Assembly: GCF_012926505.1 (NCBI RefSeq) | Contig: NZ_JABBNT010000002.1 | Coordinates: 744,001-808,000, forward strand | DNA: 64,000 bases | Direction of reading: 5' to 3' | Source of the DNA: Pacificispira spongiicola | GTDB lineage: Bacteria > Pseudomonadota > Alphaproteobacteria > UBA8366 > Aestuariispiraceae | Shown: positions 1 through 64,000 of the stretch, one piece after another | How positions within the stretch are numbered: the first letter of the stretch is position 1 | Layout of the letters: the number at the start of each line of letters is the position of its first letter | Made by a program: the position numbers and the translations under genes | The notes under the pieces: generated by a model | Seen by the model: only the letters and a program-made list of their open reading frames with translations | The model's database searches: none | Told to the model about the DNA's origin: nothing

Positions 1-1858
1 CATCGCCCGCCGCCGCCAGCGCATCGGCGGACAGATCGAAGGTCCGCCCGATCGCCTCGACGGACAGGGCGGACGCAACCAGCCCCTTGCTGCCCATCAG
101 GAAACCGAAACGACTGCGATAGGCTTCCTTAAACGCCGCATCCATTTCCGGCAGCGGGCCGAACGGAACCTCGATGGCGGTGTCAGAGCCGTCGTAACGG
201 ATATGCACCTTGCGCAGGATGGTGCGGTGGTCTTCCGGTACGTCCTGATCCTTCAATTCCTGTTCCGCCTGATCGGCCATCGTGTCCAATTCGGCGGTCA
301 AACGGTCCAGCAGGGTATCGTCCAGCGGCTGTTCGACCGACCGTTCGCGCATCGCGCGGATATCGGCCAGTCCCATACCATAGGCCGACAGAACACCGGC
401 GAAAGGATGGATCAGCACCTTGGTCATGCCCAGCGTATCGGCGATCAGGCAGGCATGCTGCCCCCCCGCGCCGCCGAAGCATTGCAGGGCATATTCGGTC
501 ACGTCATAGCCGCGCTGAACGGAGATTTTCTTGATCGCATTCGCCATGTTTTCGACCGCGATTTTCAGGAAACCGTCGGCGATTTCTTCCGGCGTGCGTT
601 TCGTGCCCGTCGCCTTTTCGACCTCGGCGGCGAGCGCCTCGAATTTGACGCGCACGGCCTCGGGGTCCAGCGCCTCGTCCTGGTTCGGGCCGAACACCTT
701 GGGAAAGAATTGCGGCTGCAACTTGCCCAGCATGACGTTGCAGTCGGTAACGGCCAACGGACCGCCCCGGCGATAGCAGGCCGGGCCCGGATTGGCCCCG
801 GCACTTTCCGGGCCGACGCGGAAGCGCGCACCGTCGAATTGGCAGATCGACCCGCCGCCCGCCGCGACGGTATGGATCAACATCATCGGTGCGCGCATGC
901 GCACCCCCGCCACCAGCGTCTCGAAGGCGCGTTCGTATTCGCCGTCAAAATGCGCGACATCGGTCGAGGTACCGCCCATGTCGAAGGTGATGACCTTTTC
1001 GAAACCGGCCTGTTCCGCCGTTTTCACGGACCCGACGATACCGCCTGCCGGACCGGACAGGATCGCGTCCTTGCCCTGGAACAGGCTGGCATCGGTCAGG
1101 CCGCCGTTCGATTGCATGAATTGCAGGCGCACGTCGCCCAGCTCCCCCGCGACCTGCTGCACATAGCGACGCAGGATCGGCGACAGATAGGCATCAACCA
1201 CGGTCGTATCGCCGCGTCCGACGAATTTGATCAGCGGGCTGGTCTCATGGCTGGTCGACACCTGGGTGAAACCGATTTCCCGCGCCAGATCGGCGATCTT
1301 CTTTTCATGATCGGGCACGCGGTAGCCGTGCATCAAAACGATGGCCGTCGCGCGGATACCGTCGTCATAGGCGGCCTGCAGCTTCGGGCGCAAATCGTCG
1401 AGGTCGAGCGGGATCAGGACCTCGTCATGGACATTCACGCGTTCGACGACTTCCTCTACCCGTTCATACAGCATTTCCGGCAGGACGATATGCCGGTCAA
1501 ACAGGCGCGGGCGGGCCTGATAGGCGATGCGCAATTGATCGCGGAACCCTTTCGTGACGACCAATAGCGTCCGATCGCCCTTGCGTTCCAACAGGGCGTT
1601 GGTGGCGACCGTCGTGCCCATCTTCACGGCGTCGATCTTGTCGGACGGAATCGGGTCCCCGGCTTTCAGGTCCAGCAGATCGCGGATGCCCTGAACGGCG
1701 GCGTCCTTATACGCCTCCGGATTTTCGGACAGCAGCTTATGCGTCAGCAGGGTGCCATCGGGCTTGCGCGCCACGACATCGGTGAACGTACCGCCCCGGT
1801 CGATCCAGAATTGCCAACCGTCGCGTTCGTCCCGCACCACGTCTTGAGCCGCCGTCAT
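1..1858 (-). CDS. Hydantoinase A / 5-oxoprolinase, N-terminal part (truncated by window edge)
   Basis: This is an ATP-dependent hydantoinase or 5-oxoprolinase, a cytoplasmic enzyme that opens the 5-oxoproline or hydantoin ring at the expense of ATP. About 619 codons are open from the ATG at 1858 to the left edge without a stop, so the gene is incomplete; full oxoprolinases have roughly 1200 residues. The N-terminus shows the ASKHA-type phosphate loop [10 protein letters not shown], then [24 protein letters not shown], the second loop [12 protein letters not shown] and the [15 protein letters not shown] motif. The start at 1858 was chosen because GGAGGG lies 5 bases upstream of it; the ATG at 1861 would sit too close. 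Whether the true substrate is oxoproline or a hydantoin cannot be told from this half. Family assignment is firm. Confidence 0.93.
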
Positions 1859-1894
1859 CATATCCCTCCGGTTAAAAGACGGATAACGATCACG

Positions 1895-1908
1895 ATTTAT
1901 CGATAAAT
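1895..1908. promoter_or_regulatory. 14-bp perfect palindrome upstream of the hydantoinase gene
   Basis: The sequence ATTTATCGATAAAT is a perfect inverted repeat lying 37-50 bases upstream of the hydantoinase start, in the AT-rich 90-bp gap after azlD. It is followed by TTGTCAACG, which could be part of a GntR/FCD-like operator. Position and symmetry suggest an operator, but no regulator gene for it is visible nearby. Confidence 0.4.
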
Positions 1909-1948
1909 TGTCAACGTTAATTCTCGAACGTGAGGGAATCCCCCCCGC

Positions 1949-2251
1949 TTACGAAAACCCCATACGCAACAGAACCACGCAGACGGTTCCGATGGCGACG
2001 GCGACGATCAGCGGCAACCGCCAGGCGGCAAGCGCCGTGATCGCGGCGGCAATGGTTTCCGCCGGGCCGGTTGCCAGCGCCGTCGGCACGATCAGAGCGG
2101 TCAGCACTGCCACGGGCATCGCCTCCATCGCTACGGCGGCCCGCCCCCGCAACGTGACATACCGGACCAGAACGTAACCGCCGAGCCGCATCGCCAGCGT
2201 GACCAGCGCCATCCCCGCAATCGTCATCAGGTGTACTGTATCGACCGTCAT
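1949..2251 (-). CDS. azlD: AzlD-type branched-chain amino-acid export subunit
   Basis: This small hydrophobic protein (100 residues) is the AzlD partner of the AzlCD exporter, which exports branched-chain amino acids and analogues across the inner membrane. It has about four transmembrane segments and a typical AzlD core (AMRLGGYVLVRY, VLTALIVPTAL). Its ATG at 2251 overlaps the azlC stop codon in an ATGA arrangement, so the pair is translationally coupled. A longer open frame reaching back to 2521 exists but is only azlC read in another frame. The assignment relies on hydrophobicity, length and the adjacent AzlC, and is confident. Confidence 0.88.
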   Translation of the reverse strand: MTVDTVHLMTIAGMALVTLAMRLGGYVLVRYVTLRGRAAVAMEAMPVAVLTALIVPTALATGPAETIAAAITALAAWRLPLIVAVAIGTVCVVLLRMGFS

Positions 2252-2964
2252 GCTTCGGCCTCCTGCGCGGACGCGTCCGCGCGGCAGGTCAGGGCGGCAG
2301 CCGCCATCCCCGCGACGGCCCCGGCAAAGATATACCAATGGCCGGAAACGTATCGGTGCACGACCCAGGCGGTCAGCGCCGAGGCGCAAATCGCCAACAA
2401 CGACGACCGCCCCTGCCACAGTCCCCGGATCAAGCCGATGAACAGGGCGGCGAACATGAAATCCGCCCCGAACCGCGCGGGATCGTCGATCGCCCCGCCG
2501 AACACGGCGCCGACCCCACACCAGAACGGCCAGTTCAGATAGAAGAAGCCGACAAGCCCGGCGACATATCCCGGCGTCAGGTCATGGGTCTTTCGCCGAC
2601 GCAGGGCGAGCGCCCAGGTTTCGTCCGAATGAATGCCGACAAAGCCCAGCCGAACAACCAAAGGCAACGTTCGAAGATGCGGACGCAGTGCGGCCCCCAT
2701 CAGAAGATAGCGTGAATTCGCCAGGGCCGTGGCCGCGATCACCGCAAGCACCGGCACCGGATGAGCCCAGACCTCAATCGACACGAATTGCGCACCGCCG
2801 GCATAGACGCTGGCGCACATCAAAACGGTTTCAAGCGGGCTCAACCCCTTCTGCGCAGCCAGCGTACCGAACAGCAGGGCAAAAGGAACGACACCGAGTG
2901 TCAGCGGCGCGATATCCAGAAAACCGCGCCGAAATTCCGGCAGAAACGAGGGGTTCGACGACAT
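2248..2964 (-). CDS. azlC: AzlC family branched-chain amino-acid exporter, large subunit
   Basis: AzlC is the larger membrane subunit of the AzlCD exporter. The 238-residue protein begins with the family pattern FRRGFLDIAPLTLGVVPFALLFG, continues with AGGAQFVSIEVWA and NSRYLLMGAALRPHL, and contains the HSDETWAL signature seen in AzlC proteins; several transmembrane helices follow. AAGG lies about 8 bases before the start. It is followed by azlD with a 4-base overlap and preceded by a convergently useful neighbour, an AraC-type regulator on the same strand. A 15-bp motif at 3024-3038 upstream of this gene recurs upstream of the AraC gene and is a candidate operator. Exported substrate is inferred from the family only. 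Confidence 0.93.
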   Translation of the reverse strand: MSSNPSFLPEFRRGFLDIAPLTLGVVPFALLFGTLAAQKGLSPLETVLMCASVYAGGAQFVSIEVWAHPVPVLAVIAATALANSRYLLMGAALRPHLRTLPLVVRLGFVGIHSDETWALALRRRKTHDLTPGYVAGLVGFFYLNWPFWCGVGAVFGGAIDDPARFGADFMFAALFIGLIRGLWQGRSSLLAICASALTAWVVHRYVSGHWYIFAGAVAGMAAAALTCRADASAQEAEA

Positions 2965-3023
2965 GGAACGACCTTATGATACTGACTTCATGCCTCCTTC
3001 TATCGTTCGCGGTTTGACGTGGA

Positions 3024-3038
3024 TTGTAAAAAATTGCG
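3024..3038. promoter_or_regulatory. Candidate AraC-regulator site upstream of azlC (copy 1)
   Basis: TTGTAAAAAATTGCG lies 60-74 bases upstream of the azlC start. It matches 14 of 15 positions of the site at 3990-4004 upstream of the neighbouring AraC-family gene, in the same orientation relative to both genes. Shared motifs in front of a regulator and its adjacent target are a usual sign of an operator. Confidence 0.5.
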
Positions 3039-3089
3039 CTGACGTCCCCAAACCGGCGCGCGACGGTCCCGCCGCGGCCGATGACGCCC

Positions 3090-3956
3090 CTAGGACAGGA
3101 AGGCCGCGCGGTAATGTCCGGGCGTGACGCCGTGAACGGATTTGAACAGGCGGGTCAGATGCGCCTGATCGTAAAATCCGCAATCCACCGCGACATTGGC
3201 GGGCTGGTCGCCCATCGACAGCAACCGCCGTGCCTTGGCGATACGGCGCCCAGTGACCCAGGCATGCGGCGTCTGACCGATGGCCTTCCGGAAGGTTCGG
3301 ATCAGGCGATACGGGCTGAACCCGACCAATGCCGCCAGTTTCTTCAGGTCCAGGTCTTCCGCCAAATTGTCTTCGACGAAGTCCTGCACCGTTGCGACGG
3401 CGCGATCTTCCCGTCCCACCCCTATTTCCGGGCCGTCGAGGTCGGCATGGCGGCGGATCAACAGGCTTGCCGCCTCCAGAAAGGCGCTGTCCCGTTCAAG
3501 ATGGGTGGGCGCATCCTCCAACGTCCGGTGCGCGCCGGACAGGAGACGAAAGACCTCCGGATCCTCGACCAGGGCCTCGCGGAAATGCAATCCGCCCCCA
3601 TGGCGTTCCGTCACTTGCCCGCGCACTTCCGCCATCAGGTCGATGGACGGGTAAAACATGCGATAGCGATAGCCGTTGCCGCCCGGACGGCCGTCATGCA
3701 GTTCCCCCGGATTGACGAGGCACACATCGCCCGCGACGGCGCGGTGTTCAACGCCCTTCAGCCGATATTCCTCAACCCCGCTTTCGATCACGCCGATCAC
3801 GTATGTATCGTGGGTATGCAGGGAATATTCGTGCTGCACGAAGGTTGCGGACAGGCATTCAAGATCGTCCCAGCGCGCGTCGCGCCAGAAGCATACCTTG
3901 TCCCGTTCGCCGATGCGGCCGGGATCGACCGCCTGTTCCTGTGTAATCGCCGACAT
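3090..3956 (-). CDS. AraC family transcriptional regulator (cupin sensor plus HTH)
   Basis: This 288-residue regulator has an N-terminal cupin ligand-binding domain (residues about 20-150, with HEYSLHTHDTYVIGV and the GDVCLVNPGELHDG turn) and a C-terminal double HTH of the AraC/XylS type (about 190-285, LKKLAALVGFSPYRLIRTFRKAIGQTPHAW). The start at 3956 is the only one giving a full cupin domain. AraC-type genes of this sort are often found beside azlCD, and here both lie on the same strand, 125 bp apart, with a shared upstream motif. It therefore probably controls azlCD in response to an amino acid or analogue; this is inference. Confidence 0.9.
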   Translation of the reverse strand: MSAITQEQAVDPGRIGERDKVCFWRDARWDDLECLSATFVQHEYSLHTHDTYVIGVIESGVEEYRLKGVEHRAVAGDVCLVNPGELHDGRPGGNGYRYRMFYPSIDLMAEVRGQVTERHGGGLHFREALVEDPEVFRLLSGAHRTLEDAPTHLERDSAFLEAASLLIRRHADLDGPEIGVGREDRAVATVQDFVEDNLAEDLDLKKLAALVGFSPYRLIRTFRKAIGQTPHAWVTGRRIAKARRLLSMGDQPANVAVDCGFYDQAHLTRLFKSVHGVTPGHYRAAFLS

Positions 3957-3989
3957 GCCGGGACTTTATCAGTTCCGATCCCGTCGGAC

Positions 3990-4004
3990 TTGTACAAAAT
4001 TGCG
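3990..4004. promoter_or_regulatory. Candidate AraC-regulator site upstream of its own gene (copy 2)
   Basis: TTGTACAAAATTGCG lies 34-48 bases upstream of the AraC-family start codon and differs at one of 15 positions from the copy upstream of azlC (3024-3038). The first eight bases, TTGTACAA, are themselves a palindrome. Confidence 0.5.
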
Positions 4005-4168
4005 GCCCTTTCCCGACCAGCGAATGGAAAAATTAAGGTGCCTAGGCCTTGCATAAAAAACAGCGAAACAGCATATCCATGCGCGGGGGATGGCTGAATA
4101 GGCCGTTAGGAAGTCGCCTGTCGGTACAGCCGAACCGGCGCGCCAAAAATCGCGGAGTCTCTTTTTTC

Positions 4169-5128
4169 ATGGATGTGGTCTATCTGGTAGCCGGTCTGGT
4201 CATCCTGTTCGTCGGTGGCGAACTGACCGTCAGAGGGGGCGTCGGCCTCGCCCGGTATCTCGGCATTTCCGCGGCGGTCATCGGATTGACTGTCATAGGC
4301 TTCGGCACGTCGGCACCGGAACTGGTCGTCACGGTTCAAGCGGCGCTCGCCGGGCAAAGCGGGCTTGCGGTCGGGAATGTCGTCGGCTCGAACATCTCCA
4401 ACCTCCTTCTGATCCTTGGCACGGGCGCGGCGATCTGGCCGATGAGCTGCACCGTCGGCGCCGCGCGGCGCGATGCGGGCGTCATGACGGCCAGTGCGGT
4501 CCTGCTGGTCGGACTGGGTCTGTATGGCGTGATCCTGTGGTGGCACGGCGTCCTGATGGTCGCGGCGCTGATACTGTACCTGTTCCTGACCTACCTGCAG
4601 GACAAGCGGGATCAGGCATCCTGCGAATTCCACGCCAGCGAGGCGGAGGAAATCGAAAACGCGCCAACATCGCTGCCGAAGATCATCCTGTTCACGCTGC
4701 TGGGCCTCGTCGGCCTGATCGTCGGGGCGGATTTGATGGTCAAGGGTGCGATCGGCATCGCGGAGAAATTCGGCGTTCCGGACAGCATTATCGGACTGAC
4801 CGTGGTCGCGCTGGGCACCTCCCTGCCGGAACTGGCCGCGACGGTCGTCGCCGCCTATCGCAAACACACCGATGTCGCGATTGCGAACGTCCTGGGCTCC
4901 TGCACCTTCAACGTCCTGTCGATCCTGGGCATCACATCCCTGGTCGCGCCCTTGTCCATCGACCCTGATATCCAACGGATCGACCTTTGGGTGATGTTGG
5001 CCGCGACCGTCTTGGTGACCGCCGTGTTGCTGTTCCGTTGTCGAATCGGCCGGGCCACGGGGCTGATCTTCCTGGTCGGCTATGTGGCGTATATCGCAAG
5101 CCTTGTGCCGCGTTCCGGATTATCCTGA
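4169..5128 (+). CDS. Calcium/sodium antiporter of the CaCA superfamily (YrbG-like)
   Basis: This is an inner-membrane cation antiporter of the CaCA superfamily, exchanging Ca2+ for Na+ or K+. The 319-residue protein has two homologous halves of about five helices. Each carries the alpha-repeat: GLTVIGFGTSAPELVV near residue 45 and GLTVVALGTSLPELAA near residue 210, both with the transport Glu, followed by GNVVGSNISN and ANVLGSCTFN. An upstream extension of the frame to 4049 is not used: GGAGT precedes the ATG at 4169 with proper spacing and the family begins at this point. A hydrophilic loop near residues 150-170 separates the halves. The exact coupling ion is not visible. Confidence 0.92.
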   Translation: MDVVYLVAGLVILFVGGELTVRGGVGLARYLGISAAVIGLTVIGFGTSAPELVVTVQAALAGQSGLAVGNVVGSNISNLLLILGTGAAIWPMSCTVGAARRDAGVMTASAVLLVGLGLYGVILWWHGVLMVAALILYLFLTYLQDKRDQASCEFHASEAEEIENAPTSLPKIILFTLLGLVGLIVGADLMVKGAIGIAEKFGVPDSIIGLTVVALGTSLPELAATVVAAYRKHTDVAIANVLGSCTFNVLSILGITSLVAPLSIDPDIQRIDLWVMLAATVLVTAVLLFRCRIGRATGLIFLVGYVAYIASLVPRSGLS

Positions 5129-5135
5129 CGGGCGT

Positions 5136-5145
5136 CACAGCTGTG
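5136..5145. promoter_or_regulatory. Short palindrome between antiporter and sulfatase genes
   Basis: CACAGCTGTG is a perfect 10-bp palindrome 31-40 bases before the sulfatase start. It could be an operator for the gene run that follows, but a palindrome this short is weak evidence by itself. Confidence 0.25.
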
Positions 5146-5175
5146 TCATGAAGGCGTGATAGGTGCGCGTGCATC

Positions 5176-6747
5176 ATGACCGCGATCAAGAACATCCTTC
5201 TCGTAACCTTCGACCAGTGGCGCTGGGAATGTCTCTCCGCGCTGGGCCACCCGATCCTGCAGACGCCAAAGCTCGACGCCTTCTGTCGGGACGCGGTCCT
5301 GTTCAAGAACCATTGGTCGGTGACCTGCCCCTGCGGGCCGGGCCGGTCGGCGCTTCTGACCGGGACATACCTGCATAAGAACCGCGCGTTGCGGAACGGC
5401 ACGCCGCTGGACCGCCGATTCACCAATATCGCGTTGGAAACGCGCAAGCTGAATTACGACCCGGCGCTATTCGGCTATACCGACATTTCGCCGGACCCAC
5501 GCGGCGCGCCCCATCGCGACCCGATCTTCAATTCCTATGAAGGTGTGCTGCCGGGCATGACCCGCATCTGCCGCCTGGACGAGGATTTCGGCACCTGGTT
5601 CACCGATCTGGAAGCCAAGGGCTACATCATCCCGGCGCAACCCTGGGATATTTTCCGCCCCGCCAAGCCGGTCGCCGGGAAGGGCTATAGCTACGCCCCC
5701 GCCTCCTTCAAGGCGGAAGACAGCAACGCCGCCTTCCTAACGAATTCCGCGATTGACTATGTCTCCGCCCGGCGTGGTCAGAAATGGTTCGCGCATATCA
5801 CCTATATCAGCCCGCACCCGCCCTGGATCGTGTCCGAGCCGTATCACGCGCGCTACGACGCCGCCGACGTGCCGATGCCCGTCCGGGCGCCCAGCGCGGA
5901 AGAGGAAGGCGCCCTGCATCCCTGGCTGAAATACCGCATCGCCTATGGCGGGCAACCGACGAAGCCGGGGTCGGGTTTGGTCATGGGGCGCGACTACGAC
6001 CCCGCAACCATGCCTGAGGCCGAATTGCGCCAGTTGCGCGCGACCTATTACGGCATGATCAACGAGGTTGAGGACAATTTCGACCGCCTGCTGGACCACC
6101 TGAAGGCGACGGGCGAATACGACGAAACGCTGATCGTCCTGACCTCCGATCATGGGGAGCAGTTCGGCGATCACTGGCTGTTCGGCAAGACCGGCTTTTT
6201 CGACGAGAGCTATCATATCCCGCTGATTATCCGCGACCCGCGGCCGGCGGCGGATTCGGCACGCGGGCGTCAGGTCGACGCCTTCACGGAATCCGTCGAT
6301 GTCATGCCGACGATCCTGGACGTTCTGGGCGCGCCGATACCGCGTCAGGTCGACGGCTATCCGCTGACGTCCTTCCTGACCGGCGGCACGCCGGACGGTT
6401 GGCGCATGGAAGCGCATATCGAATACGATATCGGAGACCCCAGCCTGGGCACGGCGGAAGCCGCCCTGAGCCTGCGCAGCGACGAATGCGGATTGGCCGT
6501 AATTCGCTCCGCCGAATACAAATACGTTCATTTCGCGGCCCTGCCGCCGCTGTTGTTCGACCTGCGCAACGATCCCGACGAGCGTATCGACCGGTCGAAA
6601 GACCCGGCCTATCGCGAAATCATGTTGGAAATGGCGCAGCGGCTGTTGTCCTGGCGGATGAATACCGAAGAACGCGAACTTACCTATTGCCACATTGCGG
6701 ACGGCGTGAACGAATATCGCGACGACCGATACGATTTCCTGCGATAG
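5176..6747 (+). CDS. Sulfatase-family hydrolase, phosphonate monoester hydrolase-like
   Basis: This alkaline-phosphatase-superfamily hydrolase (523 residues) resembles rhizobial phosphonate monoester hydrolase, which cleaves phosphonate monoesters, phosphodiesters and sulfate esters. The N-terminus TFDQWRW supplies the first metal Asp (D13); CPCGPGR contains the CxPxR sulfatase signature with Cys53, the residue turned to formylglycine; D325 and H326 in TSDHGEQFGDHW supply further metal ligands. Length and the doubled Cys before the signature fit the PMH subgroup better than classical arylsulfatases. It opens a tightly spaced run: a glycerophosphodiesterase gene starts 16 bases after its stop. 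No signal peptide is seen, so it is probably cytoplasmic. Substrate is inference; a choline sulfatase-like role is an alternative. Confidence 0.85.
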   Translation: MTAIKNILLVTFDQWRWECLSALGHPILQTPKLDAFCRDAVLFKNHWSVTCPCGPGRSALLTGTYLHKNRALRNGTPLDRRFTNIALETRKLNYDPALFGYTDISPDPRGAPHRDPIFNSYEGVLPGMTRICRLDEDFGTWFTDLEAKGYIIPAQPWDIFRPAKPVAGKGYSYAPASFKAEDSNAAFLTNSAIDYVSARRGQKWFAHITYISPHPPWIVSEPYHARYDAADVPMPVRAPSAEEEGALHPWLKYRIAYGGQPTKPGSGLVMGRDYDPATMPEAELRQLRATYYGMINEVEDNFDRLLDHLKATGEYDETLIVLTSDHGEQFGDHWLFGKTGFFDESYHIPLIIRDPRPAADSARGRQVDAFTESVDVMPTILDVLGAPIPRQVDGYPLTSFLTGGTPDGWRMEAHIEYDIGDPSLGTAEAALSLRSDECGLAVIRSAEYKYVHFAALPPLLFDLRNDPDERIDRSKDPAYREIMLEMAQRLLSWRMNTEERELTYCHIADGVNEYRDDRYDFLR

Positions 6748-6763
6748 ACGAACCCATACCGAC

Positions 6764-7498
6764 ATGACCCGTTCCGACCTTCCGCGCCTGATCGGCCATC
6801 GCGGCGCCGCCGGGCTTGCCCCGGAAAACACCATGGCCGCTTTCCGTGCCGCCCATGCCGCCGGATGCCGTTGGGTCGAATTCGACTGCATGCTGACACG
6901 GGACGGCGAAATCGTCGTTCATCACGACGATGCGATTGACCGGACGACCAACGGCACCGGCCTGATGTCGGATATCGACCTGGCCGCGCTGAAAACGCTG
7001 GATGCAGGCGCGTGGTTCGATCCCGCCTTCGCCGGTCAGCGTGTACCGACCCTGGCCGAAATTGTCGCGCTGCTCGCCGAATTGGGGATGGGCGCGAATG
7101 TCGAAATCAAACCGGTCACCGGTCACGAGACCGAAACCGGCATCGCGGTCGCGCGCTTCCTGACCGCCTCCTGGCCGGAAAACCTGCCGCCGCCCGTCGT
7201 GTCGTCCTTTTCGCTGGCAGCATTGGACGCCGCGCGTCGGGAAGGACCGGGACTGGACATCGCCATCCTGTGGGAAGATGTGCCCGGTGATTGGCACGAC
7301 CATCACATCCGCCTGAAGGCCAGCGCCGTGCATACGGATGCCGCGCGCGTCAGCGATGCCAGCATCGCGGCCTTCCGGGATGCCGACATTCCCTTCCGTT
7401 GCTATACGGTGAATGATCCCGATCGGGCGTCGGCATTGTTCGCCAAGGGATGCCAATCCGTCTTCACCGACTTCCCTGACCGTTTGGCACAGGTATAG
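6764..7498 (+). CDS. ugpQ: Glycerophosphodiester phosphodiesterase
   Basis: This enzyme hydrolyses glycerophosphodiesters to glycerol-3-phosphate and an alcohol. The 244-residue protein is a compact GDPD TIM barrel with all family landmarks: GHRGAAGLAPENT (His12, Arg13, Glu21), VEFDCMLTRDG (Glu39, Asp41) and VVHHDD (general acid His54), then EIKP and a C-terminal TVNDP segment. No signal peptide is present, so it is cytoplasmic like UgpQ. It lies 16 bases after the PMH-like hydrolase, which suggests a joint role in using organophosphorus diesters. No ugp transporter genes are in view. The symbol reflects similarity to the cytoplasmic type. Confidence 0.92.
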   Translation: MTRSDLPRLIGHRGAAGLAPENTMAAFRAAHAAGCRWVEFDCMLTRDGEIVVHHDDAIDRTTNGTGLMSDIDLAALKTLDAGAWFDPAFAGQRVPTLAEIVALLAELGMGANVEIKPVTGHETETGIAVARFLTASWPENLPPPVVSSFSLAALDAARREGPGLDIAILWEDVPGDWHDHHIRLKASAVHTDAARVSDASIAAFRDADIPFRCYTVNDPDRASALFAKGCQSVFTDFPDRLAQV

Positions 7499-7547
7499 CG
7501 AAGAACTGCATGTTTCCGCGACCGCCGGGAACGGATAAATTTCCACG

Positions 7548-8480
7548 ATGACAGACCGTTCCACCCAACCCGCAGGCATTTTGGCCGACGCAGAGTCCGA
7601 ACGGAAATTGGCGACGGTTCTGCTGTTCCTGACGCCCTTTTTCTTTTGCGCCAATATGCTGGTCGCGAAGGCGACCGTCGGCGTCATCCCGCCGATCCAT
7701 CTGGCCTTTCTGCGCTGGTCCGCGACCTTCATCCTGCTGATGCCGCTGGTCGGTCCGCGTCTGTGGGTGAGGCGCGGCGCGATCTTTCGCGAATGGATGG
7801 ACCTGTTGGTCCTCGGCGCCTTGGGCATGGGGGTTTGCGGTGCCTTCGTCTATATCGGCGCGGAATCCACCAGCGCCACGAATATCGGGCTGATCTATTC
7901 CGCCTCTCCCGTTCTGATCATCCTGTTGTCGGGGATGTTCTACGGCGAGGACGTGTCACGCCGCCAGATCCTCGGCGTTGCGGCCAGTCTGGCCGGGGTT
8001 CTCGTCATCGTCTGCCGGGGCGATCTGGGCGTCCTGCTCAGCCTCAATTTCACGTCGGGCGACCTTTGGATCGTGGCATCGACCATATCCTGGGCCGTCT
8101 ATTCCGTTCTATCGCGGCACCGGCCCAGCGAAATGGGCCTGTCCACACGTTTCGCCGCCGTGACTCTGGCCGGGGTCATCGTCCTTGCGCCGTTCACCGC
8201 CTGGGAAGCGTCACAAGGTCACGTACCGGATTATAATTGGGAAACCTTCGGCTGGATCGCCATGCTGGCCTGTATCGCGTCCTTCGGCGCGTATCAGCTC
8301 TACAGCTATGTGCAGAAGGTTCTCGGCGCGGGCCGATCCAGCCTGCTGATGTATCTGGTGCCGTTGTACAATGCCGGGCTGGCCTGGGCCCTTCTGGGGG
8401 AACAGCCGAAGATGTATCATATGGTCGGCGCCCTGATGGTGCTGCCCGGTCTGATGCTGGCGACCCGAAAGGGAAAGTGA
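7548..8480 (+). CDS. EamA/DMT superfamily permease
   Basis: This is a ten-helix inner-membrane permease of the drug/metabolite transporter superfamily. The 310-residue protein consists of two EamA repeats (about residues 25-155 and 170-305), with MLVAKATVGVIPPIHLAFLR at the start of the first and SAVYSVLSR-like sequence opening the second. Its stop codon overlaps the start of the following hydrolase gene (TGATG), so the two are coupled. Direction and substrate cannot be read from the sequence; the context with phosphodiester and dehalogenase-type enzymes suggests a small organic solute. Confidence 0.88.
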   Translation: MTDRSTQPAGILADAESERKLATVLLFLTPFFFCANMLVAKATVGVIPPIHLAFLRWSATFILLMPLVGPRLWVRRGAIFREWMDLLVLGALGMGVCGAFVYIGAESTSATNIGLIYSASPVLIILLSGMFYGEDVSRRQILGVAASLAGVLVIVCRGDLGVLLSLNFTSGDLWIVASTISWAVYSVLSRHRPSEMGLSTRFAAVTLAGVIVLAPFTAWEASQGHVPDYNWETFGWIAMLACIASFGAYQLYSYVQKVLGAGRSSLLMYLVPLYNAGLAWALLGEQPKMYHMVGALMVLPGLMLATRKGK

Positions 8481-9373
8481 TGCTGTTTCCCGGTTTCAGG
8501 GAAGAGAGGATTTCGGTCAGCCATGATTTCGGCACCGATATCGCGCTGCATGTCCGCATCGGCGGAAACGGGCCGCCGTTGCTGCTACTGCACGGCTATC
8601 CGCAAACCGGGGCGATGTGGCACCGGATCGCGCCGCAATTGGCGGAACGCTTCACCGTGATCGTGCCGGACTTGCGCGGCTACGGCGCGTCGGCGAAACC
8701 GGACAGCGATGCGGCGCATCTCCCCTATTCCAAACGCGCCATGGCCGCCGACATGGCCGCCCTGATGCGTCGGTTGGGTTATGACCAATTCCAGGTCGCC
8801 GGCCACGACCGGGGCGCGCGGGTGACGCATCGGCTTTCCCTCGATTACCCGGATCGTGTGACTAGGGCCGCCGTTCTTGACATCGTGCCGACACGAATCT
8901 TGTTCGCAACGGCGACGCGGTCGGTCGCGATGGCTTATTACCACTGGTATTTCCTGGCGCAGCCCGCGCCCTATCCGGAAACACTGATCGGCGCGGATCC
9001 GATCTATTACTTCCGCTACACTGTCGGCGGGTTGAGCCAATCGGGGACCGGCTTCTTCGATCCGATCGCCCAGGCCGAATACGAAGCGGCTTTCGCCGAT
9101 CCTGCCGTGATCCATGCATCCTGCGAAGACTATCGGGCCGCCGCGACGATCGATCTCGACCATGACGACGCGGATATCGAAACGCCTGTCCAATGCCCCC
9201 TTCTGGTTCTGTGGGGAGAACATGCACCGATGCACAAACATTACGACGTGCTGGGAACCTGGAAGGAACGCGCCCGCAACGCTCAGGGTCACCCGGTCGA
9301 GGCGGGTCATTTCCTGGCGGAGGAAAACCCCGACGCGACCCTCGCGGCGCTGCTCGATTTCTTCGACGTTTAG
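8480..9373 (+). CDS. Alpha/beta hydrolase, haloacetate (fluoroacetate) dehalogenase type
   Basis: This 297-residue alpha/beta hydrolase carries the full active-site set known from fluoroacetate dehalogenases: nucleophile Asp110 followed by Arg111 and Arg114 (GHDRGAR), acid Asp134 (VLDIVP), halide-binding His155-Trp156 (YYHWYF) and Tyr218 (EDYRA), and catalytic His277 (EAGHFL). From memory, the numbering is nearly identical to the characterised enzyme (D110, D134, H155, W156, Y219, H280). The start at 8480 overlaps the permease stop; a longer frame back to 8237 only re-reads that gene. Its stop overlaps that of the convergent clpP. An Asp nucleophile instead of Ser argues against esterase or epoxide-hydrolase activity, though the latter also uses Asp. 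Confidence 0.9.
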
Positions 9374-9984
9374 GGCGCGCCGCCCTCAATCTCTCGCTCT
9401 TTTAGAATCCGGTCGATCAATCCCCATTCCAGGGCCTCTTCCGACGTCATGAAACGGTCGCGGTCCATGGCCCGCTCGAATTCCTCGTAAGAGCGTCCGC
9501 AATGTTCGGCATAGAGCCGCGTCATGCGCTGCTTGACCCGCAACGTCTCTTCGGCGTGGATCAGGATATCCGACGCTTGGCCTTGATAGCCGCCCAACGG
9601 CTGATGGATGTGAACGCTGGCATTGGGCAGTGCCGCCCGATGCCCCGCTTCCCCCGCCATCAGAAGGAACGATCCCATCGACCTTGCCGTCCCCATGCAC
9701 AACGTATGCACCGGCGAGCGGATATAGCGCATCGTGTCGTAGATCGCGAGGCCGCTGGTCACGACCCCGCCCGGCGAGTTGATGTAGAAACCTATCGGCT
9801 TGTTGGGATTTTCCGCCTCCAGAAACAGGAACTGCGCGCAGATCAGCGCGGATACCGTATCGTTCACCTCCCCGTTCAGGAAGACGATCCGCTCCCGCAG
9901 CAGCCGCGAATAGATATCGAAAGACCGTTCCCCCCGGCTGGATTGTTCGACCACCATGGGGACGAGTTGCATCGCTTCGCGCAT
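9370..9984 (-). CDS. clpP: ClpP-type ATP-dependent protease subunit, probable paralogue
   Basis: ClpP subunits form the barrel protease that degrades proteins unfolded by ClpX or ClpA. This 204-residue protein has the catalytic triad Ser102 (ARSMGSF), His127 (HIHQP) and Asp176 (RDRF), and the handle pattern [18 protein letters not shown] stands before the start. Unlike the main clpP, it is not next to tig, clpX or lon, but 46 bases downstream of an ArsR/SRPBCC pair on the same strand. The context suggests an accessory paralogue, possibly cotranscribed with that regulator. Ser102 is preceded by Arg where most ClpPs have Ala. Its stop overlaps the stop of the convergent dehalogenase gene. Confidence 0.9.
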
Positions 9985-10030
9985 CGGCGAATTCCTTTCG
10001 TGATGGAATTTTTTGAGGGCGGTCGCCGCG

Positions 10031-10390
10031 TCAGGCGGCGAGCATCATCACCGGGCCGTTATTGTTGGCGGCAGCCTTCGGTGCGGTCACGACCCGGACA
10101 TCCGTCAGATCATGAACGATCCGCAGCATTGTACCGCCGCCTTCCGCCGGATCGACCGTGAAGGTCACGAGGCTTTCCAAGAATGGCGGTTCCGCGTCCC
10201 GCATCCTGTACCGAACCTGACGTCCCGGCGTCAAAATGGACGGGGCGGGGTCCGCCAGCGTATCCGTCGGCAGCCAATTCTTTCGGAAGTCGCGGATACT
10301 GAGCGCGCGCCAGACCTTTTGCGGCGGCGCGTCGAGTTCGTATTCGAACTCCAGCCCGATGGGGTGCGTCTTCGTCTCTTTGTCGGTCAT
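10031..10390 (-). CDS. SRPBCC / AHSA1-like domain protein
   Basis: This 119-residue protein is a single SRPBCC (START-like) domain of the activator-of-Hsp90-ATPase-homologue type. Visible are the opening strand [18 protein letters not shown], the W-x-P turn (NWLP) and a C-terminal helix. The start at 10390 overlaps the arsR stop (ATGA), so both are translated together; a longer frame to 10465 re-reads arsR. ArsR-SRPBCC pairs are common and the SRPBCC partner probably binds a small hydrophobic ligand, but no specific function is known from sequence. Confidence 0.82.
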
Positions 10391-10701
10391 TGGTCCATAT
10401 CCTTCAGCAGGGTTTTCAAGGCGTCGATGCGCTCGGGCCAGAAGGCACGATATTTCGACAGCCAATGCGCCACGACATTCAGCCCGGCGGGGTCGACCTG
10501 ATAATTCACGAAACGCCCCTGCCGTTCTTCCTTAACCAGCCGCGCATTGCGCAATACAGACAGGTGCTGGGACATCGCCGGTTGGCTGATTTCCATACCC
10601 TCGCGCAGACTGCTGGCATTCATTGCACCGGATGCCAGCTTGTCGAAAATCGCGCGGCGGGTCGGATCGGCCAAGGCCTTGAAGATATCGTTCTCTATCA
10701 T
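10387..10701 (-). CDS. ArsR/SmtB-type winged-helix repressor
   Basis: This 104-residue protein is a compact winged-helix repressor: DIFKALADPTRRAIFDKLA at the start, the recognition helix EISQPAMSQHLSVLRNARLV and the wing RQGRFVNYQVD. The metal-binding ELCVCDL motif of arsenic sensors is absent, so it is not a metal sensor of that class; it belongs to the subgroup paired with SRPBCC proteins. The ATG at 10701 was chosen over the GTG at 10719 because the latter lies inside a likely operator. No Shine-Dalgarno sequence is evident, so the transcript may be leaderless. Probably autoregulatory. Confidence 0.88.
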   Translation of the reverse strand: MIENDIFKALADPTRRAIFDKLASGAMNASSLREGMEISQPAMSQHLSVLRNARLVKEERQGRFVNYQVDPAGLNVVAHWLSKYRAFWPERIDALKTLLKDMDQ

Positions 10702-10707
10702 GACAAC

Positions 10708-10736
10708 ACATAAGCACACACTTATGCATTGAGCAA
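10708..10736 (-). promoter_or_regulatory. Promoter with overlapping ArsR-type operator
   Basis: Read on the minus strand, TTGCTC (10736-10731) and TTATGT (10713-10708) are separated by 17 bases and fit -35 and -10 boxes. The inverted repeat CATAAG-N6-CTTATG (10709-10726) covers the spacer and the -10 box. A start of transcription six or seven bases after the -10 would fall on the A of the arsR ATG, consistent with a leaderless mRNA. Binding here would block RNA polymerase, the usual ArsR mechanism. Confidence 0.5.
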
Positions 10737-10786
10737 GACGGATTCGACGGATGGAGTCAGGTTCTACGGGTTGACTTAGGGCGACG

Positions 10787-11455
10787 TCAGGAAATCGGCA
10801 GACCGCGTTCCAGCATGTACCACTCCGCCGGATTCCGGCCGAACGGATTCATGATATGAGTTTTATAGGCTTGGCGTTGTTGAAGGCGGCTGTAGAAAGC
10901 CTCGATATTCGGCAAGGACGGTCGCTCGATCGGCATGTTGAAATACCGATACAGCACCGCCCCGATCGGAATGTCCGCGATGGTTAGCCGATCCCCGACG
11001 ATGAACTCCCGTCCGTTCAGATGGGCGTCCAATATCTTCAGGCTTTTCCCCAAACTTTCGGCCTGACGGGCAATCGCGGCGGCGTCTCGTTTCGGCGGCT
11101 CCGTCCGGATGGTGGAAAAGAATATCGCCGATGCCTGCAATGCGAAAACGTTGCGGTGCCAATCCATCCATTGTTCGGCATGGGCCAGGTCGGCTTCCGT
11201 TTCCGGCTGCAACCCGCCGACGCCGTGCACCCGCGCCAAATGCCGGACGATGGCATTGGATTCCCACAGGATGAAGCTTCCTTCCTGCAGCACGGGAATT
11301 TGACGGTTCGGGTTCATCTTGACGAAGGCGTCGGTGTCCAACCCGCCGAAAGACCCGCCGACATCCTTGCGTTCATGCGGCAGGCCCAACTCGCCGACCG
11401 CCCACATGACCGGCATGACATTGCTGGAATTCCGTCTGCCCCAAATCGTAATCAT
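10787..11455 (-). CDS. Glutathione S-transferase family protein
   Basis: This 222-residue protein has an N-terminal thioredoxin-like domain (residues 1-80) with the glutathione-site pattern RQIPVLQEG and WESNAIVRHLA, and an all-helical C-terminal domain ending in the N-capping region GDRLTIADIPIGA. It conjugates or handles glutathione adducts in the cytoplasm; the substrate is unknown. An Asn/Ser pair (GRRNSSNVM) occupies the position where catalytic Ser is found in beta/theta-like bacterial enzymes. Its ATG overlaps the glnE stop (ATGA), so it is the downstream gene of a glnE operon. Confidence 0.9.
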   Translation of the reverse strand: MITIWGRRNSSNVMPVMWAVGELGLPHERKDVGGSFGGLDTDAFVKMNPNRQIPVLQEGSFILWESNAIVRHLARVHGVGGLQPETEADLAHAEQWMDWHRNVFALQASAIFFSTIRTEPPKRDAAAIARQAESLGKSLKILDAHLNGREFIVGDRLTIADIPIGAVLYRYFNMPIERPSLPNIEAFYSRLQQRQAYKTHIMNPFGRNPAEWYMLERGLPIS

Positions 11456-14418
11456 GACGCCCCGTCCCCTTCCGTCTTTTTCAATGCGGCCCGGCCCGCT
11501 TCGGCGCGGGATCCGATCAGGTCGCGATAATGCCCATGAACCGCCTTCGCCGCATCCTCAATCGGCCCGGCAAGGTCCGAAAAATCGGTCAGCCCCACCG
11601 CGCGTGCAAGCGCGCGTTTCTGATCTTCCGGCGCGGTTTCCGCATCGAATCCGCCATTCGGGGCCGTCAGCCGGATTACCGCCTGCAACCGCCGCCACAA
11701 GGCCAACGCATCCCGCAGGTCTCTTGCAGTCTGCTGCCCCAGATATCCGTGCTTTTCCAGGCGTTCCAGCGCCTCTCCCGTATTCGGGGACAGGATACCG
11801 GAATTTTCCGACGCATGGGCCAATTGAAGCGTCTGGGCGATGAATTCGACATCGACCAGACCGCCCCGCCGATATTTGATATCCCAGGCCGATTTCGGAG
11901 AAAATTCCCGTTCGATCCTGTCCCGCATGTGATCCACATCGGCGAACAGCTTATCGTGATCACGCTCCTGCACCAGGGCCGCCCGAATGCATTTGGACAG
12001 ACGGGCGCGCAAATCAGGATCGCCATAGACCGGCCGCGCGCGGGTCAGGGCCATGTGCTCCCAGGTCCAGGCCTCCCCATCCGGCAGACGGTAGTAGCTT
12101 TCGAACCCGGAAAATTGGGTGGCCAGCGCCCCGGCCTTCCCCGCCGGGCGCAGCCGGGTGTCCACCTCGTACAGACCGCCCTCGCCCGTTTCCGTTGTGA
12201 TCGCGGTGACGAACCGCTGACACAGGCGCAGGTAATAGACCTGCGGCCCGATCGGCCGCGCTCCGTCGGATTCCGAAACCTCCGGGTCCGTATCGTACAC
12301 GAAGACAAGATCGAGGTCGGACATCGGCAGCAGTTCCCCGCCGCCCAGTTTACCGAAGGCGACGACCGCCAGGGACGAGCCGGGGACATCGCCATGGGCC
12401 TCCCTGAATTCCGTTTGGGTCGCTGGCAGCACAGCCTCCAGCCCCCCTTCCGCCAGCGCGGTATAGGCCGGCCCCACCCGGTCGCCATCCGCAATTCCGC
12501 GCAGAAGATGCACGCCGATGCGGAATTTCCGGTCGTTGGTCCAGCGCCGCACCGCGTCCAGGATATCCTGGTAATCCTGCGACAACCCGATGGCGGTATA
12601 GAGTTCACCATCCTTGTCCGGCGATACGGTTTCCGCCGTCACGGGTTCGAAGAAATCCTCGCTGAGAACGCTATCCAGCAGCACCGGTTTACGCGACAGC
12701 CATTCCGCCAGACGCGGCGCGCTGCCCAGAATTTCCGACACCAAGTCCAACAGCACCGGATAGGCCTGAAACAGAGAGAACAACTGCACCCCGGACGGCA
12801 GCCCCGACAGGAAATTGTCGAACTGCTGAAACGCCTCGTCCGGGTCGGACGTATTGGCGAAGGCCTGCAATAGACGCGGTTTGATTTCGGTCAGGATCTG
12901 GCGGCTGCGGGTGCTGCGCGTCGCACGATAGCGCCCCGTATGCCAGATACGGATACGCCCCGCGACATGGGACGCGTCGCGAAATCCCATGCGGGTTAGG
13001 GTTTCCAGCGTATCCGGGTCGTCGTCGGCCCCGGTAAAGACCAGTGACCCGTCGCCGCCCAGATCCGGCGCTTCCTCAAACAGCCGGGCATAATGTCCGG
13101 CGACGGTTTCCAGCACGGTACGCAGGCGCATACGGAATTGATCGGGATCAGCGAAACCCATGAACCGGGCGACGGCGTCGAATTCCGGTCCCGCCTCCGG
13201 CAGGGTCTGTGTCTGCTGATCCGCGACCATTTGCAGGCGATGTTCCAGGCGCCTCAGGAAACCGTAGGACAGCGTCAAATCCCGCACCGTATCCGGTTCC
13301 GTATGGCCGTTCGCCGCCAGTTGTTCCAGGGCGAGACAGGTTGGTTTGACGCGCATTTCCGGCTGCCGTCCGCCCCAGATCAATTGCTGGGTCTGCGCGA
13401 AAAACTCGATCTCACGGATGCCGCCCCGCCCGATTTTGATATTGTGACCGTCGATGGCGATGGTCGCGCCGCCGCGATGGGCATTGATCTGGCGCTTGAT
13501 TGAATGAATGTCCTGGATCGCCGCGAAATCCAGGTATTTGCGCCAGATGAAGGGCCGGATATGCGTCAGGAACGCCTCTCCCAACTCGATATCTCCAGCG
13601 ACGGGGCGCGCCTTGATCATCGCGGCGCGCTCCCAGTTCTGACCCAGGCTCTCGTAATAGGTTTCGGCGGCCAGGACGCTGATCGCCAGCGGCGTCGCGC
13701 CCGGATCGGGACGCAGCCGCAGATCCGTGCGGAAGACATAGCCGTCGCCGGTGCGTTCATCCATCAGACGCATGACGTTGCGCGTCACCCGGACGAGGTC
13801 CTGACGCAGGCGGTCGGGGTCTTCCGGGTTCAGGCGTTCCGTATCGTACAAAACGATCAGGTCGATATCCGAAGAATAATTCAGTTCCCGCGAGCCGAAC
13901 TTTCCCATGCCCAGGATCACGTAGCCGTCCGTCGCGGTGTCGCCCCGCCACGCGCGCAGGGCATGCCGGACGGATTGTTCCAGCGCCGCTTCCGCCATAT
14001 CGGCCAGCGCACCGGTCAGATCTTCCAAGGGCCAGAGGTTCAGGATATCCGCCACGGCGACGGCCAGCGCGATCTTGCGTTTCGCAACGCGCAGCGCCTT
14101 CATTACCGCCGCATCCCCGGTTTCCCGATCGGTCAGATCGCGCAACCCGTCCAAGGTCGCTTGAACCGCGGTTTTCGGACCGTTCGAGACGATTTCAGCA
14201 AAAAAACCGGTATCGCGCCGGATCAACGACCATAGAAATCCGCTATGGGCGAACATAAATGACAGGAAGTGGCGCCCCTGCTCGGTCTCGCAGAAGGTCC
14301 GAAAAGCGGCCGCCATCGGATGATCGTCGTCCAGATGCGGCAGATCCGGCGTTCCGACATCTTCCGGAAGCGGCAATTCGGCCGTTTTGATTGCCTTGAG
14401 AATGGCGGTGATATCCAT
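11452..14418 (-). CDS. glnE: Bifunctional glutamine synthetase adenylyltransferase/deadenylase
   Basis: GlnE adenylylates and deadenylylates glutamine synthetase in response to PII, matching nitrogen assimilation to supply. The 988-residue protein contains both nucleotidyltransferase domains: the N-terminal adenylyl-removing half with GMGKFGSRELNYSSDIDL and the C-terminal adenylyl-transferase half with AFGKLGGGELLPMSDLDL, each with the paired metal-binding Asp residues, followed by helical GlnD-like PII-uridylyltransferase regions. The start at 14418 gives the expected N-terminus; a further 49 codons upstream are open but look non-coding and include a tandem repeat. GST gene overlaps its stop. 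Length fits the family. Confidence 0.95.
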   Translation of the reverse strand: MDITAILKAIKTAELPLPEDVGTPDLPHLDDDHPMAAAFRTFCETEQGRHFLSFMFAHSGFLWSLIRRDTGFFAEIVSNGPKTAVQATLDGLRDLTDRETGDAAVMKALRVAKRKIALAVAVADILNLWPLEDLTGALADMAEAALEQSVRHALRAWRGDTATDGYVILGMGKFGSRELNYSSDIDLIVLYDTERLNPEDPDRLRQDLVRVTRNVMRLMDERTGDGYVFRTDLRLRPDPGATPLAISVLAAETYYESLGQNWERAAMIKARPVAGDIELGEAFLTHIRPFIWRKYLDFAAIQDIHSIKRQINAHRGGATIAIDGHNIKIGRGGIREIEFFAQTQQLIWGGRQPEMRVKPTCLALEQLAANGHTEPDTVRDLTLSYGFLRRLEHRLQMVADQQTQTLPEAGPEFDAVARFMGFADPDQFRMRLRTVLETVAGHYARLFEEAPDLGGDGSLVFTGADDDPDTLETLTRMGFRDASHVAGRIRIWHTGRYRATRSTRSRQILTEIKPRLLQAFANTSDPDEAFQQFDNFLSGLPSGVQLFSLFQAYPVLLDLVSEILGSAPRLAEWLSRKPVLLDSVLSEDFFEPVTAETVSPDKDGELYTAIGLSQDYQDILDAVRRWTNDRKFRIGVHLLRGIADGDRVGPAYTALAEGGLEAVLPATQTEFREAHGDVPGSSLAVVAFGKLGGGELLPMSDLDLVFVYDTDPEVSESDGARPIGPQVYYLRLCQRFVTAITTETGEGGLYEVDTRLRPAGKAGALATQFSGFESYYRLPDGEAWTWEHMALTRARPVYGDPDLRARLSKCIRAALVQERDHDKLFADVDHMRDRIEREFSPKSAWDIKYRRGGLVDVEFIAQTLQLAHASENSGILSPNTGEALERLEKHGYLGQQTARDLRDALALWRRLQAVIRLTAPNGGFDAETAPEDQKRALARAVGLTDFSDLAGPIEDAAKAVHGHYRDLIGSRAEAGRAALKKTEGDGAS

Positions 14419-14476
14419 AGACTCTATCCTGATTGGACCGGTTCCAAACCTGCGCGAACCGTCTATGATGGTCAAT

Positions 14477-14510
14477 CGAATGAAGAAATCCGGCGAATGA
14501 AGAAATCCGG
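14477..14510. repeat. Tandem 17-bp duplication in the glnE/AsmA divergent promoter region
   Basis: CGAATGAAGAAATCCGG occurs twice head to tail (14477-14493 and 14494-14510) with no mismatch, in the 138-bp gap between the divergent glnE and AsmA-like genes. This looks like a recent slippage duplication; it may change spacing in the promoter region. Confidence 0.85.
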
Positions 14511-14556
14511 CGGGTAACGACCGGTAATTGGTGTGGCGCCGAACGACACAGGCTGA

Positions 14557-17500
14557 ATGACACAAACAAAAAAACGCATTTTGCGGACGGCAATGGAACT
14601 GGGCATCGGCCTGATCGTAGGCTTCGTCCTTCTTGTCATGATCGGCGTCTATCTATTGTCGCGCGGCCCGATCTCCCTCTCCGCACTGACCCCGACACTG
14701 GAAGAAAGCCTGAACCCGGAAGGATCGCCCTTCAAGGTGACGGTCGGCGATACCCGGCTCGTCTGGGGCGGATGGGATCGCGCGATCGACGTCGTCGCCG
14801 CGGACGTGCGGATTGCCAAGGGCAGCGCCCCGCCGCTGGCCGTCCTGCCGGAAGTGTCGGTCGGCCTGTCTTTCAAGGCCCTGCTGCAAGGTAAGGCGCG
14901 GCTTGCCGCGGTGGAGGTCCTGCACCCCACAATCGCGCTTCTACGGTTCCGGGACGGACGGCTGTCCGTCGCAATCGACGAATTCGACGATGACGAGACG
15001 ATATCGGCACAGGATCAGACCGATACGACATGGCTGGAGCTTCCGAAGTCCGACCAGCCGGGCGTCATCCCTCCCGCGATCCTGGACTACCTAATCGGAC
15101 GCCAGGAAATTCAGGGCGTGTTTTCCGACGTGAAGCGGTTCAGCGTCATTGGTGCCGACGTGCGGATTTTCGATTTTTCCGTCGGGGAGTCCCTCAATTT
15201 GACCGATGCCGGTTTCTTCGCCAACCGGTCCGAAGACGGGATGAACGGCACCTTCACCGGGCGGTTGGAAACCACCGGACGGGAAACGACGGTCGGGGCG
15301 ACCCTGACCGTCGACAAATCCGAAGAGCGGATCGCCGCATCGATCGGCATTGGGGAATTGGATACCGAACTGCTGGCCCGATATATCCCGGCGCTTTCCG
15401 ATTTCCTGCCCAATCTTTCCGTTTCCGGTTCCGCCGACACGGTATTCGATTTTAATGGGGAACCGCTGAAGGCCGATGCCGAACTGCGCAGCGCCGCCGG
15501 TTCGGTTTCCGTAACCGCCGTTCCAGGCACGGCCTTTCCTGAAATGTCCCTGGAAGCCGTCCTGGACGGATTGGACATCGCGCAATGGCTGGGCGGATTG
15601 AAAGGCGCGGAAGCCGTCCTGGACTATGCCCCGCGCACGGCGTTGAGCGGCACTACGTCGGTTCGGATCGACAGCGACGGCCGGATAGCGTCGCTGTCCG
15701 CCGCGCTTCACGGCGACGATACCGGCACGATTACCCTGAAGACCGTCCCTCAAGCGAATGGGGACACGAAACTTCGGCTGGTGATATCGGAACTGCGTCC
15801 AGGGCAGGTCGCGCAAACCTCCCCCGCCTTGGGTGATTTGGAATCCGTAACGGTTCCGGTTTCAGGCACCGCGTCGATCACGCTATCACCGGACTGGCAA
15901 CCGATCGCTGCGGATTTGGTCCTTGATCTGGGGGCCGGAACTGTCGCATTCGGCGAGCAGACGCTGCCCCCCGTGGCTCGCGGCAGGATGGAGGCCACCT
16001 ATCGTGCTGATACATCGACCGTAGACTTGCAGGGACTATCGTTGGATTTCGACGGGACGGTCGTTTCCGCATCCGGGATGGCGTCATTGGCCGACAACAC
16101 CGCCGCCATCGCCGTCGATGCGTCGGTTACGAATCTGCCGATGAACCGTCTTTCCGAATTCTGGTTACCGGGGCTTGCCCCCAACCCGCGTGAATGGGTT
16201 CTGGAAAACATCCCGGAAGCCGATGTTCATGAGGCGACGATTGCGATCCGCGCGGGCCTGCCGAGTCTAGACCCGGATGCGATGATCCTGGACGCATTAT
16301 CGGGAACGATCCGGTTCGACAATGCCGAAGTGCATTATTTACGCCCTATGGCGCCGGCCACCGGCGTTTCCGGATTGGCGACTTTCGGTCCGTCCGATTT
16401 CAATATCGATATCCTCTCGGGCGGGCTGGACGATGCCAGCGTCGATGGCGGACGGATCGAAATCAGCAATATCGGCGGCGATGTCGAACGTATCGCCATT
16501 TCCATCGATGTCGACACCCCGTTGCTGACGGCGCTGGAACTTCTGGACACGGAACCGCGACGTTATATTTCCAAGATAGGCTTGGACCCGAAAGGCGTAT
16601 CCGGCCGGGCGAAAGCGACGGTACGTTTCGATTTCCCGCTGCTGCTGGACCTGACCGGCGACCTGATCCAATACGAGTCGGACGCAATCCTGACGAATGT
16701 CTCCGCCCCCAGGGACGATCTGAAAGGTGTCGTCACATCGGATAAGATGGCGCTCACGCTGCGCACCGGCAGTTTGAAACTGGACGGCCCGATCGAAATT
16801 GACGGCGTTCCGGTTCGCACAACCTGGTTGGAAGATTTCAGCGACGGCGCGGATATCGTTCGTCGTTTCGATGTCCAGGCCCGTGCGGCGGTGAAAGAGC
16901 TGAAACGCTTCGACTTGGATATCACCGAATTCGCCAACGGACCGGCGGATGTGGATTTGGTCTATACCGTCGCGGCGAACGGGTCGCAGCGCTTCGAATT
17001 GAAATCGGACCTGACCGATACCGATCTGACGGTCGGTCCGATCGGATTTGAAAAACCTGCCGGCACGGCCAGCAAACTGGCGATGCGGGTCGATATCAAC
17101 CCGAAGGGCGACCTGCGTTTCAGCAACGTCGTACTGGATGGCGGGCGGGACCATCTGCTGAAAGGCAACGTGTCCGGCACCGCAGGTTTCGACACTGTAA
17201 CGACCGCCGCCATCGACGTGGCCCGGTTCGGTCTAACCGACCTGTCCGGGTCCGTTCAACGACAGGCGCAGACGGGCACTTATAAAATCGACCTGTGGGG
17301 GAAGCGTTTGGACGCCGCACCCTTCCTGCATGATGACGACGATCAGCCTCCCCTGACCCCGGAGGCGGCGGTAGAGGAAGACGAAAAAACAGACCCGAAG
17401 CTGCGAATCCGCGCACAGTTCGACGAAATCGTCGACGGCCCGGATCGGCGTGTCCTGGCCCCCAGCCTCGCCATCGATATGGATGGGACGGAACTGCTTA

Positions 17501-18195
17501 TGTTCCAGATGCGCGGCGATCTCGGCGACGACCGGCATTTGGATATCGACTACCATCCGACGCCAACCGGCGGGCGGGAACTGTCTGTCGTGGCCGACGA
17601 TACGGGCCTGGCGCTTGCGGCGGCGGATGTGACCGGGCGTCTGGAAGGCGGGGTTCTTGAAATTATGGGCAGCAGCCCATCACCCGATGCGCCGCTGACC
17701 GGAACCGTCTCGCTGCGTGATTTCACGGTCCGAGAGGCGCCGCGTCTGACCAAGATTCTGCAAGTCATCTCGGTCACCGGCATCCTGAACGCGATGACCA
17801 ATGACGGCCTGTCCTTTTCCAACCTGAAAGCGGATTTCTCCCTGAATGACGATTTGCTGGAAATCACGGATGCGTCCGCCCGCGGGTCGTCGATGGGGAT
17901 CACCGCGCGCGGCAACATCAATCGGAAAACGGATATCATCGATCTGACCGGCGATGTGGCGATTTCCGATATCTTCTCGAAGACCATCGGTCAGTTGCCG
18001 GGGATCGACCTGTTGTTCGGCGACGGGCTTATCGGCGCGACCTATACCTTGAAGGGCGATGTCGACGATCCTACCGTTTCGGTGAATCCGCTGTCTATCA
18101 TTGCCCCCGGATTTCTGCGCAAGGTATTCGAAGCCCCCCTTGAGGGCGATGTCAGCCCCGCGCCTATCCCGACCCGGCGCGAAGACGACAACTAG
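14557..18195 (+). CDS. AsmA/YhdP-like inner-membrane-anchored protein (DUF3971/AsmA-like C-terminal)
   Basis: This 1212-residue protein has one N-terminal transmembrane helix (residues about 12-36, GIGLIVGFVLLVMIGVYLL) and a long periplasmic body rich in short beta repeats. Such AsmA-like proteins (YhdP, TamB relatives) form rod-like beta structures that bridge the membranes and move phospholipids to the outer membrane. The C-terminal third (about 1035-1190: LEIMGSSP, LTGTVSLRDFTVREAPRLTKIL, SIIAPGFLRK) matches the AsmA-like C-terminal module. Inference of lipid transport rests on the family. It is divergent from glnE and followed by a DMSP-lyase-like gene 18 bases downstream. Confidence 0.85.
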   Translation: MTQTKKRILRTAMELGIGLIVGFVLLVMIGVYLLSRGPISLSALTPTLEESLNPEGSPFKVTVGDTRLVWGGWDRAIDVVAADVRIAKGSAPPLAVLPEVSVGLSFKALLQGKARLAAVEVLHPTIALLRFRDGRLSVAIDEFDDDETISAQDQTDTTWLELPKSDQPGVIPPAILDYLIGRQEIQGVFSDVKRFSVIGADVRIFDFSVGESLNLTDAGFFANRSEDGMNGTFTGRLETTGRETTVGATLTVDKSEERIAASIGIGELDTELLARYIPALSDFLPNLSVSGSADTVFDFNGEPLKADAELRSAAGSVSVTAVPGTAFPEMSLEAVLDGLDIAQWLGGLKGAEAVLDYAPRTALSGTTSVRIDSDGRIASLSAALHGDDTGTITLKTVPQANGDTKLRLVISELRPGQVAQTSPALGDLESVTVPVSGTASITLSPDWQPIAADLVLDLGAGTVAFGEQTLPPVARGRMEATYRADTSTVDLQGLSLDFDGTVVSASGMASLADNTAAIAVDASVTNLPMNRLSEFWLPGLAPNPREWVLENIPEADVHEATIAIRAGLPSLDPDAMILDALSGTIRFDNAEVHYLRPMAPATGVSGLATFGPSDFNIDILSGGLDDASVDGGRIEISNIGGDVERIAISIDVDTPLLTALELLDTEPRRYISKIGLDPKGVSGRAKATVRFDFPLLLDLTGDLIQYESDAILTNVSAPRDDLKGVVTSDKMALTLRTGSLKLDGPIEIDGVPVRTTWLEDFSDGADIVRRFDVQARAAVKELKRFDLDITEFANGPADVDLVYTVAANGSQRFELKSDLTDTDLTVGPIGFEKPAGTASKLAMRVDINPKGDLRFSNVVLDGGRDHLLKGNVSGTAGFDTVTTAAIDVARFGLTDLSGSVQRQAQTGTYKIDLWGKRLDAAPFLHDDDDQPPLTPEAAVEEDEKTDPKLRIRAQFDEIVDGPDRRVLAPSLAIDMDGTELLMFQMRGDLGDDRHLDIDYHPTPTGGRELSVVADDTGLALAAADVTGRLEGGVLEIMGSSPSPDAPLTGTVSLRDFTVREAPRLTKILQVISVTGILNAMTNDGLSFSNLKADFSLNDDLLEITDASARGSSMGITARGNINRKTDIIDLTGDVAISDIFSKTIGQLPGIDLLFGDGLIGATYTLKGDVDDPTVSVNPLSIIAPGFLRKVFEAPLEGDVSPAPIPTRREDDN

Positions 18196-18213
18196 CCACA
18201 ACGGACCCCGATC

Positions 18214-18861
18214 ATGACGGAACATCGCGCCTTCACCGCCAGCGGGCCGTTCGGCGACCCGTCCCGCCCGGAAGACGCCTTCCTGACCACATTGGCCGAA
18301 TTGGCGCGTCGGGACGGTCGCCCGCTATGTCGCCGGTTGGCCGATGAAATCGACAGATTGGGACCGACACGGCGCAAGTGGAAGGCATCCAGGGTCCCCT
18401 GTGTCGCGCAATTGGATGCCTGCCTGTCGCGGGGGCCGGACGACATGGCCTATCTGCGCGGCGCGATCGCCGGCATGAAGGGCGGGTTGAACTGGACCAC
18501 CTGTCCGGTCGATCCGGCCCTGGGCGGCTTCAACAGGCATCACGGCTATTGCACGCTGGTCGGGGAAGACGGGCGTATACCGTCCGACAGGCTTCTGGTC
18601 GGCCTGTTCCTGATCGATCCCAATATCCACTATCCGCATCACTTTCACGCGGCGGACGAGTTGTATTTGCCGATATCCGATCCAATCGCGATCCAGGCCG
18701 TCGGACGCTCAGGGTCGGTGCTGCGGCAACCGGGCCGGTTCGTCCAGATGCCGTCCCGCACGACGCATGCCTTGTGGACCGGGGAACGGGCGACGCTGCT
18801 CGTTTGGGCCTGGATGGGCGAGCTGTCCGGGGAATTTCGGATTGGCACCGCGCGCGGCTAG
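18214..18861 (+). CDS. Cupin protein of the DMSP lyase (DddK/DddQ/DddL) type
   Basis: This 215-residue protein ends in a cupin whose metal motif is H143-x-H145-x3-E149-x-Y151 (HFHAADELY) with the second-motif His185 (SRTTHALW). The same arrangement, two His, Glu and a later His as metal ligands plus a Tyr two after the Glu as base, is known from DddK-type dimethylsulfoniopropionate lyases, which split DMSP into dimethylsulfide and acrylate. The mainly helical N-terminal half, GLNW and the glycine-poor linker are also like DddL/DddQ. No acrylate-handling (acuI/acuK) or DMSP demethylase gene is in the window. Activity is inference; a related non-DMSP cupin is possible. It lies 18 bases after the AsmA-like gene. 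Confidence 0.7.
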   Translation: MTEHRAFTASGPFGDPSRPEDAFLTTLAELARRDGRPLCRRLADEIDRLGPTRRKWKASRVPCVAQLDACLSRGPDDMAYLRGAIAGMKGGLNWTTCPVDPALGGFNRHHGYCTLVGEDGRIPSDRLLVGLFLIDPNIHYPHHFHAADELYLPISDPIAIQAVGRSGSVLRQPGRFVQMPSRTTHALWTGERATLLVWAWMGELSGEFRIGTARG

Positions 18862-18969
18862 TGGTTTTCCTATATTTGGCGGCCAAGCCTTTACCCGCCG
18901 GAACGCGGGATTTATACCCGCTCCATCACCAACCGGCACCAACGGGCCGACAGCAACGGGACGGTACAC

Positions 18970-19404
18970 ATGGCGCGCAGTATCGACGATCTGGTCGACG
19001 ACTTCGACCTCTTCGAGGACTGGGAAGAACGGTATCGCTACATCGTCGATCTGGGCAAAAAACTGCCCCCGATGCCCGAAGAAGAAAAGACCGAGGACAA
19101 CAAGGTCCGCGGTTGCATGTCCCAGGTATGGCTGACCTGTCAGGCCGTCAATGACCAGCACGGGGACGGGGGCGACACCGTCCTGACCTTCCGCGCCGAT
19201 AGCGACGCGTTTATCGTGAAGGGCCTGATCGCGATCCTGCTGGAGCTGTATTCCGGCCGGACACCGAAGGAAATCGCGGAACTGGACGCGACGGAGGCCC
19301 TGCGCAAACTGGGGTTGGAAAGCCACCTGTCGCCGAACCGTCGCAACGGTTTCGTCGCCATGGTCGACCGCATCCGGGGAGAGGCGCAAAGCCGTTTGCC
19401 GTAG
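18970..19404 (+). CDS. sufE: SufE-type cysteine desulfuration protein
   Basis: SufE accepts persulfide sulfur from the cysteine desulfurase SufS and passes it on for Fe-S cluster assembly. The 144-residue protein has the family core RYRYIVDLGKKLPP, the acceptor Cys49 in VRGCMSQVW, and KGLIAILLELYSG, LGLESHLSPNRRNG near the end. The rest of the suf cluster is not in the window, so this is a stand-alone copy. A weak hairpin (CCCGC-N6-GCGGG, 18894-18909) lies upstream and may end the preceding transcript. Confidence 0.94.
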   Translation: MARSIDDLVDDFDLFEDWEERYRYIVDLGKKLPPMPEEEKTEDNKVRGCMSQVWLTCQAVNDQHGDGGDTVLTFRADSDAFIVKGLIAILLELYSGRTPKEIAELDATEALRKLGLESHLSPNRRNGFVAMVDRIRGEAQSRLP

Positions 19405-19457
19405 TGCCTAAAAAGCCAGCCATCTTCGCTTGTTCATAATTTCTTCAGATTGCTACT

Positions 19458-19475
19458 CTCCAATAACAATTGGAG
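19458..19475. promoter_or_regulatory. Inverted repeat upstream of the chemoreceptor gene
   Basis: CTCCAAT-AACA-ATTGGAG is a 7-bp perfect inverted repeat with a 4-base loop, 45 bases before the chemoreceptor start. It could be an operator or a small hairpin in the 5' leader; there is no T-run, so it is not a typical terminator. Confidence 0.35.
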
Positions 19476-19519
19476 GGAGCGTCCGATAAAATATAACCGC
19501 TCTGGATGGGAATGCAGGG

Positions 19520-21559
19520 ATGACTGAAGAGATGGTTGAACCGCGCGGGGCGTCTGTCCCGGGGCGAACCGGGGGACGTCTTACAATCCGCATCGTGCTG
19601 TTGGTGATCGGTGGGTTGGTTTCCGCGGGTGCAATCGCCGCGATGCTATGGAGTACATCGGCGTCCAGCCGTCAGGCGACGGCCCTACTGCGCAGCAGTT
19701 CGTCGGAAACCTTGGGCGCGCTGATCACGGACCGTATCCGTACGAAATATTCGGACGAAATCGAGGATGTCGCGCGGGAATGGGCGCGGGTACAGCCCCT
19801 GAACCAAGCGTTCAAGGACAATGACGTCGCCCGAATGGTGATCGAGGCCGATGCTTTCTTCAGCGACGCCGCCGTGACGCAAGGTCATATCGCCCTCGTC
19901 TCCGCCACGGTACTATCTCCGGAAATGGTCGTCCTGGCCCAGGCGGAAAAGGGAACGACCGATACGGTGGTCAAGCTGGAGCCGGTGAAGGAGGCGCTGG
20001 CCGCTCGCGACAAGGCGGCGATGCGCCAGACGATCAGTCATATGTTCAAGGGCGCGGACGGCCGCCCCCTGCACAGTGCGATTGCCCCGATCGGCGGGTT
20101 CAAGGCCGCGGCCTTCCTGGAAATCGTAACCGACCCCAGCGCCGCCCTGACCGGGATCGCGGAAGCCGTCGGTGGCGATGTCCGGGTGATGGACACGGCA
20201 GGCAATCTGATCTTGGACGATCACCTGCCGAAACCTGACGAAGAAGAAGAGGTCGCCGACGCCCCCCCAACGGAAGCAGACGCTGCCGCTGGCGAGCGGA
20301 CCAAGGAGGAACCGGCGGAGCGCGTCCTTCCCGATGGCTTCACCACCGTACACAGCGAAGTTCTGGACAGCGCCGGATCGGTATGGGCTGTTGCCGAACT
20401 GGACCGCGACCTGTCCGACTTCCAGGACGCGGTGACCGACACGCGCCTGAATGCGCTGATCCTGATTCTGGGCGTTCTGGCCGTCGCCTGGGTGGTGGGA
20501 TTCCTGCTGCTGCGGTCGGTCGTTTTCAATCCGTTGAAGGCGATTGCCGACACAATGATCCGCATCGGCAAGGGCGATACGGATGTCACCATTCCCGTAA
20601 CCGGCCGCGACGAAATGGGATCGATGGCCGAAGCCCTTGTCCAATTGCGGGAAAGCACGATCGAACTGGCGGCCATGCGAGCGGAAGAAGGCGTGAAGGC
20701 GGAACAGCGCCGGCGCGAAATTCAGGACCGCCTGCGCACTTTGTCGGAACGCTTGAACCGTGAGGCGGAAAGTACCGTCGGGGAAGTCCGGTCCAGCATG
20801 CAGGACCTGCTGGGCGTCGCGGACGATATGGCGCGATCCGCCGACGATGCGGTCGCCCGCGCAAACGAGGTCGCGTCAGCGTCCCGTTCGTCAACGGAAA
20901 GCACGGATTCCGTCGTCAGCCTCAGCGAGGACATCGTCCGGTCCTTCGAGGAAATCGGCTCCATGGCGGGCCGGTCCGGCGACGCCACCAAAAGCGTGTC
21001 GGACGCCGCCCGGAAGGCGACCCTGTCCATCGAAGGCCTTGCGGAGGAGTCGCAAAAGATCGGCGCGGTCGTAACCCTGATCCAGGAAATCGCCGAGCAG
21101 ACGAACCTGCTGGCCCTGAACGCAACGATCGAGGCCGCCCGCGCCGGGGAGGCTGGCAAAGGCTTCGCCGTCGTCGCCAGCGAGGTAAAATCCCTCGCCA
21201 CCCGGACGGGTCAGGCGACGGAGGAAATATCCGAACGGATCGGTCAGGTTCAACAACGCACGGAAAGCGCGGTCTCGGACATCTCCGCCGTGGGGGAGCA
21301 GATCGCCGAAATGTCGGAAATCGCGACGACGATCGCCGCCACCGTTCAGGAACGGGCGGACGCGGCGACGGCGATCATTTCGCATGTCCGGGAAGCCGCC
21401 GACGGAACGCGCCGCGTCACGTCGGAAATCGGCGAGGTTTCGAACGTCTCCAGCCATGTCGGCGGTTTGTCGGCAAAGGTGAAGGACAGCGCGACCCGCG
21501 CCGCGGAAGATGTCGAAAAGCTGAACCGCGCCCTGAAGAAGATCGTCGAGGAATCGTGA
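19520..21559 (+). CDS. Methyl-accepting chemotaxis protein
   Basis: This 679-residue chemoreceptor has a first membrane helix at residues 22-45, a periplasmic sensor region (46-310), a second helix at 311-333 ([20 protein letters not shown]), a HAMP domain (334-386, [20 protein letters not shown]) and a cytoplasmic signalling coiled coil with the conserved tip [22 protein letters not shown]-type sequence around residues 517-540. It clusters with CheA/CheW and is methylated on Glu/Gln. The sensor region holds a strongly acidic low-complexity stretch (about residues 238-268) just before the last sensor strand, which is unusual. No C-terminal CheR-binding pentapeptide is seen. Ligand unknown. 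Confidence 0.94.
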
Positions 21560-21579
21560 CGACGTCCCGGCCTAGGCGA

Positions 21580-22209
21580 TCAGTCCGATAGGGCTAGATT
21601 GGCCGCAAGGCCCAACAAGACCGTGCCGGACACCCGCTGCTGCCATTTCAGCGCTGCGGGCCGCGTGGTCAGCCAACGTCCGGCACGGGCGAACAGGACG
21701 GCCTGGATCAAGACCCAGAACAAGCCGCCGACGGTGAATAACATCCCGAAAAAGAAGAACTGCGCGGTCGGATGGCCTTGCGCAGGATCGACGAATTGCG
21801 GGATGAAGGCCAGGAAGAACAAGGCGATTTTCGGATTCAGCAGATTGACCAGAATCCCCTGACGCAGCATCGCCCAATCGGATGCCGGGGCGGCCTTGCG
21901 GAAACCCGACTGATCCCCGGCGCCCAGCCATGCCTTGATCCCCAGATAGGCCAGGTAGGCGGCCCCACACCATTTCACGGCGATGAAGGCGGCGGGAACG
22001 GCGATCAGCAGTGCCGCCAGACCGAACCCGGCGGCCAGCATGTGACAGACGATCCCGATGGAAACGCCCAAACCTGCCAGCACCCCGGCCCGAACGCTGC
22101 CGCCCAGGGCGCGAGACGCGATATAGAGCATATCCGGCCCCGGCGACAGATAGAGCGCCAGCGACGCCGTCGCAAACAGGATCAGGCGGTCGAGTTCCGG
22201 CACGACCAT
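21580..22209 (-). CDS. LysE/RhtB family amino-acid exporter
   Basis: This 209-residue membrane protein belongs to the LysE/RhtB exporters, which expel amino acids such as homoserine, threonine or lysine. Family marks are LYLSPGPDMLYI near residue 20, KWCGAAYLAYLGIKAW near 80 and NLLNPKIALFFLAFIPQF near 125, with about six helices. It is the last gene of the ispH-thrB-rnhA operon, 2 bases after rnhA. Sharing an operon with homoserine kinase makes homoserine or threonine export an attractive but unproven idea. Confidence 0.88.
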   Translation of the reverse strand: MVVPELDRLILFATASLALYLSPGPDMLYIASRALGGSVRAGVLAGLGVSIGIVCHMLAAGFGLAALLIAVPAAFIAVKWCGAAYLAYLGIKAWLGAGDQSGFRKAAPASDWAMLRQGILVNLLNPKIALFFLAFIPQFVDPAQGHPTAQFFFFGMLFTVGGLFWVLIQAVLFARAGRWLTTRPAALKWQQRVSGTVLLGLAANLALSD

Positions 22210-22211
22210 GG

Positions 22212-22652
22212 TCAGCGTCCCGGAATGGCGGCGCGGGCCAGCGCGTCCGCCCGTTCGTTTTCAGGATGACCGGCATGGCCCTTGACCCAGGCCCATTCGA
22301 CCGTGTGCTTGGCCGCGGCCTGTTCCAGGCGCTGCCACAGATCCGCATTCTTCACCGGCTTCTTCGCCGCCGTCTTCCAGCCGTTCCGCTTCCACCCATG
22401 AATCCATTTGGTGATACCGTCGCGGACATAGGTGCTGTCGGTGGTGATGCGGACACTGACCGGACGGGTCATCGCCTCCAGTGTCGCGATGGCGGCCATC
22501 AGCTCCATGCGGTTATTCGTGGTCTCCGCTTCCCCGCCCGACAGTTCCTTTTCATGATCGCCCCAGCGCAAGACGGCCCCCCAGCCGCCGGGTCCGGGAT
22601 TGCCGCTACACGCGCCGTCGGTGAAGGCCTCAACCAGCTTCGCGTCGCTCAT
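22212..22652 (-). CDS. rnhA: Ribonuclease HI
   Basis: RNase HI degrades the RNA strand of RNA-DNA hybrids, removing primers and R-loops. The 146-residue protein has the four acidic catalytic residues Asp12 ([10 protein letters not shown]), Glu50 (NRMEL), Asp72 (TDSTYV) and Asp136 (RADALA), plus the His loop GHAGHPENE; spacing is the E. coli enzyme plus two. It overlaps the thrB stop by 4 bases (ATGA), a gene order common in alphaproteobacteria. Confidence 0.96.
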
Positions 22653-23647
22653 GCCCCGTCCACCCCATAGGCGCCCAACCCATAGGCGCCCAGTCCGGTC
22701 ACCCCCTGATGGAAGCGCAGCTTTTCGAAATATTCCATCGGATCATGCGGCCGGACCAGCGCGCCGGGCGGACAGTTCAGCCAGTCGTACAGTCGGGTGA
22801 GCAGGAAGCGCAACGCCGACCCCCGCGCCAGAATCGGCAAGGCGCCAAGCTCCGCCTCCGTCACCGATCGATTGTCGCGGTAGTTGGACAGCATGGCCCG
22901 CGCCTTGGTGACATTGAAACTGCGGTCACGTTCGAAGCACCATGCATTCAGACAGATCGACAAATCGTAGGCTAGGAAATCCGTGCAGGCGAAATAGAAA
23001 TCGATCAGACCGGACAGCCGATCGCCGATGAAGAAGACATTGTCCGGGAACATATCTGCGTGACAGACACCGACCGGCAGGTCCGTGGGCCAGGATTCCT
23101 CCAGAAACGCCAGTTCGTCCCGGATCATCGGGGCCATGTCGGGATGGACCTCATGCGCGCGGTCTTCCGACATTTCGAACAGCGGGCGCCAGCCGTCGAC
23201 GCTCAGCGCATTCTTGCGGGTCATGGGGAAATCCGCCCCGGCCTTGTGGAAGTCCGCCAGAGCGGCCCCGACCTGCCCGCAATGTTCCTTGCGGATACGG
23301 CGCGTCCACATGCCTTCCAGGAAAGTCGTTACCGCTGCCGGACGCCCGCACAATTCCCGTAAGGCCGTGCCGTCCGGCATCGCCACCACCTGCGGACAGG
23401 GAATCCCCTTCGTCGAAAGATGATTCATCAGGCCGATGAAGAAGGGCAAATCTTCCGGTCGGACGCGTTTTTCATACAGTGTCAGGATGAAGGTATCCCC
23501 CGTCCCATCGCGTCCGGTCGTGCGGATCAGGTAGTTGGAATTCTCCACCCCTTCCGCGATGCCCTTGGCGGAGACGAGATCGCCGATGCCGTAATCCGCG
23601 ACAAAACCCGCCATCTCTTCGTCGGAAACATCCGTGTAAACCGCCAA
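22649..23647 (-). CDS. thrB: Homoserine kinase (type II, aminoglycoside phosphotransferase fold)
   Basis: This enzyme phosphorylates homoserine on the way to threonine. The 332-residue protein belongs to the choline/aminoglycoside kinase-like ThrB type, not the GHMP type: [15 protein letters not shown] at the N-terminus, the catalytic loop [12 protein letters not shown] and the metal site [17 protein letters not shown]. It sits between ispH (12 bases upstream) and rnhA (4-base overlap). The C-terminal stretch repeats [11 protein letters not shown]. Together with asd at 35.6 kb it covers part of threonine synthesis. Confidence 0.95.
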
Positions 23648-23659
23648 GACTGTAATCCC

Positions 23660-24610
23660 CTATACCGCCAGCAGACGCGGCAGTTTGAATTCGACATTTT
23701 CTTCCGCGATGACGACTTCTTCCACATTGACGTTATAGCGTTCGGCGCAAGCGTCGATCACTTCGCGGACCAGGACTTCCGGCGCGGAGGCACCGGCGGA
23801 AATCCCCAGGCGCTTCACGCCCTGCATCCACTCCCAGTCGATTTCCGTCGCCCGTTGGACCAGCGCCGCCTTGGGACAACCGATAAGACGCGCGACCTCT
23901 ACCAATCTGCGGGAATTTGACGAATTGGGGGCGCCGATCACCAGAACCGCATCGACCTGTGCCGCCATCGTGCGTACCGCCGCCTGACGGTTCGTCGTCG
24001 CATAGCAGATATCGTCCTGCTTCGGCCCCGCGATCTCAGGGAAGCGCCGTTGCAGCGCGGCGATAATTTCCGATGTATCGTCGACCGACAATGTCGTCTG
24101 GGAGGCATAGGCCAGCCGCGTTCCCGCCGGGAAGTCCAGCGTTTCGACATCGGCCACCGTTTCGACCAACACGATTCCGTCATCGGGAAGCTGCCCCATC
24201 GTGCCGATGACTTCCGGGTGCCCCGCATGGCCGATCAGAACGATGGTACGACCGTCCGCGTTATGTCGCGACACCTCGCGATGGACCTTGCTGACCAAGG
24301 GGCAGGTCGCGTCGACATAGATCATGTCCCGGCGCTGCGCTTCCGCCGGAACGGCCTTCGGCACGCCATGGGCGGAAAAGACGACGGGTCGGTCGTCCGG
24401 CGCCTCGTCCAATTCCTCCACGAACACCGCGCCCTTGGATTCCAGGTTTTCGACCACGAACCGGTTGTGCACGATTTCATGCCGGACATAGACTGGGGCA
24501 CCGAATTTTTCCAAGGCGCGTTCGACGATCAGGATCGCCCTATCCACACCGGCGCAAAAACCGCGCGGACCGGCAAGCTTGATCGTCAAATCGGGTTTTC
24601 CGTCGCTCAT
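23660..24610 (-). CDS. ispH: 4-hydroxy-3-methylbut-2-enyl diphosphate reductase
   Basis: IspH (LytB) performs the last step of the MEP isoprenoid pathway, reducing HMBPP to IPP and DMAPP with a [4Fe-4S] cluster. The 316-residue protein has the three cluster cysteines Cys19 (RGFCAGV), Cys103 (DATCPLV) and Cys202 (ICYATTNRQ), and family motifs [13 protein letters not shown] and SAHGVP. It heads the ispH-thrB-rnhA-lysE operon on the minus strand. The gap to the divergent CDGSH gene is 144 bp and should hold both promoters. Confidence 0.97.
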
Positions 24611-24754
24611 CGGCGCCTCACTTATCAGATGCCCCTTACCTGTCGCTTTCCGGCATCCGCGTCAACAGGCAAGCGCGTAACGTGGCGCAAGCTTGAGGCA
24701 TCGCGGGACCTCCCCTAAGGTTCCATTCGCTTAAGCGGAGGAAAAGATTACACC

Positions 24755-25018
24755 ATGACCGCGCCGACGCGACGGAAGGCGAATCCCCATGCCGTTCCGG
24801 TTGAATCCGGCAAGGCATATCTGTGGTGCGCTTGCGGGGAAAGCCAGCGGTTTCCCTATTGCGACGGGAGCCATGTGGGAACGGGGTTGACGCCGCACCG
24901 CTATTTCGCGGACAAGGCGCGGACGATTTTAGTTTGCGGATGCGGGCGATCGGCCCGGATGCCGCTATGCGACGGAACGCATGCAAGACCGCCCCAGGGG
25001 CGACGGAGGACAGGGTGA
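24755..25018 (+). CDS. Small protein with two CDGSH iron-sulfur domains
   Basis: This 87-residue protein contains two CDGSH modules: Cys25, Cys27, Cys36, His40 (CACGESQRFPYCDGSH) and Cys61, Cys63, Cys72, His76 (CGCGRSARMPLCDGTH). Each set of three Cys and one His binds a labile [2Fe-2S] cluster, as in mitoNEET-related proteins. A bacterial tandem arrangement is known but poorly understood; electron or cluster transfer is likely. GGAGG stands about 12 bases before the ATG. Its stop overlaps the GTG start of the next gene. No membrane anchor is present. Confidence 0.92.
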   Translation: MTAPTRRKANPHAVPVESGKAYLWCACGESQRFPYCDGSHVGTGLTPHRYFADKARTILVCGCGRSARMPLCDGTHARPPQGRRRTG

Positions 25019-25542
25019 TCGCAACGGCACGGCGTATCGGTATGGGTTTCGCGGGACTTCTTCTGCTATCCGCTTGCTCCGGCACCCCGGATAAGCTCAT
25101 CAGTTGCCCGGATATCCTGATTCCGCAGAATACGGAACGCGTGACCCGCTTCGCCCCCGGCGAGGGCCGCGATATCACCGACATTGTGCTGCAGGGGGAA
25201 ATCAAGTTCCTGTCCGGCGAATGCGAAATCGGCGAAGAAAATATCACCCTGGACCTACCGATCGCCGTCGGCGGCACCAGCGGCCCCGCGGATACGGACA
25301 AAACCGAATCGGTCAGCATTTTCATTGCCATTTCCACGTCTGACCGGAAGGTCCTGACGCGCCGCGAACTGCCGATGACGTTAAACTTCGCCGGCAACCG
25401 GACGTCTGTCGTTACGATGGATGTCGTATCGCTGGAAATTCCCAAAAAACCGGATCAAACGACCAAGGATTTTGTGATCTTCCTGGGTCTGGTCCTGTCG
25501 GAAGAGGAACTGGCCTACAACCGTGAGGAAAGCCGGAACTGA
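25015..25542 (+). CDS. Hypothetical lipoprotein
   Basis: This 175-residue protein has a short N-terminal hydrophobic segment ending in a lipobox (LLLSACSG), so it should be lipidated on Cys and sit in the periplasm. The mature part contains two further early Cys residues (ISCPDI and GECEIG) and beta-strand-rich sequence; I recognise no domain. The GTG start at 25015 overlaps the stop of the CDGSH gene (GTGA), implying coupling; the longer frame to 24823 only re-reads that gene. Function unknown. Confidence 0.78.
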   Translation: MIATARRIGMGFAGLLLLSACSGTPDKLISCPDILIPQNTERVTRFAPGEGRDITDIVLQGEIKFLSGECEIGEENITLDLPIAVGGTSGPADTDKTESVSIFIAISTSDRKVLTRRELPMTLNFAGNRTSVVTMDVVSLEIPKKPDQTTKDFVIFLGLVLSEEELAYNREESRN

Positions 25543-25583
25543 CGACAAACCGGAACGCATGCGCAGGGCGGCCGACAGAGAAA

Positions 25584-25612
25584 CTTGACAGATTGCGTCA
25601 TTGAAGTACCGT
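25584..25612 (+). promoter_or_regulatory. Probable sigma-70-type promoter of the gcv operon
   Basis: CTTGACA (25584-25590) is a perfect -35 box. With a 16-base spacer a -10 of TACCGT (25607-25612) follows. Transcription would begin near 25619, about 20 bases before the first riboswitch aptamer, which fits. Confidence 0.55.
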
Positions 25613-25638
25613 CCGCGCGACATAGTTCGCCATTTCCC

Positions 25639-25842
25639 CGTGGGAGAGTATCGTTTCGCGAGAAACGGTCGCCGAAGGAGCAACCGCCCCGGAATCTCTC
25701 AGGCCAAAGGATCGCGGGGGATAGAACGATCTGGAAAGCGGTGAGGGCCTAAGCGCCCGCCACCCACCGAAGGGGTAAGCCCCGCCCGGCATCCGTTATG
25801 CCGATGCGGTCGGTCACACTCTCAGGTTCCATGACAGAGGGG
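25639..25842 (+). ncRNA. Tandem glycine riboswitch
   Basis: Two glycine aptamers lie in the 5' leader of gcvT. The first (about 25639-25720) shows the conserved GGGAGAG, GCCGAAGGAGCAA and CTCTCAGGCCAAAGGA elements; the second (about 25728-25842) shows CACCGAAGGGGTAAGCC and ACTCTCAGGTTCCATGACAG. The short linker between aptamers is typical of the cooperative tandem form. In gcv operons it usually switches expression on when glycine is abundant. The expression platform lies between 25843 and the gcvT start. Confidence 0.93.
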
Positions 25843-25901
25843 GCACGATACCGGGAAACCGGTGCCGGGTCATTGTCTTGGATAGGGGGAGCACCGTTTC
25901 G

Positions 25902-27035
25902 ATGTCGTCCGAAACACTGAAAACCACGCCGCTTCACGCGCTGCATGTCGAATTGGGCGCGAAGATGGTGCCGTTCGCCGGATACGACATGCCGGTGCAA
26001 TATCCCTTGGGTATCCTCAAGGAACATCTCCACACGCGTGAGGGCGCCGGTCTGTTCGATGTGTCCCATATGGGGCAGGCGTGGCTCGTCTCCGAAACCG
26101 GCGACGATCCGGCCATTGCCTTCGAAAGTCTGGTCCCCGCCGACGTCCAGGGCCTCGCCCCCGGACAGCAGCGATACAGCCAGTTGCTGAACGACGACGG
26201 CGGCATTCTGGACGATCTGATGGTTACCCGCCCCTTGTCGGAATTCGGATCGGATCGTCTGTATCTGGTCGTCAATGCCGCCTGCAAAGATCAGGATCTC
26301 TCCCATATCGCCGAGGCATTGAAGGGCCGTCTGCGGGTCGAGCCCTTGGAAGACCGCGCACTCTTGGCCCTGCAGGGACCGAAGGCTGCTAATGTTGCCG
26401 CGCGCCTGTTCGGGGAAGAACTGTCCTTCCTGCCCTTCATGGGGCAGGCCCGCATCGATTGGCTGGGGGCCGATCTGTGGTTCAGCCGGTCCGGCTATAC
26501 CGGGGAGGACGGCTACGAAATCTCCGTCCCCGCCGACAAGGCGGAGTCCCTGGCGCGGGTCCTATTGGCGGAACCGGAGGTTGAGGCAATCGGCCTCGGC
26601 GCGCGGGACTCGTTGCGCCTGGAAGCGGGCCTATGCCTTTACGGGCATGATATCGACACCACGACAACGCCGGTGGAGGCAGGGCTGGTCTGGTCCATCG
26701 GCAAACGCCGCCGGACCGACGGCGGATTCCCGGGCTTTGACACCGTTGCCAAGCAATTGGCGGACGGTGCCGCGCGTAAGCGCGTCGGCATTCTGCCGGA
26801 AGGCCGCGCCCCGGCCCGCGAAGGCACGCCGATCCTGGACGCCGACGGTGCGGAAATCGGCATGGTGACCAGTGGCGGCTTCGGCCCCACACTCGGCGGG
26901 CCGGTCGCCATGGGCTATGTCCCCAAGGGTTTCGCGAAGGACGGGACGCCCGTCTTCCTGTCCGTTCGGGGCAAGGCCCTGCCCGCCAATATCGTTAAAT
27001 TGCCTTTCGTTCCCCCCGGTTTCTATCGGGTTTAA
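25902..27035 (+). CDS. gcvT: Glycine cleavage system T protein (aminomethyltransferase)
   Basis: GcvT transfers the methylene carbon of the lipoyl-bound aminomethyl group to tetrahydrofolate and releases ammonia. The 377-residue protein begins TPLHALHVELGAKMVPFAGYDMPVQY, shows FDVSHMGQ, the folate-domain pattern SRSGYTGEDGYEI and the C-terminal barrel ending RGKALPANIVKLPFVPP. GGGGGA precedes the ATG at 25902 by about 11 bases; eight upstream codons of the frame are not needed. First gene of gcvTHP, under the glycine riboswitch. Confidence 0.96.
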   Translation: MSSETLKTTPLHALHVELGAKMVPFAGYDMPVQYPLGILKEHLHTREGAGLFDVSHMGQAWLVSETGDDPAIAFESLVPADVQGLAPGQQRYSQLLNDDGGILDDLMVTRPLSEFGSDRLYLVVNAACKDQDLSHIAEALKGRLRVEPLEDRALLALQGPKAANVAARLFGEELSFLPFMGQARIDWLGADLWFSRSGYTGEDGYEISVPADKAESLARVLLAEPEVEAIGLGARDSLRLEAGLCLYGHDIDTTTTPVEAGLVWSIGKRRRTDGGFPGFDTVAKQLADGAARKRVGILPEGRAPAREGTPILDADGAEIGMVTSGGFGPTLGGPVAMGYVPKGFAKDGTPVFLSVRGKALPANIVKLPFVPPGFYRV

Positions 27036-27082
27036 ACTTGAATTACCCATCCTTCAGCCATCGCCAACAGGGAGCAGAGTAA

Positions 27083-27454
27083 ATGGCCGATCGTAAGTTT
27101 TCCGAAGAGCATGAATGGATCGAAGTCGACGGTGACGTCGCCACGGTCGGGATCACCGATCATGCGCAGGAACAGTTGGGCGACATCGTCTTCGTCGACC
27201 TGCCGGAAGTCGGTACGGAACTGAACAAGGACGACGAAGCCGGCGTCGTCGAATCAGTGAAAGCCGCCAGCGAAGTCTATGCCCCCATCGGCGGCGAGAT
27301 CGTGGAAGTCAACGACACCCTGACCGACAATCCGGCCCTGGTGAACGAGGATGCCGAAGGCGACGGCTGGTTCTTCAAGATCAAGATCGCCGATCCGGGC
27401 GAGTTGGACGATCTGATGAGCGAAGCCGAATATAAAGATTTTATCGCCGACTGA
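27083..27454 (+). CDS. gcvH: Glycine cleavage system H protein
   Basis: GcvH is the small lipoyl carrier that shuttles the aminomethyl group between the P, T and L proteins. The 123-residue protein carries the lipoylated Lys60 in [12 protein letters not shown] and the family opening [30 protein letters not shown] precedes the ATG. It lies 47 bases after gcvT and 28 before gcvP. Confidence 0.97.
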
Positions 27455-27482
27455 CCGTTACGGTGAGGCGAGGAGGAAATAG

Positions 27483-30419
<2,937 letters not shown>

Positions 30420-30420
30420 A

Positions 30421-30455
30421 AGACGCCTTATCGATCACCGGACGCGGCGTTTCTT
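30421..30455 (+). terminator. Probable terminator of gcvTHP
   Basis: AGACGCC (30421-30427) can pair with GGCGTTT (30446-30452), followed by CTTT. The stem has one G-T pair and the loop is long (18 bases), so it is only a moderate candidate. It overlaps the end of the convergent STAS-like gene. Confidence 0.35.
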
Positions 30456-30826
30456 TCGCTTCGGATCCAGGCTTCCGCTTCCTCCAGGGAGCGGAAGACG
30501 CGCCGCGTCTGGTCGATCGCGGATTCGAAACTGGAATTGATCAGTTTCGCGATCATGCGTTCGCCTTCCGACGACACGACGGTGGCAACCAGTGCGCCTT
30601 CTCGGATCGGCGGATCGTCCCGGTATGCGGACAGTTCCTTGATTTCCTCCGCGCTCAACTCCCCGATATTGGAATGCCGCATATCCCAAATCGCGGGCAT
30701 GCCGTCGCGATATTCCGGCACCTCCGCCATTTGCCGGTACAATTCCATCGCCGCGGACACCGTCACCATGGACGGCATCTCTATGCGGATATAGGAATCG
30801 CTTCCTATTCCCACGATCTCATACAT
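30428..30826 (-). CDS. STAS/SpoIIAA-like protein, copy A
   Basis: This 132-residue cytoplasmic protein has the alternating strand-helix pattern of the SpoIIAA/STAS-like fold: a first strand SYIRIEMPS, a helix with ELYRQMAEVPEYRDG, the central AIWDMRHSNIG, and a C-terminal segment RRVFRSLEEAEAWI that is typical of this family. No catalytic residue is seen. It is clearly paralogous to the next gene upstream (30986-31363): YRDG-P-x-WDMR, the -VVxS strand and the final DAA/EEAEAW segment align without large gaps. Role unknown; perhaps a regulatory or lipid-binding module. Confidence 0.72.
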   Translation of the reverse strand: MYEIVGIGSDSYIRIEMPSMVTVSAAMELYRQMAEVPEYRDGMPAIWDMRHSNIGELSAEEIKELSAYRDDPPIREGALVATVVSSEGERMIAKLINSSFESAIDQTRRVFRSLEEAEAWIRSERNAASGDR

Positions 30827-30985
30827 TGCCCCAATACCACCCCAACGAGAGTCTCACCCACCGCACGCAGCATACCTAATTGTTTTTCCTGCGCAACATA
30901 CCCCCGATGGATGTGTATGCGTGTGATTCCCGCGAAACGATTCCACGTGGTGAAATTGGGACCTATTCGAGAGCCGGGCGACGAT

Positions 30986-31363
30986 CTACCGGGCAAGAAC
31001 CCAGCATTTCGCCGCGTCGATTGTGGGAAAGATTTGGAGCGTCTGCTTGTGGTCGGCGGCGTATATCGTCAGCAGAATTTTCAGGATCACCCCTTTTGCA
31101 TCGTCGGAGGCGACGACACCGACGCGAAATCCGTCTCGATTGGGGCCGCCTTCATCATAGGCGGCGACGACGGACAGGTCGTCGTAGTTCAAATCGGTTA
31201 TATCGATTTCCCGCATATCCCAGACCGTCGGCCAACCGTCCCGATACCGAACGTCTTCTTCCAGGCGACGATAGGTATCGATTACCGCTTGCGCGGTCAG
31301 ACGCATCCTGAACGTCACCAAAAGGCATCCGTTCAAAGGCTCGATGCTCACTGTTTCGACCAT
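30986..31363 (-). CDS. STAS/SpoIIAA-like protein, copy B
   Basis: This 125-residue protein is a diverged duplicate of the downstream neighbour: RYRDGWPTVWDMREIDITDLN aligns with the copy-A centre, followed by VGVVASDDAKGVILKIL and IFPTIDAAKCWV at the end. The ATG at 31363 is preferred because AGAGAGGG lies about 12 bases ahead; an earlier ATG at 31390 has no spaced Shine-Dalgarno. The 159-bp gap between the copies includes the palindrome CCACGTGG and no gene. Function unknown. Confidence 0.7.
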   Translation of the reverse strand: MVETVSIEPLNGCLLVTFRMRLTAQAVIDTYRRLEEDVRYRDGWPTVWDMREIDITDLNYDDLSVVAAYDEGGPNRDGFRVGVVASDDAKGVILKILLTIYAADHKQTLQIFPTIDAAKCWVLAR

Positions 31364-31580
31364 CTCCGGCAATCGTCCCTCTCTATGCATCCCCGCCGGA
31401 CATCCCCGCTAGGCGGCGCGGCGATATAATAGATTAGATATACCAGTTTCCCGCCAACGAACCAGCCGACCCGAGCTGTCGGCGCGGACGAAATGACATT
31501 CCCGATGCGATTAAAGTTTCGCTTGTCTAACGGCGAAATTGGCCTTCAATCGCGCGGGAATTTTTCCGTGGGAGATGGCG

Positions 31581-32453
31581 ATGATCGTGTTGGATGGCGG
31601 TATGGGTCGGGAGTTGCAGCGGATGGGCGCCCCGTTCAAGCAACCGGAATGGTCGGCGCTGGCCCTGATCGAGGATGCGCGCTTCGTCCGTAAGGCACAT
31701 GACCGGTTTATCGAGGCCGGTGCGGATGTTATCACGACCAACGCTTATGCGGTTGTCCCGTTCCATCTCGGCGAAGAACGCTTCGCGGAGGATGGCAGCC
31801 GCCTTGCCCGGCTGGCGGCCTGCATCGCACGGGAAGCCGCCGACGCATCGAATCGCGCTGTGAAGGTGGCAGGCTCCGTCCCGCCGCTGTTCGGGTCCTA
31901 TCGCCCCGACCTGTTCGACCCGGTGCGGGCCATTCAACTGTGGCCGGAAATCATCGAACCGCAGATCGAGTATGTCGATTTTTTCCTGACGGAATCCCTG
32001 TCCTGTATCGCGGAAAGCCTGATGGCGCTGGAACTGTGCGCTGCGACCGGGAAGCCGGTCTGGCTGTCCGTCACGCTGTCGGACGAAAACCCCGTCCTGC
32101 GATCCGGCGAGACCATTGCGGATTGGATCGCCGCCCTGCGCGCCAGCCCCCGCGCCGGATCGATCGAGGCAATCCTGTTCAACTGCTCCCAACCGGAAGT
32201 GATGGCGGGTGCCGTCCATGCCGCGGCGGACGTGATGGCCGGGACGGATTGGAAGATCGGCGTCTATGCCAACGCCTTCCCGAAAGTACCGGAAGAGGCC
32301 CAGGCAAACGCCGGACTGGCGGAAATCCGCAAGGACCTGACACCCGAACGCTATGCCGAATTCGCCGACGCCTGGAAATCGGAAGGGGCGCAGATCATCG
32401 GCGGATGCTGCGGTATCGGCCCGGAACATATCGCGGCCCTGCGCGCGGCCTGA
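31581..32453 (+). CDS. Homocysteine S-methyltransferase family protein
   Basis: This cobalamin-independent thiol methyltransferase (290 residues) resembles the homocysteine-binding domain of MetH and the MmuM enzymes that use S-methylmethionine. It begins VLDGGMGRELQRMG and has the three zinc cysteines: Cys202 (FNCSQPEV) and Cys276-Cys277 (GGCCGIGPEH). GGGAG lies six bases before the ATG at 31581; earlier ATGs at 31575 and 31539 have worse spacing. No cobalamin-domain gene follows, so it is either a stand-alone MmuM-like enzyme or part of a split methionine synthase whose other part is elsewhere. I found no SAM riboswitch upstream. Confidence 0.85.
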   Translation: MIVLDGGMGRELQRMGAPFKQPEWSALALIEDARFVRKAHDRFIEAGADVITTNAYAVVPFHLGEERFAEDGSRLARLAACIAREAADASNRAVKVAGSVPPLFGSYRPDLFDPVRAIQLWPEIIEPQIEYVDFFLTESLSCIAESLMALELCAATGKPVWLSVTLSDENPVLRSGETIADWIAALRASPRAGSIEAILFNCSQPEVMAGAVHAAADVMAGTDWKIGVYANAFPKVPEEAQANAGLAEIRKDLTPERYAEFADAWKSEGAQIIGGCCGIGPEHIAALRAA

Positions 32454-32634
32454 CGGCCCTGCACGCGTGCTCAGTCAGTTTCGGCGGTCGTTTTCCGCCG
32501 CAGCACAGGTTTCAGGACGGGTTTTGCGCGGAATTCCGCTTTTCTAGGCCCGCCCTCCCCGGTAAAACCGCCGGGAACTTTGAAATGGCACAGTATTGCC
32601 GAACGTTGACGATTTTAGAGAGGATGTGACCGAT

Positions 32635-33747
32635 ATGGCCTCCAACAAGACTCTTTTGATGCTGCCGGGCGACGGGATCGGGCCGGAAGTTTGCGATGAA
32701 GTCCGCAAGGTTGTGGATTGGATGGACAAGCGCCGGGCGGTCACCTTCGACATCAAGGAAGACAAGGTCGGCGGCGCGGCCTATGACGCCTATGGCACCC
32801 CGTTGACCGACGACGCCATGGACAAGGCGCAAAACGCCGATGCCGTGCTGTTCGGGGCCGTCGGCGGGCCGCAGTATGACAATCTGGGCTGGGACGCGCG
32901 ACCGGAAGCCGGTCTGCTGCGCCTGCGCAAGGAAATGGACCTGTTCGCCAATCTGCGCCCGGCGGTGACGTTCGACGCGCTGCTGGAAGCGTCGACCCTG
33001 AAGCCGGAAGTCGTCCAAGGCCTGGACATCATGATCGTGCGCGAACTGACCGCGGGCGTTTACTTCGGCGAACCGCGCGGCATGCAGATGTGGGAAGGCA
33101 AGGAACGCTGCATCGATACGCAGTCCTACACCCGCGACGAAATCGTGCGCGTGGCGGAAGTCGCCTTCGACCTCGCCCGCAAACGGAACAAGCGCGTCGC
33201 GTCGGCGGAAAAGGCGAATGTTATGAAGACCGGCGTTTTCTGGCGCCAGACCGTCGCGGAAGTCCACAAGGACGGCGGCTATGACGATATCGAACTCAGC
33301 AACGTTCTGGCCGACAACTGCGCCATGCAGCTTGTCCGGAATCCGAAGCAGTTCGACGTCATAGTGACCGACAACCTGTTCGGCGACCTGCTGTCCGACG
33401 TGGCGGCGATGCTGACCGGCTCGCTGGGCATGCTGCCCTCCGCGTCGTTGGGCGCCGTCGACGAATTCGGCCGCCGCAAGGCCCTGTACGAGCCGGTGCA
33501 CGGCTCCGCGCCGGATATCGCGGGTCAGGGCAAGGCGAACCCGATGGCCATGCTGCTCAGCTTCGCCATGGCTTTGCGCTACAGCTTCGACCTGGGTGAC
33601 GACGCCGATCTGGTGGAACAGGCCGCCCAGGCCGTGCTGTCCACCGGCAAGCGCACGCTGGATATCATGAGCGCGGGCTGCGAGGCGATTTCGACCTCTC
33701 AGATGGGCGATGCCGTCATCGCCGAACTGGACAAGCGCGCCGCGTAA
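32635..33747 (+). CDS. leuB: 3-isopropylmalate dehydrogenase
   Basis: LeuB oxidises and decarboxylates 3-isopropylmalate, the third step of leucine synthesis. The 370-residue protein shows [13 protein letters not shown] at the start, [16 protein letters not shown], the catalytic regions [14 protein letters not shown] and [13 protein letters not shown], and the metal-binding [10 protein letters not shown]; the NAD-preferring [12 protein letters not shown] motif is intact. The ATG at 32635 was chosen for its GAGAGGATG ribosome site; an earlier ATG at 32596 adds thirteen atypical residues. Its stop overlaps the next start (TAATG). leuA, leuC and leuD are not in the window. Confidence 0.96.
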
Positions 33748-34367
33748 TGACGCAACGAACCGTACCGGCGCCCTGGTTGCCCGCGCTGTTGCTGGCGGCC
33801 CTGGTGCCGGTGCTGGTTTGGTCCTATATCGCGCCCCATGACCGCGCGACCTGGTGGATGGAAGCCCTGCCGGTCGCAATCGCGGTGCCGCTTCTGGCGG
33901 CGACCTGGAAACGCTTCCCGCTCACCCCACTCCTCTACATTCTGGTTTGGCTGCATGCCGTCATCCTGCTGGTCGGCGCGCATTACACCTATGCCCTCGT
34001 CCCGATCGGCGATTGGGCCCGGGACACTTTCGATCTCAGCCGAAATCACTATGACCGCCTGGGTCATTTCGCGCAGGGCTTCGTCCCCGCCATCGCGGCG
34101 CGCGAATTGTTGATCCGGCTGACGCCGCTGAAGCGCGGCGGCTGGCTGTTCGCCGTCGTCACCCTGTCCGTTCTGGGGATCAGCGCCGCCTACGAACTGA
34201 TCGAATGGGCCGCCGCCGAACTGACCGCCGACGGCGCGGAAAGCTTCCTGGGCAGCCAGGGCGATGTCTGGGACGCGCAGAAGGACATGCTCTTGGCCCT
34301 GATCGGCGCAGTGGTCGCGCAAATCGGACTGGGTCGGATTCACAGACGCGCCCTGCAACAACTGTAA
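33747..34367 (+). CDS. DUF2238 (YjdF-like) inner-membrane protein
   Basis: This 206-residue membrane protein has about six hydrophobic helices and the DUF2238 marks HYDRLGHFAQGF, AYELIEWAAAE and GSQGDVWDAQKDM. Homologues such as E. coli YjdF have no established function. Its start overlaps the leuB stop by one base, which implies coupled translation, but there is no evident metabolic link with leucine synthesis. Confidence 0.85.
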   Translation: MTQRTVPAPWLPALLLAALVPVLVWSYIAPHDRATWWMEALPVAIAVPLLAATWKRFPLTPLLYILVWLHAVILLVGAHYTYALVPIGDWARDTFDLSRNHYDRLGHFAQGFVPAIAARELLIRLTPLKRGGWLFAVVTLSVLGISAAYELIEWAAAELTADGAESFLGSQGDVWDAQKDMLLALIGAVVAQIGLGRIHRRALQQL

Positions 34368-34411
34368 TATTTCATTGTTAGGCTGGCGGGTCCCTTTCAT
34401 GAGAGAGACCC

Positions 34412-35296
34412 ATGGTCCAAACAGCCCAACCGGAACCGCCCCTATTTCCTCGCCCCCTTCTGCCCGTCGGCAAACTGAGTTACGTCCTGCCAGACGATCC
34501 GCTGCCCCTGCGTGCGGCGGTGCGGGTGATGGAACGGTTGAGCGGATCCGGCAAGCTGGAGAAGCTGTATCGTCGCTGGCGGGTCGAAAAATACGCGCGC
34601 GGCGCGCCGTTTTGGGAATCGGCCCTGGAAATGCTGGGCGTCGACCTGCGGCTGCACGGCGCCCCGTGGCCCCCGGCGGTGGCGGAAGACGAACCGCGCA
34701 TCATCATCGCCAACCACCCGTTCGGCCTGATGGATGGGGTTGCCGCAGCGGCGCTGGCGGAGCGGCTGGGCCGACCGTTCAAGGTCATGGTGCATGAGGC
34801 GCTGATGCGCGTTCCGGAACCGGAACCCTATCTGCTGCCTGTCGATTTTTCGGAATCGCGGGAGGCGATGCAGAAGAACCTGCAACTGCGCAAGGATACT
34901 CTGGCCGCCCTAGCGCGGGGCGAAACCATCGTCATCTTCCCGGCGGGCGGCGTTTCGACCGCGCCGAAGGTCCTGGGCCCGGCGGAGGACCTGCCCTGGA
35001 AGCGTTTTACCGCGCGCCTGATCCGGGAGGCCCGGGCGACGGTCCTGCCGCTGTACTTCCCCGGCCAGAACGGATTGATGTTCCACGCCGTCAGCAAGAT
35101 CAGCATGCGCCTGCGCATTTCCATGATCGTCGGCGCCGCGAAACGGCACATGAACCGCCCGATCGACATATGCATCGGCGATCCGATCCGATATGACGAG
35201 CTGGAAGCCCTTGCCGGGAACCGCGACGCCTTGATGGATGTGCTGCGCGCCAAGGTCTACGGCCTGTCCTCCACGATGGGCAGCAACGACCCCTGA
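34412..35296 (+). CDS. Lysophospholipid acyltransferase family protein (PlsC-like)
   Basis: This 294-residue protein carries the acyltransferase block I variant NHPFGLMDG (His and Asp separated by five residues, as in hemolysin-like/OlsA-like acyltransferases) and a block III-like FPAGGVSTAPK. It should transfer fatty acyl groups to a lysolipid or ornithine-lipid precursor at the inner membrane. A hydrophobic stretch around residues 85-110 may mediate association. It stands alone, 44 bases after the DUF2238 gene, and a terminator-like hairpin follows at 35365. The precise acceptor is unknown. Confidence 0.82.
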   Translation: MVQTAQPEPPLFPRPLLPVGKLSYVLPDDPLPLRAAVRVMERLSGSGKLEKLYRRWRVEKYARGAPFWESALEMLGVDLRLHGAPWPPAVAEDEPRIIIANHPFGLMDGVAAAALAERLGRPFKVMVHEALMRVPEPEPYLLPVDFSESREAMQKNLQLRKDTLAALARGETIVIFPAGGVSTAPKVLGPAEDLPWKRFTARLIREARATVLPLYFPGQNGLMFHAVSKISMRLRISMIVGAAKRHMNRPIDICIGDPIRYDELEALAGNRDALMDVLRAKVYGLSSTMGSNDP

Positions 35297-35364
35297 CAAT
35301 CGTCCGGGACTATACCCCCGGTAAGTTTTTCTTGCAGTGCGGTAGCGACGACACTAGTCTTGCG

Positions 35365-35387
35365 CCGCCTTCAATCGGTGAAGGCGG
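35365..35387 (+). terminator. Terminator-like hairpin after the acyltransferase gene
   Basis: CCGCCTTCA and TGAAGGCGG form a perfect 9-bp stem with a 5-base loop, followed by AATTTTCG. It is 69 bases after the acyltransferase stop and 25 before the asd leader peptide. It probably ends the upstream transcript; an alternative is a role at the 5' end of the asd leader RNA. Confidence 0.55.
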
Positions 35388-35411
35388 AATTTTCGAATTA
35401 GGCTCGTTCAG

Positions 35412-35495
35412 ATGCATATGTCCGCCCCATTGGTCGCTTTGACTTTCGTTATCACGACCAAAACCACGACCAAAAAAACCACCACCGGTGTCTAG
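35412..35495 (+). CDS. Thr/Lys-rich leader peptide of asd (putative attenuator)
   Basis: A 27-codon open frame (ATG at 35412, alternative ATG at 35418, TAG at 35493) encodes a peptide whose residues 15-25 are TTKTTTKKTTT, preceded by I14 and followed by GV. Nine of 27 residues are Thr and three Lys. Aspartate-semialdehyde dehydrogenase, encoded 132 bases downstream, makes the common precursor of threonine, lysine, methionine and isoleucine, so the run of Thr and Lys codons is exactly what a ribosome-stalling attenuator would need. A strong hairpin (35526-35562) lies between leader and asd. The reverse strand is also open (35534-35310, Gly-rich), but has no ribosome site. This is a reading by eye, not a homology hit. 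Confidence 0.7.
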   Translation: MHMSAPLVALTFVITTKTTTKKTTTGV

Positions 35496-35525
35496 GCGGA
35501 CCCCGCGCATCCGAACATGGCGATA

Positions 35526-35562
35526 ACGCTTCATCGGGCCGGGGATTTCCCGGCCCGAAGCG
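35526..35562 (+). promoter_or_regulatory. Attenuator-type hairpin between leader peptide and asd
   Basis: CGGGCCGGG (35535-35543) pairs with CCCGGCCCG (35549-35557) around a 5-base loop; CGCTT and AAGCG extend it after a 3-base bulge. Competing pairing is possible: CCCCG (35501-35505) with CGGGG (35540-35544), supported by GGA (35498-35500) with TCC (35548-35550), would break the main stem; GGTGTC (35487-35492) can in turn pair with GACCCC (35499-35504) with one mismatch. This is the 1:2, 2:3, 3:4 layout of attenuators. No T-run follows the hairpin, so Rho, or blocking of translation, may replace intrinsic termination. Confidence 0.55.
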
Positions 35563-35627
35563 TATGCGGGATCGGGATCACCGGATCGAGGATCGAAACC
35601 CGAACCACGAGAAAGGGATAAGGAAAA

Positions 35628-36644
35628 ATGGGTTACAAGGTTGCAGTCGTCGGCGCGACGGGGAATGTCGGGCGCGAAATCCTGCGGATCATGGCGGAAC
35701 GCAATTTCCCCGCCGATCAGGTTGTCGCGCTGGCGTCAGAATCGTCGGTCGGCAAGGAAGTTTCCTATGGCGACGACGATGTGCTGAAGGTTCAGGCGCT
35801 GAAACACTACGATTTCAAGGGCACCGATTTCGTCCTGTCGTCGCCGGGCGCGAAGGTCAGTGCGGAATATTCGCCGAAGGCCGGTAAGGCCGGGGCCGTC
35901 GTGGTCGATAACACCTCCCATTTCCGCATGGACCCGGATGTGCCGCTGGTCGTGCCGGAAGTGAACCCGGACGCGCTGAAGGACTTCGGCAAGAAGAACA
36001 TCATCGCGAATCCCAACTGCTCCACCATTCAGATGGTCGTGGCACTGAAACCGCTGCACGATCTGGGCATCATCAAGCGCGTCGTCGTATCGACCTATCA
36101 GTCCGTATCGGGCGCCGGACGCGAAGGCATGGACGAGCTGTTCAACCAGACCCGCTCCGTCTTCGTGAACGACGCCATGGAACGTCACAAGTTCACGAAG
36201 CAGATCGCCTTCAACGTCATTCCGCATATCGACGTCTTCATGGATGACGGCTCGACCAAGGAAGAATGGAAGATGGTCGTCGAAACCAAGAAGATCCTCG
36301 ATCCGAAGATCAAGGTGAACGCGACCTGCGTCCGCGTGCCGGTCTTCATCGGTCACGCCGAATCCGTGAATGTCGAATTCGAACGCGATATCGGTGCCGC
36401 CGAGGTCCGCAAGGCGCTGCAAAAGGCGGAAGGCATCATCGTCGTCGACCATCGTGCCGATGAAGGCTATGTCACGCCGCAGGAATGCGCCGGGGAAGAC
36501 GCCGTCTACGTCTCGCGCATCCGCGACGACGCGACGGTGGAAAACGGCATTTCCATGTGGGTCGTGTCCGACAACCTGCGCAAGGGCGCGGCGCTGAACA
36601 CGGTTCAAATCGCCGAACGCATGATCCAGGACGGCCTAGTCTAA
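35628..36644 (+). CDS. asd: Aspartate-semialdehyde dehydrogenase
   Basis: Asd reduces aspartyl phosphate to aspartate semialdehyde, the branch point to lysine (and diaminopimelate), threonine, methionine and isoleucine. The 338-residue protein has the NADP loop VVGATGNVGREIL, the catalytic Cys in NPNCSTIQM and the STYQSVSGAGREGM loop, with the His in RVPVFIGHAESV. AAGGAAAA stands just before the ATG. It is preceded by a Thr/Lys leader peptide and hairpin and followed by a terminator. Its last codons overlap the end of the convergent AdaA-like gene. Confidence 0.97.
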   Translation: MGYKVAVVGATGNVGREILRIMAERNFPADQVVALASESSVGKEVSYGDDDVLKVQALKHYDFKGTDFVLSSPGAKVSAEYSPKAGKAGAVVVDNTSHFRMDPDVPLVVPEVNPDALKDFGKKNIIANPNCSTIQMVVALKPLHDLGIIKRVVVSTYQSVSGAGREGMDELFNQTRSVFVNDAMERHKFTKQIAFNVIPHIDVFMDDGSTKEEWKMVVETKKILDPKIKVNATCVRVPVFIGHAESVNVEFERDIGAAEVRKALQKAEGIIVVDHRADEGYVTPQECAGEDAVYVSRIRDDATVENGISMWVVSDNLRKGAALNTVQIAERMIQDGLV

Positions 36645-37327
36645 ACCCGCAAGGGTTCGGGATTGAGGGCGCGGTGGCCGGTCGGGCTGCCGCGCCCTTT
36701 TCTTTTGCGATTTCGATAGTCGCTCGGCGGGCGGTGATAGACCTCCGCGAAGACCGTATTGAAACGGCGCAGGCTGCCGAATCCGGCCTGATCCGCGATT
36801 TCCGTCATCGACAGGTCGGTATCGTCCAACAGACGCTTCGCCCGCTGGACCCGGACCGTCCGCGCGACCTGTAAGGGCGTTGCGCCTGCATGCTTCCGAA
36901 ACAGACGCGACAATTGCCGCGCCCCGACGCCCAGACGATCCGCCAGCCCGTCCACGGACGCGCCCGGCCCGTCCAATGCCCCGTCCTCAATCAGCCGCAG
37001 AGCACGGGCGACCGTCGTTTGCGACCCGTTCCAGGCGGGCGAGAAAGGCGCGGTTTCAGGGCGGCAGCGCAGGCAGGGCCGATATCCCGACAACTCCGCC
37101 GCTGCTGCTGTCGTACAGTAGGTTACGTTCTCCGGCTTCGGCGGTCGCGCCGGGCAGATCGGACGACAATAAATCCCCGTCGTCTGCACACAGGTAAAGA
37201 ACCGCCCATCATAGGCCGGGTCCCGCGCCAATCGCGCGCGTTCGCATTCCTCGACCGACAAAGGGGCCGGGTCGTGTGTCGTCGTGCACATCGTCAAATC
37301 CATCCGTTTCAGTTCGCCGCCCATCAT
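36641..37327 (-). CDS. AdaA-like methylphosphotriester-sensing AraC-type regulator
   Basis: This 228-residue protein joins an Ada-type zinc domain to an AraC-type HTH. The zinc set is Cys54-x3-Cys58 (IYCRPICPAR) and Cys85-x2-Cys88 (RPCLRCRP); Cys54 is the expected acceptor of methyl groups from DNA phosphotriesters. The HTH follows at about 105-210 (QLSRLFRKHAGATPLQV, AGFGSLRRFNTVFAE). The O6-methylguanine methyltransferase domain of E. coli Ada and the AlkA glycosylase domain of many alphaproteobacterial fusions are both missing, leaving the AdaA architecture. No repair gene is adjacent, so its targets lie elsewhere. The start may be 37327 or 37300. Confidence 0.88.
   Translation of the reverse strand: MMGGELKRMDLTMCTTTHDPAPLSVEECERARLARDPAYDGRFFTCVQTTGIYCRPICPARPPKPENVTYCTTAAAAELSGYRPCLRCRPETAPFSPAWNGSQTTVARALRLIEDGALDGPGASVDGLADRLGVGARQLSRLFRKHAGATPLQVARTVRVQRAKRLLDDTDLSMTEIADQAGFGSLRRFNTVFAEVYHRPPSDYRNRKRKGRGSPTGHRALNPEPLRV
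36666..36706 (+). terminator. Intrinsic terminator of asd
   Basis: AGGGCGCGG (36666-36674) pairs perfectly with CCGCGCCCT (36690-36698) and TTTCTTTT follows. It lies 22 bases after the asd stop, inside the 3' end of the convergent AdaA-like gene. Confidence 0.8.
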
Positions 37328-37399
37328 CGCCCTTCCGATGCGGCGCCGATAGCGTTTTCAGAGGACGGAGTCCGAAACCGGCGACGGTCTGAAAAGAGA

Positions 37400-37431
37400 A
37401 AAGGCGCGGAAGCCGAAGCTTCCGCGCCTTT
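37400..37431 (-). terminator. Intrinsic terminator of ilvBN
   Basis: A 14-bp perfect stem, AAAGGCGCGGAAGC with GCTTCCGCGCCTTT, encloses a 4-base loop. On the minus strand it is followed by TCTCTTTTC and stands 24 bases after the ilvN stop. Confidence 0.85.
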
Positions 37432-37454
37432 CCCAACTCCCCTCTCCGCGAAAC

Positions 37455-38021
37455 TCAGACGGAGACGATGTTGCTGCCGCGTGCGATGGCGATGACGCCG
37501 GAGCGGGCGATTTCCGTGTCGCCCAGGGCGCGCATCAGTTCGATGAAGCTGTCGACCTTGTCGGTCGTGCCCTCGATCTGAAAGACGAAGCTTTCCAGCG
37601 TCGTATCCGCCACTTTCGCGCCGAAAATATCGGCGATGCGCAGGGATTCGCGGCGATTATGTTCCTTCGCGCGGACCTTCACCAGGGCCAGTTCGACCTC
37701 CACATGCGCGCCGTCCAGGGTCAGGTCGTGCACGTTGTGGATCGGGATCAGGCGTTCCAACTGCGCCTTGATCTGTTCGATGATCATTTCCGTGCCCGTG
37801 GTCACGATATTGATGCGGCTGACGCTTTCGTCTTCCGTAACGGTGGAGACGGTCAGGCTTTCGATATTGTAGCCGCGGCCCGAAAACAGGCCGATGACCC
37901 GCGCCAGAACGCCCGGTTCGTTGTCCACGATGACGGCGAATGTATGCCGCCGCACCGTTTCGTCGCCCTTCACGAAAGTATAGGCCGCCCCCGGCTGACC
38001 CACCGTACCCGTCTTTGCCAT
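37455..38021 (-). CDS. ilvN: Acetolactate synthase small (regulatory) subunit
   Basis: This 188-residue subunit activates acetolactate synthase and makes it sensitive to valine. It has an N-terminal ACT domain (about 25-100: HTFAVIVDNEPGVLARVIGLFSGRGYNIESL) and a C-terminal ALS_ss_C domain ending RSGVIAIARG. The ATG at 38021 is chosen for the AAGGAAG ribosome site; an earlier in-frame ATG at 38042 is less well placed. It follows ilvB by 36 bases. The symbol ilvH is used for the same protein in some species. Confidence 0.95.
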   Translation of the reverse strand: MAKTGTVGQPGAAYTFVKGDETVRRHTFAVIVDNEPGVLARVIGLFSGRGYNIESLTVSTVTEDESVSRINIVTTGTEMIIEQIKAQLERLIPIHNVHDLTLDGAHVEVELALVKVRAKEHNRRESLRIADIFGAKVADTTLESFVFQIEGTTDKVDSFIELMRALGDTEIARSGVIAIARGSNIVSV

Positions 38022-38057
38022 GTCGAATCTTCCTTCCGGCATATCGCTACTCTACCC

Positions 38058-39824
38058 TTACACCAGAACCTTACCGGCGGCGCCGATCGCTTCCTCGCCT
38101 TCCTCGACCGGGCCCAGCAGCATATCGTTATGCGCCGCGCCCGACGGGATCATGGGGAAGCAGTTCTCTTTCTTGTCGACCAGAATATCGGCCAGGACCG
38201 GCCCGTCATGAGCCAGCATTTCGTCGATCACATCATCCAACTGCCCCGGATTTTCCGCCCGCAGCCCCTTCAGGCCATAGGCATCCGCCAGCTTGACGAA
38301 GTCCGGCAGGGCTTCCGAATAGCTTTCCGAATAACGCCCGCCATGCAGCAGTTCCTGCCACTGGCGGACCATGCCCATATATTCGTTGTTCAGGATGAAC
38401 ACCTTCACCGGCAGGCGATATTGAACCGCCGTCGACAGTTCCTGAATATTCATCAGGATCGACGCCTCACCCGCAATGTCGATGACCAGACCGTCGGGGT
38501 TGCCCAGTTGCGTCCCGACCGCCGCCGGCAGACCATACCCCATGGTGCCCAGGCCGCCCGAGGTCATCCAACGGTTCGGCTTCTGGAAGTCGAAATGCTG
38601 GGCCGCCCACATCTGATGCTGGCCGACCTCCGTCGTGATGAAGGTCTCGCGGCCCGACGCCACGGTCTTTTCATACAGACGGCGGATCGCTTGCTGCGGT
38701 TTGATGATCTTGCCGTCGGTCTTGAAGTCCAGGCATTTCACCGCGCGCCATTCGTCGATCTGCTTCCACCAGCGATCCAGCGCCGCCGCATCCGGCTTCT
38801 TCTGGCGCGCCTTATAGACCTTGATCAGGTCTTCCAGCGCGAAACCGGCATCACCGACGATCGGCAGGTCGACGCGGATATTCTTGTTGATGGAGGACGC
38901 GTCGATATCGATGTGAATCTTCGTCGAATTCGGGGAGAACGCATCGACCCGCCCGGTGATCCGATCGTCAAAGCGCGACCCGATGGCCAGCATGACATCG
39001 CAGTCATGCATCGCCCAGTTGGCCTCATACGTCCCATGCATGCCCAACATGCCCAGATATTGCGGTTCGTTGGCCGGAAATGCGCCCAGCCCCATCAGCG
39101 TCAACGTGATCGGGAAATTGGTCATCCGGGTGAACTCACCCAGCAGCTTCGCCGCGTTCGGGCCCGAATTGATGATCCCGCCCCCGGCATAGATGATCGG
39201 ACGCTTCGCGGACAGCAGCAGGTCCACCGCCGCCTCGATCCGCGCACGGTCCGGCTTCACCACCGGCTTGTAGGTTTTATGCGCAACCTGCTTCGGCATT
39301 TCATAGGTGCCGGACGCAAATTGCACATCCTTCGGCAGGTCGATCACCACCGGGCCGGGACGGCCGCTGGTCGCGATATAAAAGGCCTCGTGAATGGTCT
39401 TGGAAACCTTGTTCACGTCCTTGACCAGATAATTGTGCTTCGTGCAGGGCCGCGTGATCCCGGTCGTGTCGCATTCCTGGAACGCGTCATTGCCGATCAG
39501 ATGCGTCGGCACCTGACCCGTCAGGCAGATGATCGGAATGGAATCCAGCAGTGCGTCGGTCAGGCCCGTCACCGCGTTGGTCGCCCCAGGGCCGGATGTC
39601 ACCAGCACGACGCCCGGCTTGCCGGTCGACCGGGCATAGCCTTCCGCCGCATGCACGGCGCCCTGTTCGTGCCGGACCAGGATGTGGCGAATTCGGTTTT
39701 GTTTGAACAGCGCGTCGTAAATCGGTAGTACCGCGCCGCCAGGATAGCCGAATACGACCTCTACCCCCTGATCCGCCAAGGCTTTGATCACCATTTCCGC
39801 GCCGGTCAGTTGTTGGGTAGACAT
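38058..39824 (-). CDS. ilvB: Acetolactate synthase large (catalytic) subunit
   Basis: IlvB joins two pyruvates, or pyruvate and 2-oxobutyrate, in the first shared step of valine, leucine and isoleucine synthesis, using TPP, FAD and Mg2+. The 588-residue protein shows the TPP Glu in VEVVFGYPGGAVLP, RHEQGAVHAAEGYAR, SGPGATNAVTGL, the FAD/central domain, and the Mg-TPP motif around GEASILMNIQELSTAVQ with NNEYMGMVRQWQ. The start at 39824 is the first Met of the conserved sequence; the 24 codons before it are leader. The 338-bp region upstream was examined for a leader peptide without a convincing result. Confidence 0.96.
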   Translation of the reverse strand: MSTQQLTGAEMVIKALADQGVEVVFGYPGGAVLPIYDALFKQNRIRHILVRHEQGAVHAAEGYARSTGKPGVVLVTSGPGATNAVTGLTDALLDSIPIICLTGQVPTHLIGNDAFQECDTTGITRPCTKHNYLVKDVNKVSKTIHEAFYIATSGRPGPVVIDLPKDVQFASGTYEMPKQVAHKTYKPVVKPDRARIEAAVDLLLSAKRPIIYAGGGIINSGPNAAKLLGEFTRMTNFPITLTLMGLGAFPANEPQYLGMLGMHGTYEANWAMHDCDVMLAIGSRFDDRITGRVDAFSPNSTKIHIDIDASSINKNIRVDLPIVGDAGFALEDLIKVYKARQKKPDAAALDRWWKQIDEWRAVKCLDFKTDGKIIKPQQAIRRLYEKTVASGRETFITTEVGQHQMWAAQHFDFQKPNRWMTSGGLGTMGYGLPAAVGTQLGNPDGLVIDIAGEASILMNIQELSTAVQYRLPVKVFILNNEYMGMVRQWQELLHGGRYSESYSEALPDFVKLADAYGLKGLRAENPGQLDDVIDEMLAHDGPVLADILVDKKENCFPMIPSGAAHNDMLLGPVEEGEEAIGAAGKVLV

Positions 39825-40162
39825 CGCTTTCTTTCGTCCTTTTCCAAATTGCCTATTTGCTCGCCGGGCCCATCCATCCGCTTCGGGTCCTTCCACGTCG
39901 GGCTTCCGGATTTCATTCCTGTAACACTTACTCGTACTTCAGACGGAGTCAGAAGGCTCCACCCCGCCCGATCCTGGATCGAACGGTGGGCCCTTTCCCC
40001 GTTTCAGCAATACCCCGTGCGGGTCGTCGGCCGGTCTGTCGTCGCGGTTTTCACCGCCATCGCGCCGGAAGCGTCGTCATTGCCAGGGTCGCCAGCGTCG
40101 CGCCAGGATATCATTACCAGAATACCATCATCCCGTTGCGTGCAGCGCACAATAGGAGGCGA
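39825..40162. other. Gene-free region between miaA and ilvB
   Basis: This 338-bp stretch separates the miaA stop from the ilvB start; both genes run on the minus strand. It should hold the ilvB promoter and a long 5' leader. I see an imperfect inverted repeat (CTTCAGAC and GTCAGAAG, around 39937-39954) and a possible short frame on the minus strand ending in a Thr-rich segment, but no run of Ile, Val or Leu codons and no T-tailed hairpin. No RNA gene is recognised. Confidence 0.5.
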
Positions 40163-41125
40163 TCAAACCTTAATCAACCCGTTTTCTTCAATAAATGCAA
40201 AAAAATCACCTTCTGATCTTTTCGAAAATTGCTCATTTTTTGAAAAACTTGTAATTATCTGATTTTTAAGCCATGTGGATTGGCGTTTTGCATATTGCCG
40301 CGTGGCCGCTTTCGCGCGGGTCACGGCTTCGTCGCGCGACAATTCGCCCCGGATATGGGCCGCGAGTTCCGGCACCCCGACCGCGCGCATTAAAGGTCGG
40401 TCCGACGGAAGGTTCCGGGTCAGAAGGGTCTCGACCTCCTCCAGCGCCCCCCGTTCCATCATCATATCGAAACGCAGGTCGCAGCGGGACCGCAGGACGT
40501 CGCGCGGCGGATTCAGGGCGAAGGTCGTAAACGACAGGCCCGGCGGCGGGCCGCTCAACGGCTGCGCCTGCCAATCGGTCATCGGGCGGCCGGTCGCTTC
40601 GAACATTTCCAGCGCACGGCTGATCCGCTGCTTATCCATCGGTTCGATCCGCGCCGCCGCGACCGGATCGATACGTTGCAGCCAGTCCCAAGCCTCCGCG
40701 CCCGGCAAGGCCTCCACCCGTGCGCGAACATCGGCGCGCAGATCCGGCGGGATTTCCGGCATCGGGGACAGGCCTTCGACCATCGCTTTCAGGTAAAACC
40801 CGGTTCCGCCGCACAGGATCGGCACCCGGCCTGCCGCCAGTGCCGCCTCTATTTCGGTCAGTGCCAATGCCCGCCAATCGGCGGCGGAACATACCTGATC
40901 CCCATCCAGAACGCCGTATAGCCGATGCGGTTGCGCGGCCTCGTCCGCCACGGACGGGCGGGCCGTCAACAGGCGCAGGTCTTTGTATATCTGCATGGAA
41001 TCGGCGTTGATGATCGTTCCCCGGTATCGATCCGCAAGCGCAAGCGCCAGATCGGACTTTCCCGACGCGGTCGGGCCGAAGATCACAAGGCACGGAGAGG
41101 GCGAAGCTGATAGGGTCATGTTCAA
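40163..41125 (-). CDS. miaA: tRNA dimethylallyltransferase
   Basis: MiaA attaches an isopentenyl group to A37 of tRNAs reading U-starting codons. The 320-residue protein has the P-loop GPTASGKSDLALALA, INADSMQIYKDL, GGTGFYLKA and the C-terminal QYAKRQ.TW motif. After that motif the last 25-30 residues (from about ITSFSKNEQ) are encoded by strikingly AT-rich DNA (40163-40270) unlike the rest of the gene; this tail is extra relative to many family members. It is divergent from the acidic hypothetical gene and serB. The start may also be the second Met at 41119. Confidence 0.95.
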   Translation of the reverse strand: MNMTLSASPSPCLVIFGPTASGKSDLALALADRYRGTIINADSMQIYKDLRLLTARPSVADEAAQPHRLYGVLDGDQVCSAADWRALALTEIEAALAAGRVPILCGGTGFYLKAMVEGLSPMPEIPPDLRADVRARVEALPGAEAWDWLQRIDPVAAARIEPMDKQRISRALEMFEATGRPMTDWQAQPLSGPPPGLSFTTFALNPPRDVLRSRCDLRFDMMMERGALEEVETLLTRNLPSDRPLMRAVGVPELAAHIRGELSRDEAVTRAKAATRQYAKRQSTWLKNQIITSFSKNEQFSKRSEGDFFAFIEENGLIKV

Positions 41126-41291
41126 CCGATAGGAAACCCGCTATGGTTCCGCAAGGCGTAAACACTATGTTAGACTGTATGCCGGTATGAAGATCGGCGC
41201 CCGGCCAGCCAGGGTACCATTCCCTTCGCTTGGAATCATGCCATAGGCTACGGGCAGCGATTGATTTTTGAATTTGATGCTTGAGATGATT

Positions 41292-41876
41292 ATGGACGAT
41301 GCGAAGTCGACAGATACGGACGTGACGCCGCCCGAGGCCGCCACAGGCGACGCCGGTTTCGGCGCTTCCGACGTCGGCAGTTTCGGGTCGGTCGCCCAGC
41401 CGATCCGCGCCGTTCCGGATGATTCATTGGATCTGCCCGCGCCGGAGGGCGCAACGCTGGAACAGGCGGTCAACGGTCCGCTGACCAGCGGCGTGGTCCC
41501 CGATGTGCCGACCGCGGACGACCTGGAATCCCTGCTGGAACCGGGCATTGTCGAATATCTCGGAAGCCTGCCGCCAATCCCGGAAATCGGACCGGACCCG
41601 CTGGATGGGCCGGTAATTCCGGCGGGTGGCTTGGCCAGCCTGATGCCGTCGGATGAATTTTCGGACGAACTGTCGGCCTTCGCCCTCATCGACTGGCCGG
41701 ACGGGCCGGACCTCGACCAAATCCTCCCGGCACCACCGCCGGAACCGCCGGATCAGGTGGCGACCGGCACAAGCGCGGCAGCGGTCGAACCGGTTAGCAA
41801 TATTCTGGACAATATTCTGGACCTCGATTTACCAACCGACCCGGAAGACCCGAACGGCGGTATGTTCGGCGTCTAA
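41292..41876 (+). CDS. Acidic, proline-rich hypothetical protein
   Basis: This frame encodes about 194 residues very rich in Asp, Glu, Pro and Gly, with almost no basic residues, no signal peptide, no membrane segment and no predicted regular domain; it looks intrinsically disordered. A near repeat, ILDNILDLDLP, closes the chain. Several ATGs (41277, 41286, 41292) are possible; GAGA seven bases before 41292 favours the last. It lies between divergent miaA and serB. Steady reading frame use and its own ribosome site argue for a real gene, but I recognise no homologue. Confidence 0.6.
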   Translation: MDDAKSTDTDVTPPEAATGDAGFGASDVGSFGSVAQPIRAVPDDSLDLPAPEGATLEQAVNGPLTSGVVPDVPTADDLESLLEPGIVEYLGSLPPIPEIGPDPLDGPVIPAGGLASLMPSDEFSDELSAFALIDWPDGPDLDQILPAPPPEPPDQVATGTSAAAVEPVSNILDNILDLDLPTDPEDPNGGMFGV

Positions 41877-41970
41877 GGCCGCACGTCTTTATGCCATCAT
41901 CATCACGCCTAGCCGCCCGTCATCATATTGACACTTGCCGTCGCGGCGCGGCTGGGATACCCGGCTTTCC

Positions 41971-42876
41971 ATGCTGACAGTCATCACACTCGTCGCCGAT
42001 GGCGACACGACCGCCCTGACCCAGGATCATATCGACGCCGCCAAGGAAGCCGCGCATCTGACCTGGGCCAAACCTTCCGACGAAATCCGCTGGCTCGCCC
42101 ACGGCCGGGCGGCGGAATTCCACTGCAACGGCGCCGATGCCGACCGCATCGCCCATGCGCTGGATGCCTCGACCGGGTTGGACCGGATCGACCGCGCGGT
42201 CCAACCCGCCGAAAACCGGCGCAAGCGGGTGCTTGTGGCGGATATGGATTCGACCATGATCCAGATCGAAACCCTGGACACGATGGCTGCTGAATTGGGG
42301 ATCGGAGAAGAAGTCGCGGAAATCACCACCCGGTCCATGGCCGGGGAAATGGATTTCGTCGAAAGCCTGCGCGCCCGCGTCGACCTGCTGAAAGGGTTTG
42401 AGGCCGCGCCCGCGATGGCCAAAGTGATGGATCAGGTGGTTCACACCTCCGGCGCGGAAACGGCGGTCAAAACCATGGCCGCGAACGGGTGCCTCTGCGC
42501 GCTGGTCTCCGGCGGGTTCACCTTCACGACGGAAGTGGTGCACAAAGCGCTGGGCTTCCAGCAGCATGCGGCGAACACCCTTGAAATCGACGATAACGGA
42601 TTGTTCACCGGCGGCCTGACCGGTCCGATCGTCGGCCGTCCGACCAAGCTGGAAATCCTGAGCGCATTATGCGAGCGGCAGAGCGTGGACCTGTCCCGGG
42701 CCGCTGCCATCGGTGACGGTGCGAACGATCTGGATATGTTGAAAGCCGCCGGGTTGGGCATCGGGTTCTATCCGAAACCGATCGTCCGGCGGGAAGCGCG
42801 TTTCCGCATCGAATTCACCGATATGACGACGCTCGCCTTCTATCAGGGTTACGGCTCGGAAGACTTCGTTTCCTGA
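41971..42876 (+). CDS. serB: Phosphoserine phosphatase
   Basis: SerB removes phosphate from phosphoserine in the last step of serine synthesis. The 301-residue protein has an N-terminal regulatory-like region (about 1-80) and a HAD phosphatase core with motif I DMDSTM (nucleophile Asp), motif II SGGFTFTT and motif III/IV AIGDGANDLDMLKAAG. The ATG at 41971 was preferred to the TTG at 41935. The last 28 bases overlap the 3' end of the convergent sortase gene. Serine made here feeds glycine, linking it to gcvTHP. Confidence 0.95.
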   Translation: MLTVITLVADGDTTALTQDHIDAAKEAAHLTWAKPSDEIRWLAHGRAAEFHCNGADADRIAHALDASTGLDRIDRAVQPAENRRKRVLVADMDSTMIQIETLDTMAAELGIGEEVAEITTRSMAGEMDFVESLRARVDLLKGFEAAPAMAKVMDQVVHTSGAETAVKTMAANGCLCALVSGGFTFTTEVVHKALGFQQHAANTLEIDDNGLFTGGLTGPIVGRPTKLEILSALCERQSVDLSRAAAIGDGANDLDMLKAAGLGIGFYPKPIVRREARFRIEFTDMTTLAFYQGYGSEDFVS

Positions 42877-43526
42877 CCGGCCATCGCGATTTCCGGCGGC
42901 ACCGCCTCGGCCAGGACGACGAAACGGTCGTCCCCACCCGCTGTCAGCGCATCGAAGGGATAGCAGGTGACAAGAACGATCCGGTCGGTTTGATCGCCGA
43001 CCGGGACCTGAATGCGGTCCTTCCGCATGACCGCGGTTTCGCTGACCCGATATTCCCGTACCGTTCCGTCCGGATGTTCCCACAGGATCGGGTCGCCCGC
43101 CGCGATCCCGGCCAGGAGCGCAAAATGCGTATCCCGATGCCCGAAGAAGGCGGGCAGCGGTGCATTTTCCGACAGGGTCGGGCCGAAAGCCATGTTGCGG
43201 CCCGTCGCCCCGGATAAAGCAATCCGGGACACGCCCTGACGTGGAAACACCAGACGCGCGACCGGTTCCGTATCCGCCCAGGGCCAGGGCTTATAGGCCC
43301 CGGCAACTTCCCCGTCGGCAGAGATCGCGGCCTCCCGCCGTGCGGTCCAGGCATCCTCGATCAGGATCGGGGCCAGCCACGCCTTGCCCAGGATCATACC
43401 CGTCTCGCCGATCTGCCACAGACCGACCGCGGCCAGCATCCCGGACGCAAAGACCACCGCCCGACGACGGGACAACCGTCCGATCCGCGTTTTCGGACCA
43501 GCCTCTTCATAGGTCAGACTGCTCAT
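42849..43526 (-). CDS. Class GN sortase (Gram-negative marine type)
   Basis: This 225-residue transpeptidase has an N-terminal anchor helix (about 20-45) and a sortase domain with the catalytic His130 (FFGHRDTHF), Cys188 (VTCYPFDAL) and Arg201 (GDDRFVVL). Class GN sortases are restricted to proteobacteria and are normally encoded next to their single substrate, the VIT/vWA protein, exactly as here: its start overlaps the stop of that gene (ATGA). What the substrate is joined to in a Gram-negative envelope is not known. The longer frame to 43619 only re-reads the upstream gene. Confidence 0.93.
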   Translation of the reverse strand: MSSLTYEEAGPKTRIGRLSRRRAVVFASGMLAAVGLWQIGETGMILGKAWLAPILIEDAWTARREAAISADGEVAGAYKPWPWADTEPVARLVFPRQGVSRIALSGATGRNMAFGPTLSENAPLPAFFGHRDTHFALLAGIAAGDPILWEHPDGTVREYRVSETAVMRKDRIQVPVGDQTDRIVLVTCYPFDALTAGGDDRFVVLAEAVPPEIAMAGQETKSSEP

Positions 43527-45631
43527 CGCCGGGTCCTCATGGTTGAATGGCGGCTCAAAAAGATCAGGCCGACCGATCCACCGATCAGAACGAACCCGAT
43601 CAGCAACATACCCGGCCATCCCGCCGCGCCGGCCGGGCCACGGATCGCCGCCAGCGACATGCCGTCCGGCAGATTCGAGGGCACCGCCCCGCCGCCCAGA
43701 TCGGCATCAGACGGACGCCGCACGGGCTTGTCGATCGCAACGAAGCTGGTAAACCGCGTGGCGAGGCTGTTGGGCAGCGCGACATCCAGGACGGCCATCC
43801 GGGCCTCGTCCTCGCTCAACACGCCGCGACGCATATCGTCCAGGATGGATTCGACCTTCCCTTCCGCCCACAGCTTCGCGATGCCGCCGGCTTCATGGAT
43901 ATCTTCCGGCCCGGCAGTGACCGTAAAGGGCTTGCCGTCCATCGTGCCCTTTAGGGTCAGCGTGCCGTCCCATTTTTCCATCGCCATCGGCACCATCACC
44001 GCACGGGCACCATAAAGGTCGGGGATCCGCGTGGGATAGGTTTCGGGCAACCGCCCGGCCCCATCCGTCAGCCGTAGGTCGACCGCCACCGGCGTTTCGA
44101 TTTCATGATAAAATTCCGCCATGCGACGTTCGGCTTCCTTGCCGTTGGCGATCATCACGGATTGACCGGCGCCGACCTCCGCCGCCTTGCGCATGAACCA
44201 GCCGTTCGGGGCGGAACCGAGTCCGACGGTAAACACGCGGGCATGGCCCAGATTGGCCTCGATCATGCGAAACAGGTCGGCCTCGTTCCCGACCAGCCCG
44301 TCGGTCAGAAACACAATCTGGCGCAGCCAGCCTTCCACTCCCTTCTCCGCCAGCGCAGCCTTCAGCGGGTCCGCCATTTCCGTGCCGCCCTCGCTTTCCA
44401 GACTGCCGACGAAGCGCACTGCGGTTTCGACGCTGGTTTCATTGGCCGGACGGGACTCGCCGAAAAGGCGATAATACTGGTCGGAAAAGGCGATGACGTC
44501 GAACCGATCCGTCGGCTTCAACCCGCCCAACGCCCCGATCAGCGCACGCTTTGCCGCGTCGAGAGAGTCCCCATGCATCGACCCTGAAATATCGATGACG
44601 AAGGTGACGTCGCGTGGCTGGGACAGTTCCTTGATGGTGTCCGCTTCCGGCGGCTGAATGGACGCGAGGAGATAATCCGTCCCGTCGCGGTTCTCGTGGA
44701 ACAGGGTCATGCCGGTTTCTTCCGACCGTTCCGTGCGCCAGCGCAGGACCATGTCGCGGTCGGCCGATTCCATTCCCATACGCAGGCCGATCCGGTATTT
44801 CCGACCATCACGCGATACGACCAGATCGTGGCTCGGGCTTTCCAGCGTCGCCAAATCCGCCCCGGCGTCCAGGTCGATTTCCAACTCTGTCGGGTTGCTG
44901 CCCCGCGTCGGATCGATGGGGAAGTTCAGCCGCGCGGCATTTTCCAACCGCTTCGCCAAGGCCGCCCGCATGGACGGATGGTCCACCGACGCCAGGGGTT
45001 CATCCGGCAGGTACCGCGGGGCGACCACCAGAGGCATACGGTATTCGAAATCGTCCCCATCCCTGACAACGGTCGACTGATATTCCAAAGTGACCGTGAT
45101 CGCCTCGTTCGGGGCAATATTCGTCAGTGCCAGACTGAACATGTTCGGTCGGTCCTCATCCAGCAAGGCCGCCGTCTGACCGGCCTCTCGGGCGGCCTCA
45201 TAGTCCTTTTTGGCCTGTTCACGTTCCTTGATGGCGCCTTCGACGACACGGTCGCCGATCTTGATCTGCAATTTGTCGACCGCCGCCCCTTCGGGCAGGG
45301 GGAAGCGATAGCTGCCTTCGACCCAGCTTTCCTTATCATTCGTGAAGACCTGTTCGACCCGACCGCGCGCAACGATGCCGGAAATGTCGACATTGACCGT
45401 TTGGGTCAGGCGCGGCGCGGAGGTCATGGCCGCGTCCGGATCGTTCATCGGTCGCAGGAACAACCCGTCGTAACGGGTGTCCGGCAATTCCGCCCGCGCC
45501 CGCCCGCTCAAGGCCAGGAACCCGGACAGGACGAAGACGGCCACGCAGAGCAAAACCGCGCCGCGAACCACCTTTCTGTCGCGATGCGCCCGGTAATGTC
45601 GGGTCTGATAGGAAAATGTGGTTACCTGCAT
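43523..45631 (-). CDS. Sortase target protein with VIT and vWA domains
   Basis: This 702-residue envelope protein is the dedicated substrate of the adjacent GN sortase. It has an N-terminal signal anchor (23-43), a VIT domain (about 67-200), a vWA domain from about 341 with the MIDAS DISGS (347-351), and a C-terminal membrane helix (673-694) with a basic tail (STMRTRR). Family members carry an LPxTA-like sorting motif just before that helix; here the aligned position reads RGPAGAAG (664-671), so the motif is degenerate. NLPDG further upstream is the family's conserved NLPxG linker, not the sorting motif. GAGGAGG precedes the ATG at 45631. Metal-dependent adhesion is inferred from vWA. Confidence 0.92.
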   Translation of the reverse strand: MQVTTFSYQTRHYRAHRDRKVVRGAVLLCVAVFVLSGFLALSGRARAELPDTRYDGLFLRPMNDPDAAMTSAPRLTQTVNVDISGIVARGRVEQVFTNDKESWVEGSYRFPLPEGAAVDKLQIKIGDRVVEGAIKEREQAKKDYEAAREAGQTAALLDEDRPNMFSLALTNIAPNEAITVTLEYQSTVVRDGDDFEYRMPLVVAPRYLPDEPLASVDHPSMRAALAKRLENAARLNFPIDPTRGSNPTELEIDLDAGADLATLESPSHDLVVSRDGRKYRIGLRMGMESADRDMVLRWRTERSEETGMTLFHENRDGTDYLLASIQPPEADTIKELSQPRDVTFVIDISGSMHGDSLDAAKRALIGALGGLKPTDRFDVIAFSDQYYRLFGESRPANETSVETAVRFVGSLESEGGTEMADPLKAALAEKGVEGWLRQIVFLTDGLVGNEADLFRMIEANLGHARVFTVGLGSAPNGWFMRKAAEVGAGQSVMIANGKEAERRMAEFYHEIETPVAVDLRLTDGAGRLPETYPTRIPDLYGARAVMVPMAMEKWDGTLTLKGTMDGKPFTVTAGPEDIHEAGGIAKLWAEGKVESILDDMRRGVLSEDEARMAVLDVALPNSLATRFTSFVAIDKPVRRPSDADLGGGAVPSNLPDGMSLAAIRGPAGAAGWPGMLLIGFVLIGGSVGLIFLSRHSTMRTRR

Positions 45632-45844
45632 GGGACCGGCCTCCTCGCTTGGTCTCTCGGATTTAACCGGTATGACGCTGGATAGCGGCGGACAGACGGG
45701 CGGGACACGGCGTTCCCAGGGAAGATTTACGGCAAAACAAGGGCAACGGAGCCTGTTACCGTCCACGCGCGCTCAAAGTGCTAGCGCCGGGACCGCGCTG
45801 GTTTATACTTGCCTGATATTCTCATAGCCTTTGGGGGGCATGAC

Positions 45845-46600
45845 ATGATTACGCGTTTACTAAGTTCAATCATCGCACTTGGTTTCGTTTTGCTTGCATC
45901 CTCCGGCCCGACAAGGGCCGTCGAACTGGTCACTGGAAACAATTACTTTCCGTATACGGATGAGCGAATTCCCGGCGGCGGCATTTCCACCATCATCGTG
46001 AAAGCCGCCTTTGAGCGCATGGGACAACCCGCGAATGTGACCTTCGCCTCCTGGGACGATGGTTATGCGGGAACGCGGGACGGCAAATATCTGGCGACCT
46101 TCCCCTATATCAAAACCGCCGACCGGGTGGAGGAATTCCTATATTCCGAAAAGCTGTTTTCCGTGCGCCCGCATATCTTCATCAATTATCAGATCGCCCT
46201 GCAATTGGAGGAACCGGAAGACCTGATCGGCCGGACGCTGTGTGTGCCAAAAGGCTGGACGATCGACAATTACCTGAAAAAAATCGCGGATGCCGGCCAG
46301 TTGAAGGTCTATAACGAAACCACGTTGGTCGGGTGCTTCCAACTGCTGTATCAGACCCGCGTCGATGCCGTGTCGATTGACCGGCTGTTGGGAACGGCCG
46401 CAGCGAAATCGGTCAAGAACGGTGCTTGGTTCAAGGTTCGACGCCTGACCAATTCTTCCAGTTCGAACTATCTGATGATTTCCAAGTCGACACCGAACGC
46501 CCAGGAATGGATCGAGAAGTTCAACGCGACCTTGGATTCCCTGCGTCGGGACGGGACAATTTCACGCCTGACGAAGGAATTCTACGCGGTCTATCCATAA
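45845..46600 (+). CDS. Periplasmic solute-binding-like protein (SBP_bac_3 type)
   Basis: This 251-residue protein has a signal peptide (first ~24 residues, cleavage near TRA-VEL) and a type II periplasmic-binding fold: VTGNNYFPYTDERIPGGGISTIIVKAAFERMG at the start, DLIGRTLCVPKGW in the hinge region and a closing RDGTISRLTKEFY typical of amino-acid-binding proteins. No ABC permease or ATPase gene is nearby, so it may feed a distant transporter or act as a sensor input. GGGGGG lies nine bases before the ATG. Ligand unknown. Confidence 0.82.
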   Translation: MITRLLSSIIALGFVLLASSGPTRAVELVTGNNYFPYTDERIPGGGISTIIVKAAFERMGQPANVTFASWDDGYAGTRDGKYLATFPYIKTADRVEEFLYSEKLFSVRPHIFINYQIALQLEEPEDLIGRTLCVPKGWTIDNYLKKIADAGQLKVYNETTLVGCFQLLYQTRVDAVSIDRLLGTAAAKSVKNGAWFKVRRLTNSSSSNYLMISKSTPNAQEWIEKFNATLDSLRRDGTISRLTKEFYAVYP

Positions 46601-46651
46601 CACCGTCTTTGGAGCGTGGGACGGCCCGTTTTCACCGAAAAACCGGCATAG

Positions 46652-47941
<1,290 letters not shown>

Positions 47942-47963
47942 GGCATAGCCTACCCTAGTTTCG

Positions 47964-47999
47964 AAAGGGGGAGACGGTATCTGCCGCCGCCCCCTTTTT
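47964..47999 (+). terminator. Intrinsic terminator of aatA
   Basis: AAAGGGGG (47964-47971) pairs with CCCCCTTT (47990-47997) with an inner CGG/CCG pairing, and the T-run continues to 47999. It sits directly against the stop codon of the convergent PAS-like gene. Confidence 0.8.
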
Positions 48000-48550
48000 C
48001 ATGCGGGCAGCGATGTATCGTACAGCATGAACAGCAAAATCCGATCGACGCCCGTCGCCGTTCGAACCGGGTATAGAAAGCGTAGATAGCGCACCCAATT
48101 CATATCGGAAATCGTGACCTGCCCGGTACTGGCCCGAGGGTGGCCTTCCTTCAGGGTCGTTTCATATTCCGTCAGGATCCAATTCATCGCCGGGCCTACC
48201 AAGACCTGACGCAGACTGATGCCCCTAAGGCTCCGTTTCGCGATCGTGTTGATGCTTTCCCCGACAAAGCGATAAACGAAATCCGGCTCCCCGGCCTCCG
48301 TCTCGATTCGGTCCAACGTGGCGATCGCGGGCATCCAATAGGCAAAGGATGTGATGTCGAATCGTGACCAGTCGACCACGCCGTCATCTGCCATGGCCAT
48401 GACCGTTTCATGCGCCTTCGTGAAGCCGCCAAGTGTCATTGCCTCCTGAAAATCAAGGGAAACCGGCATCTTCCGGCTCATCGCATCAGCAGGAATCTTT
48501 GTCGGATCGCTGTCGCGCGCGACGATGAAGTTCAGATCGGCGGAGAACAT
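47999..48550 (-). CDS. PAS_5-like sensor domain protein
   Basis: This 183-residue cytoplasmic protein looks like the PAS-type domains (PAS_5/DUF1488-neighbour group) that are abundant in Rhodospirillales. The centre FVYRFVGESINTIAKRSLRGISL and the late WVRYLRFLYPVRT...ILLFMLYD show the strand-helix order of a PAS domain: a ligand-pocket strand, a helix with the GxS/L turn, and two closing strands. No output domain is attached. A second, diverged protein of this type lies at 58606-59175. Ligand and partner are unknown. Confidence 0.7.
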   Translation of the reverse strand: MFSADLNFIVARDSDPTKIPADAMSRKMPVSLDFQEAMTLGGFTKAHETVMAMADDGVVDWSRFDITSFAYWMPAIATLDRIETEAGEPDFVYRFVGESINTIAKRSLRGISLRQVLVGPAMNWILTEYETTLKEGHPRASTGQVTISDMNWVRYLRFLYPVRTATGVDRILLFMLYDTSLPA

Positions 48551-48655
48551 GGTTCCATGATATGTATTTTATCGGAGGGGTTGCCAGTGCAATCTAGCGG
48601 TTATCAAGATCGCAATGACGATTAAGGTTACAGCAGGGTATCGGAGAGAAACCAC

Positions 48656-48820
48656 ATGGACATCATTCGCATCATCATCGCCCTTTTCATTCCGCCGCTC
48701 GCCGCCTTTCTGACGGTCGGTATCGGCGTTCACTTCTGGCTGAACATCCTTTTGACCATTCTGGGTTTCCTGCCCGGCGTCGTGCACGCGCTTTGGCTGG
48801 TTCTGCGCAAGAACGCCTGA
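48656..48820 (+). CDS. YqaE/Pmp3-type small membrane protein
   Basis: This 54-residue protein has two membrane helices joined by a short loop: IIIALFIPPLAAFLTVG and FWLNILLTILGFLPGVVHALW, with the family PP and the GFLPGVVHA signature of the YqaE/Pmp3/UPF0057 group. Such proteins influence membrane potential and salt or cold tolerance in yeast and plants; the bacterial role is unclear. CGGAGAGAA precedes the ATG. The gene is divergent from the PAS-like gene and is followed by a strong hairpin. Confidence 0.88.
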   Translation: MDIIRIIIALFIPPLAAFLTVGIGVHFWLNILLTILGFLPGVVHALWLVLRKNA

Positions 48821-48841
48821 CGTTTTTCGACCGGAAATTAA

Positions 48842-48875
48842 AAAGGGGCGTGCCAGGAAACCGGCACGCCCCTTT
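48842..48875. terminator. Bidirectional terminator between yqaE-like and hupE-like genes
   Basis: AAAGGGGCGTGCC (48842-48854) and GGCACGCCCCTTT (48863-48875) form a perfect 13-bp stem with an 8-base loop. On the minus strand it is followed by TTAATTT after five T's in all, suiting the hupE-like gene; it also closes the short + strand gene. Confidence 0.88.
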
Positions 48876-48896
48876 CCGTTATTCCGTTACGCGCGA

Positions 48897-49478
48897 TCAG
48901 GCGACGGCCAGCGCCAGACCGGCCGTGGCGATGCCCGCCCCGCCGAAGCGCAGCATGGTTTCGCTGCCCAGCACGGACACCATACGGGTCAGGGCGATGC
49001 CCGCGACATGCAGCAGCGCCGTCGCGGCGACGAAGCCAAGACCATATTCCAGGCCGCTGACGCTCAACGGCATTTCCGTACCGTGGGCATGCCCGTGGAA
49101 GACCGCCAGCGCACCGACCAGCAACGCCGACGCGGCGACCGGCATATGACGGCCCAGGGCGATGACGAAGCCCAGCAGAATGACGGACCCGACAATGCCG
49201 ACTTCCACGAAAGGCAGCGGTATGCCGCCGATGGAGGCGGCGGCCCCGACAATCATCATGCCGACGAAAGCCAACGGCAGCAGGTACAGCGCACGGCCGC
49301 CCTGCTGTGCGGCCAGGATACCGACGGCAATCATCGCCAGCAGGTGATCGGCGCCCCCCATCGGGTGACCGAAACCGGTTCCCAGACCGGTCGCACCGGT
49401 CGCGCCGGTATGCGCGAAAGCCGGCGTCGCGGCGAGAAGGATGGCGGCGATGGGAGCATAATTGCGAAGTTTGGTCAT
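48897..49478 (-). CDS. HupE/UreJ family putative nickel/cobalt transporter
   Basis: This 193-residue protein has a signal peptide (ending PAFAHTG, leaving an N-terminal His in the periplasm) and about six helices with the family motif GFGHPMGGADHLLAM near residue 40 and FHGHAHGTEMP near 125. HupE/UreJ proteins take up Ni2+ (or Co2+) for hydrogenase, urease or cobalamin synthesis. No such cluster is in the window, so the metal user is elsewhere. The initial Ala-Thr-Gly repeats (TGATGATGLGTG) are low complexity. Confidence 0.92.
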   Translation of the reverse strand: MTKLRNYAPIAAILLAATPAFAHTGATGATGLGTGFGHPMGGADHLLAMIAVGILAAQQGGRALYLLPLAFVGMMIVGAAASIGGIPLPFVEVGIVGSVILLGFVIALGRHMPVAASALLVGALAVFHGHAHGTEMPLSVSGLEYGLGFVAATALLHVAGIALTRMVSVLGSETMLRFGGAGIATAGLALAVA

Positions 49479-49564
49479 GAGGCCCCTGCTTTCAGGTTTT
49501 GTCGGGATGAATCCATTGCAGGCAGATTACCGCAGTTTCCTCCTCTTGCAATCTCCCGCACTGC

Positions 49565-49586
49565 AAAAAAAAATGTAAAAATTTAC
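49565..49586 (-). terminator. Possible terminator of the EamA permease gene
   Basis: On the minus strand a short stem (GTAAA with TTTAC, 2-base loop, so realistically 4 bp) is followed by an A and nine T's. The T-run is striking but the stem is weak; confidence is low. Confidence 0.35.
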
Positions 49587-50485
49587 GGCATTCGCGCATG
49601 ACGCGGCGCAACAATCAGGCGGTGGCGGACCCGTTCGCGATAGAAGGAATACAATCCCATCGCAATGACGACGGCGCTGCCCAGCAGGGTCCAATTGTCC
49701 GGGAACTGCCCGAAAACCAGGAATCCCAACAGAATGGCCCAAATCATCGCGGTGTATCGGAACGGGGCGACAAAGGCGATTTCCCCGACCCGCATCGTCA
49801 TCACACTGGACAGATACCCAATGACAAGAAACACCGTCGATCCTGCCAGGGCTGTCAATTGAGGCGCCTGAACGGGGTGCCAATCGCTGAACGGCACCGC
49901 CAACGCCCCGATGGTCGTCACCGCGATCGATGTCATCAGCGCTGCGAAAATCGATGGAACCTTGCTTCCCAACCGACGGGTCGACAGATCGCGCAGAACA
50001 ACGAACCCCACTGACAGCAAGGCGAAGGTCGCGAAACTGTTGAACCCTTCCGTGCCCGGCCGCACGATGATCAGCACACCGGTGAAACCGATCGCGATCG
50101 CCGACAAGCGACGCCAACCGACGCTTTCCCGCAGGAAGACCGCGGCGCCCAAGGTTACCGCCAGCGGCAGAGCCTGGAGGATCGCCGTCACATTGGCCAA
50201 CGGCATGTTGAACAAGGCTGTCAGGAAACTCATCGTCGCGCCGATTTCCCCAATCAGACGCAGGGCCATAACGCCGATATCCCGACGTTCCAGAGAGACG
50301 AAAAGCTGCCCCCGAAAATGGGCGATCACGATCAGGGCGGCAGTCGCCATAATCCCGCGCAGAAAGAGAATCTGAAACAGCCCCAAATCCGACGATACGA
50401 GCTTCACCAGCGTATCGTTCGACACGAAAGCGGCCATGCTGATCGCCATCAGGGCGGCACCGCGGATATTGTCGGACAGAACCAT
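49583..50485 (-). CDS. EamA/RhaT-type DMT permease
   Basis: This is a second ten-helix DMT permease, 300 residues from the ATG at 50485. It has two EamA repeats (about 10-135 and 150-285), with NDTLVKLVSSDLGLFQILFLRG at the start and the late VAPFRYTAMIWAILLGFLVFGQFPD typical of this alphaproteobacterial subgroup. In-frame ATGs at 50506 and 50539 are possible, but homologous permeases usually begin near SDNIRGAALM, which supports 50485. Substrate unknown. It is divergent from pdxJ. Confidence 0.88.
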   Translation of the reverse strand: MVLSDNIRGAALMAISMAAFVSNDTLVKLVSSDLGLFQILFLRGIMATAALIVIAHFRGQLFVSLERRDIGVMALRLIGEIGATMSFLTALFNMPLANVTAILQALPLAVTLGAAVFLRESVGWRRLSAIAIGFTGVLIIVRPGTEGFNSFATFALLSVGFVVLRDLSTRRLGSKVPSIFAALMTSIAVTTIGALAVPFSDWHPVQAPQLTALAGSTVFLVIGYLSSVMTMRVGEIAFVAPFRYTAMIWAILLGFLVFGQFPDNWTLLGSAVVIAMGLYSFYRERVRHRLIVAPRHARMP

Positions 50486-50647
50486 AGGATGCTTATCCGG
50501 CATCCCGTAACACTTGAACAGGAAAATTCGCTCAACCACGGCGGAATATCGGTCCTGAGACTTTTTATCAAAATGGCCCTGTCGGAATGATGGTCACAGC
50601 CAATATGTTAAGGCCAATTGAGAGTTCTGACGAAAGGAAGCCGTGTT

Positions 50648-51439
50648 ATGAAACGGCAAGATACGAAACTGTCGATCAACCTGAACAAGGTTGCGCTGCT
50701 GCGTAATCAGCGGCATGTCGGCTATCCCGATCCCGTTCTGGCGGGACGGACGGTACTGGAAGCGGGCGCCCATGGCCTGACGGTGCATCCGCGCCCCGAC
50801 GAACGCCACATCCGCAAGACGGACGTCACAGCCCTGGCCGCCCTGGCGCGGGAAGACCGCTGGAAGGCCAAAGGCGTCGAATTCAATATCGAAGGCAATC
50901 CGTTCGACGACTATCTGTCGATCGTCGACCGGACGCGTCCAGATCAGGCGACCCTCGTCCCGGATTCGCCGGATGCCGCGACCTCCGACAATGGCTGGGA
51001 CGTTTTTGCCGAAGAAGGTCGCCTGCGCCAGGTGATCGCCACACTGAAAGGCCTGGGCTGCCGGGTATCGCTGTTCATGAACGCGACGGACGACCCGGAA
51101 CCGGCGATGCGCAAGGCCGCCAATCTGGGCGCCGACCGCGTCGAACTCTATACCGGTCCCTATGCGGATGCGTTTAGTACGCGCGATCGCGATGCCGTGC
51201 TGGCCCGGTATGTCAAAACGGCGGAAGCGGCCGTTGCCGCGGGCCTGCTGATCAATGCCGGGCACGACCTGACGACGGAAAATCTGCCCGCCCTGGTACG
51301 CGCCCTACCCCGCCTCGACGAGGTATCCATCGGTCACGCCTTTACGTCCGACGCGTTATGGATGGGGCTCGATGGCGCGGTTAAGGCGTATCTGGACGCC
51401 TTGCGTCCGGCGGCAGGCGCGAGTAGCGAGGCGGCCTGA
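50648..51439 (+). CDS. pdxJ: Pyridoxine 5'-phosphate synthase
   Basis: PdxJ condenses 1-deoxyxylulose-5-phosphate with 3-amino-2-oxopropyl phosphate to form the vitamin B6 ring. The 263-residue TIM barrel opens with LSINLNKVALLRNQRHVGYPDP, and contains AHGLTVHPRPDERHI (catalytic His), EFNIEG and the closing HDLTTENLPAL ... EVSIGHAFTSDALW. AAGGAAG stands eight bases before the ATG. It provides PLP for gcvP, aatA and others. pdxA and acpS, its frequent neighbours, are not adjacent. Confidence 0.95.
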   Translation: MKRQDTKLSINLNKVALLRNQRHVGYPDPVLAGRTVLEAGAHGLTVHPRPDERHIRKTDVTALAALAREDRWKAKGVEFNIEGNPFDDYLSIVDRTRPDQATLVPDSPDAATSDNGWDVFAEEGRLRQVIATLKGLGCRVSLFMNATDDPEPAMRKAANLGADRVELYTGPYADAFSTRDRDAVLARYVKTAEAAVAAGLLINAGHDLTTENLPALVRALPRLDEVSIGHAFTSDALWMGLDGAVKAYLDALRPAAGASSEAA

Positions 51440-51521
51440 CCGGCTCATTCACCTATTCGACCGCCCGTAGCGCCCCGATGTGGAGCCGAAAGAAGGTCGT
51501 CCGCCGAATACTGGTCGAGTT

Positions 51522-52697
51522 TTAGGCAAGAGCCGGACGCGTTTTGGGAAACCGCCGAACCAGGATCACGGCAAAGACGAAAGCGCCCGCCAACACCGCG
51601 AAGCCGATCAGGAAGGGCGATTCCGTGCCGAACGCCGTGAAGGCCGCCGCGCCCCAGGCAGGGCCCAGCACACGCGCCAGCGACTGGGCGCTTTGCGCAT
51701 TGCCCAGGGTTCCCCCCTTCATCGAGGGAGGCGCGACCTGACTTAACAGGCTCTGCATGGCCGGGCCATGCAATCCCATGCCCAGCGCCAATAGGCCCAT
51801 CGGCACCAGGATCCAGATCGGCGCGTCGACCATCAGCAGCGTCAACATGGTCAGGGCCAGGGTTCCGACCGCCAGCCCCACCGTCTTCGCCTCACCCAGT
51901 TTCGGCACAAGACGCCGGACGATCCCGCCCTGAACGATCACCGACACGATTCCGGAATAGGCCAGGAACATGCCGACCTCCCGCGCGCCGAGTCCGAAAC
52001 GGCTGGCCGCCCAGATCGCGAAGACGCCTTCCATCGCGGTGAAGACGATATGCACCGTGAAATGCAGCACCAACAGGCGCGAAATATCGGGGTGGGTCAG
52101 CACACTGGTCGCGAACCGCACGGTCGCGTCCTGAACATGGCGCTGCGGTTCCTTAACCCAGATCAGGGTCAACAGGACGCAGATCACCGCGCATCCCGCC
52201 GCCGCATAGGCGGGCAGCGCGAAATTCTCCGACCCGTGTCCGACGGCCCAGGCCCCCAAGGCCGGACCGATGGTGAAACCGATGCCGAAGCTCGCGCCCA
52301 GGAAGCCCATGCCCTTCGCGCGATCCTGTTCCGACGTCACGTCGGCGATGAACGCGGCGGAGGTCGCGAACCATCCCGCCGCCAAACCGGCCAGGACGCG
52401 GCTACCGTACAACGCCACCAAGGTATCGACATTCGCCAACCACAGATAGGACAGCATCGTCAACCCGGCGGAGGCGAGCAGAACCGGCTTGCGCCCGATC
52501 CGGTCAGACAGCCAGCCCCAGATGGGCGTGCTGATCACGGCGGCGGCGGAAAAGGCGGAAAAAATATAGGGGGCATGCCCCTTCTCTCCGCCCAGGGCCT
52601 CCACCTGAAACGGCAATACGGGCACGATCATGCCCAGACCGACGATGCTGAAGATCGTTGCCAGAATAAGGGGCAGAAGCGGGCGGGATGACGTCAT
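51522..52697 (-). CDS. MFS efflux transporter (TetA-like)
   Basis: This 391-residue protein has twelve helices and the major-facilitator motif A as GWLSDRIGRKPVLL near residue 63, with GRVLAGLAAGWFATSAAFIADVT and GFLGASFGIGFTIGPALGAW (motif C-like, antiporter class) further on. Such TetA-like drug:H+ antiporters expel antibiotics or metabolites; substrate is unknown and there is no TetR gene beside it. It lies downstream of mutL on the same strand with a 90-bp gap. Confidence 0.88.
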   Translation of the reverse strand: MTSSRPLLPLILATIFSIVGLGMIVPVLPFQVEALGGEKGHAPYIFSAFSAAAVISTPIWGWLSDRIGRKPVLLASAGLTMLSYLWLANVDTLVALYGSRVLAGLAAGWFATSAAFIADVTSEQDRAKGMGFLGASFGIGFTIGPALGAWAVGHGSENFALPAYAAAGCAVICVLLTLIWVKEPQRHVQDATVRFATSVLTHPDISRLLVLHFTVHIVFTAMEGVFAIWAASRFGLGAREVGMFLAYSGIVSVIVQGGIVRRLVPKLGEAKTVGLAVGTLALTMLTLLMVDAPIWILVPMGLLALGMGLHGPAMQSLLSQVAPPSMKGGTLGNAQSAQSLARVLGPAWGAAAFTAFGTESPFLIGFAVLAGAFVFAVILVRRFPKTRPALA

Positions 52698-52787
52698 GTG
52701 CGATAGGCCGTGCAGGATAGAAACGGAAAAACTGGCCGGGACTATACCGATTTTGCCGGAAGCCGCACGCCCTAAGGCCGGGCAGAC

Positions 52788-54671
52788 CTATCGGCGGCCG
52801 AACAGCTTCTCGATATCCGCCAGTTTCAATTCGACATAGGTCGGGCGACCGTGATTGCACTGACCGGAATGCGGTGTCGCTTCCATCTGGCGCAACAGGG
52901 CATTCATTTCATCCGTGTTCAACCGCCGCCCGGCACGGACCGACCCGTGGCAGGCCATGGTGCCGCACACCTCCTCCAATTTTTCCTTCAAGGAGAAAGC
53001 GCCGCCCAGATCCTCCAACTCGTCCGCCAAATCGCGGATCAGGCCCGGCGCATCGACCTTGCCCAGCAGCGCGGGCGTTTCACGCACCGCGACCGCGCCG
53101 GGGCCGAAACTTTCGATCACCAGCCCCAATTGCGCCAGTTCTTCCGCCCGCTCCAGCACACGGTCCGCAGCCCGTTCGTCCAATTCCACGATTTCCGGGA
53201 TCAACAGCCCCTGACGCGGCACGCCGCCCGCATCCATCGCCTGTTTCATCCGTTCGTAGACGAGGCGTTCATGCGCCGCATGCTGATCGACGATAACGAT
53301 CCCGGTATCGGTCTGGGCGACGATATAGGTCGCATGCAACTGCGCCCGCGCCGCGCCCAACGGATAGGACGGCGCGTCCGACACTTCGCCGGTTTCGGGA
53401 TCGACGGTCTCCCCCATCCCGGACGGTGCGGCGGGTTCAAATCCCCCCGTCAGCGTATGCGGGGCTTGAAAATCGTAGGCGGCGGCGGACAGGCCCGGCG
53501 ATGGCCGCGATATCGGCGGATAGGATGGACGATACGCATAGCCGCCGGTGAAGCTTGTCTGCTGCGGCAGGCTGTTCGCCCCTTCCGGCTGAAACGATCC
53601 CAGTGCCTGCATGGATACGGTGGTCGACGCACGATGTCCCGCCCCGGCCAGTGCGTGTTTGAGCGCGCTGACGATCAGGCCGCGCACCATGCCCGGTTCT
53701 CGGAAGCGCACCTCCGTCTTCGCCGGGTGCACATTGACGTCGACCGCACGCGGTTCGCATTCCAGGAACAGCGCCAGAAGCGGGTGCCGATCCCTGGCCA
53801 GAAAATCCTGATAGGCAGCCCGAACGGCACCGATCAACTGCTTGTCGCGGACCGGACGGCCATTCACGAACAGGAATTGCATCGCCGCGTTGCCCCGGTT
53901 CAGCGTCGGCACCCCGGCATAACCGGTGAGGCGAAACCCTTCCCGTTCAGCATCGATGGGCAACGCGTTTTCCCGGAATTCCCGCCCCATGATCGCGCCC
54001 AGACGGGCAAGGCGCAGGTCCAGCAGTTCGCCCTGATCGGCGGACAACTTGAGTTTTTCCCGGCCGTCGTCCGTCAGCGAAAAGCCGATATCCGGATGCG
54101 CCATGGCCAGCCGCGTGACGACATCCTGCACCGCGCCGCTTTCCGACCGCGCGCTGCGCAGGAATTTCAGGCGCGCCGGGGTGCTGTAAAACAGGTCGCG
54201 CACTTCCACCACAGTGCCTTGCGCCCCGGCGGCGGGTTTCGGATCGACGATGCGCCCACCTTCGATTTCGATGCGCCAGGCTTCTTCCGCGTCGCGCGGG
54301 CGGCTGGTGATCGCCATCCGGCTGACCGACCCGATGGACGGCAAGGCCTCCCCCCGGAAGCCCAGCGTCGTGATATGGAACAGGTCCTCGTCCGGCAGCT
54401 TGGACGTCGCGTGCCGTTCGACGGCCAACCGCAAATCGTCCGGCGTCATGCCGCGTCCGTTGTCGGCGATGGATATCAACGCCCGCCCGCCGTCACGGAT
54501 TGTCACATCGACGCGGGTCGCCCCGGCATCCAGGGCGTTTTCAACCAATTCCTTGACCGCGCTGGCCGGTCGTTCAACGACCTCCCCCGCCGCGATTTGG
54601 TTTACCAAAGTTTCCGGCAACCGCCGGATATGCGCCGTCCTGGGGTCCGCTTGCGTTTCCCGCAAGTTCAT
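52788..54671 (-). CDS. mutL: DNA mismatch repair protein MutL
   Basis: MutL couples mismatch recognition by MutS to strand removal. The 627-residue protein has the GHL ATPase domain (about 1-330: [49 protein letters not shown]), a long variable linker, and a C-terminal domain with the endonuclease metal motif DQHA-x2-E-x4-E starting near residue 462 and [11 protein letters not shown] late in the chain. The motif indicates a MutL that nicks DNA itself, as in bacteria without MutH. Overlaps the pgi stop (ATGA). Confidence 0.96.
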
Positions 54672-56038
54672 GCCGGGTCTCCGCTATCCGCAAGATATTT
54701 GCGGATCAGGACCTTGCCTTCCTCAACGGCGGGTTGGTCGAAGGGATCGACCCCCATCAAATGCGCGGCGATCACGGTTTCCAGCATGAAATGCATCATC
54801 AGCGCGCCCATGGCGCTTTCGTCGATGCGGGTCATGTCGATTCGCCGCACCGGACGGCCGCGCCGCGCCAGCGTTTCCGCCGTCGCCCGGCGGGATGCCG
54901 CCATCAAATCACCCATGCTGCGGCCCGCCATATAGGCCAACCGCGGATCGTCGGCCAGGGCCGGATCGATGGGCAAGCCGTCCGTGTCGTTCGGGCCGCC
55001 CAGGACGGTAAACATCTTGTCCGCCGGACCGTCGAGCCATAGCTGAAGCTGGCTGTGCTGATCGACCGGGCCGGTGGCATAGACCGGGGTCGTACCCTGC
55101 CCGCCCTTGCCCAGGCTTTCGGCCCAGAGCTGACGATACCAACGCGCCAGGGAGCCGAGCCGGTCCGAATAAGCCAGCATGACAGACGCGCTGACCCCTC
55201 TTTTTTCAGTCAGCCCCACGGAAATCGCCGCGCCGACCGCCGCCGGACAGCGCGACGGATCGTCGATGGAGGCGAAGGCATGGTCCAGGACGCGGGACGC
55301 TCCCTTCCGCGTATCCGCCGCATCCAACCCGGCGATCATGGTCGGCAGCATCCCGACGACGCTCAACACCGAATAGCGGCCCCCGACCTTCGGGTCGTGA
55401 TCCAGGACCGGCAGGCCGTAACGCGCGCCCAGACGACGCAGGGGATTGTCCCCCGGTTCCGTAATCAAGGTGATGTGCCGCGCCAGTTCATCCGGCGTCA
55501 ACCGTTCCAGCACGACCGGCAGCAACGTCAGAAACTGCATCATGGTTTCCGTGGTACCGCCGGATTTGGAGATCACGACAATCCCGGTCGTTCGGTAATC
55601 CAAACGCCGGATCAAGCGGTCCCAGACAAAGGGGTCCACGTTGGTGATGATGTGCAGCTTGGGCGCGCCACGGACCTTGTCTTCGTCCTTATCCGCCATT
55701 TCGTAAAGCGCGCGTGAGCCCAGGGACGAGCCCCCGGTCCCCAGGATCAACACATCGTCGAAGCGGGATTGAAAATGGCGGGCGATGGGTTCCAGCATTT
55801 CCAGATCCTGCCGATCTTCCGGCAGGTTCAAAAACGGCATGGCCCCGGCATCGTAGGCCTTTTTAAGATCCGTCAGCGCGCCGCCGCTGCGCTGAACCAG
55901 ATCGGACAGATAATCGTCGTCCAATCCGCCGCTGCCGATACGCACGGCGCGGCAATCCTCGACATTCTGGGTATAGCCGAGGGTTGCGGATAGGGTCGGG
56001 TCGGTGTCGAAACGGTCGGGGCCGGAAGCTGTTTGCAT
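54668..56038 (-). CDS. pgi: Glucose-6-phosphate isomerase (short form)
   Basis: Pgi interconverts glucose-6-phosphate and fructose-6-phosphate. At 456 residues it is the short bacterial form rather than the ~550-residue E. coli type. Visible are the sugar-phosphate sites [13 protein letters not shown] and [22 protein letters not shown] and the late [12 protein letters not shown]. The end of the gene overlaps mutL by 4 bases. It is divergent from the MscS-type channel gene with 75 bp between the starts. Confidence 0.93.
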
Positions 56039-56113
56039 GCCGTGTTCTTACCGAAGCACTGTGCTACAGTCCATCCCGCATCCAGTTTGATTGGCAACTC
56101 GTTGAGACTCTTG

Positions 56114-58609
56114 ATGACCCGACGTTTCCTCGCCGCGTTCTTGTTCCTCACCGCCATATTGGTTTCACCGTTCGATTCGGCCTTCGCCCAATCCAACGCA
56201 TCAGAGTCGACCGCCCTGCCGGCAAATGTCGATGCGCAGATGCAGGAATGGAACAACGATCTGAATGTGCTGGAAACGATGATCCGAAACCCGGATCTAT
56301 CGAACGATATCGCGGATTCCCTGAAACGAACGCTGTCGCGGATCATTAGCAGCGCCACACAACTCAAGAACACGGCCGAATCCGAACGGTCGGTTATCCA
56401 GTCCAGCCTCGAAGCCCTGGGTCCGCCGCCGGAAGGAGAAAACGCAACGCCGGAACCGGAACCGGTCGCGGCGGAACGCACCCGTCTGAACGACGCCTTG
56501 GCCGAACGGCGCGCGGAGTCCTCATTGGCCGACCTGACAATCGCCCGCGCGACTTCGCTGGAAGCCCGGATTGGGGAAACCCAGCGCACGCAGCTCGCCG
56601 AACGCCTGATGGCGCAGGGCGACTTACCCTACGACCCGGATGTCATTGCCGAAGTCCCACGGGGGATCGGTCTATACTTGGCGCGTCTCGGTCTGCTGGC
56701 CGCCGAATGGTGGAAGGGTATCCCGGAACATGGACGCGGGTTCGCCGGCCTGTTCCAATCCGGTGTCATCATTCTGATCGGCCTGGCGGTCGGCTGGTGG
56801 TTGCGAACGGTTTTACTCAAACGCCTGGGACCGCAACCCGTTACGGAACAACCGCCCTATATCCGCCGTCTGATCGCCGCGATTGCCGACGGGGTCGCGA
56901 AAGGCATCCTGCCATCCGTGGTATTGGTCGTGATCATCATCCGAACAAAGGCGGATTCGACGATCCTGTACGGCGACTTCGGCGCGGTAATCGGTCTCGC
57001 CGCGGTTTTCCTGATGGTGTTCGTCTTGGTAACCGCCCTGCCCCATGCGGTTCTGTCCCCGGATGACGACAAATGGCGGCTAACCTCCATTTCCCAGAGC
57101 CGGGGACGGCGGATCATGAATCTGGTCTCGCCGCTGGCGCTGCTGTTCTGCATCGACGCTTTCGTGTCCCGAACCGCGGAGGACGTTCCCGCCTTTCACG
57201 ATGTCCTGACACCCGGCTTCCTGTCCTTTTGGACATTCGCCTTCAACTTGGCCCAGGGCGGTTTCGCGCTCGCCCTGATGCGGCCGTCGCTTTGGATCGA
57301 CCCGCCTGCAACGGATGTGGCGGCGGCGGACGACGGCAGCACGCCGACAGATGGCGGCGGCGTGCCGAAACCGTTTTGGAAGGCAGTGCATACGCTGCTG
57401 ATCGTGTTGACCGTCATCGGCACGGTCGCACCGGCCTTGGGCTATATCAACCTTGGGAACTATTTGCTGAACAACCTGCTGGGATCGGCGGTTCTGGCGT
57501 CGATCCTGTTCATTCTACGCGGCCTGTTCCGTGATCTTATCGGCATGGCGGTCAGTAGTGTGTTTATCCGCGAGCAACTCGCCCTGCAGCACAAGACCCG
57601 CAGCCGTATCAAGTTCATGGCGCGGTTTGTGATGGATATTGCCCTGATCGCCATCGGGGTCAGCCTCGTCGCGCCCAGTTGGGGCATTTCCGAAACCGAC
57701 CTATTGCGTGCGGTAAGAACGGTTTTCGGTGGATTGAAGGTCGGCAGCGTGACGATCTCCCCAACCGACATTCTGTTGTCGATCCTCGTCTTCACGGTAG
57801 CGCTGGCCCTGATCCGCGCGTTGAAGCGCAACCTCGCGGAAAAGATCCTGCCGGAAACGGAAATCGAAGAAGGTCTGCGCCATTCGATCACGGCGGGCAT
57901 CGGCTATATCGGCTTCGTCGTCGCCGCCGGTCTGGCGGTCGCTGTCGCCGGAGTGGATCTGACCAATATCGCCCTGATCGCCGGGGCCCTGTCGGTCGGG
58001 ATCGGTTTCGGCCTTCAGAACATCGTGAACAACTTCGTATCCGGTCTGATCCTGCTGATCGAACGGCCGATCAAGGTCGGCGATTGGGTCGTCGTCGGAT
58101 CGAACGAAGGCATGGTGAAACAAATCAATATGCGCGCCACGGAAATCGAAACCTGGCAGCGCGCCAGCGTGATCGTGCCTAATGCGGACCTGTTGTCCCA
58201 ATCGTTGAAGAACTGGACCCACAAGGACAAGATGGGCCGGGTCGATATCAGCGTCGGCGTCGCCTATGACAGCGATATCGACAAGGTCTGCGCGGTCATG
58301 CTGGACATCGCGAAGGCCCACCCTAGGGCGCGGCGGTTCCCGGAACCCTTCGTCCTGGTAACGAATTTCGGGGACAGCCAGATCGATGTCGAGGTTCGGA
58401 TGTTCACCAGCGACATCCTCTATGTCGCGATTATCGGCAGCGAAATCCGCCGGGAAATCCTGCGGCGCTTCCATCAGGAAGGCATTTCCATCCCCTTCCC
58501 GCAGCGCGTGCTTCACTTCACACGGGAAGAGGCGCCGGTTGTCGAAACGGCGCCGGCATCCGAACTGGACATGTCGGGAAAAGAGTCAACCGACGGCAAG
58601 AACGCCTAG
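56114..58609 (+). CDS. Large MscS-family mechanosensitive channel (DUF3772/MscS)
   Basis: This 831-residue channel protein has a signal peptide (cleavage near AFA-QSN), a periplasmic coiled-coil region (about 25-180; DUF3772-like), eight or more membrane helices, and a C-terminal MscS module: pore helix and beta domain around residues 610-665 (GALSVGIGFGLQNIVNNFVSG and IERPIKVGDWV), then a cytoplasmic domain. It should open on membrane tension in osmotic downshock; the large periplasmic part suggests an added sensing role as in MscK. The start at 56114 is the first Met before the signal peptide. Its stop overlaps that of the convergent PAS-like gene. Confidence 0.92.
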   Translation: MTRRFLAAFLFLTAILVSPFDSAFAQSNASESTALPANVDAQMQEWNNDLNVLETMIRNPDLSNDIADSLKRTLSRIISSATQLKNTAESERSVIQSSLEALGPPPEGENATPEPEPVAAERTRLNDALAERRAESSLADLTIARATSLEARIGETQRTQLAERLMAQGDLPYDPDVIAEVPRGIGLYLARLGLLAAEWWKGIPEHGRGFAGLFQSGVIILIGLAVGWWLRTVLLKRLGPQPVTEQPPYIRRLIAAIADGVAKGILPSVVLVVIIIRTKADSTILYGDFGAVIGLAAVFLMVFVLVTALPHAVLSPDDDKWRLTSISQSRGRRIMNLVSPLALLFCIDAFVSRTAEDVPAFHDVLTPGFLSFWTFAFNLAQGGFALALMRPSLWIDPPATDVAAADDGSTPTDGGGVPKPFWKAVHTLLIVLTVIGTVAPALGYINLGNYLLNNLLGSAVLASILFILRGLFRDLIGMAVSSVFIREQLALQHKTRSRIKFMARFVMDIALIAIGVSLVAPSWGISETDLLRAVRTVFGGLKVGSVTISPTDILLSILVFTVALALIRALKRNLAEKILPETEIEEGLRHSITAGIGYIGFVVAAGLAVAVAGVDLTNIALIAGALSVGIGFGLQNIVNNFVSGLILLIERPIKVGDWVVVGSNEGMVKQINMRATEIETWQRASVIVPNADLLSQSLKNWTHKDKMGRVDISVGVAYDSDIDKVCAVMLDIAKAHPRARRFPEPFVLVTNFGDSQIDVEVRMFTSDILYVAIIGSEIRREILRRFHQEGISIPFPQRVLHFTREEAPVVETAPASELDMSGKESTDGKNA

Positions 58610-59175
58610 GCCAGCATCATCTCGAAACGCGATTGAACCTGAAGCGCCTTGTTGTGGTGCAGGATGCCGAAATCCTGCACAAACGCCTTGTCGTTCCGCA
58701 CAAATAGACCGCTGAGTAGCCGATCCGGCTTGCGACCCAACCCGATCGGCAAGGTCAGACGCTGATAGGTGAAAGTACCCCGGTCCCGGGAGGCATAGAC
58801 GACACGGCTGAGCCATGGGCGGGCGTTTTCCAGAACACGACCATAGGACCGACGGGCATTTTCCAGATCGGCGCCGTCCAGTATCTGTTCCAGGGACTTT
58901 CCGGTCGGGTCGACGCCGAAAACTTCGCGCATGCGCGTACCGGCCAGCCGGAACCGGTAGCCCCCGTTCGAGTCGGCCTCGACCAGGAGCAGATTGGGCA
59001 ACAAATCCGCGGGCATGTCGACGGCATCGACGCTTTTGCTGGATGGAAACGGCCGCGCCCCGCGCTTCTCGTTCCAATAATCGAAAAGTTCCAGCGCCGG
59101 GGAGCCTTCAAGCTCCGCCCGGAACGCCGGAAGCGGTCGCCGGACCGTTTTCCCGAATAACCAGCGCCAATCCAC
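58606..59175 (-). CDS. PAS_5-like sensor domain protein
   Basis: This 189-residue protein resembles PAS_5 proteins of Rhodospirillales: LLPNLLLVEADSNGGYRFRLAGTRMREVFGVDPTGKSLEQIL is the typical PAS start (strand, helix, GxxL turn), followed by a helix and closing strands (LTLPIGLGRKPDRLLSGLFV). No output domain is attached. Related in fold to the product of 47999-48550. It follows the nicotinate phosphoribosyltransferase gene by 16 bases and may share its transcript. Signal sensed is unknown. Confidence 0.82.
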   Translation of the reverse strand: MDWRWLFGKTVRRPLPAFRAELEGSPALELFDYWNEKRGARPFPSSKSVDAVDMPADLLPNLLLVEADSNGGYRFRLAGTRMREVFGVDPTGKSLEQILDGADLENARRSYGRVLENARPWLSRVVYASRDRGTFTYQRLTLPIGLGRKPDRLLSGLFVRNDKAFVQDFGILHHNKALQVQSRFEMMLA

Positions 59176-59191
59176 CGCGCGCCCTCGCCCT

Positions 59192-60325
59192 TTACTTAAC
59201 CTTACGCAGCAGAAATTCGCGCCCGACTTTTACGCGCGGCTGACCGTCATATTCGACAATATCGGCGGTGGCATAGGTTTCCGCCCAACGGTCGGGCAGA
59301 TAACTGCCGGTGCCGATGACGTCGATCGGGGCGTCGGCCAATGCCATAACCTTGCATTTTTCCGGGCCGAAACCGGACGACGCGACGATCTTCACATCCG
59401 GATACCCTGCCCGATCAAGGGCTTCGCGCATATGCCAAACGGCGGCGGCGGACACACCGGGACCGATCAGGTGACGCAATTCGCCTTCATTCCGGTAACC
59501 ACGGATGGAGCGCGGGGCGTTCCGATCCAAGACGGCATAGGATTCCGCCGGGCCCAGCCCTTCGCAGAACCGCCCGCCCATCGTATCGAGGCGCACGCCG
59601 ATCTGGCCCGCCTTGGCCAAGTCCGGGAAGCGATCGCAGACGGCCAAGGCGTCGGACACTTCCCGGCCGAAATAATCGACAAGCACGATCAGCATCTTGT
59701 CTGGATGGGTTTCCCGGAACATCTCCGCCGCGCGTACCGTCGACCCGGCATAACCGATCAAGGCATGCGGCATGGTTCCCATTCCCGCCGCCTGACCGAA
59801 ATAATGGGCGGTCGCATCCGTGGCGTTGCCGATGAAGCCGACGGCGCCCGATTTGCGCTTTGCCCGGTCCGACCCGACGGAGGCCGCATAGGCCATGATT
59901 TCCGCCATTTCGGTCCCCGCGCAGTGCCGGGCATCCATCGCCAGGAAAGACGTCTTCGGCAATTCCTGACACATGGTAAACGCGTTATAGGCGGCGACGC
60001 AGGCTGGCCCGACCTTTTGCAGCAACAGCGTTTCCAGATCGCACAACACGGCGAACGACCCGGTGATATAGAAGATCGGTTCCCCGGCGCCCACCCAACG
60101 GCCTTCCTCGTAGCGGAGGTCGATATCGACGGTTTCCCCACGCAGGGCGACCGCTTCCTTCAACCAATCCAGCGCCTGACGCGTCGCGGAAACGACCGGA
60201 CGGCGCATGAACACCGCATAGGTAACCCTGGAATCGCCGAATTTCTCGACGATTTCGCGGGTTCTGTTGAAATACGCGTCCGTCCATCGGCGGACATAGG
60301 CATCCAACTCTTTGCGATCGGTCAT
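59192..60325 (-). CDS. Nicotinate phosphoribosyltransferase family enzyme
   Basis: This 377-residue enzyme belongs to the NAPRTase/NadC fold family: an N-terminal DAYVRRWTDAYFNRTREIVEKFGD segment, YITGSFAVLCDLETLLLQ, the active-site region MDARHCAGTEMAE with the conserved His, and VGFIGNATDATAHYFGQAAGMGTMPHALIG with the phosphate loop near the end. It most resembles the short NAPRT-type enzymes that make nicotinate mononucleotide in NAD salvage. A quinolinate- or nicotinamide-specific role cannot be excluded. It lies between aroG and a PAS-like gene on the same strand. Confidence 0.85.
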   Translation of the reverse strand: MTDRKELDAYVRRWTDAYFNRTREIVEKFGDSRVTYAVFMRRPVVSATRQALDWLKEAVALRGETVDIDLRYEEGRWVGAGEPIFYITGSFAVLCDLETLLLQKVGPACVAAYNAFTMCQELPKTSFLAMDARHCAGTEMAEIMAYAASVGSDRAKRKSGAVGFIGNATDATAHYFGQAAGMGTMPHALIGYAGSTVRAAEMFRETHPDKMLIVLVDYFGREVSDALAVCDRFPDLAKAGQIGVRLDTMGGRFCEGLGPAESYAVLDRNAPRSIRGYRNEGELRHLIGPGVSAAAVWHMREALDRAGYPDVKIVASSGFGPEKCKVMALADAPIDVIGTGSYLPDRWAETYATADIVEYDGQPRVKVGREFLLRKVK

Positions 60326-60404
60326 TCCGACGCAGTCCTCCCCGTGAGAGTGCCTGGATTGAGAATCCCTTGAGTGAGTGGCTCTGAACCCGCCAAACGA
60401 ACCG

Positions 60405-60427
60405 GCGGCGGAGGGTTACTCCGCCGC
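60405..60427 (-). terminator. Possible terminator of the class II DAHP synthase gene
   Basis: GCGGCGGAG (60405-60413) and CTCCGCCGC (60419-60427) form a perfect 9-bp stem with a 5-base loop. It straddles the stop codon of the gene; on the minus strand only TTCGTTT follows, so termination may be partial. Confidence 0.4.
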
Positions 60428-61801
60428 TTGCGACGGCCGCAGCTTTCCGACGCGTCCCGCTTTCAGTTCTTCCGCGATCAGGAAGGCGAGTTCCAGAGAC
60501 TGGGCCCCGTTCAGACGCGGATCGCAATGCGTGTGATAGCGCGCCGACAGGTCCGAATCCGAAATCGCCTGAGCCCCGCCGAGACATTCGGTGACGTCCT
60601 TGCCGGTCATTTCGAAATGCACGCCGCCCGCATGGGTGCCCTCGGCCTCATGGACTTCGAAGAATTGCCGAACCTCGCTCAGGATACGGTCGAACGGACG
60701 CGTCTTGAAGCCGCTGGGCGCCTTGATGACGTTGCCGTGCATCGGGTCGCAGGACCACACGACCTTGCGGCCTTCTTCCTTCACGCGGCGGACCAGCGCG
60801 GGCAGATGATCGTGCACCTTATCGCTGCCCATACGCGCGATCAGGGTCAGGCGACCGGCCTCGTTCTTCGGGTTCAGGATATCGATCAGTCGGATCAACT
60901 CGTCCGGGTCCGTCGACGGGCCGCATTTCATACCGATCGGGTTTTCCACCCCACGGCAGAATTCGATATGCGCGCCGTCCGGCTGACGCGTCCGGTCGCC
61001 GATCCAGATCATATGGGCGGAACAATCGTACCAGCCACCGGTGATGCTGTCGCGGCGGGTCAATGCCTCTTCATACCACAACAGCAGGCCTTCATGACTG
61101 GTGTAGAAATCCGTTTCCGCGATCTGCGGCACCCGGTCGGAGGTCAGGCCGCAGGCGGCCATGAAGCTCAGCGTCTCGTCCAGTCGGTCGGCCAGCGCTT
61201 GATAGCGTTCGCCCTGTGCGCTGTCCGCAACGAAATCCAGGTTCCACTGATGCACCTGATGCAGGTCCGCGAAACCGCCCTGCGCGAAGGCGCGCAGCAG
61301 GTTCAGCGAGGACGCCGCCTGATGATAGGCCTTCAGCATGCGCGTCGGGTCCGGCGTGCGATCGGCGGCCGTGAAGTCGATACCGTTGACGATGTCGCCA
61401 CGGTAGCTGGGCAGTTCGACATCGCCCTGCTTTTCCGTATCGGCGGATCGCGGCTTCGCGAACTGACCGGCCATGCGACCGACCTTCACCACCGGACAGG
61501 CCGCGCCGAAGGTCAGGACGACCGCCATCTGCAGCAGCACCTTGAACGTGTCGCGGATGTTGTTCGCGGAAAATTCAGCGAAGCTTTCCGCGCAATCGCC
61601 ACCCTGAAGCAGGAAGGCGCGACCTTCCGCGACTTCACCGAGCGCAGCCTTCAGCTTTCGCGCTTCCCCTGCAAATACCAACGGCGGATTGGCGGCGAGT
61701 TCCGCCTCGACCGCGTGCAGCCCATCCTGATCCGGATAGGTGGGGACCTGCAAAATCGGCTTTCCGCGCCAGGAATTCGGGGACCAGCTGCCTTGTACCA
61801 T
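60416..61801 (-). CDS. aroG: 3-deoxy-7-phosphoheptulonate synthase, class II
   Basis: This enzyme joins PEP and erythrose-4-phosphate in the first step of the shikimate pathway. At 461 residues with [20 protein letters not shown] at the start, [14 protein letters not shown], the metal Cys/His region CDPMHGN and [19 protein letters not shown], it is the plant-like class II type, not the AroFGH type. The ATG at 61801 is preferred over 61819 because GGAGTGGAA sits before it and the family begins there. A hairpin lies just upstream. Confidence 0.95.
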
Positions 61802-61823
61802 CGTTTCCACTCCATTCATCCTA

Positions 61824-61851
61824 TCCGGCCCCTATGCCAGGGTGGGCCGGA
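61824..61851 (-). promoter_or_regulatory. Hairpin in the leader of the DAHP synthase gene
   Basis: TCCGGCCC (61824-61831) pairs with GGGCCGGA (61844-61851), 12 bases apart, ending 22 bases before the start codon on the minus strand. It could affect translation or mark the 5' end. An accompanying leader peptide was not found. Confidence 0.35.
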
Positions 61852-62007
61852 CTCACCGCTTGTTTTACGCGCTCGGGCCGGGGTTTTCCACAGGATATTC
61901 CTGGAATTTCGGATATTCTCGAAAATGCCGGGCAATGCGATTTGCCTTCCTGGCGCAGACACGTCAATTTTGGTCCGGGACGAGGAAAGACAAGGGAGAA
62001 GCAGTTC

Positions 62008-62595
62008 ATGACCACGGAAAATCCGACCCGGCGCACGATCTTGGCGACCGCTGCCGCTGCGGGCCTTCTCGGCCTTGCCGCCTGCTCTCCGGTAACGCTC
62101 GTCCAGCGCGCGGTGGAAGATCGCAGCGCGGAGGATATCGCCGAAGACAACCGCATCGTCATCGGTGTCAACAAATTGATGGCAAAATACAAAACCGCGT
62201 CCGTATCCACCGAAATCTACGAACAGCGCCTGTTGGTCTATGGGATCGTCGACGACAAAGCCGTTTATGACGGGTTCCGGTCGGAAATCGGCAACATTGC
62301 CGGCATCCGCAAACTGTATTGGCAGGTCAAACACATGACCGAGGCGCAACAGGAGGCCGAAGGCGACCGCATGATCGGCTTCGCGGAAGGCCTGAAGGTC
62401 AAGGCGGAGATCGAGGCCGACTGGCTGAATGCGGAAGGGGTGGAAAGCCTGAATTTCCGTGTCGCCGTCGATCCCTTGGGCGCCGCCTATGTCCTGGGCC
62501 GGGCGAAATCCGCGACGGAACGGGACCGCGCCATCGCCGTCGTTCGCAACACGCCGCGCGTCAGAAGCGTGGCGGACTATATTGTCGTTCGGTAA
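62008..62595 (+). CDS. BON-domain lipoprotein
   Basis: This 195-residue protein has a twin-arginine-like signal (TRRTIL) ending in a lipobox (GLAACSP), so it is probably a Tat-exported lipoprotein. Two BON (OsmY-like) domains follow, recognisable from IYEQRLLVYGIVDDKAVYDGFRSEIGNIAGIRKL and the matching VAVDPLGAAYVLGRAKSATERDRA. BON proteins bind phospholipid and support envelope stability in osmotic stress. GGGAGAA precedes the ATG; the longer frame to 61834 is not used. A small lipoprotein gene follows. Confidence 0.87.
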   Translation: MTTENPTRRTILATAAAAGLLGLAACSPVTLVQRAVEDRSAEDIAEDNRIVIGVNKLMAKYKTASVSTEIYEQRLLVYGIVDDKAVYDGFRSEIGNIAGIRKLYWQVKHMTEAQQEAEGDRMIGFAEGLKVKAEIEADWLNAEGVESLNFRVAVDPLGAAYVLGRAKSATERDRAIAVVRNTPRVRSVADYIVVR

Positions 62596-62629
62596 CCAAT
62601 TATTTGCCCGTTAAGAGGAACGAAACACC

Positions 62630-62794
62630 ATGAAATACGTCGCCGCCGCCGCTTTGCTTGCCAGCAGCCTTCTCCTCACCGCCTGCGAACCGGAAGTCGG
62701 GTCGGAGGAATGGTGCCAGGACATCAAGGAAAGAGGCGTGGAAAACGTGACCGCCAAAGAGGCGGCCGACTTCACCAAAAACTGCGTCTTCTAA
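62630..62794 (+). CDS. Small DUF3012-type lipoprotein
   Basis: This 54-residue protein is a lipoprotein precursor with lipobox LLLTACEPEVG and a mature part of about 36 residues containing WC and a late NC. The pattern CEPEVGSEEWC...KEAADFTKNC fits the DUF3012 family of tiny proteobacterial lipoproteins of unknown function. AAGAGGAA stands before the ATG. It is 34 bases downstream of the BON-protein gene, probably in the same transcript. Confidence 0.82.
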   Translation: MKYVAAAALLASSLLLTACEPEVGSEEWCQDIKERGVENVTAKEAADFTKNCVF

Positions 62795-62798
62795 TTCG

Positions 62799-64000
62799 TC
62801 AATCGGCGGCAAGCGGCGTGGCATCCTCTGGGATCAAATCCCAGGGAACGTCGACCGGCTTGCCGACCTGACCGGCGAGATCGCGTAGGGCGTTCTGCAA
62901 GGCTTCCTCCACCACCGGGTGGTAGAACGGCATGGACAGCGTGTCATAAACCGTCGTCCCGGCCTGGACCGCCCAGGCCATCAGATGCCCCAGATGTTCC
63001 GCATGAACGCCGATCAGACTCGCCCCCAATAGGCGACCGTCCGTTTTCCGTCCGTAGACCCGCAACACACCGCCCGTCTGGCCCAGGACCGTCGCCCGGC
63101 CATTGGCTGTCATCGCGGCGGTGCCGACGACGGTATCCGGCGACGCGACGATGTCCGCGACAGGCCCGACCGTCGCGATATTCGGGTCGGAAAAGACGAC
63201 GCCCAGCGGGACCTTACGCCGGAACCGCGTCGGAGCGTCGGCCCGCGCGACGTTCCAGCCCGCGATCCGACCTTCATCCGCGGCCTCGTGCAGGACCGCG
63301 CGGTCGCCGTTCACATCCCCCGCAAAGAAGATCGGCGTCTTGCCGATCCGCATAGTCGCCGGATCGTATTCCGGCATGCCGCGTTTGTCGGTTTCGATCC
63401 CCAGCGCGTCCAACCCCAACCCATCCAGATTGGGTCGCCGCCCCATGGCCGCGATCACCGCATCCACAATGACGGGACCGTTGGGCGTGTCCATGGCGAT
63501 ACCGTCGGCTGTGACCTGTGGATCGGCGGCAAGGCCCAGATGGATCGGGAAAGACTGGCGCAAGGCGGCCAAGGCGGCATCCCGCGCGACCGGATCGACA
63601 AGTCCCGCAATCGTTTCCTGAAGGTCGAAGCCCGTTACAGTGATCCCCCAGCGCGACAGCGCCTGTCCCAGTTCCAGCCCGATCGCGCCCAGACCGACGA
63701 CCGCGATCCGATCCGGCAGAGTTTCCTGTTCGAACAGCATATCCGTATGCAGCAGGCGGTCGCCCAACCGTTCCACCCAGCTCGGCGGCAGAACCGGGCG
63801 GCTGCCCGTCGCGATGACGGCAGTGTCGAACCGATACCGCTCCCCGCCCGCTTCCAGGACAGTCGGTTCGACGAAGCGGCCGTGATGGCGGATCAAGCGG
63901 CCCGGCTCCATCGCATCGACCGTTCGGGCATTCGTCTTTTTCACGAATCCGTCGCGCAGGGCACGCACCCGGCGCAGAGCCGCCGCACGATCGAGCGTCA
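62799..64000 (-). CDS. Dihydrolipoamide-dehydrogenase-like flavoprotein, 3' part (truncated by window edge)
   Basis: About 399 codons are open from the right edge to the stop at 62799, so the N-terminal FAD motif and redox disulfide lie outside the window. The visible part has the NAD loop VVGLGAIGLELGQALSRWG, the FAD-binding IFFAGDVNGDRAVLHEAADEG and the C-terminal active-site PFYHPVVEEALQNALRDL (His-Glu pair) of the pyridine nucleotide-disulfide oxidoreductases. This fits a dihydrolipoamide dehydrogenase-like enzyme; a mercuric-reductase-like or transhydrogenase relative is possible. No GTG at 63968 should be taken as a start, since the frame is open further upstream. Confidence 0.85.
   Translation of the reverse strand, partial: TLDRAAALRRVRALRDGFVKKTNARTVDAMEPGRLIRHHGRFVEPTVLEAGGERYRFDTAVIATGSRPVLPPSWVERLGDRLLHTDMLFEQETLPDRIAVVGLGAIGLELGQALSRWGITVTGFDLQETIAGLVDPVARDAALAALRQSFPIHLGLAADPQVTADGIAMDTPNGPVIVDAVIAAMGRRPNLDGLGLDALGIETDKRGMPEYDPATMRIGKTPIFFAGDVNGDRAVLHEAADEGRIAGWNVARADAPTRFRRKVPLGVVFSDPNIATVGPVADIVASPDTVVGTAAMTANGRATVLGQTGGVLRVYGRKTDGRLLGASLIGVHAEHLGHLMAWAVQAGTTVYDTLSMPFYHPVVEEALQNALRDLAGQVGKPVDVPWDLIPEDATPLAAD

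Follow-up and report, generated by a model that had tools for sequence, protein, structure and literature searches.

The aspartate-semialdehyde dehydrogenase gene asd of Pacificispira spongiicola is probably controlled by a ribosome-mediated attenuator that would read the charging of both tRNA-Thr and tRNA-Lys. From sequence comparison, we put the probability of an attenuator as such at roughly 0.8. Three of its parts are well supported by comparison between genomes, namely a leader peptide rich in Thr and Lys codons, a pairing of RNA segments 2 and 3 that is kept across families, and a hairpin whose formation excludes this pairing. We infer that the leader is translated here, that ribosomes stall on it and that, in this genus, termination is what the hairpin brings about. 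The initial annotation had proposed a Thr/Lys attenuator of asd with a classical set of stems; its leader and its 2:3 pairing are borne out, while its 1:2 stem is not. The following features were assigned in the window, by which we mean the whole analyzed stretch of 64,000 nucleotides.

35332 to 35360, forward strand: putative promoter, TTGCAG-17 nt-TAGTCT, placed by eye in a block conserved in six genus members
35365 to 35387, forward strand: hairpin where the leader RNA is predicted to begin, with the arms CCGCCTTC and GAAGGCGG
35412 to 35495, forward strand: leader peptide frame of 27 codons with the stop TAG, from the open reading frame translation and recurring in relatives
35454 to 35486, forward strand: control codons, eight Thr and three Lys over eleven codons (residues 15 to 25, TTKTTTKKTTT)
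35498 to 35514, forward strand: segment 2, the 5' strand of the antiterminator, directly 3' of the leader stop, pairing with segment 3 according to the swap test
35519 to 35530, forward strand: small hairpin enclosed by the antiterminator, GGCG-ATAA-CGCT, in which one pair shows two-sided compensation within the genus
35526 to 35563, forward strand: terminator-type hairpin (segments 3:4) without a T-tract, from folding and comparison with representatives
35534 to 35547, forward strand: segment 3, common to the antiterminator and the terminator hairpin, from pairing and folding analysis
35628 to 36644, forward strand: asd, aspartate-semialdehyde dehydrogenase (Pfam PF01118 Semialdhyde_dh and PF02774 Semialdhyde_dhC)

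The leader frame translates as MHMSAPLVALTFVITTKTTTKKTTTGV, with nine Thr and three Lys residues in total, and ends 132 nt before asd. Its length, the run at residues 15 to 25 and the codon counts given earlier were confirmed from the sequence. Short frames such as leaders are easily missed by gene finders. Within the 4.2-Mb genome, the pattern ACNAARACNACNACNAAR occurs a single time, at the leader, and the reversed pattern used as a control does not occur at all. The short frames upstream of hom and of the best lysC match in the same genome all hold at most four Thr/Lys in 11 residues. A leuB-type gene of the Iso_dh family (32596-33747), a 206-codon frame (33747-34367) and an acyltransferase gene (34412-35296) precede the leader and asd. 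Since a terminator-like hairpin with a T-tract (35304-35321) lies 3' of the acyltransferase gene, transcription of asd probably starts from a separate promoter; a scan for strict consensus promoters found none. The arms of the hairpin at 35365-35387 differ between genus members and, by eye, seem to pair in several of them. At Rfam gathering scores, the leader element was unmatched in the window as well as in 16 related loci, and the sole match in the window was a glycine riboswitch aptamer at 25631-25724 (RF00504, 63.7 bits).

Downstream of the leader, the predicted antiterminator of the window joins CCCCG, GC and CCGA (35501-35514) with TCGG, GC and CGGGG (35534-35544) and encloses the inner hairpin. 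The pairing of CCCCG (35501-35505) with CGGGG (35540-35544), put forward in the initial annotation as the 2:3 stem, was correct; it is part of this longer antiterminator and covaries across families. There, the letters of segments 2 and 3 change while the pairing is kept, as in L014 (GAAGAACC with GGTTCTTC), L013 (CCTCCCG with CGGGAGG) and L038 and L067 (CGCGGGCC with GGCCCGCG). For a swap test, the pairing of each segment 2 with its own segment 3 was compared with its pairing with segment 3 of other species. Seventeen terminator-type representatives were used, among them one for the window's genus, with hairpins chosen automatically and Rhizobiales-like loci tested apart. Own pairs reached a mean of -17.7 kcal/mol versus -14.0 kcal/mol for swapped pairs (z -5.4, 0 of 10000 permutations). 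Three control stretches located 35 to 110 nt before the stop gave no excess, with z values of 0.1, 0.3 and +2.6, the last of which (85 to 60 nt before the stop) points in the opposite direction. With hand-set hairpins in 23 loci, the result was 0 of 20000; these hairpins were placed after the pairings had been seen, so that the automatic test, which chose differently in L013 and L124, is the fairer one. Within the genus alone, the antiterminator has one two-sided change and the terminator none, and the covariation measures were reached by 29 to 475 of 500 shuffles. The compensatory pair in the inner hairpin is A-U in three and G-C in three of the six genus members, and this hairpin and the lower terminator stem have bases in common.

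The same comparison gave no support to the 1:2 stem proposed earlier. GGTGTC and GACCCC contain one U-C mismatch in six positions, and in the 17 representatives own pairings were no better than swapped ones (z 0.2 to 0.6), so this protector stem was rejected as unsupported. A protector stem is not needed in every attenuator.

The GC-rich hairpin before asd, described earlier as extendable by 5 bp, is present with a core of 10 pairs and a lower stem of 5 pairs. It stands at the position matching the T-tract terminators of relatives, yet the T-tract is lacking, as already stated in the initial annotation: only two T were counted in the 8 bases 3' of the core. The two genus mates that were measured likewise have two T in 8, and the alignment of the six genus members is without a T-tract. 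A terminator scan did not include the hairpin of the window among its matches. Elsewhere, 12 of the 17 representatives have five or more T among the 8 bases on the 3' side of the 3:4 hairpin; examples are L014, L018 and L026, which belong to the same family as the window.

With regard to what characterizes attenuators of this kind, the window has a run of control codons on the same strand before a biosynthetic gene as well as exclusive 2:3 and 3:4 pairings within reach of a ribosome on the leader, although the latter are not clear in the Rhizobiales-like loci. An intrinsic terminator with a U-tract is found in the T-tract relatives and not in the window. The relatives with T-tracts therefore fit the family of ribosome-mediated attenuators, and the window appears to work like one, with termination as its presumed output. 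If both Thr and Lys are plentiful, the ribosome would reach the leader stop and cover segment 2, the hairpin at 35526-35563 would form, and transcription into asd would be curtailed. If either amino acid is short, the ribosome would halt inside TTKTTTKKTTT and leave segment 2 free, which could capture segment 3 before segment 4 is made; no hairpin would then form and asd would be expressed.

When the RNA of the window was folded with its 3' end placed directly behind segment 3, the CCCCG:CGGGG antiterminator had a probability of 0.97 with a ribosome stalled in the run, while with a ribosome at the stop the 5' strand of the antiterminator is covered. Once segment 4 is present, the hairpin is favored at equilibrium in both ribosome states (probability 0.97), and the switch would therefore rest on kinetics. 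A kinetic decision is the usual assumption for attenuators. All 18 further loci showed more 2:3 pairs in the stalled than in the at-stop state when the RNA ended after segment 3, a difference that is partly built in because the at-stop state masks segment 2. With full-length RNA, only L013 and L124 of these 18 clearly lose the terminator when the ribosome is stalled.

The alternative that survives best leaves leader and sensing untouched and differs in the output, which could be Rho acting after ribosome release at the leader stop, or control of asd translation, instead of intrinsic termination. It has the sensing half in common with the attenuator explanation and overlaps it. We regard it as a serious possibility, though clearly below even odds. 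The missing T-tract in the window's genus speaks for it. Against it, relatives with T-tract terminators have the same 2:3 and 3:4 arrangement as the window, and the hairpin core stops 70 nt short of asd, clear of the ribosome-binding site of this gene. A translational output is also suggested by the Rhizobiales-like loci, in which sequence downstream of the leader can pair with a stretch that contains or adjoins this site. In many Rhizobiales loci (L069-L107), CCCTCTCC about 20 nt after the leader stop can pair with GGAGAGGG, which in many of them lies directly before the ribosome-binding site of asd, over a span of 0 to 110 nt before the gene. The mean pairing energy with the ribosome-binding region was -28.4 kcal/mol in 14 Rhizobiales-like loci versus -15.2 kcal/mol in the 17 terminator-type loci. 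However, own pairings in these 14 loci were not better than swapped ones (z -1.3, 1001 of 10000), and the pairing was rejected as a covarying feature. As a suggestion only, the long-range pairing is a candidate translational switch. In 15 Rhizobiales-like loci, the swap test on segments 2:3 gave a weak signal (z -1.9, 339 of 10000), and one control stretch there reached z -1.5.

Besides or instead of such control in cis, the peptide itself might act in trans, like the Trp leader peptide of Sinorhizobium meliloti. This precedent, peTrpL (PMC7298713, as far as its available text goes), and an MRGLLMA-like N-terminal stretch that many Rhizobiales leaders have in common point that way. Against this, the N-termini differ among families and even between members of the window's genus, only the Thr/Lys tail being common, and we consider a role in trans improbable.

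The attenuator reading is further supported by the conservation of the frame. Six genus members have the tail KTTTGV in common, and each of the five genus mates examined keeps the Thr/Lys tail in frame, with a weaker run of 7/11 (AKTGKTTT) in G001, G003 and G005 and exactly one codon missing relative to the window in G002. Between the window and G004, all four differences within the run are synonymous third-position changes on the forward strand. This pattern led us to reject the Gly-rich frame on the opposite strand (35310-35534) as a real gene of which the Thr/Lys run would be the shadow. That frame is open across the leader tail in six genus members, and a reverse-strand Phe/Gly pair with at least 7/11 was found in 12 of 230 regions. 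However, reading Thr and Lys codons from the other strand in this register yields Gly/Phe-type residues and no stops, as expected of a shadow, and the four changes relative to G004 become first-position changes in the opposite frame. In a separate pair scan, Lys/Thr reached at least 7/11 in 56 of 230 regions on the forward strand, whereas none of the 230 did so on the reverse strand. A real gene on the opposite strand is accordingly very improbable. Neither a loss or frame shift of the run in relatives nor conservation of the opposite frame, both named in the initial annotation as evidence against a leader, occurs.

For the census, regions upstream of asd were collected from the genomes of 59 relatives, 80 named loci, the window's family and 240 genomes of the class drawn evenly, which resulted in 237 loci with 230 distinct regions. 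A match was present in 210 genomes of the class, and the class-wide sample consists of the 121 best-scoring regions among these; it is not a random draw. A leader was called when a frame within 300 nt before asd contained at least 7 Thr/Lys in 11 residues. Such frames were present in 58 of the 230 distinct regions, compared with 0.1 expected from dinucleotide shuffles, and at least 9/11 was reached in 22 regions and in no shuffle. Given this excess and the recurrence of Thr/Lys frames across many families, a chance low-complexity frame, for which nothing but the short length speaks, has a negligible probability. Extending the search to 420 nt again gave 58 rows, and this set was used in the later analyses. 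Eight rows with longer frames and a signal-peptide-like start (L008, L009, L010, L011, L015, L024, L027 and L141) were dropped by eye, leaving 50 leaders. At least three Thr and at least two Lys fall within the last 20 residues in 49 of the 50; as Thr alone would satisfy the threshold, both amino acids seem to be part of the leader design. Among the 172 regions negative for Thr/Lys, no other amino-acid pair was comparably strand-specific, the largest being Ala/Arg (29 forward versus 13 reverse) and Ala/Leu (13 versus 2).

The retained leaders occur in 6/6 genus members, 11/14 family members, 33/80 named loci (32 plus L032, a duplicate of L003) and, class-wide, 10 of the 121 regions that matched best. 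The leader-bearing named loci include Mesorhizobium, Aminobacter, Chelativorans, Nitratireductor, Ochrobactrum, Chthonobacter, Methylobacterium and several metagenome-assembled genomes labeled as Rhodospirillales. In sister families of the same order, the leader was found in 0/25 regions once the eight signal-peptide-like matches had been removed. This patchy occurrence suggests a leader that is either old and often lost, or else mobile.

A small frame of about 50 to 75 amino acids, counted from its probable start codon, with a signal-peptide-like start and a tail rich in Thr, Lys and Pro, lies before asd in 21 loci (L008, L009, L010, L011, L015, L016, L017, L019, L020, L021, L023, L024, L025, L027, L029, L031, L112, L113, L140, L141 and L142) belonging to sister families or to one of three genomes from the same family as the window. 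A T-tract hairpin follows downstream in several cases, and three examples had no Pfam match above the cut-off. It may encode a secreted small protein or be a relative of the leader. For the dropped loci, hand-set hairpins in four gave no good antiterminator, with the own segment 2 ranking 14 to 18 of 23, and automatic hairpins in five gave z -2.3 for segments 2:3 (74 of 10000; L141 best at -18.1); this dropped group may be a variant of the leader.

Leader-peptide attenuation is already known. The thrL leader of E. coli contains Thr and Ile codons and controls thrABC. The window resembles it in the Thr codons of the leader and in a ribosome position that would choose between antiterminator and terminator, but combines Thr with Lys before asd, in a genus without a T-tract and with an unsupported 1:2 stem. 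Among alphaproteobacterial examples, as far as described in the available portions of the sources, the Caulobacter ilv leaders (PMC4117421) and S. meliloti rnTrpL/peTrpL (PMC7298713, PMC10117765) are likewise leader-peptide attenuators of amino-acid genes, but with other amino acids and genes.

The closest precedent is SEP5 of S. meliloti, reported in 2023 (PMC10117765). According to the available part of that paper, it is a small open reading frame that carries six Thr and three Lys codons close to its 3' end and lies in the 5'-UTR upstream of a gene named as 'aspartate dehydrogenase', which we take to be asd. Its translation is documented there by Ribo-seq and Western blotting, and it is proposed as 'possibly a leader peptide' that is 'conserved only in Sinorhizobium'. 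The earlier statement that no described Thr/Lys attenuator was known for alphaproteobacterial asd needs correction for Sinorhizobium, where the core idea is in print (PMC10117765, available part), and otherwise agrees with our literature searches, which returned no further report, most subscription journals lying outside their scope. Attenuation of asd does not come up in the accessible portions of PMC1273637 and PMC4117421, and PMC2965389 contains none of the terms looked for. SEP5, compared here as a small open reading frame only, sits at apparently the same place as the leader of the window, which differs in lying outside Rhizobiales and having terminator-type structures. Judged by its published outline, SEP5 appears to correspond to the leaders found in Mesorhizobium and relatives. 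As far as the searches reach, what is new is the breadth of occurrence, the covariation of the antiterminator, the use of both amino acids in leaders of several lineages and the difference in RNA architecture between them.

The asd step feeds lysine, threonine, methionine, isoleucine and, via diaminopimelate, the cell wall. Tentatively, and at only slightly less than even odds, a Thr plus Lys attenuator on asd may be widespread in Alphaproteobacteria, with a constant sensor and an RNA output that varies by lineage, be it a T-tract terminator, the T-less terminator hairpin of the window's genus or, in Rhizobiales, a long-range pairing adjacent to the asd ribosome-binding site. If so, the leader would serve as an OR gate for a shortage of either end product, and one leader reading two end products at their common step would constitute a compact form of branch-point control. 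If the sensor is indeed kept while the RNA output changes, these lineages would offer a natural series for studying attenuator evolution.
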